DNA from: a virus
Virus record (IMG/VR): IMGVR_UViG_3300047284_000539
Coordinates: 1 to 25,981 of that record
Reading direction: 5' to 3' (one strand)
Length of the DNA stretch: 25,981 nt
The notes under the pieces were generated by a model. That model ran no database searches, was not told where the DNA came from, and was given only the letters and a program-made list of their open reading frames with translations. Made by a program: the position numbers and the translations under genes. Below, one piece after another: positions 1 to 25,981 of this stretch (its first letter is position 1; each line of letters begins with the position of its first letter).

Positions 1-159
1 GGCAATTTCGTCTGTGAAGAGGATGCAACGAAGATCGAAGTGGTTGGCGACATGCGATCGATCTCGACTGGCGACATCATTCATAACCTCGATACGGATG
101 AGACTCATGTGGTGGATCGGTTTGGTTTTGTTAAGATTGATATGAAGGAGGCAGTATGA
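1..159 (+). CDS. hypothetical protein, 5' end outside window
   Basis: The reading frame is open from base 1 to a TGA at 157-159, giving the last 52 residues of a small protein (ends DMKEAV). No family is recognised. Its stop overlaps the next ATG (ATGA at 156-159), the same coupling used across this accessory region. The codons GGAGG near the end also supply the SD for the next gene. Function unknown. Confidence 0.6.
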   Translation, partial: GNFVCEEDATKIEVVGDMRSISTGDIIHNLDTDETHVVDRFGFVKIDMKEAV

Positions 160-308
160 GCTACATGCTAGTGGTTTTTGATAGGAATGGGCGCAGGGTA
201 TTTACCAAACTCTTCGAAGGCGTATCAGGGACTTTCATGCATGAGATCGCAAACGATTATAAGCATAAAGGTGGTCCTGGTGGTTATGTTAATTTTTACG
301 CAGTATAA
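156..308 (+). CDS. small hypothetical protein (50 aa)
   Basis: The ATG overlaps the previous stop and is preceded by GGAGG about 5 nt upstream. The product is a short soluble protein (MSYMLVVFDRNGRRVF...) with an N-terminal beta-strand-like segment and a Gly-rich stretch (KGGPGGY) near the C-terminus. No family recognised. It is the second gene of a tightly packed run, so it is probably real despite its size. Confidence 0.5.
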   Translation: MSYMLVVFDRNGRRVFTKLFEGVSGTFMHEIANDYKHKGGPGGYVNFYAV

Positions 309-323
309 AAAGGAAACTGTATA

Positions 324-488
324 ATGAGAACGATGAATGAATTAGTGAATGAGATTTTGAATTTGAATGATAACGACATGGAATTGCTTGCAGAAGCTCT
401 GGTGTGGTTTGGTGATAAGCAGGCAACAAAGCTTGAATTCCTTCTGCAATCGATGCAGATTGAGAAGAATGAAAAGGAATGTGTATAA
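324..488 (+). CDS. small hypothetical helical protein (54 aa)
   Basis: The start ATG lies behind AAGGAA (about 8 nt spacing). The product is acidic and mostly helical (MRTMNELVNEILNLND...), ending NEKECV. Its TAA stop overlaps the ATG of the next gene (TAATG). No known domain. Confidence 0.5.
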   Translation: MRTMNELVNEILNLNDNDMELLAEALVWFGDKQATKLEFLLQSMQIEKNEKECV

Positions 489-688
489 TGCCTAGTATGA
501 CTTATTGTATGTTTGAGAACACGGAGACTGAGCTCTCCCAATGCGTTGCTAACATGGAAGAGGCTGCGACATTCGAAGACCTCGATCTCAATCAGTATGA
601 GAGGACTGCTTTCCTTAGGATGCGAGAGCTCTGCAGGGAATTCTTAGCAGAACACGATCGCCTATTGGAGAGTATGCAAGATGAGTGA
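488..688 (+). CDS. small hypothetical acidic protein (66 aa)
   Basis: The chosen start is the ATG at 488 that overlaps the upstream TAA. An in-frame ATG at 479 would lie inside the previous gene, and AAGGAA at 475-480 fits the 488 start. The product is acidic and helical (EEAATFEDLDLNQYERT..., then RMRELCREFLAEHDRLLE) and may form a short coiled coil. Function unknown. It overlaps the next gene by 8 nt. Confidence 0.55.
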   Translation: MPSMTYCMFENTETELSQCVANMEEAATFEDLDLNQYERTAFLRMRELCREFLAEHDRLLESMQDE

Positions 689-857
689 CAGTCCTTATGT
701 TCTCACTAAACAGTATGTGGAAGCGCTATTAGCAGAGCATGACAATAAATGGCATATGGTAGTTGGTGTATTGGAATCTAATCTAGCTACAATGCTAGCA
801 GGCCACTACTCGCCTGAGAGGATGACTGCATATATCCAGGAACGGATTAAAGAGTAG
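681..857 (+). CDS. small hypothetical protein (58 aa)
   Basis: ATG 681 overlaps the end of the preceding gene and the frame ends with TAG at 855-857. The product (MSDSPYVLTKQYVEALLAEH...) is helical. No family recognised. It is the last coding gene before a gene-free stretch of about 1.3 kb holding tRNAs and structured RNA. Confidence 0.5.
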   Translation: MSDSPYVLTKQYVEALLAEHDNKWHMVVGVLESNLATMLAGHYSPERMTAYIQERIKE

Positions 858-893
858 CGCGCGCGGCTATATTACCCCGTAGTCCTTACAGTG

Positions 894-922
894 TTGATTG
901 CTATATAAGCCAGCAGTATAAT
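894..922 (+). promoter_or_regulatory. sigma70-type promoter for the tRNA / structured RNA region
   Basis: TTGATT (894-899), a 17-nt spacer, then a perfect TATAAT (917-922). The start of transcription is expected near 929. No gene follows for more than 1.2 kb, so the promoter should drive the RNA region and the tRNAs. Confidence 0.6.
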
Positions 923-1087
923 CCCTTCTGTGGGACACAAGGATTAATCAAGACAGGGACGGCTGCCAGACTGTCTGGATGACTTAGAGCAGGATCGAGC
1001 CTGGGAATGATCTAAAAGACAGGCACTATAGTGAAGTGTGTTGGTATGCTGGAACCCCCGGGGGATATATCGCTTGACAAGTTCTAT

Positions 1088-1161
1088 TCCGGTGTGGTAT
1101 AATGGCATTACGGCGGTCTCCAAAACCGTTGACGGGGGTTCGATTCCCTCCACCGGAGCCA
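1088..1161 (+). tRNA. tRNA-Trp (anticodon CCA)
   Basis: Acceptor stem TCCGGTG (1088-1094) pairs with CACCGGA (1151-1157), discriminator G1158, CCA tail encoded at 1159-1161. The D arm is GTA/TAC around TAATGGCAT. The anticodon loop is CTCCAAA, giving anticodon CCA, and the T loop is TTCGATT on a GGGGG/CCCTC stem. The CCA tail also forms the start of a 16-bp helix with 1279-1294. Confidence 0.95.
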
Positions 1162-1294
1162 TATTGAAGCACATTCGACACTGCGGCGTTCTGTCCATCC
1201 CTGATTCGAAGCAGGATATCGCCAAGCATTTCAAGCCCCGGTCGCTCCGGTCTGGTGCCTAAAAAAGAGATGGAAGAGTGTGTTTCAATATGGT
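1158..1294 (+). repeat. long inverted repeat A (16-bp helix starting in the tRNA-Trp CCA tail)
   Basis: Bases 1158-1173 (GCCATATTGAAGCACA) pair with 1279-1294 (TGTGTTTCAATATGGT), 14 Watson-Crick and 2 G-U pairs. The enclosed 105 nt hold a further hairpin (ATCC...GGAT inside GGCG...CGCC, about 1184-1222) and CCGG/CCGG. The 5' arm shares TGAAGCACATT with element C. Confidence 0.7.
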
Positions 1295-1307
1295 AAGAGT
1301 TCCGTAG

Positions 1308-1405
1308 CTAGTGACGATACACTAGACGCTACCTATTTCGATAGAATAGGCGGGTTATGCATTACACGATAATAATGCTTAGTAAGACACCTGACTGATA
1401 GGTGT
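1308..1405 (+). repeat. run of four perfect 6-bp hairpins
   Basis: Four hairpins follow each other with 6-8 nt loops: CTAGTG/CACTAG (1308-1325), CCTATT/AATAGG (1332-1350), GCATTA/TAATGC (1359-1378), ACACCT/AGGTGT (1387-1405). Such density is not expected by chance and supports a folded RNA rather than a decayed gene. GAGTGG/CCACTC (1428-1468) continues the series. Confidence 0.65.
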
Positions 1406-1468
1406 ATGACGGGGGAATAACAACCCAGAGTGGGGCCGGTATGCCTTGATACAGCTCAGTGGCCACTC

Positions 1469-1560
1469 ACCATATCCAAACGCATTGAGATTCGGAGTGA
1501 TCAACCGCGGCAATGCAGACAGCAGGAGATGAGCGACCTGCCAGTGCGTTTGGATATGGT
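1469..1560 (+). repeat. long inverted repeat B (perfect 16-bp helix)
   Basis: ACCATATCCAAACGCA (1469-1484) is the exact reverse complement of 1545-1560. The 60-nt interior has GCAGG/CCTGC (1522-1541) and TTGA/TCAA (1485-1504). The ends (ACCATA / TATGGT) match those of elements A and C. Confidence 0.75.
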
Positions 1561-1732
1561 AACGCCGAGTTCCAGTGCTGGTGATGTACATCAGCCCACA
1601 CCATTGCGGTAACAAATGGGGATCGACACAGGCCATACAGGTGTCAGGTATTTGTCTACACCCATGGTAGACATGACGGTGGATCACGACCCAGACAGGG
1701 GCCGGTGGAATTGAACAGCCCGGTAGCCTGTC

Positions 1733-1849
1733 ACCATAGTGAAGCACATTGCTCTCAGCAACACAGAGCATCCGCGGAGAGGACTGATCACGCTGGATTA
1801 TTTATCCAGGCTGCACATTCGACGACTCAGCAGTGTGCTTCACTATGGT
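1733..1849 (+). repeat. long inverted repeat C (perfect 16-bp helix) directly before tRNA-Tyr
   Basis: ACCATAGTGAAGCACA (1733-1748) is the exact reverse complement of 1834-1849. The interior has hairpins TGCTCT/AGAGCA (1750-1770) and CTGGAT/ATCCAG (1793-1809). It ends 5 nt before the tRNA-Tyr acceptor stem. Confidence 0.75.
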
Positions 1850-1854
1850 TTAAT

Positions 1855-1939
1855 GGATGACGGGCGGCATTGGCGACCGCAGCAGACTGTAAATCTGTAC
1901 TCTTTAGAGCATGGGGTTCGAATCCCTGGTCATCCACCA
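1855..1939 (+). tRNA. tRNA-Tyr (anticodon GTA), long variable arm
   Basis: Acceptor GGATGAC (1855-1861) pairs with GTCATCC (1929-1935), discriminator A, CCA encoded at 1937-1939. The anticodon loop is CTGTAAA on GCAGA/TCTGT, so GTA. The variable arm folds as CTCTTTAGAG, the class II arm expected of bacterial tRNA-Tyr. The T loop is TTCGAAT. Confidence 0.95.
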
Positions 1940-1948
1940 AAGCTTCAT

Positions 1949-2025
1949 TCCCCAGTAGCACAGTTGGTAGTTGCGCGGCACTGTTAATGCCGATGTCGTT
2001 CGTTCGAACCGAACCTGGGGAGCCA
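1949..2025 (+). tRNA. tRNA-Asn (anticodon GTT)
   Basis: Acceptor TCCCCAG (1949-1955) pairs with CTGGGGA (2015-2021), discriminator G, CCA encoded at 2023-2025. The anticodon arm is CGGCA CTGTTAA TGCCG, anticodon GTT. The T arm GTTCG/CGAAC is perfect. Confidence 0.95.
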
Positions 2026-2030
2026 TTTAT

Positions 2031-2108
2031 AGTACGGTGGCAGAGTGGTCAAATGCAGCGGTCCGCAAAACCGTAAAGCCGTGAGTTCGAATCTCACCCG
2101 TACTTCCA
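2031..2108 (+). tRNA. tRNA-Cys (anticodon GCA) with C at position 33
   Basis: Acceptor AGTACGG (2031-2037) pairs with CCGTACT (2098-2104); discriminator T2105 is the known Cys identity base; CCA encoded at 2106-2108. The anticodon arm is GCGGT CCGCAAA ACCGT, so the anticodon is GCA. Position 33 (base 2064) is C instead of the nearly universal U. The T arm GTGAG/CTCAC is perfect. It may be a working odd tRNA or a decaying one. Confidence 0.88.
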
Positions 2109-2155
2109 TCAAAAAAACCCTCTAAAATCAATTAGATAGAAAAGGCATGAACCTG

Positions 2156-2183
2156 TTGTCTTTTTCATGAAACCAAGTATAGT
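2156..2183 (+). promoter_or_regulatory. sigma70-type promoter, start predicted at the ATG
   Basis: TTGTCT (2156-2161), 16-nt spacer, TATAGT (2178-2183). The next ATG (2191) lies 7 nt after the -10 box, where transcription should begin, and no SD is possible before it. Confidence 0.5.
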
Positions 2184-2190
2184 GGTTTGT

Positions 2191-2418
2191 ATGGAAACAA
2201 TGACAACAACTGATTACAGCCTGATTGCTGAGTACACGCGTCATGGCGGTGCATATGATCGCGGATCTGCCGATGCATGGTATGGCCGTCAATATCAACC
2301 TCACTACTTCAAGGGTGCTTCATACGAGTCTGAGCGTGTGGATGCATTGACTGCTGAAGAATTAGAAGCCTACAATCAAGGCTACAATGAAACTCCCTTT
2401 CAACAGAAGGAATGGTAA
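2191..2418 (+). CDS. hypothetical protein, probable leaderless start (75 aa)
   Basis: The start at 2191 is chosen because an upstream in-frame ATG at 2167 lies between the -35 and -10 boxes. The ATG is at the expected transcription start, so the mRNA is probably leaderless; ATG 2200 is the alternative. The product is polar and rich in Tyr, Gly and Glu (GGAYDRGSADAWYGRQYQP, then a C-terminal EEL.AYNQGYNE). It resembles small phage proteins with a DRGSADAYYGR-type core but has no known role. First gene of a six-gene unit ending at the 3421 terminator. Confidence 0.6.
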   Translation: METMTTTDYSLIAEYTRHGGAYDRGSADAWYGRQYQPHYFKGASYESERVDALTAEELEAYNQGYNETPFQQKEW

Positions 2419-2419
2419 T

Positions 2420-2632
2420 ATGAACTGGGATCTCGAAGGCCTTCGTATCAATGGCCTCTATATGGGTCTGTTCCCTATCAGTGGCAAAGTAGATCTAAGT
2501 CGTGTACAGTATGGGGGTGAAGTGATCCATCATGTTGCTCTCGATCAGCCCATCAAAGTATACGGCTCAATCCGTGACCGTATTATCCTAGAGCATAAGT
2601 TTGTTAACCGAGTATTGGACGATAACGAATAA
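2420..2632 (+). CDS. hypothetical protein with short beta-rich core (70 aa)
   Basis: ATG 2420 follows AAGGAA (2407-2412); a longer in-frame start inside the previous gene (2387) is less likely. The protein (MNWDLEGLRINGLYMGLFPI...) has alternating hydrophobic residues, typical of a small beta-barrel or sheet, with LDQPIKVYGSIRDRIIL near the C-terminus. Function unknown. Its TAA overlaps the next ATG. Confidence 0.6.
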   Translation: MNWDLEGLRINGLYMGLFPISGKVDLSRVQYGGEVIHHVALDQPIKVYGSIRDRIILEHKFVNRVLDDNE

Positions 2633-2829
2633 TGGACAAGTACTACTTTTACAAACGATTCAAAGACGGCAATGTCTCTATTGTCTGGGATCTCTCTAAG
2701 GCTGCCGCAGCTAAACGCTATCAGCGCTACAGCAAAGATCCCGATGTTGGTGTGGAAGCATGGGGATGGCATCCTCAGAACGGCTCTATCACACAAAAGC
2801 TTCTAGAAAAAGCTGAAAGATCTATATGA
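2632..2829 (+). CDS. hypothetical small basic protein (65 aa)
   Basis: Starts in a TAATG overlap and ends in an ATGA overlap with the next gene. Basic N-terminal half (KYYFYKRFKDGN...AAAAKRYQRYSK), then a Trp-containing segment EAWGWHP. No family recognised. Position inside a fully coupled operon supports it. Confidence 0.6.
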   Translation: MDKYYFYKRFKDGNVSIVWDLSKAAAAKRYQRYSKDPDVGVEAWGWHPQNGSITQKLLEKAERSI

Positions 2830-3047
2830 AGACAATTGTCCATGTCAACCAGCATGTGATTAGATCCAATCTGAAGAACAATACCCAGGATCCCGTGCTT
2901 ACTGTTAAGACCTATAAGAACAATACCTATGCACATCAGGTAGAGATCAAGGGGCCAAGCAGAATCGTATACTCTCCAGATAAACCACTATCATGCGGTG
3001 CGCGTGTATGGATAGAGACAGATGATGAGGTTGTGATTTTAAAATGA
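2826..3047 (+). CDS. hypothetical small beta-rich protein (73 aa)
   Basis: ATG overlaps the preceding stop. Alternating polar and hydrophobic residues with a DKPLSCGARVWIETDDEV segment suggest a compact beta fold. Its first codons (ATGAAGACAAT, MKTIV) match those of the next gene at 3044, perhaps a shared start module. Function unknown. Confidence 0.6.
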   Translation: MKTIVHVNQHVIRSNLKNNTQDPVLTVKTYKNNTYAHQVEIKGPSRIVYSPDKPLSCGARVWIETDDEVVILK

Positions 3048-3247
3048 AGACAATAGTAGCAATGTTGATTTCTGCTGCCATAGGATGGATGATTGCTTCT
3101 GTCTACCTAAAAACTGAAGTAGACCAAATCCGGGAATCATACAATCGTGGATGGAAAGATGCTCTCAATGCAGAGAAACCTTCCGAACGCTTGGAATATG
3201 TCTGCGCAGCTCTCTGGTTCAATAAACAAGTAGATGAACCACGCTGA
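3044..3247 (+). CDS. small single-pass membrane protein (67 aa)
   Basis: Residues about 3-22 (IVAMLISAAIGWMIASVY) form one transmembrane helix or an uncleaved signal anchor. The rest is a charged domain with IRESYNRGWKDAL, expected in the periplasm or cytoplasm depending on topology. Not a recognised spanin: the lipobox and long coiled coil are absent. Overlaps both neighbours. Confidence 0.6.
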   Translation: MKTIVAMLISAAIGWMIASVYLKTEVDQIRESYNRGWKDALNAEKPSERLEYVCAALWFNKQVDEPR

Positions 3248-3431
3248 CCTATTGATCGAAAGAGACCAACTAAGATCTACGATCATCGAGATTGAGCGCT
3301 CATTGATCAATGATCGTAATAACCACTACCTACGAAATCATGCGAGAGAAGCAAGAAAAAAACTCCACAATATCAATGAGATACTTGCGCACCTAACCCC
3401 GCAGAATACCGTTCCCCCCTGCCGCAGCTAG
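3234..3431 (+). CDS. small coiled-coil protein (65 aa)
   Basis: The ATG lies inside the end of the previous gene, with a weak SD, so translation is probably coupled. Helical and charged (LIERDQLRSTIIEIERSLI, REARKKLHNINEILAHL), a likely dimeric coiled coil. The last codons and the TAG stop run into the terminator hairpin at 3421. Function unknown. Confidence 0.55.
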   Translation: MNHADLLIERDQLRSTIIEIERSLINDRNNHYLRNHAREARKKLHNINEILAHLTPQNTVPPCRS

Positions 3432-3447
3432 CTGCGGCTTTTTTTTT
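3421..3447 (+). terminator. rho-independent terminator
   Basis: GCCGCAG CTAG CTGCGGC (3421-3438), a 7-bp GC-rich stem, is followed directly by nine T. It closes the 2191-3431 operon and overlaps that operon's last stop codon. Confidence 0.92.
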
Positions 3448-3483
3448 CCTGTAAAATCAGAACGTTAGAATAACCAAACCCTG

Positions 3484-3512
3484 TTGACGTTTTGGCCAGA
3501 TTGACCTATACT
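3484..3512 (+). promoter_or_regulatory. sigma70-type promoter
   Basis: TTGACG (3484-3489), 17-nt spacer, TATACT (3507-3512), just after the terminator. The expected start falls at 3519-3520, on the ATG at 3520. Confidence 0.7.
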
Positions 3513-3519
3513 TATTCTC

Positions 3520-3630
3520 ATGATGAAAACAAACGGAACCTTGAAAGCAAGTCTGGTGGCACTGGTGATCAGTGCTGGTCTCTTCGTAATATGGACACTC
3601 GGTACGGGTGATTTTTGGAGGATTATCTAA
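3520..3630 (+). CDS. membrane micropeptide, probable leaderless start (36 aa)
   Basis: ATG ATG begins 7 nt after the -10 box, so the mRNA would start at or next to the initiation codon. The peptide has a basic start (MMKTNGTLKAS) and one hydrophobic helix (residues about 12-27, LVALVISAGLFVIWTL). The TAA overlaps the next ATG. Too short for family assignment. If not translated, it is the 5' leader of the next gene. Confidence 0.45.
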   Translation: MMKTNGTLKASLVALVISAGLFVIWTLGTGDFWRII

Positions 3631-3932
3631 TGTTGGTAATTAGCACACAATATAGAGAGAATTACGGAACACCTGACGCTCCTTATTGGAAGAATAAGGG
3701 TGGGTTTTGCTACAAGGTGCTGAATGCTCCTATAGGGATGAACATTGGTGAGATTGCAAAGGTATGCGATATCGAGTATAAGAGCGATATGAGCGAAGAG
3801 TATATCATTTGCTGGTCTCATCAGGATGATGAGTGGTTGTCACCCTTTGAGAAGGAGCAATTGGAATATGATGGCAAGATCACGTACTATGAGCCATTGA
3901 TTGATTATAACGAGATTGTGGAGGCTGTATGA
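3630..3932 (+). CDS. conserved phage hypothetical protein (100 aa)
   Basis: ATG 3630 sits in a TAATG overlap, behind GGAGG (8-nt spacing); this is preferred over an upstream TTG at 3615. The N-terminal pattern LVISTQYRENYG...YWKNKGG recurs in many phage small proteins. The C-terminal part (YIICWSHQDDEWLSP) is acidic. Function unknown. Main gene of the short unit started by the promoter at 3484. Confidence 0.7.
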   Translation: MLVISTQYRENYGTPDAPYWKNKGGFCYKVLNAPIGMNIGEIAKVCDIEYKSDMSEEYIICWSHQDDEWLSPFEKEQLEYDGKITYYEPLIDYNEIVEAV

Positions 3933-4174
3933 GTGTGGATGTTGATTTTATAGAATCAGAGATGGTTTCTATTGAAAGGGAGCTTGCTAAGTTGGAAATA
4001 GCTAAGCGCTATTTGAATGAAGCAGTGACCTATTTGAATAGCACTTACTTCTTAGATGGTGCGAGCGATGTTGTTGATATAATCAATCGTCTAGAAGACC
4101 ATATCGAAGAGAATCAGATACGGCTAGAAGAACTTGACGATAGACTAGCAATCATTGACGCGTTTGGTGGTTGA
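3929..4174 (+). CDS. coiled-coil hypothetical protein (81 aa)
   Basis: ATGA overlap with the previous gene. Almost entirely helical: residues 5-35 (ESEMVSIERELAKLEIAK...) and 45-75 (INRLEDHIEENQIRLEELD) form two heptad-rich segments joined by a short linker, a likely antiparallel or dimeric coiled coil. Acidic. Function unknown. Confidence 0.65.
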   Translation: MSVDVDFIESEMVSIERELAKLEIAKRYLNEAVTYLNSTYFLDGASDVVDIINRLEDHIEENQIRLEELDDRLAIIDAFGG

Positions 4175-4181
4175 GGAACTA

Positions 4182-4349
4182 ATGATGACCGAAGTAATGA
4201 CACTTGCAAGACGCCGCACATTGGCTCATATCAAACATCAGCAAAAACAATTGAACCAAGTGTTGCGCACACGGAGATCCACCAAGTTCGATTCAAAGAA
4301 ACAGAAAAAGCTTGATCGGATCATGCGTGCGGAGTATTCGGAGGAATGA
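4182..4349 (+). CDS. small strongly basic protein (55 aa)
   Basis: ATG 4182 (or ATG 4185) lies behind GAGG at 4173-4176, preferred over the in-frame TTG at 4155 inside the previous gene. Very rich in Lys, Arg, His and Gln (ARRRTLAHIKHQQKQL, then KFDSKKQKKLDR). Such charge fits nucleic-acid binding, but that is inference only. Confidence 0.6.
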   Translation: MMTEVMTLARRRTLAHIKHQQKQLNQVLRTRRSTKFDSKKQKKLDRIMRAEYSEE

Positions 4350-4403
4350 ATAACCATATAGGCGCCCGCCAAAACCTCATGAAACCACAGGGTGACCAAC
4401 TAG

Positions 4404-4432
4404 TTGACTTTGGAACGTTTTTATCAGATAAT
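4404..4432 (+). promoter_or_regulatory. sigma70-type promoter
   Basis: TTGACT (4404-4409), 17-nt spacer, GATAAT (4427-4432). It lies in the gap after the gene ending at 4349 and before the SD-led ATG at 4460. The start is expected near 4439. Confidence 0.6.
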
Positions 4433-4459
4433 ATTCATATGATCAATCAGGAGAGCACA

Positions 4460-4609
4460 ATGAACGAAGAGATTATCAATTACGAATTGCAGGAGATTGC
4501 TAATCAGGTAGCATTTGAGTCGTCGATTATCTACTGCGACTTTTTGGATGAGGATTGGCTGGCAGCTGCAATGCAGACCTTTAACATTGGCCCAGGATGG
4601 GATGACTGA
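4460..4609 (+). CDS. small acidic hypothetical protein (49 aa)
   Basis: ATG 4460 has AGGAG 6 nt upstream and lies about 21 nt after the expected transcription start, so it is preferred. In-frame alternatives are ATG 4439 (6 nt after the -10 box, possibly leaderless) and ATG 4346 (overlaps the previous stop but would encode the promoter). The product is acidic (MNEEIINYELQEIANQV...DFLDEDWL). Function unknown. Confidence 0.55.
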   Translation: MNEEIINYELQEIANQVAFESSIIYCDFLDEDWLAAAMQTFNIGPGWDD

Positions 4610-4824
4610 TGTTTCAAGCTAAGTGGAAGACAGATTATATTGAGGAACAGATGGGTTACTTTTCAGATTTAGATATTCAATTTCAAGAACGTATTGCCGA
4701 AGAAGTAAACAAAGGCTTCGATACTCGAGACGAGATGAATGAAGTGTTTCGTGAGATTGCTGACGAATTCGATGTATCACCTGATCATGTGTGGCGTACT
4801 TACTATAGTGGGGAGTGGAAGTAA
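4609..4824 (+). CDS. small acidic helical protein (71 aa)
   Basis: Starts in a TGATG overlap and ends in a TAATG overlap. Acidic helices (IAEEVNKGFDTRDEMNEVF, REIADEFDVSPDHVWRTYY); the second half resembles a short helix-turn-helix-like segment, but this is too weak to call DNA binding. Function unknown. Confidence 0.6.
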   Translation: MFQAKWKTDYIEEQMGYFSDLDIQFQERIAEEVNKGFDTRDEMNEVFREIADEFDVSPDHVWRTYYSGEWK

Positions 4825-5288
4825 TGGAATACAAGATTACAGACGATGATTTCAAAGATATCCATAACGGCTTGTACCATCTTCGTCGGGTGCAAGAATC
4901 TGCCGGTGACCTGTTAAGCGAAAGGTTGATGAAGGATATCAACAAAGCTCTCAAGTATCTTGAGAAGGGTACCAAGAGGGTTTATGATCAGGAGAGAAAA
5001 TACTTTGATGATAAGATGGACTACTTCTCTCGTGTTCAGGAAGATAATGGGTTCAAAAGTATTTGGTCTATCAATAAAGTAGACGACATTAGAGCTTTGT
5101 CTGGATATACTGGCAAACGTGTTAGAGTTAATGGAGAAATTTTTCTTCTGAAAAATTCAGCACCTTCTTGGTTGGAACTCTGGGAAGTGATCGATCATGC
5201 CATCGTAACTCAAAATGACTATCACATCTTCATTGAACAGTTTGAGCAAGAAGATAAAGACACCATTGTGGTCTGGTTAGGAAGCTGA
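4824..5288 (+). CDS. hypothetical protein (154 aa)
   Basis: ATG 4824 overlaps the previous TAA, with GGAG/GGAA upstream; an in-frame GTG at 4815 is less likely. Residues 1-75 are helical and charged. From about 80 the protein turns beta-rich (GYTGKRVRVNGEIFLL..., WLELWEVIDHA, DTIVVWLGS). No domain recognised. Overlaps the next gene (TGATG). Confidence 0.65.
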   Translation: MEYKITDDDFKDIHNGLYHLRRVQESAGDLLSERLMKDINKALKYLEKGTKRVYDQERKYFDDKMDYFSRVQEDNGFKSIWSINKVDDIRALSGYTGKRVRVNGEIFLLKNSAPSWLELWEVIDHAIVTQNDYHIFIEQFEQEDKDTIVVWLGS

Positions 5289-5491
5289 TGATCATCTGTT
5301 CCTGTGGTCACGAAGTACCAGACTTTGACCATTTGTTTACAGTTACAGCAAAATCTGTTGATCGAATGGGTGAGAAGGCGTTATCATATATGACGGTCTG
5401 TGGTGCTTGTGAAGATGGTTACCGACAGAGAGGTGCAATTTTTGATAATCAAGACGATGGCTTTAAGTGGCTAGAGGAAGAGAAATGGTAG
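5288..5491 (+). CDS. small zinc-ribbon-like protein (67 aa)
   Basis: Two cysteine pairs, CSCGHE at residues 4-9 and VCGAC near residue 38, fit a small zinc-binding ribbon; the pattern MII.SCGHEV.DFD followed by a central C..C and a WLEEEKW-like end is common in phage small proteins. Metal binding is inferred from spacing; no biochemical role is known. Overlaps both neighbours by a few bases. Confidence 0.7.
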   Translation: MIICSCGHEVPDFDHLFTVTAKSVDRMGEKALSYMTVCGACEDGYRQRGAIFDNQDDGFKWLEEEKW

Positions 5492-5862
5492 AATTGAACA
5501 GTGATGAATGGAATGAGCTGAGCAATCAGTTCACTGAGGCAATGAAAGAGATCGAAGATGACCAGGAGAAGTTCTGGGAGTCTCTCTCTAAAGAAGATCA
5601 GTTGAAAGCATTCTGCGCTGTCAGTCGACGCATCTTTGATGGTGAGATCAAAGAACAACGCTCTTATCGAGGTGTACTATATGATGTGTTTGAGTTTGGT
5701 CCTGAAGCATATGCACCTGCGCAGATGGCTGGATACTTAGCAATCCATAATGCTATCTACACTCCAGAACAAGAACAAAAGATGTTAGAGCATTTTGCTA
5801 AATGGTTGATGATTGAAAACGCTGAAGAGAAAGTGTCACAATATTATGCAGAAACTTACTGA
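5488..5862 (+). CDS. conserved phage hypothetical protein (124 aa)
   Basis: ATG 5488 is chosen because it overlaps the previous TAG and has AGAGGAAG upstream. Acidic N-terminal helices, then a conserved-looking core (KAFCAVSRRIFDGEIKEQRS, YDVFEFGPEAYAPAQMAGY) and a helical C-terminus. This core is familiar from aquatic phage genomes without known function. Confidence 0.7.
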   Translation, partial: VELNSDEWNELSNQFTEAMKEIEDDQEKFWESLSKEDQLKAFCAVSRRIFDGEIKEQRSYRGVLYDVFEFGPEAYAPAQMAGYLAIHNAIYTPEQEQKMLEHFAKWLMIENAEEKVSQYYAETY

Positions 5863-6178
5863 TAAACACTACGAAGACTTGATGGATGTTTTGGACGCCA
5901 TTGAGTTTCAGAAGATCCATAAGGTCATGCACTACTTGGACTGGTGGTGGGTAAATGGCGCAGGAGAGAAAATGGATTCTGAGGTACCAGATGTCCATAC
6001 TCTTCGCAAGCATGCAAGATCGCTCTTGACCGAAGCATGCAAACAAGCATTGAACAACGAGTGTGGCCAATATACGGTGAGTACGGGTGGTTTCCGTGCC
6101 GAGGCAAAACTATATGAAGATGGGTTCCTCTGGATGCGACTATCCTTTGACCTAACCGATGCGGATAATTCAGAATGA
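5846..6178 (+). CDS. conserved phage hypothetical protein (110 aa)
   Basis: ATG 5846 is preferred to the upstream in-frame TTG (5813), which would lie deeper in the previous gene. The core QKIHKVMHYLDWWW around residue 25-38, followed by VPDVHTLRKHARSLL, recurs in many phage proteins of unknown function. C-terminal half is beta-rich (GGFRAEAKLYEDGFLWMRLS). Ends in an ATGA overlap. Confidence 0.7.
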   Translation: MQKLTDKHYEDLMDVLDAIEFQKIHKVMHYLDWWWVNGAGEKMDSEVPDVHTLRKHARSLLTEACKQALNNECGQYTVSTGGFRAEAKLYEDGFLWMRLSFDLTDADNSE

Positions 6179-6381
6179 AATATTGCTTTCCGAAAAAAAT
6201 GTATTATGTAACACTCTATAAACCTAAGACATTTCCTGATGGCGGTTGGAGTAATTTCGTTGCCACTCCATCGTTGGGTCGAGCACGCTACTATGCTAAG
6301 AAACTAAAACGGCAACATCGTCAGATCGATGTGCGTGTTCGGGGTGAAAAACCATATGTGTTGAAAGGAAGTTGGTTATGA
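6175..6381 (+). CDS. small basic hypothetical protein (68 aa)
   Basis: ATGA overlap at both ends. Basic (RARYYAKKLKRQHRQIDVRV), with a beta-strand start MYYVTLYKPKTFPDGGW. Possibly a small alpha/beta domain. Function unknown. Confidence 0.6.
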   Translation: MKYCFPKKMYYVTLYKPKTFPDGGWSNFVATPSLGRARYYAKKLKRQHRQIDVRVRGEKPYVLKGSWL

Positions 6382-6656
6382 ATAGCCAAGAAATTTGCCA
6401 GGCCGTTGCTGATTGGGCTCAACACCAAAATTTTACTGCTCCGTATGGAGTGTTATCTGGGCAACATGTCAACAAAAAAGGCAAAAAGTTTCATTCGGTG
6501 ACTTTTGGCTATGCCAGAACCTTGAATGCCACCGTGGAAATTTATAATCGGAATTTCATTATATTCCGTACCAATGCCACTGGGTCAGAAGTGTTCAAAT
6601 CCTATGACGAACTTATGGCTGAATTAACTAATAGATATGGATCTCAAAATGAATGA
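6378..6656 (+). CDS. hypothetical protein (92 aa)
   Basis: ATG 6378 overlaps the previous stop with AAGGAAG upstream. Starts NSQEICQAVADWAQHQNF, then a beta-rich part (HSVTFGYARTLNATVEIYN, FIIFRTN) and a short C-terminal helix (YDELMAELTNRY). This looks like a compact alpha-beta-alpha phage domain of unknown role. Confidence 0.6.
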   Translation: MNSQEICQAVADWAQHQNFTAPYGVLSGQHVNKKGKKFHSVTFGYARTLNATVEIYNRNFIIFRTNATGSEVFKSYDELMAELTNRYGSQNE

Positions 6657-6858
6657 ACGAATCCGAGAACTTGCTAAACAGTCTGGTCTTATTGCTCCTT
6701 ATGGTAGTGATCATGAAGGTTTGCGAGATTTTGACTATAGAAAGTTTGCCGAGCTGATTGTTCGGGAATGTGCTGGCTTATGTTCTATAACGGCTTCGGG
6801 TAGAGATGCTGAAACCATAGAAGAAGCCATATTGAAACACTTTGGAGTTGAATCGTGA
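6649..6858 (+). CDS. MNERIREL-family small phage protein, copy 1 (69 aa)
   Basis: ATG 6649 overlaps the end of the previous gene. Family pattern: NERIRELAKQSG at the start, FAELIVRECAG in the middle, LKHFGVES at the end. The gene at 8422 has the same three blocks, so the two are paralogs. The family is widespread in phages of Proteobacteria without known function. The codons of the FGVE tail (GGAGTTGA) act as SD for the next gene. Confidence 0.75.
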   Translation: MNERIRELAKQSGLIAPYGSDHEGLRDFDYRKFAELIVRECAGLCSITASGRDAETIEEAILKHFGVES

Positions 6859-6989
6859 CCAATGAAGAACTAATCAAAACCCTAAAAACTGCCAGCGAAA
6901 GCCAGGACAACATCGCACTGAAAATGCTGCTATTGATCGCTGCCGAACGCATCGAGCGGCAACACGCTGCATTGTATGGAGATGAATGA
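6855..6989 (+). CDS. small helical protein, GTG start (44 aa)
   Basis: GTG 6855 overlaps the previous TGA, with GGAGTTGA about 6 nt upstream. The peptide is one long amphipathic helix pattern (NEELIKTLKTASESQ, then ALKMLLLIAAERIERQ). The frame ends in TGA at 6987-6989, overlapping the next ATG. Short but well placed. Confidence 0.55.
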   Translation: MTNEELIKTLKTASESQDNIALKMLLLIAAERIERQHAALYGDE

Positions 6990-7282
6990 TGATGGGAATG
7001 GTGTCATATTATCCAGAGAACTATATCCTGGACAATGCTGAAAAAGAATTCAAGCAAGAGATTGAGCGCATCCGAAACTACTTAAATTATCCTAGAGGTA
7101 ATCCAATCGTTTTCACCAATGCATTTAAAGCACCTCCTCCTGCAAACATTCGGATTTCAGTTGGCAGTAGCAGCAGAGGTCCATATGCTTCTTATGTGCA
7201 ATTCTATAACGAGAACCCTCCTAATTTAATCCAAAGATTTTTAGTCAAGAAGATCTTTGGCATCAATATTGAAAGGTTCTGA
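6986..7282 (+). CDS. hypothetical protein (98 aa)
   Basis: Three successive ATGs (6986, 6989, 6992) follow GGAGATGA; the exact start is open. A charged helix (NAEKEFKQEIERIRNYL) is followed by a beta-rich part with SVGSSSRGPYASYVQFY and a basic end (RFLVKKIFGINIERF). No domain recognised. Confidence 0.6.
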   Translation: MMMGMVSYYPENYILDNAEKEFKQEIERIRNYLNYPRGNPIVFTNAFKAPPPANIRISVGSSSRGPYASYVQFYNENPPNLIQRFLVKKIFGINIERF

Positions 7283-7287
7283 TATAA

Positions 7288-7581
7288 GTGAAAACAATCC
7301 TCTTTGTTTGTAATACACTGGAACAGGCTAGATTGAAATTTCATGAAGCAATGAATGCGTTTGATGCAAAGAATACTGCCAATAGATGTATCTATTCCCA
7401 ACTGAGAATCGAGTTTGATACCATTAGATACGAATTCGTATCATTGTCTAATGGTCTAGAGGATAAACTATTGGGCAGAGAATTTGATAAGATCATCATT
7501 GAGGAAAGATATGTCACAGAAGAACAATTAGCATTTTTGAAATCAAGAGAGAGACCAGATTGTCAACTTACTTTATTTTAG
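7288..7581 (+). CDS. hypothetical protein, GTG start (97 aa)
   Basis: GTG 7288 follows the previous stop by 5 nt; AAAGG lies about 11 nt upstream, a weak SD. The pattern TILFVCNTLEQARLKFHEAM at the start, a middle strand IRYEFVSLSNG and then GREFDKIIIEERYVTEEQL resembles shrunken P-loop or helicase-like small proteins of phages, but no Walker A motif is present, so ATPase activity is unlikely. Confidence 0.6.
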   Translation: MKTILFVCNTLEQARLKFHEAMNAFDAKNTANRCIYSQLRIEFDTIRYEFVSLSNGLEDKLLGREFDKIIIEERYVTEEQLAFLKSRERPDCQLTLF

Positions 7582-7652
7582 GCTTGTTGGTAGGTCTCAT
7601 TCCAGGAATCTGTATTATTGTATATGAAGAACTATGGAAGAAAAGACGATGA
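7560..7652 (+). CDS. membrane micropeptide, TTG start (30 aa)
   Basis: TTG 7560 overlaps the previous gene, with a GAGAGA run upstream. The peptide is one transmembrane helix (residues about 4-21, FILGLLVGLIPGICIIV) plus a basic tail (WKKRR), a small single-pass inner-membrane peptide. Its TGA overlaps ATG 7649. It fills the only gap in this operon, which supports it. Confidence 0.45.
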   Translation: MSTYFILGLLVGLIPGICIIVYEELWKKRR

Positions 7653-7843
7653 GTGACGATTATGATGTAGTCCTTAATACTCTACAAAAAGAGAGAGATT
7701 TGCTCTGGAGTATGACTGAACAGAACATGAATTCTGAGTATGTTGGCATGAATATCATGGATGACATTAGGCTATCTCAGATTCGACAGTTGGATATCGC
7801 TATCAGAATGTGGAAAGAAAGATTGGATAATATCAATGAATAA
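7649..7843 (+). CDS. hypothetical helical protein (64 aa)
   Basis: ATG 7649 overlaps the micropeptide's TGA; GGAAGAAAAG lies upstream. An in-frame ATG at 7634 is possible. Helical, charged (VVLNTLQKERDLLWSMTEQ, IRQLDIAIRMWKERLDN), a possible coiled coil. Function unknown. Confidence 0.6.
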   Translation: MSDDYDVVLNTLQKERDLLWSMTEQNMNSEYVGMNIMDDIRLSQIRQLDIAIRMWKERLDNINE

Positions 7844-8063
7844 CAAAGTTAGAGAAATTTTTGAGAATTTTGTATATCCAAGTTTTGCAAGTCCCGCACA
7901 CGGTCTTCGTAGAAAAGAAAATGGTGAGTATGTCAGCGATATCCTGGAAGACCATTGGCAGACTTTTCAAGAAGGTTGGGAATATGCTATTGCGTATGTA
8001 AATGAATCAGACAATCCGCAATATAGTGATATAATTAGCGATGGAGGCATGGATCCAAGATGA
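7836..8063 (+). CDS. hypothetical protein (75 aa)
   Basis: ATG 7836 overlaps the end of the previous gene. Acidic; contains VREIFENFVYPSFASPAHG, GLRRKENGEYVSD and WQTFQEGWEYA, a pattern seen in small phage proteins with a central EDHW.TFQEG motif. No role known. Ends in an ATGA overlap. Confidence 0.6.
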   Translation: MNNKVREIFENFVYPSFASPAHGLRRKENGEYVSDILEDHWQTFQEGWEYAIAYVNESDNPQYSDIISDGGMDPR

Positions 8064-8425
8064 GTGAACCACAAGCATATAGAGACTATAGAAACATGGA
8101 TTGGTGGGAACATTATCCATACCATAAACTATGGTGTAATGATTATTGTCCCTTAGTGCCACGATACAATTTCAGACCAGGCGATGAATTAAATGCCGAT
8201 GCATATTCATTCCATTGGTTGATCTTTCATATCTGGACTATGGAACATGTATCGTTTAGTCTAGATTGTGGCATTGACCTGAGTGAAATCTATGTAGGTG
8301 CTGTCCTACCGTATCTTAGAATCACGATTGGTGTCCGCCATTTCTATTCTGAATGGACATACAAGTTAAGTCGTATGATGAGGCGCAAACCAGCAAAAAA
8401 GAATGAAGAAGGAGAATATAATTGA
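8060..8425 (+). CDS. conserved phage hypothetical protein (121 aa)
   Basis: ATGA overlap start. Rich in Trp and Tyr (DWWEHYPYHKLW), then HWLIFHIWTMEHVSFSLD and VGAVLPYLRITIGVRHF, a pattern shared with many phage proteins that carry a HWL.F..WT...P.FE core. Basic C-terminus with RMMRRKPAKK. Function unknown; soluble, probably a mixed alpha/beta domain. Confidence 0.65.
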   Translation: MSEPQAYRDYRNMDWWEHYPYHKLWCNDYCPLVPRYNFRPGDELNADAYSFHWLIFHIWTMEHVSFSLDCGIDLSEIYVGAVLPYLRITIGVRHFYSEWTYKLSRMMRRKPAKKNEEGEYN

Positions 8426-8637
8426 ACGAAAGAATCCGAGAACTCGCATTCAAATCCGCCGGTGGAATGCTGTCCTATGATGAAGATGGATTTGTGCTAA
8501 GTGAAAAGGAAGTGAACCAATTCGCCGAGTTGATCGTCAGGGAATGTTGTGGTGCCGCCAATGAGTGGTATCAAAAGCATAACGAACTCCATTGGGACCC
8601 GGCTCAACATATTAGAAATCATTTCGGAGTTGAATGA
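8422..8637 (+). CDS. MNERIREL-family small phage protein, copy 2 (71 aa), TTG start
   Basis: TTG 8422 overlaps the previous TGA, with AAGGAG upstream. Blocks NERIRELAFKSAG, FAELIVRECCG and RNHFGVE match the copy at 6649; the middle segments differ. Its C-terminal codons again form GGAGTTGA as SD for the next gene. Function unknown. Confidence 0.75.
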   Translation: MNERIRELAFKSAGGMLSYDEDGFVLSEKEVNQFAELIVRECCGAANEWYQKHNELHWDPAQHIRNHFGVE

Positions 8638-8723
8638 TGGAATGGTATAAAATTTTCATTCTATTAACTTATACCTTTGTTGTTTTTACTTGGGGTGTTT
8701 ATTTTGGAAGAAAAAGGAGTTGA
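8634..8723 (+). CDS. membrane micropeptide (29 aa)
   Basis: ATG ATG at 8634 overlaps the previous TGA behind GGAGTTGA. One hydrophobic helix (residues about 6-23, KIFILLTYTFVVFTWGVY) and a basic tail (GRKRS). Its last codons form AAAAGGAG, the SD for the next gene 7 nt further on. Probably a small single-pass membrane peptide. Confidence 0.5.
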   Translation: MMEWYKIFILLTYTFVVFTWGVYFGRKRS

Positions 8724-8726
8724 AGA

Positions 8727-9116
8727 ATGAGTCAAGTAGTCAAAGCAATTACAGCACACGATACTGGTAATCGTAAAATCATTAGAGATGAATTTTCTCC
8801 ATTGTTTCAAGATGTATTCAGTGTCAAGTCTCAAATCCAAGACTTAAAACTTACTGAAGGTGTTGCAAAGGAGTATCGAATTGGTGTCACAATTGGTTCT
8901 CAAGTTAGTGTAAGTGAATTAGAAATTGCTCAAGGTAAAATCGATGTATTACAAGAAGCAATTGATCGAACTAAGCGCCATGTCATTGAAGCAATCTTTG
9001 GTGAGTTTAGGCAGGATTTGATGATGATTGAAAGAGCATTGTATGATCGTGACTTTCAAAAATCCAGAGACTATTTGAGTATTTTAGAACAGAAAATGTT
9101 TGGAGTTGAAGAATGA
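8727..9116 (+). CDS. hypothetical coiled-coil protein (129 aa)
   Basis: ATG 8727 with AAAGGAG 7 nt upstream, a strong RBS. Mostly helical, with VFSVKSQIQDLKL, ELEIAQGKIDVLQEAIDRT and MIERALYDRDFQKSRDYL; a coiled coil or helical bundle is likely. Ends MFGVEE, whose codons give the GGAGTTGAAGAATGAG junction also found at 8716. Function unknown. Confidence 0.65.
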   Translation: MSQVVKAITAHDTGNRKIIRDEFSPLFQDVFSVKSQIQDLKLTEGVAKEYRIGVTIGSQVSVSELEIAQGKIDVLQEAIDRTKRHVIEAIFGEFRQDLMMIERALYDRDFQKSRDYLSILEQKMFGVEE

Positions 9117-9607
9117 GTAATCTACATTTTCATGCTATGTCAGAATTCCGTGCCGCAGGTTTCCTTGACAAGAACGGAAACTATTGCGATGAAATGCAAG
9201 CAGCAGTCTGTAAGAATATACTGAAGATGCTTGATGTGTTTACCGACGAAGGACACTCAGGGTTTTCTGCATCATATACTGTTAATATGTTTAGTAAACT
9301 GGCAATGTTTCAACCACTTACTCCGTTGACTGGTGAGGATTGGGAATGGAATGAAGCAAGCGAAGGTGTCTTTCAGAATAAACGATGCAGCCATGTATTC
9401 AAACAAGCGGATAGGTTTGGCGGACAAGCGTATGACATTGATGGTAAGGTGTTCTGGTCATGGAGAGAGACAGAAGAATTTGGTGCATTGACAAAGGACT
9501 TTTATTCAAATAAAGATTGTTTCATACCTATCACTTTTCCGTACACTCCAAAACGAGAGGTGGTGTTCGTACCTACTGAGAAGTATCCTAATGAGGTTTT
9601 GAAGTAA
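9113..9607 (+). CDS. conserved phage hypothetical protein (164 aa)
   Basis: ATGA overlap start with the GGAGTTGAA RBS. Recognised conserved blocks: DEMQAAVCKNILKMLDVF (about residues 26-43), EGHSGFSASY (about 47-56), FSKLAMFQPLTPLTGEDWEW (about 61-80), and a KDCFIPITFPY segment near the C-terminus. This set defines a phage protein family found in many tailed phages, of unknown function. Last gene before the promoter at 9636. Confidence 0.75.
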   Translation: MSNLHFHAMSEFRAAGFLDKNGNYCDEMQAAVCKNILKMLDVFTDEGHSGFSASYTVNMFSKLAMFQPLTPLTGEDWEWNEASEGVFQNKRCSHVFKQADRFGGQAYDIDGKVFWSWRETEEFGALTKDFYSNKDCFIPITFPYTPKREVVFVPTEKYPNEVLK

Positions 9608-9635
9608 CTCATTGATTTCATTAAAGAAAAAGTGC

Positions 9636-9664
9636 TTGACTTTCTGCCCGCTTTCCTTTATAAT
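9636..9664 (+). promoter_or_regulatory. near-consensus sigma70 promoter
   Basis: TTGACT (9636-9641), 17-nt spacer, TATAAT (9659-9664). The ATG at 9671 lies 6 nt after the -10 box, at the expected start of transcription. Confidence 0.8.
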
Positions 9665-9670
9665 TAAAGT

Positions 9671-9865
9671 ATGAAAAAGACAGTTACGATGATCGATCCA
9701 CCTTCAGGGTGGAAATATGGGTTTCCAAAACCTGTCCCAGATAACTACAGGTACATGACCTGGGAAGAAGTAGAGGAATGGCTAATTTCAGAAGGTTATC
9801 CGGAACAAGAAATCGAACGCTGCGGTAATCATTTCTATTGCAGATACTGGGATCAAGAGGTATGA
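9671..9865 (+). CDS. hypothetical protein, probable leaderless start (64 aa)
   Basis: The ATG coincides with the predicted +1 of the 9636 promoter and no SD fits, so translation is probably leaderless. Contains DPPSGWKYGFPKPVP and NYRYMTWEEVEEWLISEGY, a pattern common in small phage proteins that begin with a DPPSGW.YGFPK motif. Function unknown. First gene of an eight-gene unit reaching 11777. Confidence 0.65.
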   Translation: MKKTVTMIDPPSGWKYGFPKPVPDNYRYMTWEEVEEWLISEGYPEQEIERCGNHFYCRYWDQEV

Positions 9866-10263
9866 TGAGTAAATGCCGATACAGTTTAAACTGGATGGGA
9901 CCTGGAAGTCTCAATTGGTATCGGGAGCGAGGTCTAACCAAGATAGTTACATATATCTGCGATGAAGGCAGCGTGGAATGGTTGCGTAACACTTATCCAG
10001 ACATCAAGGTAGGTGATGGTACAGATAGGGAAGAAATCACGGAACGGTATTCCTGTGGCCGCATCGATGTTCGAGGTGGAGATGCTGATCCGGCATATGG
10101 TGATGAGCTGAGTGTCCCTCCGATGAAATCTGAAGATTGGTACCGTTTTAGTATGTGGTTAGATACTTTCGAGACCGACTTCATGTGGACACTAGATCAG
10201 TTAGTTGAATTATACGAGAGAGCAAATCCTAAAATTGAATGGTGGAAAGATGAAGATAGATAA
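9862..10263 (+). CDS. conserved phage hypothetical protein (133 aa)
   Basis: ATGATG at 9862 overlaps the previous TGA; AGAGG is close upstream, so ATG 9865 may be the one used. Blocks YSLNWMGPGSLNWYRERGL, CGRIDVRGGD, ELSVPPMKSEDWYRFSMWL and TLDQLVELYERANPKIEWW form a family seen in many phages, of unknown function. Confidence 0.7.
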   Translation: MMSKCRYSLNWMGPGSLNWYRERGLTKIVTYICDEGSVEWLRNTYPDIKVGDGTDREEITERYSCGRIDVRGGDADPAYGDELSVPPMKSEDWYRFSMWLDTFETDFMWTLDQLVELYERANPKIEWWKDEDR

Positions 10264-10441
10264 AGCATGCTGGGAGAGAGGTTGCCCCTGCTATGATTCC
10301 AAGGAAGATGGCGTAGAAGTCAAAGCGAAAGTATGGCATGGACTCGGTATTAATCAAAGGATTCGCCTTGCAGATAGGTTCCATATTAGCCTCGATGCCG
10401 TTGAAGCTATCGAAGCCAAACTGAAAGAGAGGAACACGTGA
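10250..10441 (+). CDS. small hypothetical protein with IEAKLKERNT tail (63 aa)
   Basis: ATG 10250 lies inside the end of the previous gene behind GGTGGAAAG. Contains ACWERGCPCYDSKEDG (three Cys, possibly metal binding). The C-terminal VEAIEAKLKERNT nearly repeats that of the next gene. The tail codons plus GTG start form a repeat that also carries the RBS. Function unknown. Confidence 0.6.
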   Translation: MKIDKACWERGCPCYDSKEDGVEVKAKVWHGLGINQRIRLADRFHISLDAVEAIEAKLKERNT

Positions 10442-10923
10442 GCATCTCAGCAATGAAGCAAGCATTGGAGGCTTTGGAAAAACTCTGGGACATCATTGAT
10501 GACATCGACACCTATGGCGACATGGCGAAAAGTGACGACAAGTTGTATCGGTCATTGGTTGAACGCAGACAGCGACAACGCTTTGAGCAAACTGGAATTT
10601 CTACAGATGGGTACGAATTGAATGGCGGAGCCATTACAGCACTACGCCAAGCCATCGCAGGGGCAGAGGATAAAGATGCCGATCAGTGGTATGAAAATTT
10701 ATTGTGGGGTAGGCAAGAGCCTGTGGCGTGGGCAGAAATTACCAAGGATTATGTGGCGGTCTGTAATGAGTCGTTTGAAAACGCCATTCCTCTATACGCC
10801 ACACCCCCAAAGCGTGAATGGGTTGGGTTGACGGATGAGGAAGCGTGGAAGTGTTGGGATTGGGAAGATTTTCAAGGCACATGGAAATCGATTGAAGCCA
10901 AACTAAAGGAGAAAAACACATGA
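10438..10923 (+). CDS. mosaic phage hypothetical protein, GTG start (161 aa)
   Basis: GTG 10438 overlaps the previous TGA, with AAAGAGAGG upstream. Built from blocks common in phages of Proteobacteria: SISAMKQALEALE (start), GGAITALRQAIAGAE (middle), RQEPVAWAEI, then IPLYATPPKREWVGLTDEEA and IEAKLKEKNT (end). These blocks occur in changing combinations, so the protein looks assembled by module exchange. Function unknown. Confidence 0.7.
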   Translation: MSISAMKQALEALEKLWDIIDDIDTYGDMAKSDDKLYRSLVERRQRQRFEQTGISTDGYELNGGAITALRQAIAGAEDKDADQWYENLLWGRQEPVAWAEITKDYVAVCNESFENAIPLYATPPKREWVGLTDEEAWKCWDWEDFQGTWKSIEAKLKEKNT

Positions 10924-11141
10924 AATTCTCTGAACTGGTATCTCTCGTTCGTGACTATGAGGATGCCACATGGTCACCTTCTGCATTGGGTATCAAGTTT
11001 GGTTGTGACTGTGGTTGCGGAGGTGATGCATACACTGCTGAATCGTGGGATCAGGCTGAACAAGATGCAGCTGATGCGGTGGCAAAGGCAAAAGAGTTCT
11101 GCACTAAATGGGGATTTTGTTATGATGGACCTGAACTATGA
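10920..11141 (+). CDS. Cys-cluster hypothetical protein (73 aa)
   Basis: ATGA overlap, behind AAAGGAG. FGCDCGCGGD at about residues 27-36 places three Cys in five residues, with two more near the C-terminus (EFCTKWGFCYDGPEL), suggesting metal or disulfide use. A helical Ala-rich segment (DQAEQDAADAVAKAKE) lies between. Known in phages as a small protein with WSPSALGIKFGCDCGCGGD-like core; role unknown. Confidence 0.65.
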   Translation: MKFSELVSLVRDYEDATWSPSALGIKFGCDCGCGGDAYTAESWDQAEQDAADAVAKAKEFCTKWGFCYDGPEL

Positions 11142-11359
11142 ATAGTATATCATTAAGCGTAGATGAACTGGAGACCATCCTGGCAATCATCAATGAACTC
11201 AATCCAGCAGATCAGCCCAGGCTTGGTGCAGGCCAAGCCGAGATCTCCGTTGATCATTCTTCAGGTATCGGTAGCGTCGTGACTGTGACCATCCCGATGT
11301 CATGTGGTAACTATCACGGTGAATTCACTACAACTATCACGGATGAGAACTCATGGTGA
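11138..11359 (+). CDS. small beta-rich hypothetical protein (73 aa)
   Basis: ATGA overlap start. Helix ELETILAIINELNPAD is followed by strands (GQAEISVDHSSGIGSVVTVT, EFTTTITDENSW). A recurring phage protein type without known function. Confidence 0.6.
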   Translation: MNSISLSVDELETILAIINELNPADQPRLGAGQAEISVDHSSGIGSVVTVTIPMSCGNYHGEFTTTITDENSW

Positions 11360-11559
11360 TCACAGACCCGAAAGAGAAAATAATGAGAGCAAGATCAGAA
11401 GCATTGGTCATTGCTTTTGTTGGTAAAGCAGCATCAGAGCGATGGTGGGATAGTCCCAATCGAGCATTTGATGGGATCTCAGCAAATGCCATGTGGTATA
11501 TTGATCCAGAACGAGTATACAACTATCTAATGAGTAACGCATCAGGAGACTATCTATGA
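11353..11559 (+). CDS. MbcA/ParS/Xre-like (DUF2384-type) small protein (68 aa)
   Basis: ATG 11353 overlaps the previous stop. The block ERWWDSPNRAFDGISANAMW then DPERVYNYLM resembles the toxin-binding domain of MbcA/ParS/Xre antitoxins (W..SPN.AF.G..P......VY.YL). No DNA-binding domain and no toxin gene are next to it, so it is either a free-standing antitoxin-like phage protein or a look-alike. The likeness is by eye only. Confidence 0.55.
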   Translation: MVITDPKEKIMRARSEALVIAFVGKAASERWWDSPNRAFDGISANAMWYIDPERVYNYLMSNASGDYL

Positions 11560-11777
11560 GTAACGCAAAAACAATTGAATTAATTTACGATCAAATCGAT
11601 GCAATCGTGATCGAGGAACTGCAGGAAGCATATAAGATGAATATGGTCTCAGAGAGGGACGAGGGTGGTTTGGATCTCGGCATTGATGGAGATCTGCTCC
11701 AATCGCTGGATACAGTACTGGAGTATTACATGGCACCAAGCGAGCATCGCAAATGGAAGGATAGTATTGATAGATAA
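11556..11777 (+). CDS. small acidic helical protein (73 aa)
   Basis: ATGA overlap, behind AGGAG. Its start region repeats a segment 26 nt upstream (CTATCT, ATGAGTAACGCA). Helical, acidic (IELIYDQIDAIVIEELQEAY, LLQSLDTVLEYYMAP). Function unknown. Its TAA stop overlaps the late promoter octamer at 11773. Confidence 0.6.
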   Translation: MSNAKTIELIYDQIDAIVIEELQEAYKMNMVSERDEGGLDLGIDGDLLQSLDTVLEYYMAPSEHRKWKDSIDR

Positions 11778-11780
11778 ATA
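11773..11780 (+). promoter_or_regulatory. T4-like late promoter octamer GATAAATA
   Basis: GATAAATA, one base from the T4 late consensus TATAAATA, ends 28 nt before the next ATG. The start is expected near 11786, inside the 5' arm of the hairpin at 11781. Confidence 0.55.
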
Positions 11781-11805
11781 TTTCACCCTCTATCTATAGG
11801 TGAAA
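11781..11805 (+). promoter_or_regulatory. RBS-sequestering hairpin
   Basis: TTTCACC (11781-11787) pairs perfectly with GGTGAAA (11799-11805), loop of 11 nt. The 3' arm holds the SD (AGGTGA, 11798-11803) of the gene at 11809. A transcript coming from upstream would hide the RBS; one started at the late promoter would lack most of the 5' arm. Confidence 0.6.
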
Positions 11806-11808
11806 TGA

Positions 11809-13107
11809 ATGTCAAGTTTAGGTGCTAAAGAAATCTACAAACGCCCTGGCCGCGTTGATACTTTTATTACGAAAATGCAGAACGGTAATCCGTTTGAGCT
11901 AGTTTCAGGCTCTTCCGTTGTTTTGAAGAATGATCCAAAGGTGGCAGCTGCGCTTCGGAGCATGCAAGACGTATCTAAAATTACTTTGGTATCAAAGACA
12001 ACTGGAGCAATAGTAAAATTTTCACAGCTAAAAAAGAGTAAAGAGTTTGGCGGAGGTACGGGAAGTGGAGCAGGGGCTGATGCAACAGCACTAAATGAAT
12101 CAGCACAAGCAGTTTTTGCAGCGGCCAGATGGATTAATAAACGTGTAAATAAGCTACCTGGAGACATGGTTTATTATGATGATAGTACATTTCTGGCTGG
12201 ATTGAAAAATTCTGACGTTACTAATACGTTAGAGGAGATTAAATCTCTTGATGACTCCTGGATTAAGTCTTCTGTTGCTGGTGCATCTAAACTATATTCA
12301 ATGTATGGCTCTAAGAAGTATACCTTTCATAGACAGAGCTCATGGGTAAAAAATCTAGAGCGACATTGGAAAACCCTCAATGCTGCAGCAGATAACCCGT
12401 TTTCGGATATTAATAAGTGGAGTCCTGCAGATATCTACCTAATTTCCGATAATGGGGCTAGAGCACCTATAAATTCTACTAAAAATTTAGTAGAACTCAA
12501 CAATCTCTTACTAGAAAACTTCAATTCTAAAGATATAGTGGGAGTTTCATTAAAGAAAATAACTTCTACAGCGCGCGCCACAGCATACAATATTGGAGAA
12601 AAAAAGAAAACTATCAAGTATGTTGATTATACGGTAGGTAAAGTTAACTTTTTTCAAGCCAAAGACGTCTATATTTACTTTACAGTTGATGGAGCCATAC
12701 AGTTTCGAACATTTCCTTCATTCCAGGGGGAAATAAAGGGGGAAGCAGCTGCTCAAGGAAAGATAGGATATGGCTCAGTGGCAAAGGTATTACGGGATAT
12801 CACTCAGCAATCTGCCCCAGAAATTAATGCTATTAAGCAGAAAATTCGTTCAAAGGACAATAACTTCCTCGACTCTTTCTTTTCTTTATACCAAGGGTTG
12901 TCAAAGGATCCGGTTAAACTCTCCAAAGCAAATTTTGTTACAAAGCTCCAAGAAAAGGATGAGGAGTGGCAGCTATCCAAATATTTGGGTTGTGTGATTA
13001 TAGACACTATAAAACGTAAGAAGGTTGAGGATCGTTTTGTTAGTGAAGTGATTAGCTACGCATCATCCACATCAAAACTTTCAGGTCCCTTTTTGAAATT
13101 AGAATAA
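11809..13107 (+). CDS. T4-like phage virion-associated protein (432 aa)
   Basis: ATG 11809 follows AGGTGA with 5-nt spacing. N-terminus FITKMQNGNPFELVSGSSVVL, then a Gly-rich linker (residues 80-90) and the block KWSPADIYLISDNG...LNNLLLENF...IVGVSLKKI (residues 203-250), which recurs in large structural proteins of T4-like and giant myoviruses. C-terminus is helical. It is coupled by TAATG to a PAAR spike-tip gene and has a late promoter, so a virion or baseplate role is likely. The precise role is not known; conceivably it is carried with the spike or injected. Confidence 0.65.
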   Translation: MSSLGAKEIYKRPGRVDTFITKMQNGNPFELVSGSSVVLKNDPKVAAALRSMQDVSKITLVSKTTGAIVKFSQLKKSKEFGGGTGSGAGADATALNESAQAVFAAARWINKRVNKLPGDMVYYDDSTFLAGLKNSDVTNTLEEIKSLDDSWIKSSVAGASKLYSMYGSKKYTFHRQSSWVKNLERHWKTLNAAADNPFSDINKWSPADIYLISDNGARAPINSTKNLVELNNLLLENFNSKDIVGVSLKKITSTARATAYNIGEKKKTIKYVDYTVGKVNFFQAKDVYIYFTVDGAIQFRTFPSFQGEIKGEAAAQGKIGYGSVAKVLRDITQQSAPEINAIKQKIRSKDNNFLDSFFSLYQGLSKDPVKLSKANFVTKLQEKDEEWQLSKYLGCVIIDTIKRKKVEDRFVSEVISYASSTSKLSGPFLKLE

Positions 13108-13385
13108 TGGCTATAAATCAGTGTCATCGTATTGAGGATCTCAATACTGCATATGCACCCATAATTTCTGTAGTACAAAGTACAGTATACTGCAATGGTA
13201 TACTAGTAGCTGTAGATGGTAGTCCTGTGAAACCCCATGGACTGCCTCCCCATGCAGCACCTGTTACTGCTAATGGCTCTCAAACTGTTTTTATAAATGG
13301 AACTCCTGTGAATAGAACTGGGGATCCGGATAGTTGTGGCCACCCCCGTATGAATCCAGGTAGTCCAAATACATACGTAGGTTGA
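13107..13385 (+). CDS. PAAR-motif spike tip protein (gp5.4-like, 92 aa)
   Basis: TAATG overlap with the preceding virion gene. Repeated short strands with GSPVKPHG (residues 39-45), FINGTPVNRTGDPDSCGHPR (about 62-81) and a PGS..TYVG end are typical of PAAR proteins, which cap the central tail spike and bind a metal by His/Cys (candidates H44, H49, C77, H79). Length matches T4 gp5.4 (97 aa). It would sit at the tip of the baseplate hub and pierce the outer membrane. Confidence 0.88.
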   Translation: MAINQCHRIEDLNTAYAPIISVVQSTVYCNGILVAVDGSPVKPHGLPPHAAPVTANGSQTVFINGTPVNRTGDPDSCGHPRMNPGSPNTYVG

Positions 13386-13410
13386 CTTTTTTATTAAAAC
13401 ATATGATACT
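13382..13410 (+). promoter_or_regulatory. sigma70-type promoter
   Basis: TTGACT (13382-13387), 17-nt spacer, GATACT (13405-13410), overlapping the PAAR gene's stop. The next gene has a separate SD (AAGGAG) and ATG at 13431. Confidence 0.5.
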
Positions 13411-13430
13411 TGTTAAATCAAGGAGATCAT

Positions 13431-13679
13431 ATGAGAAAATACAATATAAAACCGTATCAAATAGCAGGCTTTAAGACGAAGGGACATGTGTTCAGTGGAT
13501 TGCTATGGCCCATCACAGGTAGCAAGGGAGACAAGTACTCAGTAGAAATGCTCGACAACGGGTTTACCTGCACTTGTATGGGGTTCAATATGTATGGCCG
13601 ATGTAAGCATATAAAGTTGATCTGGGAACGGCTTATAGTGGATGATAGTGATATTCCTCAATACAAATGGAGCTGGTAA
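13431..13679 (+). CDS. SWIM zinc-finger protein (82 aa)
   Basis: ATG 13431 with AAGGAG 5 nt upstream; an earlier in-frame start at 13410 would overlap the promoter and is rejected. The motif TCTCMGFNMYGRCKHIK in the second half is a SWIM-type zinc finger (CxC...CxH), used for nucleic-acid or protein binding. Small free-standing SWIM proteins occur in many phages. TAATG overlap with the next gene. Confidence 0.8.
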   Translation: MRKYNIKPYQIAGFKTKGHVFSGLLWPITGSKGDKYSVEMLDNGFTCTCMGFNMYGRCKHIKLIWERLIVDDSDIPQYKWSW

Positions 13680-13897
13680 TGTTTAAACCTACACGTGGTC
13701 CTCAGCGGCCTTCAATCTCTAAATCAGGTATTTCCCACTGGCAAATGATTAAGTTTATTGAGCAGTGTGAAACCGCACTCAAACAAATTGGTGAAGAAGA
13801 ATCAGCATTTCGTTTTGAGATGCTAAAGGAATATTTTAAAAACGATTATGAGGAAGGTAAGCCTCCTAAATATAGCGGTCAGGTCTTGGGATTGTAA
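13679..13897 (+). CDS. hypothetical protein (72 aa)
   Basis: ATG 13679 overlaps the previous TAA. Basic start (FKPTRGPQRPSISKSG), then acidic helices (MIKFIEQCETALKQIGEE, FRFEMLKEYFKNDYEEG). No domain recognised. Coupled to both neighbours by TAATG. Confidence 0.6.
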   Translation: MFKPTRGPQRPSISKSGISHWQMIKFIEQCETALKQIGEEESAFRFEMLKEYFKNDYEEGKPPKYSGQVLGL

Positions 13898-14202
13898 TGA
13901 CCCACATCAAAGCGTTCAATGACGGTCTACATAAAACATTAGTATGGATACACAATGACTATAAATCCAATCGAATTAGATTCATTATTGAGGTCACAGC
14001 CTGGGTTATTAGTATTGGATGTTCTATTGCCATGGCCAGCACTGTACCAGACCCTCCCCTTCTTTACATATACCCAGCATGGATCCTTGGCTGCATTCTC
14101 TATGCTTGGGCAGCTTTTAGTAGGAAGTCGTTTGGTATGATCGCAAATTATTTACTTCTAATAACAATTGATGTTATTGGATTGATGAGGATGATATTAT
14201 GA
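13897..14202 (+). CDS. small integral membrane protein, three helices (101 aa)
   Basis: Three hydrophobic segments: about residues 28-47 (RFIIEVTAWVISIGCSIAM), 54-71 (PLLYIYPAWILGCILYAW) and 80-98 (MIANYLLLITIDVIGLMRM), separated by short loops with SRKSFG. Similar small proteins with VTAW..SIGCSI.....P.PP core are found in aquatic phages and resemble half-transporters, but function is unknown. Inner membrane expected. Confidence 0.7.
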   Translation: MTHIKAFNDGLHKTLVWIHNDYKSNRIRFIIEVTAWVISIGCSIAMASTVPDPPLLYIYPAWILGCILYAWAAFSRKSFGMIANYLLLITIDVIGLMRMIL

Positions 14203-14387
14203 GAGTAAGAAGTGAATATGCATTAATGTCCCAATGTATTGAGGATGGAATTGAGATGGGTTATGCTCGGGCATTCAAACATACTGATGACCCAGAAGAG
14301 CGTCACATTAAAGATTGTATTAATATTGCTGTTCTTGAAATGATTAATGAAACATTTATTTTTGATAAGGAAGAGTATGAAGCTTAA
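14199..14387 (+). CDS. conserved small phage protein (62 aa)
   Basis: ATGA overlap start. Helical, acidic; pattern MSQCIEDGIEMGYARAFKH then PEERHIKDCINIAVLEMINE is common in phage small proteins. Function unknown. The next gene begins inside its last codons. Confidence 0.6.
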   Translation: MRVRSEYALMSQCIEDGIEMGYARAFKHTDDPEERHIKDCINIAVLEMINETFIFDKEEYEA

Positions 14388-14670
14388 TTTCAAAACCCCA
14401 AATCTCTCAGTGGTTTGTGAGCTCGAGGAAAATAAATATCAGGTAATTGATCTAATAGATCGAATTCATGAGTTAGTTGAAGTATTGGAGGGTGCTACAG
14501 AAGATCCTACAACAGTGCGTTTGGTTATTTCTGGAAATCAGGAAGACGATGATGAACAGTATTTGTCCGATCCCAATGATATTGGTGGTTGGAATGTTGA
14601 TGGATATGAAGTCGATGTAATTAACCCCGATGAAATTACTATTTCTTTTGGAGATGATGATCTCAAATAA
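14377..14670 (+). CDS. acidic hypothetical protein (97 aa)
   Basis: ATG 14377 behind AAGGAAG, overlapping the previous gene by 11 nt. N-terminal LNFKTPNLSVVCELEENKY, then a helix (VIDLIDRIHELVEVLEG) and a very acidic beta-rich end (SGNQEDDDEQYLSDPND). Low pI may suggest DNA mimicry or protein binding, but this is speculative. Confidence 0.6.
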   Translation: MKLNFKTPNLSVVCELEENKYQVIDLIDRIHELVEVLEGATEDPTTVRLVISGNQEDDDEQYLSDPNDIGGWNVDGYEVDVINPDEITISFGDDDLK

Positions 14671-15085
14671 TTACTCAACAAGCGAAATCCTTGGCCTCGA
14701 TTTCCATAAGATAGCAGCTAGTACGGATGCGTCCAACTTCATTAAAAAAACTGCTAACTACATCATAGAAAATCCATACTCAAATGTGGGTCGCTTTCTC
14801 TGTAGCCTCGATAAAACAGAATTGGATTATTTGAGAAACGTATCTGATCTCTGTGATCAGGGAGACCAGGAAGCACAGTATGAGATCACAATGATTGAGG
14901 AAATGCTATCTCGAGCAGAAGGTACTTATGAGATCAACGTAGATCAGAAGTTGTTGCAGATTACCATGTTTCAAACATGTATCAGTATTACCACACTGGA
15001 TCGAATGGGTCTTGTTAAAGCATATTATGATAATATGTCGTTGGGTACTGATGTTGAACGAGTGATAGCGGAGAAGATTGAGTGA
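14657..15085 (+). CDS. hypothetical acidic protein (142 aa)
   Basis: ATG 14657 (or ATG 14654 next to it) follows GGAG at 14650; an earlier in-frame start at 14630 is deeper inside the previous gene. Helical, with NFIKKTANYIIENPYSNVG, RNVSDLCDQGDQEAQYEIT and a C-terminal KAYYDNMSLGTDVERVI. No domain recognised. Confidence 0.55.
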   Translation: MISNNYSTSEILGLDFHKIAASTDASNFIKKTANYIIENPYSNVGRFLCSLDKTELDYLRNVSDLCDQGDQEAQYEITMIEEMLSRAEGTYEINVDQKLLQITMFQTCISITTLDRMGLVKAYYDNMSLGTDVERVIAEKIE

Positions 15086-15789
15086 AAATATATATTGGGC
15101 CTTATCGCAATTGGTTTGGACCTTATCAACTTGCAGAGAAGTTGATGTTTTGGGTTCCTAAGGAAAAAGATGAGTATGGATTCCCTCATACTGCTGAACG
15201 GGTCCATCGTTTTGGTGAATGGTTAGCGCATGGTTCTATCGAACCCGAACCCAATGTCGGTGATATCACCAAGTGGAAGGATCGTCCCAATACTTGGCTC
15301 TACAAGTTTCTTCTTTGGGTCGATAGCAAGAAGAAGCGTAAGATAGATGTGCGTATCGATCCTTGGGATACTTGGTCAATGGATGATACGCTTGCACATA
15401 TTATCACACCTATGCTCAAGCAGTTGAAAGAGAAGAAGCATGGATCACCTTACGTTGACGATGATGACGTTCCAGAGGAACTCCGCTCTACATCTGCGCC
15501 TCCTGTTGAACAACATGACATTGATGAGAACCATCACAAGCGTTGGGACTGGGTCATGGGTGAGATGATCTTCGCGTTTGAGAGTAAGCTTGATGATGAT
15601 TGGGAACATAAGTTTGAGTCTGGGGAGGCGGATATACAATGGAAGAAATTAGATGATGGTATGTCTCAGATGATCCATGGACCCAATCACACCCGTACCT
15701 ATGATGAAGAAGGTCGCAAGAAGTATCATGATCGTATTAAAAACGGATTCCGCTTGTTTGGCAAATACTATGAGGGATTGTGGGACTAA
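15082..15789 (+). CDS. widely conserved phage protein of unknown function (235 aa)
   Basis: GTG 15082 overlaps the previous TGA. Signature blocks: KIYIGPYRNWFGPYQLAEKL (start), YKFLLWVDSKKKRKIDVRID (about residues 75-95), DTWSMDDTLAHIITPMLKQL, HGSPYVDDDDVPEELRST, KRWDWVMGEMIFAFESKLDD and NGFRLFGKYYEGLWD (end). This full-length family is very conserved in T4-like and many other marine or freshwater phages, which suggests an important role, still unknown. No signal peptide or membrane segment. Confidence 0.85.
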   Translation: MKIYIGPYRNWFGPYQLAEKLMFWVPKEKDEYGFPHTAERVHRFGEWLAHGSIEPEPNVGDITKWKDRPNTWLYKFLLWVDSKKKRKIDVRIDPWDTWSMDDTLAHIITPMLKQLKEKKHGSPYVDDDDVPEELRSTSAPPVEQHDIDENHHKRWDWVMGEMIFAFESKLDDDWEHKFESGEADIQWKKLDDGMSQMIHGPNHTRTYDEEGRKKYHDRIKNGFRLFGKYYEGLWD

Positions 15790-15890
15790 TGAATATTAAA
15801 TTTCATTTAAAAAGGCTTTGGATCAATTGGCTTTTGTCTGGCTGTCAGGGAGAATGCGAGCAGGGACGTCGTCATTGCAATTGTCGTTGA
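15789..15890 (+). CDS. Cys-rich micropeptide (33 aa)
   Basis: ATG 15789 overlaps the previous TAA; the frame ends with TGA at 15888. Basic start (MNIKFHLKRLWINWLL), then a Cys cluster CQGECEQGRRHCNCR with four Cys in 14 residues. Small C.G.C.QGR.C.C peptides occur in many phages; metal binding is likely but untested. Confidence 0.55.
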   Translation: MNIKFHLKRLWINWLLSGCQGECEQGRRHCNCR

Positions 15891-15891
15891 T

Positions 15892-15899
15892 TCTAAATA
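15892..15899 (+). promoter_or_regulatory. possible late promoter octamer TCTAAATA
   Basis: TCTAAATA differs from TATAAATA by one base and lies in the 38-nt gap before PhoH, directly after the micropeptide stop. Confidence 0.35.
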
Positions 15900-15928
15900 C
15901 AATGTGTCTTCACTTAAAGGAGTGACAT

Positions 15929-16702
15929 TTGGCTCGCAGCGCTAATACCATTAGTAATACAGACCCTCTCGATCAACAAGCTCCAGCCATCCGCAAATCT
16001 AAAGAACCTAATGGATTGAAGATTAAATTAGATGATCTTCAAAAAATTGAACCACTTACAGAAAACCAACGATTATTTTTCGAATCATATAAGCGTGGGG
16101 ATTACTTTATAGCCCTTCATGGTGTAGCTGGTACAGGAAAAACATTCTGTGCGATGTATAAAGCTCTAGAAGAGGTTCTTGATCGCAACAATCCCTTCCG
16201 ACGGGTTACAATGATTCGTTCTGCTGTACAGAGTAGAGATATAGGTCATTTACCTGGAACAGCAGATGAAAAAATGGACGTCTATCTTCAACCATATAGA
16301 CAAATCTGTCATGCTCTATTTCAACGAGGGGATGCTTGGCAGCGTCTTGAAGAACAAAAGCATGTTGAGTTTATGAGCACCTCGTTCATTCGTGGTACGA
16401 CGTTTGAGAATTCCATAATTATTGTTGATGAAATGCAAAATATGAATTTTGAAGAGCTCGATACCATTATTACACGAGTTGGTCACATGTCAAAGATCAT
16501 CTTTTGTGGTGATTATCGACAAACCGATCTTCGTAAAGGAGATGAGAAGGGCGGTCTTCAGAAATTCCTATCCATTGCCCAGACCATGAAATCCCATACA
16601 CGAATTGAATTTACAATTGAGGATATTGTAAGAAGTTCATTGGTTAAAGACTACATTATTGCCAAAACACAATACGAAGACCAAATCTCCAACAAAAGTT
16701 GA
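15929..16702 (+). CDS. phoH: PhoH-like ATPase, TTG start (257 aa)
   Basis: TTG 15929 with AAGGAG 6 nt upstream. Walker A GVAGTGKT at residues 65-72, Walker B IIIVDEMQ (D167, E168), the HLPGTADEKMD block (about 107-117) and FCGDYRQTDL (sensor-like) define the PhoH family. PhoH proteins are NTP-binding enzymes related to helicases; some have RNA-unwinding and RNase links. They are common in T4-like phages, where their role is not settled. N-terminal 40 residues are a variable extension. Confidence 0.93.
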   Translation: MARSANTISNTDPLDQQAPAIRKSKEPNGLKIKLDDLQKIEPLTENQRLFFESYKRGDYFIALHGVAGTGKTFCAMYKALEEVLDRNNPFRRVTMIRSAVQSRDIGHLPGTADEKMDVYLQPYRQICHALFQRGDAWQRLEEQKHVEFMSTSFIRGTTFENSIIIVDEMQNMNFEELDTIITRVGHMSKIIFCGDYRQTDLRKGDEKGGLQKFLSIAQTMKSHTRIEFTIEDIVRSSLVKDYIIAKTQYEDQISNKS

Positions 16703-16752
16703 CTTCTACTAACGTTTATGTGAAAATATCATTTCTGAATAAGGAGTGATAA

Positions 16753-16923
16753 ATGGAAATGTTGGTAGTGGTGTTGGTTGGATTGTTATTGTTTTATGTT
16801 TATGGTCTTATTATAATCTTCCTAATTAATCTGTTTAAAACAGAAAAACTCCCATATTCCATTAAAAATGCGCTTTTAGCGGCTTTGGCAATTGTATTAA
16901 TTCGCCAAGTCCTAGATCGTTGA
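16753..16923 (+). CDS. small membrane protein, two helices (56 aa)
   Basis: ATG 16753 with AAGGAG 6 nt upstream. Two hydrophobic helices (about residues 3-26, VVLVGLLLFYVYGLIIIFL, and 40-52, LLAALAIVLIRQV) joined by a basic loop FKTEKLPYSIKN. Likely inner-membrane hairpin. Its TGA overlaps the -35 box of the next promoter. Function unknown. Confidence 0.65.
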   Translation: MEMLVVVLVGLLLFYVYGLIIIFLINLFKTEKLPYSIKNALLAALAIVLIRQVLDR

Positions 16924-16947
16924 CATTATCACAAAACCCTGTATAAT
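16920..16947 (+). promoter_or_regulatory. consensus sigma70 promoter for the DUF932 gene
   Basis: TTGACA (16920-16925), 16-nt spacer, TATAAT (16942-16947), both boxes perfect. A normal 5' leader with AAGGAG precedes the ATG at 16976. This is the strongest promoter seen in the window. Confidence 0.9.
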
Positions 16948-16975
16948 TAAACGCATATTGATAAGGAGCTTAAAT

Positions 16976-17944
16976 ATGGCACATGAATTAGAGATTGTTA
17001 ACGGTGAAGCAAGTATGGCGTATGCTGGAGAAAAACCTTGGCATGGACTTGGTAAGCAAGTTCCCCATGATTTATCTCCTGAGCAAATGTTGGAGGCAGC
17101 TCAGTTGGATTGGACAGTACAAAAAATCCCAGCGTTTGCCGATATTGTTGGAGAGAAAGTTAGTGTTGGTTGGTCTGCATTAGTTCGATCGAATGACAAC
17201 AAGATCCTAGATGTTGTATCGAATGAGTGGAATCCTTTGCAAAATCAGGAAGCGTTTGAGTTCTTTGCTGAGTATTGTGAGGCTGGAGATATGGAGATGC
17301 ATACAGCAGGATCTCTTAAGGGTGGTCAGATTGTGTGGGCACTGGCTCGTGTGAAGGACTCCTTCGAATTATTTGGTGGTGATAAGGTAGATTCTTATCT
17401 AATGTTCTCCAATCCTCACAAATTTGGTCAATCTATTGATGTCCGATTTACTCCCATTCGGGTTGTATGCAATAACACTCTGACTCTTGCTCTCAATCAA
17501 AGTTCGGAAAAGAGTATCAAGGTATCTCACCGTCGGGAATTTAATTCTCAGCTCGTTAAGGAGCAGCTTGGTATTGCTACCGATAAGTTGGCCAGATACA
17601 AGGACATGGCTCAGTTCCTAGGCACAAAGCGCTACACGCAAGAGAAGCTCAAGGAATACTTTAGCAACGTCTTTCCTCTCATGGTGTACAACAAAGAGAA
17701 AGGCCCTCAACGTCGTGAGGTGTCAAAAAATGCCACCCGTGCACTGGAGGTAGTAAACATTCAACCAGGTGCTAAGTTTGCAGAGGGATCTTGGTGGCAA
17801 GCATTCAATGCTGTAACTTACATGGTTGATCATGAGGTTGGTCGTAGTGCAGATAACCGGTTAACTTCTGCCTGGTTTGGTACTAACAAGAATCTTAAGA
17901 TCAAAGCACTAGAAACCGCTATCGAATACGCCGAAGCAGCCTAA
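16976..17944 (+). CDS. DUF932 (phage/plasmid-like) protein (322 aa)
   Basis: ATG 16976 with AAGGAG 7 nt upstream; the TTG at 16958 is rejected because it precedes the SD. Family marks: KPWHGLGKQV (W22-G26) and FTPIRVVCNNTL (about residues 158-169), then a charged helical C-terminus. DUF932 proteins occur on phages and plasmids; the function is unknown, with some links to recombination or anti-host roles proposed by context. It forms a one-gene unit with a consensus promoter and a strong terminator, implying high early expression. Confidence 0.88.
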   Translation: MAHELEIVNGEASMAYAGEKPWHGLGKQVPHDLSPEQMLEAAQLDWTVQKIPAFADIVGEKVSVGWSALVRSNDNKILDVVSNEWNPLQNQEAFEFFAEYCEAGDMEMHTAGSLKGGQIVWALARVKDSFELFGGDKVDSYLMFSNPHKFGQSIDVRFTPIRVVCNNTLTLALNQSSEKSIKVSHRREFNSQLVKEQLGIATDKLARYKDMAQFLGTKRYTQEKLKEYFSNVFPLMVYNKEKGPQRREVSKNATRALEVVNIQPGAKFAEGSWWQAFNAVTYMVDHEVGRSADNRLTSAWFGTNKNLKIKALETAIEYAEAA

Positions 17945-17949
17945 TGGAG

Positions 17950-17977
17950 ACCCCCCTCGAGAGAGGGGGGTATTTTT
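17950..17977 (+). terminator. strong rho-independent terminator
   Basis: ACCCCCCTC GAGA GAGGGGGGT (17950-17971), a 9-bp stem with a GNRA tetraloop, followed by A and five T. It ends the DUF932 unit and touches the gp33 start codon at 17978. Confidence 0.92.
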
Positions 17978-18250
17978 ATGAACAAACAATATGTCGATAA
18001 AGCTATAGAAGAGGCTGGATTTAAGGGTCCAAAGGAGTTTGGCAAGACCATTGAGGAGTATGCAAAGCAAAAAAATATTGACTACATGGAGGCAGTTATT
18101 CTTTTTTGTGAAGAGCATGGGGTCGAGGTCGAAACAGCTGGCAAACTTATTAAGTCCTGTGCTAAACTCAAGGCTAAGATTCAACTTGAAGCTGAAACAT
18201 TAAATTTTTTACCCAAAAGTGCAAGATTACCTGTATCAGACGACGACTGA
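17978..18250 (+). CDS. 33: gp33-like late transcription co-activator (90 aa)
   Basis: Similar to the core of T4 gp33: YAKQKNIDYMEAVILFCEEH, then ETAGKLIKSCAKLKAKIQLEA and an acidic C-terminal end. T4 gp33 bridges host RNA polymerase (beta flap) and the gp45 sliding clamp to activate late promoters. Position directly before gp59 and gp32 is as in T4. Odd: the only SD-like bases (GAGGGGGG) lie in the terminator hairpin just before the ATG. Shorter than T4 gp33 (112 aa), lacking an N-terminal extension. Confidence 0.8.
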   Translation: MNKQYVDKAIEEAGFKGPKEFGKTIEEYAKQKNIDYMEAVILFCEEHGVEVETAGKLIKSCAKLKAKIQLEAETLNFLPKSARLPVSDDD

Positions 18251-18827
18251 AAACGATGCGTTCGAGGCATATAAACTCTACGTCGCTCTCAAAAATCATT
18301 TCACTAATAGCAGATACGATTACTTCAGATACAATGGCAAGGTCAAGACTACAAAAGATAATTTTGTAAAGAGACCAGATGCAAAAATGTTTTACAGACT
18401 AGCTGAAATGAGTCATCGAAAAGAGTTTCTGGTGGCCAACTTTGCATATGGTAGCAGAGATTGGATTGGCGATCTCTTAAAGAACCAGGAGTCGGAGAAA
18501 CGGTATTTGGAATTTATTAGAGTAAGGGATTCTCTCGCATATGTGGTTAAAAATGAGATATCTTTTTTTGATGATCTTAATGATTGTTTAAAAGTCAAAG
18601 ATGGCCAACATCCCTTATTGCTAAAGAGACATTATAGTGGTAAAATTCATATTGAAACATTGATTGTAATAAACGACCAAGTCAACTTTGTACCGTATTG
18701 GAATAAAAAGATAGAAGAGCCTATGCTTTGGCCTGATACATCAAAGCGGCTAGTTAAGCTAAAACCGTTTTTACAATATGACCAAGCAAAACTAAAGCGT
18801 TTACTTTTAGATCACTTTAGAGTATGA
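18219..18827 (+). CDS. 59: gp59-like replicative helicase loader, GTG start (202 aa)
   Basis: GTG 18219 starts inside gp33 (32-nt overlap). Blocks AFEAYKLYVALKNHF, RYDYFRYNGKVKTTKDNF, FVANFAYGSRDWIGDLL and HPLLLKRHYSGKIHIETLIV fit T4 gp59 (217 aa), which binds fork DNA and gp32 and loads the gp41 helicase at replication forks and D-loops. The order 33-59-32 supports it. Confidence 0.88.
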   Translation: MQDYLYQTTTENDAFEAYKLYVALKNHFTNSRYDYFRYNGKVKTTKDNFVKRPDAKMFYRLAEMSHRKEFLVANFAYGSRDWIGDLLKNQESEKRYLEFIRVRDSLAYVVKNEISFFDDLNDCLKVKDGQHPLLLKRHYSGKIHIETLIVINDQVNFVPYWNKKIEEPMLWPDTSKRLVKLKPFLQYDQAKLKRLLLDHFRV

Positions 18828-18833
18828 TAAATA
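18826..18833 (+). promoter_or_regulatory. T4-like late promoter octamer before gp32
   Basis: GATAAATA, identical to the octamer at 11773, overlaps the gp59 stop and lies 65 nt before the gp32 ATG. T4 gene 32 is also expressed late as well as early. Confidence 0.45.
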
Positions 18834-18898
18834 GTAGGTTGTTATGGAAGTTTGTGGATAACCTAATACTCAATACACACTAATATACGGAGAAATAT

Positions 18899-19798
18899 AT
18901 GGCATCAAATTTTGCATCCCTTAAAAAAGCTAGTAAGAATGATCTTGAGAAACTTACAGCTGAACTTCAAAAGCTTTCTACCCCTGCTGCAGCTACAAGT
19001 GAGGACACTCGTTTCTGGAAACCAGAGGTAGACAAATCTGGCAATGGTTATGCGGTAATCCGATTTCTTCCTGCTCCAGCTGGAGAGGATGTTCCATTCG
19101 TACGTATTTTTGATCATGCCTTTCAAGGTCCATCGGGCCAATGGTATATTGAAAAATCATTGACTACTCTAGGAGAAACGGATCCCGTTTCAGAGTATAA
19201 TCGCGAGCTTTGGGCAACTGGCTCTAAGTCCAATCAAGATCAAGTTCGTAAACAGAAACGACGTCTCTCATATATCAGCAACATCTATGTGGTTTCTGAT
19301 CCCAAACATCCAGAAAATGAGGGTAAGGTTTTTCTCTACCGTTATGGTAAAAAAATATTTGATAAGCTCACAGCAGCCATGGAGCCAGAGTTTGAAGATG
19401 AGAACGCAATCAATCCATTTGATCTTTGGCAAGGGGCTAATTTCAAACTGAAGATTCGTAAAGTTGAGGGATATCAGAATTACGATAAGTCGGAATTTGA
19501 GGCACCAGCTCCTCTACTTGATGACGATGATGATCTTGAAGCTCTCTGGAAGGGTGAGCATGCCTTACAGCCTTTCCTCGAACGAGGTCAGTTCAAAACC
19601 TTTAATGAGCTCAAGACCCGTCTTGATCGTGTTCTTGGTCTTTCCGGAACTGTGACCCCTGTTCAAGATCCTCCATTTGAAGTAGATGTAGAGGAGGAGT
19701 CAGTTGCAGCTAAACCTCGCCCAAAGAAAAAGGTTGAGGAAGTATTTGAGGATGATGATGACAATTTCTTCCAAAAACTTCAGGAAGAAGATGATTAA
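18899..19798 (+). CDS. 32: gp32-like single-stranded DNA-binding protein (299 aa)
   Basis: ATG 18899 behind CGGAGA. Features in order: basic N-terminal LAST-like motif (KKASK, residues 9-13) used in cooperative binding; OB-fold core with FWKPEVDKSGNGYAVIRFLP, FDHAFQGPSGQWYIEKSLTT and LYRYGKKIFDKL; acidic C-terminal tail (EDDDDNFFQKLQEEDD) that recruits replication proteins. T4 gp32 is 301 aa, so it is full length. No Cys at all, so the T4-type zinc site is missing. Convergent with the minus operon, stops overlapping by 3 nt. Confidence 0.93.
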   Translation: MASNFASLKKASKNDLEKLTAELQKLSTPAAATSEDTRFWKPEVDKSGNGYAVIRFLPAPAGEDVPFVRIFDHAFQGPSGQWYIEKSLTTLGETDPVSEYNRELWATGSKSNQDQVRKQKRRLSYISNIYVVSDPKHPENEGKVFLYRYGKKIFDKLTAAMEPEFEDENAINPFDLWQGANFKLKIRKVEGYQNYDKSEFEAPAPLLDDDDDLEALWKGEHALQPFLERGQFKTFNELKTRLDRVLGLSGTVTPVQDPPFEVDVEEESVAAKPRPKKKVEEVFEDDDDNFFQKLQEEDD

Positions 19799-22080
19799 GC
19801 AGCAGCAATAAATGTTGTAGTAAGATCGAGAGATCCCCTGTTCCCTAGTGGAGAGGGGATTTCTTGTTTCTGGGGAGCTCCTCCTCTACTACCACCTCCC
19901 CCACCACCTCCACCTCCTGCCACTATATTGGTAACCTGGGGGGCAGGTGCTGTTGCTGCAGATGCTACTTGAGTGGACATACGATTTAAATCTGGACTAG
20001 TTGGAGCACTTGCCATCATAGTAGCCGGAACAGATATAGAAGCAGTATCAGTTTTTTGAGCCTCTTGTGGCACCGGTTGAGCAGCTGCTGCTGATGCTGG
20101 AGTAGCACTAGCAGCAGGAGTAACAGCGGCCGCTGTAGGAGCTGCAGCTGCAACTTGAGTAGCAGCAGGAGTACTTGGCTTTGGTAATTTCCCACCACCT
20201 CCTGCGGCTGATGGAGCAGCCGCAGCTGTTGCAGCCTTTGGCGCATCAACTTTCGTTCCAGATGCCGGAACTACACCAGAGGAGCTCTTCGATGCAACCA
20301 TAACGGGAGCACCTGGATTGATAGGATTATCCCCTCCAAATGGTTTTCCTCGAGATTCTATAGGCTCAATGTGCCATGGCTCGCTGCGTATTGGTCTCAT
20401 GAGACCATATTTTGCAAAAAGGCCTGATGATTCCGCTTGATTAGCTTCAGCGGAATTCATATCAAAGGCTAGACCATGCTCATGTCTACTTTTTCCGGGA
20501 GGAGCTGCTCTGGAGGGATCTTTCGCATACAATTCAGCTTGCTTTTTGGGGTCTCTATATGCCGAATTAATTTGGATCTTACGTCCAAATTGCTGTTGAA
20601 ATTCTGAAGCGAATCCCGCCAATCGCTCTTTTAGAGCAGGATTCAATCCACTAATATCTACATTGGATCCTATTTTAGCAACTTGATCCAATGATTTGGA
20701 TGATCCTCCTGGTACAGCGGATGGAGCAGCTAGGGGGGTTGTGCTAGAAGGAACGGTAATGTTTCCTAGTTTGGGGGAATTATCCATTCCACCACCAGTA
20801 GCTGAAGATGAGGCTGACGGCATTGTTGTAGCAGCACTAGGCACATTAGATGCTGCTGGGCTCGTCGAGGGAACCGAAGGTGTTGTTGTAGCAGCAGTTA
20901 TTGGTTTATCTGGTCCGGCACCAAAAAAGCTAGCTATACCCTTTGAGGCTTTTTTGGTATCCAAAAGACCAAAGGTTAGTCCGGAAACAACACTACCTGC
21001 AGCAGACGATAGTTTCTCTCCCGTAGTGGCTTCTCTATCTTTGATATCCAAATTGGATGCCGCTTCCTGGTAACCCGAATAAGCATCAAATCCAGCCATT
21101 CCAGCGGCAGCAACTTGACCAATAACAGGAACAGCCTTTAGTAGTCCTTTACCCGCTGAAAGGACTTTATTAGCCTTCCCAGGTGCGTTTGGAACATCTT
21201 TAATGGTGTCAGCTGCTGCTGATGGCTTTGAAATCGATTCTAGAGGCTTTTCAGCCGTTATAACCCTATTCCGTTCTATACGCTCAGATCGTTCTCTAAT
21301 CTTATCTTCTGCTGTTTTAAGAAAACCGGGTTTTTCTACTATTGTTGTTTTTTCTTTAAGACCAGCGTTGACTGCTTCTGGCCTAGGTTGTATAATGCTT
21401 TTGTCAGCTCCAAATATATTCCTAACTTTACTATATGAATCTTTTATTGTATCTGCAATTTTATCATTGCTTGCAGCAACGAGAGCTCCACCTGTAGCTA
21501 GGGCACCAAGTATTTTACCACCTCTACCTATTTTAGATGCACCTGGTTTGGATGTTGGGGTAGCTGATGGGCCTGTAGGAGAAGCTGATGGACCCCTCAT
21601 TGGTATTTTGTTTAGTATATTTCCAGCAATGCCAGCACCGGATTTACCAAACAGGAGGCCAAGGCCAAGATTCTTCAATGCATCGAGGAAACCGGATTTG
21701 GGAGGTTCTTCTTTTATTTGATCATTTGTTGAACGAGGCTCTCTAGCTACCCTACTTTCTAATGAAGCTTCTTCCTTTTCTCTAGCTAGCTGTTCATCTC
21801 TTCTTCTTTGATATTCAAGAGTTTCTTCCAACAGGGATGCAACCTCATCCATTTTGTCCAATGTAAGGTTTTGTATCTCTTGAGATGTAAAGGAAATCTT
21901 ACTAATGCTCTGTATTGCTTCTAAATTTTCTGATGTTATTCTAACAATCTCATCGTTTGAAGCTTTATTGGCTACAAAAATCTCTAGAATTTTTTCTTGA
22001 AGGGGGAGAGAGCTAGCATTTGCATCATTGCTTGCTGATGAGCTGAATTTTGGTAGCGGCATTACGTTTTCTTGTAGCAT
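19795..22080 (-). CDS. tape-measure-like tail protein with M15 peptidase domain (761 aa)
   Basis: ATG at 22080 follows the upstream TAG directly (TAGATG); M7 is an alternative start. Residues 25-110 are helical and charged; hydrophobic Gly/Ala-rich segments at about 130-155, 186-204 and 315-335 resemble tape-measure membrane segments. Residues 473-580 are a peptidase M15 (VanY/Ala-D-Ala type) domain: SRHEHGLAFD (H533, D540) and EPWHIEP (E567, H570) give the zinc ligands and catalytic Glu. The rest is Ala/Pro/Thr/Gly-rich, with nine Gly in a row near the C-terminus. Position after a gp26 frameshift cassette suggests tape measure and cell-wall cutting in one protein; a hub lysin is the alternative. 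Confidence 0.75.
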   Translation of the reverse strand: MLQENVMPLPKFSSSASNDANASSLPLQEKILEIFVANKASNDEIVRITSENLEAIQSISKISFTSQEIQNLTLDKMDEVASLLEETLEYQRRRDEQLAREKEEASLESRVAREPRSTNDQIKEEPPKSGFLDALKNLGLGLLFGKSGAGIAGNILNKIPMRGPSASPTGPSATPTSKPGASKIGRGGKILGALATGGALVAASNDKIADTIKDSYSKVRNIFGADKSIIQPRPEAVNAGLKEKTTIVEKPGFLKTAEDKIRERSERIERNRVITAEKPLESISKPSAAADTIKDVPNAPGKANKVLSAGKGLLKAVPVIGQVAAAGMAGFDAYSGYQEAASNLDIKDREATTGEKLSSAAGSVVSGLTFGLLDTKKASKGIASFFGAGPDKPITAATTTPSVPSTSPAASNVPSAATTMPSASSSATGGGMDNSPKLGNITVPSSTTPLAAPSAVPGGSSKSLDQVAKIGSNVDISGLNPALKERLAGFASEFQQQFGRKIQINSAYRDPKKQAELYAKDPSRAAPPGKSRHEHGLAFDMNSAEANQAESSGLFAKYGLMRPIRSEPWHIEPIESRGKPFGGDNPINPGAPVMVASKSSSGVVPASGTKVDAPKAATAAAAPSAAGGGGKLPKPSTPAATQVAAAAPTAAAVTPAASATPASAAAAQPVPQEAQKTDTASISVPATMMASAPTSPDLNRMSTQVASAATAPAPQVTNIVAGGGGGGGGGSRGGAPQKQEIPSPLGNRGSLDLTTTFIAAA
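19833..19870 (+). terminator. terminator for gp32, inside the opposite gene
   Basis: ATCCCCT (19833-19839) pairs with AGGGGAT (19854-19860), followed by TTCTTGTTTC. It lies 35 nt after the gp32 stop and within the coding 3' end of the convergent gene. Confidence 0.5.
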
Positions 22081-22955
22081 CTATCGCCCACTCTGTAGTC
22101 GTTGTAGTTCGTTTTCTAAAAACTCCTTAAGCATATCTATGTAAAAATCACGTTCAAAAGGATAGAGATTTTCTATTTCAGTTATTGAATACTTGTGGTG
22201 CTGAGCCAAGGCAAAAATAGTTTTGTAATAATTTACTAAATTTGTATGACTCAGCGAAATGTAAAAAAATCTTCGAGAGTATTCAGAATAATTTTTCTAG
22301 GATTTCCCAATTTATTGGTATAGTCAATTGAATAGTACATTCTTGGGATAGATTCCAAGAAGTTTCTTATATCCCCTAGGGCCCCCGATGGTAATGACTC
22401 TAAAAACTCATTAATTTCCAATTCACTATAGTTTTTAAATTCCCATACTTCTGTTGGGCCAGTTAAGCTATCTAAACAATCTCTAACAATGGTTGAAAAT
22501 AAGTCAAGGTCACTCTCTGGAGTGTATTTGAGTAGAATCCTTGCAGATGGATGTTTCAGCTTGATAAGATAGTTGTTTGGTAGTTGGATATGGGAGGGAG
22601 CATTGCTTTCTCTGTTAATGGAGACCTGTTCCAAATTAACATTAAAGGTATAAAGTTGGTCATCTTCATTATCCTTAAATGTGAGCTCCACTTCTGATCC
22701 AATTGATTTGGCTCTAAGCATTAAAAACAAATATTCCAGATCATAGATGGAAAGGTCATCCATATTAACATCATCAGAAACCATGCAATTTTGTACGATC
22801 TGAAAAATAGAATTAATAAGATCTGAACGTTCATTAGATGATTGGGCAATCAAGAGAAGCTTTTCTTCTCTAACAAGAAATGGACGCACCTTAACCCCTT
22901 TGTTAGAGGATGGTATAGTAATTTCAAAGATTGGGTGATCAAATTTTGGTAACAT
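22081..22955 (-). CDS. gp26 -1 frameshift product (about 291 aa)
   Basis: A -1 slip on seven T (22263-22269 on the minus strand) after LEDFF joins gp26 residues 1-231 to a 60-aa extension: YISLSHTNLVNYYK..., then SITEIENLYPFERDFYIDML and a charged end. The extension frame is open for 15 sense codons before the slip, has no ATG until its last 17 codons and no RBS, so it can hardly be made alone. Lambda gpG/gpGT and many phages use such a shift to make a tape-measure chaperone, and the next gene is tape-measure-like. In T4, separate genes 26 and 51 lie here. Confidence 0.7.
22251..22955 (-). CDS. 26: gp26-like baseplate hub / assembly protein (234 aa)
   Basis: ATG at 22955 behind GGAG with 6-nt spacing. 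Blocks FEITIPSSNKGVKVRPFLVREEKLLLIA at the start (typical of T4 gp26 family base plate proteins), DDLSIYDLEYLFLMLRAKSIGSEVEL in the middle, LPSGALGDIRNFLESIPRM near the end. T4 gp26 (208 aa) is needed for hub assembly, and the family may act as a chaperone of the tape measure. The frame closes just after a T7 slippery run. Confidence 0.85.
   Translation of the reverse strand: MLPKFDHPIFEITIPSSNKGVKVRPFLVREEKLLLIAQSSNERSDLINSIFQIVQNCMVSDDVNMDDLSIYDLEYLFLMLRAKSIGSEVELTFKDNEDDQLYTFNVNLEQVSINRESNAPSHIQLPNNYLIKLKHPSARILLKYTPESDLDLFSTIVRDCLDSLTGPTEVWEFKNYSELEINEFLESLPSGALGDIRNFLESIPRMYYSIDYTNKLGNPRKIILNTLEDFFTFR
22263..22269 (-). other. slippery heptamer for -1 frameshift
   Basis: T TTT TTT in the gp26 frame (GAT TTT TTT ACA) permits both tRNA-Phe to re-pair after a -1 step. 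No clear downstream stem was found, so efficiency is uncertain. Confidence 0.65.
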
Positions 22956-22970
22956 AATTACTCCATTAAT

Positions 22971-23855
22971 TTAAATTCTACCAAGGGTGGTAGCAACCAG
23001 TTTAGCGTTATTAACAACGTTAACAACATCTCCAATAGTTTTAGGTTTTTTGATGGCACTAAGCACCTGAAGTACTGATCCCACCTGTAGGATTTTATCC
23101 ATAAAAGATGGACTTGCAGCAGAGTTTGGTCCCGATGTAGTACCAATTACGGTTTCGTCAATCCTGCTCAAAAAGGTGTTGTAGAATGAGAAGCTTACAG
23201 TGAAGCTCATAAAACTATCATTATCACTCCAACTGTATGGAACACTTTCAATGCTAAGAGGGAAGGCTCTATTGAGATCCATAACCAAAATTTCTTGTAA
23301 TGCCTCATTGTAAGTGGTGATTGTTATATCTGCAACATATTCGTCAATATATTCTAATTCGAACGGAAACACATTGCCGCCAACAGAGGTGGCTCTATTT
23401 TTGTGATTTACAGCTGAAATACTATTCATCCATTGTTGGAAGAATTTATACAGCAGCCCCTCCCCATCTCCTATGAAGGTAATTTGCGTTTCTGTGTAAA
23501 TAGCGTTGAAGGGTTTACGCTCCATGGGTCCAAACCCATACCTTCTAAAATCATCGCTGGTGAATTGAATGCCGGGCATATTAACACTTTCCGCAAGCAT
23601 TGGTATAACAGCTATTGCGTTGGTAGCCTGAGCGCTTCGGCCAGCTAATGTTCTTGGCATATTGATGTAGAGATCAAATAAATTTTTACGAGCTACTCCA
23701 GATTTTCTTAGCTGAGCCATAAATCCCATGTGCTTTCCACTTGGTTCGTTAGCAGCTAAGTTTTTGGATCCTGCTATTCCTCGTACAGTATCAATGATAC
23801 TCTTGACACCGTTGAAAGTATTGATTGCTTTTGTAGCAGTGGTGAGCAGACTCAT
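22971..23855 (-). CDS. 54: gp54-like baseplate tail-tube initiator (294 aa)
   Basis: ATGA overlap with the upstream gene. Pattern: helical N-terminus, ARKNLFDLYINMPRTL, AESVNMPGIQF, ERKPFNAIYTETQITFIGDG, FQQWMNSI, then FPFELEYIDEYVADITITTY and YSWSDNDSFMSFTVSFSFYN. This is the tail-tube fold shared by gp19, gp48 and gp54 (strand-rich, with W-containing loop). Size and place in the hub operon fit gp54 (T4: 320 aa), which starts tube growth on the baseplate. Assignment as gp54 rather than gp19 is inference. Confidence 0.7.
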   Translation of the reverse strand: MSLLTTATKAINTFNGVKSIIDTVRGIAGSKNLAANEPSGKHMGFMAQLRKSGVARKNLFDLYINMPRTLAGRSAQATNAIAVIPMLAESVNMPGIQFTSDDFRRYGFGPMERKPFNAIYTETQITFIGDGEGLLYKFFQQWMNSISAVNHKNRATSVGGNVFPFELEYIDEYVADITITTYNEALQEILVMDLNRAFPLSIESVPYSWSDNDSFMSFTVSFSFYNTFLSRIDETVIGTTSGPNSAASPSFMDKILQVGSVLQVLSAIKKPKTIGDVVNVVNNAKLVATTLGRI

Positions 23856-24448
23856 GGTCTTTGTGTTTTCCTAATTGTGTTGTTGAATACAGTCTGACGA
23901 TTGGCCTTTTCAAATCTCTCCAAAGGTAAAAATAGTGCTACTTCCCACTGATTAGCAGGAATGTGGAGAAAGCGAGATTTAACATGGCTATTTAGGTAGT
24001 GTTTGATACATGGTTTGACAAGTCTATGCTGTGATAGACCTTTTAATAACCTATAGGAAAGTCTTAAACGTGTGTTATCGTCATAATTTTTGTCCGATAG
24101 AAGCGTATACAAAGCATCCATCAACTTGGCTCTTAGAGCATATGGTAGATAGTGCATATTAATACCAAGAAATCCATCCTCAGTTTTTTCAAAGGGAAAT
24201 ATTAATGGAAACGTATCGTAGTAGGGTAATGTTTTTTTGGTTTTGGGATCATATGCAAAGAGATACATCATTCCTATAAACAATCTGCTAGTGAACATCT
24301 CTTTGCTACTTCTCATTACACTGAGAGGATCTGCTCTAGTAACAGTTTGGGCTGTATCTCTAAGCCATGTGCGAGCGTCTACAGCTTTCTTAGAAAAGTC
24401 TGCATTGTTAGCATATTGAATTAGATCACTATATTTAACGGAGGCCAT
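23852..24448 (-). CDS. conserved T4-like phage protein next to gp4 (198 aa)
   Basis: TAATG overlap with gp4. Strong central block FAYDPKTKKTLPYYDTFPLI, then FLGINMHYLPYALRAKLMDALY, a pattern conserved in T4-like phages, followed by a basic helical end (LLKGLSQHRLVKPCIKHYLN). In T4 the gene beside gene 4 is gene 2, which encodes the DNA-end protector, so this is one candidate role; sequence likeness to T4 gp2 was not established. It could equally be a hub or virion protein. Confidence 0.65.
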   Translation of the reverse strand: MASVKYSDLIQYANNADFSKKAVDARTWLRDTAQTVTRADPLSVMRSSKEMFTSRLFIGMMYLFAYDPKTKKTLPYYDTFPLIFPFEKTEDGFLGINMHYLPYALRAKLMDALYTLLSDKNYDDNTRLRLSYRLLKGLSQHRLVKPCIKHYLNSHVKSRFLHIPANQWEVALFLPLERFEKANRQTVFNNTIRKTQRP

Positions 24449-24888
24449 TAGTATTTAATTCCTAGTTCTTTTTCTGTCATTATAATAAACCTCCATTGTC
24501 TCTCATTACAAAATTTTTCGGCAGCTTTCCACTTAGCTGTATTGATCCCCCAAGTTCGAACTTCATTAATGTATTTTTTTGTTCTTTTAGTTTGGGGCAT
24601 TGGTTGCTTTGTTTGATAGAGAGGTTTAATTTCTACCACAACAGTTTCTATTTTTCCATCAACGTTTTTCTTTTTTACAATGAAATCAGGAAAATACCGA
24701 TGTATACGACCATCGATAGGAGATACGTAGGGAATAATAAGTTCCTCGCTGCCCCAAGATAGAACATCTTTGTGGCTATCTAAATACATCATGAACTTTA
24801 ATTCCCAACGACTCCTATAAATAATATTTAACGGATTACCTCTATATTTTTGAGGGTTGGCTGGTTTAAAAAATCCTTTATAACTCAT
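24448..24888 (-). CDS. 4: gp4-like head completion nuclease (146 aa)
   Basis: ATG at 24888, 5 nt after the late octamer at 24894-24901. NPLNIIYRSRWELKFMMYLD, then HRYFPDFIVKK and ETVVVEIKP give a PD-(D/E)XK nuclease site: E29, D68, E86-x-K88. T4 gp4 (150 aa) completes the head after DNA packaging and before tail joining; the family belongs to TnsA-like nucleases. First gene of the minus-strand structural operon. Confidence 0.88.
   Translation of the reverse strand: MSYKGFFKPANPQKYRGNPLNIIYRSRWELKFMMYLDSHKDVLSWGSEELIIPYVSPIDGRIHRYFPDFIVKKKNVDGKIETVVVEIKPLYQTKQPMPQTKRTKKYINEVRTWGINTAKWKAAEKFCNERQWRFIIMTEKELGIKY
24816..24823 (+). promoter_or_regulatory. T4 late promoter (perfect TATAAATA)
   Basis: TATAAATA matches the T4 late consensus exactly, on the plus strand within the gp4 coding region, 75 nt before the gp48 ATG. 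Confidence 0.65.
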
Positions 24889-24893
24889 AGGAA

Positions 24894-24901
24894 TATTTAT
24901 G
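24894..24901 (-). promoter_or_regulatory. T4-like late promoter octamer CATAAATA (minus strand)
   Basis: CATAAATA reads toward gp4, 5 nt before its ATG, and overlaps the gp48 start codon on the other strand. Transcription would begin at or near the gp4 ATG. Confidence 0.5.
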
Positions 24902-25930
24902 CCTAGTTTATCAGGTCTCAGTAAGGCGATAACAAGTGTTTCGTCTTCTTTAACTCAAGCTAAATCAGTTGTTCAATCAACACAGAATTTTATATCCTCG
25001 GCTATAGCTTCAGGATCCAAATCATTATCTTCTTTAACAGGTCAGGTAGCCGGCCTCGCTAAAGCTGGTACTGCAGGTGCTATAGGAGGAGCGGCAGCTG
25101 CATATGGGGTATCTGAATTTGATCAATTTAAAACTGCTCCTCCTGTTAGATTGAGTCCAGAGAGTATTAAACAACCAGTCTATGCACCAGCTCTTTTAGA
25201 ATTTCCAGCAGATCGACCCGCCTATCACACACTATTTATTTTTAAAAAGTATGTTAAACCAGCTGCCACTACTCCTTCAGCTGTAATTGAAAATGGGGTG
25301 AAGGTAATTTTACCATTCCCACAATCATTGGAAGAGGCTATTGATGTTACATATCAGCAAATAGAACTTGGAGCAGCTATTGGTACTCTTACCAATGTAG
25401 GTGTGGGAGGACAAACCCCCTCAATGGAGGGGGCAGGTGCAGAGTTACTTAAACTAGGTGGCACAAAGATAGCTGAAAATGCTGGAGGGTTTGTAGGATT
25501 AGGAGCAGAAGCAAAGGCAGCTGCTTCTATTGTTGCTGGGGCTGCTATTAACCCACACTTAGCAGCTATTTTCCAAAAAGTAGATTTTAGAACACACACC
25601 TTTACCTATAAATTATCTCCAAATAATCAGACAGAGTCAGAATCCATTAAGACTATTATCAAAACATTTAAGAAACTTATGTTGCCTATACGATCGGAGA
25701 ATCAATTGCTATTAAATTTTCCTTGTGTAGTGGATATACACTTTATTGTTAAAGGTAAGAATCGAACCACAGATTTTGTATACATTAAACCTAATAGCGT
25801 TATAACTAACTTCAGAGTAAACTATGGACCAACAGGTTTAGCATTCATGAAATCTGGAGATCCGGCAAGTGTTGAAATTTCATTCAACATTCTAGAAACT
25901 GAAATACATGTCCAACAGGATTACGCATGA
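24899..25930 (+). CDS. 48: gp48-like baseplate tail-tube cap (343 aa)
   Basis: ATG 24899 behind AGGA with 6-nt spacing. Residues 1-75 are Ser/Ala/Gly-rich with a hydrophobic segment. LLEFPADRPAYHTLFIFKKY starts the folded part, then VILPFPQSLEEAIDVTYQQI, FQKVDFRTHTFTYKLSPNNQ, ESIKTIIKTFKKLMLP and FRVNYGPTGLAFMKSGDPAS, a tube-like fold typical of gp48 in T4 phages (T4: 364 aa). It caps the baseplate hub and supports the tube. Ends in an ATGA overlap with the next baseplate gene. Confidence 0.8.
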   Translation: MPSLSGLSKAITSVSSSLTQAKSVVQSTQNFISSAIASGSKSLSSLTGQVAGLAKAGTAGAIGGAAAAYGVSEFDQFKTAPPVRLSPESIKQPVYAPALLEFPADRPAYHTLFIFKKYVKPAATTPSAVIENGVKVILPFPQSLEEAIDVTYQQIELGAAIGTLTNVGVGGQTPSMEGAGAELLKLGGTKIAENAGGFVGLGAEAKAAASIVAGAAINPHLAAIFQKVDFRTHTFTYKLSPNNQTESESIKTIIKTFKKLMLPIRSENQLLLNFPCVVDIHFIVKGKNRTTDFVYIKPNSVITNFRVNYGPTGLAFMKSGDPASVEISFNILETEIHVQQDYA

Positions 25931-25981
25931 GTGGATTTTTTAATAACTGGAAAACCATATACTACAAGGATAGAATTGCTA
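25927..25981 (+). CDS. start of next gene, possibly gp53-like baseplate wedge protein (partial)
   Basis: ATG 25927 overlaps the gp48 stop; 18 codons are visible (MSGFFNNWKTIYYKDRIA). The FF......I.Y start resembles gp53 wedge proteins, which begin with a short FF..i.Y pattern, but the fragment is too short to be sure. Confidence 0.45.
   Translation, partial: MSGFFNNWKTIYYKDRIA

What the first reader, a model, noticed from the sequence alone, without database searches (positions are those of the whole stretch)
929..1850. Large, densely folded phage RNA region around tRNA-Trp: GOLLD/ROOL relative or new class
About 920 nt have a clear promoter, no credible gene, and more than ten perfect hairpins plus three 16-bp closing helices. 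Random or decayed DNA would not keep so many exact complementary arms. Size, phage origin, tRNA neighbours and an embedded tRNA match what is known of GOLLD and ROOL, whose function is unknown. By eye I cannot match a known class, so a new one is possible.
Basis: partly seen in the sequence, partly recalled or inferred. Interest (0 to 1): 0.85.

Follow-up and report, generated by a model that had tools for sequence, protein, structure and literature searches.

The report
Swappable RNA hairpins between phage tRNAs
The folded region is a short piece of a previously undescribed kind of phage gene array, in which tRNA genes and unknown RNA pieces are joined by standard 18-base-pair hairpins that begin exactly at the tRNA's CCA end and are swapped as units between unrelated phages; this hints at an unknown way for large phages to process or exchange sets of small RNAs.

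Summary
The three long helices at 929-1850 are real: the three most regular long inverted repeats of the window. The many small hairpins are not more than chance by energy. It is not GOLLD or ROOL (Rfam negative even at E=5).

Following the stems outward gave a large undescribed family. Of 186 hairpins, 97 start exactly at the encoded CCA of a tRNA. An unbiased test of 1381 tRNAs found 130 CCA-anchored stems, shuffled control 0; in 52 the stem sequence differs, nearly always with compensating partner changes. Helix length is fixed (about 18 bp). Loops and linkers form over 100 families, always in the same orientation to the tRNAs (118 similar pairs to 0). Identical loops sit between unrelated flanks, and similar flanks hold unrelated loops, so the units are exchanged as cassettes. 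Every checked record of at least 160 kb is T4-like by gp23. No match was found in cultured phages or plasmids.

Best reading (mechanism inferred): RNA connectors that punctuate a tRNA/ncRNA transcript, mounted as exchangeable cassettes.

The parts
894..922 (+). sigma70-like promoter site (TTGATT-17-TATAAT), start expected near 929
   Evidence: consensus scan; inferred only
929..1087 (+). leader segment with a lone 5'-arm-like stretch (CTATAGTGAAG at 1026-1036), probably a decayed unit
   Evidence: repeats with module C; no relative found
1088..1161 (+). tRNA-Trp (anticodon CCA); its 3' CCA 1159-1161 is the start of stem A
1159..1293 (+). hairpin A (arms 1159-1176 / 1276-1293)
   Evidence: 17/17 pairs; relatives in L159, L263, L268
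1294..1468 (+). linker B, a non-tRNA module, paralogue of linker C
   Evidence: 3' part in L220, 92.6% over 54 nt
1469..1560 (+). hairpin B (arms 1469-1487 / 1542-1560)
   Evidence: relatives in L179, L098, L220 with compensatory arm changes
1561..1732 (+). linker C, a non-tRNA module
   Evidence: 95.9% identical over 169 nt in L098 and 94.5% over 55 nt in L179
1733..1849 (+). hairpin C (arms 1733-1753 / 1829-1849)
   Evidence: relative in L098 with compensatory arm changes; its stem type CCATAGTGAA also sits at tRNA-Glu/Gln in L271-L274
1855..1939 (+). tRNA-Tyr, no connector hairpin behind it
1949..2025 (+). tRNA-Asn
2031..2108 (+). tRNA-Cys

Best explanation
Shown: the region is a short tRNA/ncRNA array built from a family of strand-specific RNA connector hairpins. 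Each is a stem of about 18 bp whose 5' strand starts at the CCA of the upstream tRNA (or right behind a non-tRNA RNA module) and whose 3' strand ends in UGG, often directly at the first G of the next tRNA, around a loop of about 30-110 nt that differs between families; loops, linkers and tRNAs are exchanged between T4-like phages as cassettes with borders at the stems. Inferred: the array is transcribed as one polycistronic RNA; the stems fold as it is made, keep neighbouring RNAs from misfolding and hide the CCA ends, and are the cleavage points for a double-strand-specific or structure-specific host RNase, releasing tRNAs, linkers and loops as separate stable RNAs. The repeated arms also give the phages' recombination short homologies for swapping cassettes. 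The conserved loops and linkers are probably small RNAs with jobs of their own.
For: Exact registration with tRNA ends: 97 of 186 hairpins begin on a tRNA's CCA, 34 end at offset -1 to the next tRNA start. Unbiased test: 130 of 1381 CCA-bearing tRNAs carry a CCA-anchored stem, shuffled control 0; 0 of 30 tRNAs in unselected loci. Covariation at stem positions 11-17, which the search pattern left free: 1076 of 1099 cells paired versus mean 989.6, maximum 1008 in 1000 shuffles; helix length sharply 17-20 bp. 52 CCA-anchored stems with other sequences keep pairing, e.g. CCATTAATTTGTGATCTGCA/TGCAGATCACAAATTAATGG. Strand specificity: loops 66:0, linkers 52:0. Cassette exchange: L152/L172 loop 67/67 with unrelated flanks; L209/L166 flanks 79/91 and 70/90 with unrelated loops. 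Other stable RNAs use the same connector: GOLLD in two phages is followed 4 nt later by a stem with the distal ACATT/AGTGTG signature. The reversed pattern finds 0 matches in 22 whole records while the true one is present in 15 of them.
Against: No RNA data: neither transcription nor cleavage is shown. Only about 9% of CCA-bearing tRNAs in these arrays carry a connector, so it is not a general need for tRNA maturation; it is uneven by tRNA type (Glu 27 of 70, Lys 18 of 60, Gln 17 of 50; Ser 0 of 100, Met 0 of 105). No RNase III found in 11 large records, so the nuclease would have to be the host's. Loops are sequence-conserved rather than mere spacers (8.2% differences against 10.8% in arm positions 11-17), which a pure processing role does not explain.
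Confidence: 0.5

Rival explanations
1. The hairpins are DNA elements: recombination sites or mobile palindromes (like attC sites of integrons or MITE-like elements) that insert behind tRNA genes; the RNA fold is a by-product.
For: Whole hairpins move as units with precise borders and one loop occurs twice in one phage; arms are near-constant while the middle varies, as in attC.
Against: Orientation to the tRNAs never varies, 118:0, although recombination between inverted arms would invert loops; arms change in step by compensation, with a frequent U-G pair at position 16; no recombinase was identified (not searched systematically).
Confidence: 0.2
2. The loops and linkers are a toolbox of small effector RNAs, for example decoys against host nucleases that attack tRNA; the stem is a standard stabilising handle.
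For: Over 100 loop clusters, those with members in several phages conserved in sequence; a T-arm motif in 21 of 157 loops, 0 on the other strand, 0.01 expected; connectors favour tRNA-Glu, Gln, Lys and Leu.
Against: Loops are not more stably folded than shuffles (mean z -0.34); no target or partner known. Not exclusive with the best explanation.
Confidence: 0.25
3. One large ornate RNA of GOLLD/ROOL type, perhaps a homo-oligomeric cage with tRNA-Trp in its linker.
For: Size, tRNA neighbours, conserved hairpins; GOLLD and ROOL are phage RNAs near tRNA islands (PMC12286853).
Against: No Rfam match at E <= 5; the parts occur apart and in other combinations elsewhere; L004 carries only hairpin B, linker C and hairpin C; GOLLD lies as a separate module in such arrays.
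Confidence: 0.06
4. Decaying tRNA genes and leftover spacers without function.
For: 13% of loops hold a T-arm motif; some spacers look like broken tRNAs.
Against: Stems kept at 17-20 bp by compensatory change in many sequences; linker C almost unchanged between phages that share no detected protein in the compared pieces.
Confidence: 0.04

Closest known systems
GOLLD RNA (RF02032)
   Same: Phage-borne noncoding RNA in tRNA arrays, function unknown; occurs as a neighbouring module in three phages of this family
   Different: GOLLD is one ~800-nt cage-forming RNA; these are exchangeable ~90-nt hairpins and short linkers with no match to its model
ROOL RNA (RF03087)
   Same: Large structured phage RNA near tRNA islands
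   Different: No match in the window or in 36 records searched
T4 stable RNAs C and D (rnaC, rnaD)
   Same: Stable RNAs in the tRNA cluster of a T4-like phage; rnaC holds a T-arm-like GGGTTCGAATCCC
   Different: No CCA-anchored stem at any T4 tRNA; no array of connectors
Integron attC sites (from general knowledge)
   Same: Near-constant complementary arms around a variable middle, behind each cassette
   Different: Here strictly strand-bound, anchored to tRNA CCA, compensatory arm changes; no integrase shown
Mitochondrial mobile hairpin elements (RHE, double-hairpin elements; PMC2800124, PMC5910586; titles and abstracts seen only)
   Same: Repetitive mobile hairpins in intergenic regions of compact genomes
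   Different: Phage tRNA arrays, register with the tRNA CCA, standard stem with changing loop

Membership tests
GOLLD (RF02032) | match to the covariance model of the conserved 3' domain | tested here: not met
   cmscan of 840-2160 to E<=5 gives only tRNAs and chance matches; the model works in the same setting, 207.5 bits in L247
GOLLD (RF02032) | ~800-nt single RNA forming a 14-mer cage | not testable with these tools
   needs cryo-EM; modular exchange speaks against a single fixed RNA
ROOL (RF03087) | match to the covariance model | tested here: not met
   for the window; for 36 relatives (nothing rang in the control genomes, so that part is weak)
OLE, HEARO, group I/II introns, any other Rfam family | match to the Rfam model | tested here: not met
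   all 4227 families scanned
Connector-hairpin family defined here | stem of about 17-20 bp starting on a tRNA CCA | tested here: met
   hairpin A starts at tRNA-Trp CCA 1159-1161; B and C have the same kind of stem behind linkers
Connector-hairpin family defined here | compensatory changes in the stem | tested here: met
   five copies of the window and L004 pair 17/17 with double changes at positions 6, 7, 8, 11, 13
Connector-hairpin family defined here | loop shared with other phages in other surroundings | tested here: met
   loop A in L159, L263, L268; loop B in L098, L179, L220
attC-like recombination site | recombination by a tyrosine recombinase at the arms | not tested
   orientation bias 118:0 is against free inversion

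The most novel reading that the evidence does not exclude
Uncultured T4-like phages carry an RNA counterpart of an integron: a shared library of more than a hundred families of small RNAs, each mounted on a standard 18-bp stem that docks on the CCA end of a tRNA gene, exchanged between phages as cassettes and used during infection, possibly against host systems that attack tRNA.
Probability: 0.3. Interest if true: 0.95.

Novelty: categorically new. Interest (0 to 1): 0.85.

Why it matters
Why phages carry large tRNA arrays, and what the unknown stable RNAs in them do (GOLLD, ROOL, T4 RNAs C and D), are open questions. A standard connector that joins tRNAs, GOLLD and unknown RNAs, and along which they are swapped, gives a grammar for these arrays. 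It makes dozens of new RNA families easy to find by looking behind tRNA CCA ends, and makes processing and exchange testable with one reporter construct. The family is in at least 120 IMG/VR contigs and was not detected in the cultured-phage records searched.

Tried and rejected
Rfam at gathering and at E<=5: only tRNAs and chance matches. blastn of the region against 50,697 phage records: matches fall on tRNAs. Patterns on linker motifs in viral contigs and genome contigs gave only L004 plus chance hits (checked in 16, 24, 41, 44); the L009 hit is a tRNA. Tracking the neighbouring ORF 2167-2415 gave 25 loci; the tRNA gaps looked at in three of them hold ordinary genes. One search used an arm pattern that was one base too long and found L142 only because that stem has a bulged A; this lucky hit opened the family, and one search then used the correct arms. 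Inverted cassettes: none. Phage-encoded RNase III: none in 11 records. T4 RNA ligase 1 family: none, but the control did not ring either, so uninformative. The hypothesis that loops are simply very stable folds: rejected. Eight literature searches found no description of such hairpins; subscription journals are mostly missing from that library.

Full report
1. The observation. The window is a 25,981-bp IMG/VR record from a T4-like phage: its gp32 is about 60% identical to those of cyanophages such as Synechococcus phage S-MS29. tRNA-Trp (1088-1161), Tyr, Asn and Cys are real. The three long helices (1159-1176/1276-1293, 1469-1487/1542-1560, 1733-1753/1829-1849) are the most regular long inverted repeats of the window. 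The many small hairpins are not exceptional by energy: mean z in 200-nt windows is -0.43 inside and -0.38 outside; only windows with whole long helices stand out. The region is also a repeat array: linkers B and C are paralogues with the same order of small hairpins and changed pairs.

2. First relative. A pattern from the linkers found L004 (fetched again as L098), a 50.5-kb phage contig with no protein detectably shared with the window in the compared stretches, yet 88.5% identical over 384 nt covering hairpin B, linker C and hairpin C, again just before tRNA-Tyr. Linker C is almost unchanged, while the stems differ by compensating changes: the five copies of window and L004 pair 17 of 17 with double changes at positions 6, 7, 8, 11 and 13.

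3. The family. An arm pattern then led to L142, a 191-kb phage whose tRNA cluster holds at least five hairpins of the same stem, several starting exactly on a tRNA's CCA. The same pattern read backwards gives 0 in 22 whole records, where the true one is found in 15 of 22; the six records fetched without regard to the hairpin have none. 120 of 122 loci examined carry tRNAs.

4. Anatomy. Among 186 oriented hairpins 97 overlap the CCA of an upstream tRNA exactly, and 34 end at offset -1 to the next tRNA start, so that their final GG is G1G2 of that tRNA. The helix is 17-20 bp, mode 18, and random beyond. Stem positions 11-17, which the pattern left free, pair in 1076 of 1099 cells; shuffled arms give 989.6 on average and 1008 at most in 1000 shuffles. 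Without any stem pattern, 130 of 1381 tRNAs with encoded CCA in these loci are followed by a CCA-anchored stem, a clearly separate peak; shuffling gives 0. The loci were selected for having at least one such hairpin, so this is a test of form, not of prevalence. Loci not chosen by the hairpin have 0 of 30. 52 of the 130 stems have another sequence and still pair. The distal half (ACATT/AGTG with a frequent U-G pair at position 16) recurs on stems whose proximal half differs, which suggests a sequence-reading partner (inference).

5. Strand and exchange. 157 unique loops form 112 clusters; 66 similar pairs all lie in the same orientation to the tRNAs and none in the opposite. Non-tRNA linkers between hairpins: 60 unique, 31 clusters, 52 pairs to 0. 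So the RNA strand matters. Cassettes are exchanged: L152 and L172 share a loop 67/67 with unrelated 90-nt flanks; L209 and L166 share flanks (79/91, 70/90) around unrelated loops; the same tRNA-Arg end precedes several different loops. Some loops are tRNA-derived: a T-arm motif in 21 of 157, 0 on the other strand.

6. Other modules and carriers. GOLLD lies in 3 of 49 records; in two, a connector stem starts 4 nt behind it. In 18 loci the Rfam rows shown are tRNAs, one GOLLD, a group I intron in a tRNA-Leu and a phage tmRNA (86 lower-scoring rows were not shown). gp23 is present in 11 of 29 records, including all of 160 kb or more, so the carriers are T4-like. Two arrays and the arms alone have no match in 50,697 named phage records, nor the arms in 72,556 plasmids; BLAST is at its limit for 19-nt arms. 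T4 has stable RNAs C and D in its tRNA cluster but no connector.

7. Mechanism. Shown: structure, register with tRNA ends, strand-specificity, exchange. Inferred: one transcript, cleavage at the stems by a host enzyme (no RNase III found in 11 large carriers), release of tRNAs and of the loops and linkers as small RNAs, and use of the arms as short homologies for exchange. The loops are conserved at least as well as the arms (8.2% against 10.8% differences) and so likely have functions of their own.

8. Verdict. Not a GOLLD or ROOL relative, not junk, and not one giant RNA, but a small member of a widespread array type that I could not find described. Interest is high; mechanism confidence is moderate.

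Noticed in passing
L247:7302-7765 (also L276, L277, L278): GOLLD RNA inside connector-bearing tRNA arrays of phages; in two of three a connector hairpin starts 4 nt behind it.
   Followed up: partly
L220:666-1021 (-): A phage tRNA array carries a match to beta_tmRNA and, overlapping, to permuted tmRNA.
   Followed up: no
L142:4150-4348 (-): Group I intron in a tRNA-Leu whose CCA starts a connector hairpin.
   Followed up: no
window:1074-1103: A perfect TTGACA-18-TATAAT promoter whose -10 lies in the D arm of tRNA-Trp; possibly coincidence.
   Followed up: no
window:1055-1064: Ten-base palindrome CCCCCGGGGG in the leader, just before tRNA-Trp.
   Followed up: no
L142:5412-5536 (-): A connector stem encloses a nearly complete tRNA-like sequence with an odd anticodon loop.
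   Followed up: no
tRNAs of L142 and L151-L274: Connectors are frequent behind tRNA-Glu, Gln, Lys and Leu and absent behind Ser, Met, Asp and Ala in the unbiased test.
   Followed up: no
L151, L152, L157, L163 and others, stems CCATATAAAA / TTTCTATATGG: A recurrent stem variant keeps an A-C mismatch at position 8 (15 of 52 non-standard stems).
   Followed up: no
L098:2571-4648 (-): The L004 phage contig appears to carry alkyl hydroperoxide reductase-like genes (AhpF- and AhpC-like by eye, untested).
   Followed up: no
L179:1-277 (-): About 118 nt with a T-arm and ending in CCATA is inserted between hairpin B and linker C, seemingly a cassette insertion.
   Followed up: partly

Follow-up and report, generated by a model that had tools for sequence, protein, structure and literature searches.

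A gp26-like gene in a virus with T4-like genes very likely gives rise to a longer gp26-gp51 form by programmed -1 frameshifting

We suggest that a gp26-like gene in a linear virus record of 25,981 bases with T4-like genes (the whole stretch analysed, here called the window) yields a tail-assembly chaperone in a short and a long form, the latter arising through a -1 slip on T_TTT_TTT; we hold this reading with high confidence. Programmed -1 frameshifting joining the gp26-type protein to a gp51-type C-terminal domain, as a first-pass annotation of this DNA had proposed, is judged very likely from the sequence, because the heptamer and the open -1 frame are conserved, an alternative start is absent and the downstream RNA stem covaries. 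The features of the locus are collected in Table 1.

Table 1. Features of the gp26-like locus and its neighbours, in window positions
Feature	Position	Strand	Basis
gp4-like gene	24888-24448	minus	
gp2-like gene	24448-23852	minus	
Tail tube-like gene, directly upstream of the gp26-like gene	22971..23855	minus	phrog_45 tail tube, 4e-30
GGAG ribosome-binding site of gp26, 5 nt before the ATG	22961..22964	minus	sequence context
gp26-like ORF, putative short tail-assembly chaperone (TAC-N), 234 aa	22251..22955	minus	PF12322, phrog_150, AF2 model
Slippery heptamer T_TTT_TTT	22263..22269	minus	-1 slip phase; in-phase T_TTT_TTN in 161/161 loci
0-frame stop TGA, 9 nt past the heptamer, inside the 5' arm of the stem	22251..22253	minus	
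5' arm of the downstream stem, GCUGAGUCA, from 7 nt past the heptamer	22247..22255	minus	fold z, covariation, synonymous-codon null
3' arm of the downstream stem, UGGCUCAGC	22200..22208	minus	fold z, covariation
-1 frame extension (TAC-C, gp51-type), 62 codons from the heptamer plus TAG	22081..22269	minus	phrog_634, tblastn, codon-position pattern
Predicted frameshift product gp26-51 (long form, TAC-NC)	22081..22955	minus	inference; natural single-ORF counterpart is T4 gp51
Next ORF, 761 aa, VanY/M15 peptidase domain	19795..22080	minus	PF02557, E 2e-7

Both parts of the predicted product match the gp26/gp51 family: the short product matches PF12322 (T4_baseplate, E 2e-44) and phrog_150 (baseplate hub, 1e-48), and the extension matches phrog_634 (baseplate hub assembly catalyst, that is gp51, E 2e-22). 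By tblastn, 675 phage records contain relatives of gp26 and 578 contain the extension; most are cyanophages, in which annotation commonly treats the two as separate genes. A single-sequence search for near relatives of the window found none, and a Pfam scan of 29 extensions gave chance hits only. The AF2 model of the gp26 N-domain (window 22254-22955) has a pLDDT of 92 and matches predicted baseplate hub and chaperone proteins of many phages; the PDB, searched by fold and by sequence, gave no credible match. Predicted-protein matches to one model of the gp26 fold (mefc058441165) were seen in very distant phages, including jumbo phages and siphoviruses. Elsewhere in the window we observed four tRNA genes (Trp, Tyr, Asn and Cys; 1088-2108, plus strand) and a 92-aa ORF (13107-13385, plus strand) which, by eye only, has the look of a PAAR-type spike tip.

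The gp26 frame runs into the heptamer as the first-pass annotation had read it, but the stop follows after 9 nt, not the 10 nt given there. Past the slip, the product of the -1 frame reads FF-YISLSHTNLVNYYKTIFALAQHHKYSITEIENLYPFERDFYIDMLKEFLENELQRLQSGR. The earlier reading of 60 further open codons agrees with our count of 62 residues from the heptamer, and its statement that the extension ends right at the next ATG is borne out by a TAG at 22083-22081 followed directly by the ATG of the next ORF at 22080. That reading had also found no ATG near the start of the -1 frame, and indeed a start codon of a common kind (ATG, GTG or TTG) first appears, as TTG, 20 codons past the slip, the earliest ATG being codon 45. 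A run of seven T is unremarkable alone, with 14 in both strands of the window against 11.9 expected; the heptamer is beyond chance because it is conserved across loci, not because such a run is present.

The conservation was assessed in the window, four isolates and IMG/VR contigs, together 161 distinct loci in 98 clusters at 80% amino acid identity. An alignment of homologs had been proposed as a check for a conserved slip site and extension, and both are present in all 161 loci: each has an in-phase T_TTT_TT(T/C/A), ending in T in 50, C in 110 and A in 1, and an open -1 frame, with the heptamer 0-9 nt before the 0-frame stop. The same pattern occurs in only 24 of 34,871 other codon phases of these genes. 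The Phe-Phe pair at the slip site is always preceded by T, compared with 26 of the 164 pairs elsewhere in the genes, which are mostly TTC TTT. The extension measures 56-69 codons wherever a contig end does not cut it. Among the relatives of the window, differences in the -1 frame are distributed over the codon positions as 0.35, 0.22 and 0.51, and this frame is therefore a coding frame. A -1 stop is the codon immediately before the slip in 15 of the 161 loci, so nothing upstream can feed that frame there. The extension is devoid of any ATG in 35 loci, and of ATG, GTG and TTG alike in 15. One G+C-rich relative (L043, 3166-3357) has the slip sequence T_TTT_TTA, a diverged extension and another strong predicted structure.

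RNA elements were detected around the slip site. The 103 nt past the heptamer of the window have a predicted folding energy of -21.7 kcal/mol (z -4.39 relative to dinucleotide shuffles, a test that ignores phylogeny). Under a null in which the protein is kept and synonymous codons are redrawn, phylogeny being ignored here as well, the mean z of the slip segment was -4.05 for loci of the window type (n=30), -2.66 for the cyanophage type (26) and -3.10 for a third class (18), compared with -0.05 to -0.72 for control segments within gp26 and -0.56 to 0.14 for segments 20 codons further on. In the window type, GCUGAGUCA pairs with UGGCUCAGC in a stem of 9 bp with a 38-nt loop, 7 nt past the heptamer, and its arms coincide with the conserved codons for LSH and LAQHH. 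In an alignment of 50 sequences, pairing is found in 82.2% of the cells, against 22-43% when the arms are slid, and compensatory double changes number 26 versus 7.5 in shuffles (phylogeny ignored). RNAalifold on 23 sequences alone gave a weak consensus energy; the stem signal became clear only with the codon-preserving null and larger alignments.

The P-SSM2 type has a hairpin of 11 pairs, with 94.3% of the cells paired against 26-44% when slid and U-A/A-U/G-C exchange at columns 14/28, and this hairpin holds the ATG that would start a separate gp51. Cyanophage-type loci additionally have GAGG, an internal Shine-Dalgarno (SD) sequence ending 10 nt before the heptamer, where the Glu codon is GAG in 101 of 121 cases compared with 30% elsewhere (p 2e-33); this element is absent from the window. 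A strong SD goes with TTTTTTC (92 versus 10) and no SD with TTTTTTT (32 versus 2), counts in which phylogeny is ignored. The 7-nt stem spacing and the SD about 10 nt upstream fit the ranges reviewed for E. coli -1 signals, where the usual distance of structures is 5-8 nt downstream and SD-like stimulators are placed 6-17 nt upstream (PMC4066793). For frameshifting of the G/GT type a stimulatory RNA element at proper spacing is usual, not obligatory, and the covarying stem is such an element in the window.

These data bear directly on other explanations of the locus. Two ordinary overlapping genes, with gp51 starting just past the slip and translated separately, would agree with the annotation of many cyanophages: P-SSM2 and its relatives are annotated in this way, with an ATG 8 nt past the heptamer, and an ATG is found at that place in most cyanophage-type loci. 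However, the first 20 codons past the slip in the window offer no start codon and 15 of the 161 loci have none at all, the P-SSM2 ATG is enclosed by the conserved hairpin at a distance of 25 nt from the SD, and a gene with its own start would not require an in-phase heptamer in every one of the 161 loci; we regard separate translation as very improbable. In P-SSM2 itself (L002, 3702-3760) and its relatives, the candidate gp51 ATG was located within the conserved hairpin with the nearest SD 25 nt off. The annotation of a separate gp51 is probably wrong in hundreds of records.

Slippage could also be placed in transcription, the polymerase producing the long form at the T run, a pure homopolymer in loci of the window type. 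A stretch of seven T, or of six T followed by C, is short for polymerase slippage. The latter arrangement is found in 110 of the 161 loci, and the conserved downstream stem, like the cyanophage SD some 10 nt upstream, is a stimulator of ribosomal slippage and is spaced as expected for one, which makes a transcriptional origin highly unlikely. A sequencing or assembly error splitting one ORF would be plausible in the error-prone context of seven T, but all 161 distinct loci share the frame break, and 110 have T_TTT_TTC instead of seven T; finished isolate genomes, among them P-SSM2, Cr30 and phiM12, show it as well. The homologs had already refuted such an error, and we assign it a negligible probability.

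Under programmed -1 frameshifting, the majority of ribosomes would terminate at 22251 and release the short gp26-type protein. A minority would stall at the stem 7 nt downstream and slip back by one base on T_TTT_TTT, both tRNA-Phe re-pairing on TTT, and would then read 60 further codons to give a gp26-gp51 fusion. If the parallel with lambda G/GT holds, the tape measure protein would be coated by the short form, and tail tube subunits would be recruited through the C-terminal domain of the rare long copies.

The gene lies between a tail tube-like gene and an ORF that is the positional candidate for the tape measure. The first-pass annotation had called this next gene tape-measure-like, and its position after the putative chaperone gene agrees with that, but homology does not, there being no match to T4 gp29. 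The comparison of the 761-aa ORF with T4 gp29 gave weak C-terminal matches only, with no homology seen. Besides the M15 peptidase domain the ORF has two hydrophobic segments, and we keep it as a tape-measure candidate by position only. Among relatives this ORF is very poorly conserved except for a short C-terminal stretch.

T4 itself has separate genes 26 and 51, as the first-pass annotation had remarked; they are adjacent and divergent. T4 gp26 (208 aa) consists of the PF12322 domain only, and gp51 (249 aa) carries a PF12322 domain in residues 1-201 and, beyond it, a C-terminal segment matching the extension family (phrog_634 1e-23; hhalign score 31, with shuffles reaching no more than 15). 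T4 gene 26 has lost the slip site; at its 3' end the two Phe codons read TTC TTT, and the -1 frame is closed immediately. As gp51 is a gp26-like domain plus the extension and gp26 lacks the slip site, T4 therefore encodes the short and long forms as two genes. In the window we saw only the frameshift copy: a further full-length gene carrying the extension within a single ORF, in the style of T4 gene 51, was not found in this 26 kb linear fragment. Sullivan et al. 2010 (PMC3037559) had remarked that the gp51 of cyanophages has only about 20% of the length and a C-terminus that is similar. In one locus (L095, 2501-3246) a frame change interrupts a T4-type gp51 gene midway, after residue ~118 and far from any slip site, through error or mutation.

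These differences between lineages may be summarized as one cassette of T4-like phages that has swapped its stimulators. Cyanophages would combine T_TTT_TTC with an internal SD about 10 nt upstream and a short hairpin burying the annotated gp51 start, the lineage of the window would use T_TTT_TTT and a long-range stem with no SD, and T4 would have dropped frameshifting for gene duplication; we give this scenario even chances. The clade-specific stem, hairpin and internal SD may be a new detail, and no description of them was found in the literature searched.

A frameshift scheme of this kind has been on record for T4-like phages since 2022, and the window locus is a well-supported new example; given that publication, the locus adds an example and not a new scheme. 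Vladimirov, Gautam and Davidson 2022 (Virology 566:9-15) reportedly found frameshifting kept in several T4-like groups and separate genes used in T4's own group, and their TAC-N/TAC-NC genes are said to be of the 26/51 type with short and long forms. The first-pass annotation had tied the T4-type genes 26/51 to the lambda-type chaperone scheme, which is correct but not new. The PRFect paper (PMC10885494) cites the 2022 work for T4-like phages in which a short gene exists beside a long fused one, and the Adele paper (PMC12846349) cites it for poly-T frameshift signals in T4-like TAC genes. A 2016 review (PMC5009743) excepted T4 from the G-T frameshift rule.

With respect to significance, large-scale comparative data support the view that one frameshifted gene, usually annotated as two, is carried in hundreds of records of T4-like phages, the extension being present in 578. 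The T4 "hub assembly catalyst" gp51 would be recast as the long form of a tail-assembly chaperone. Frameshifting with different stimulators versus gene duplication potentially offers a natural series on how a fixed ratio of two protein forms persists in evolution.

The order of tail tube gene, chaperone gene with a -1 extension and long ORF is the layout of lambda G/GT and P2 E/E+E'. The first-pass annotation had recognized the G/GT layout, and the gene order and the single-ORF combination of gp26-like domain and extension in T4 gp51 speak for it; sequence homology to lambda T does not. By hhalign, the extension compared with lambda T and P2 E' scored within the shuffled range, with no similarity, and P2 E' relatives sought for a profile were identical copies only. 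As the extension has no similarity to lambda T or P2 E' and the N-domain has no PDB match, the claim is limited: by analogy, the gene probably works like G/GT as a member of the gp26/gp51 family, which is not to call it homologous to lambda G/GT.

Among the known systems, the slip site of lambda G/GT differs from that of the window. P2 E/E+E' is alike in its T_TTT_TTG slip, its -1 extension and its position adjoining the tape measure gene T, but differs in an N-domain of ~90 aa. The TAC of Vandenendeviridae (phage Adele) has a conserved poly-T -1 frameshift site (PMC12846349), but with a GTTTTT motif and in a different phage family. T4 shares with the window a PF12322 gp26 and a gp51 made of PF12322 and the same extension, but has two divergent genes for the short and long forms where the window phage apparently has one gene and a frameshift. 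The TAC-N/TAC-NC genes of Vladimirov et al. 2022, as represented in the citing papers, embody the same idea of short and long forms. The gp26/gp51 of marine cyanophages (P-SSM2, S-PM2) have a homologous gene and extension with a T_TTT_TTC slip, and are distinguished by an internal SD upstream and a short local hairpin, compared with the long-range stem of the window.
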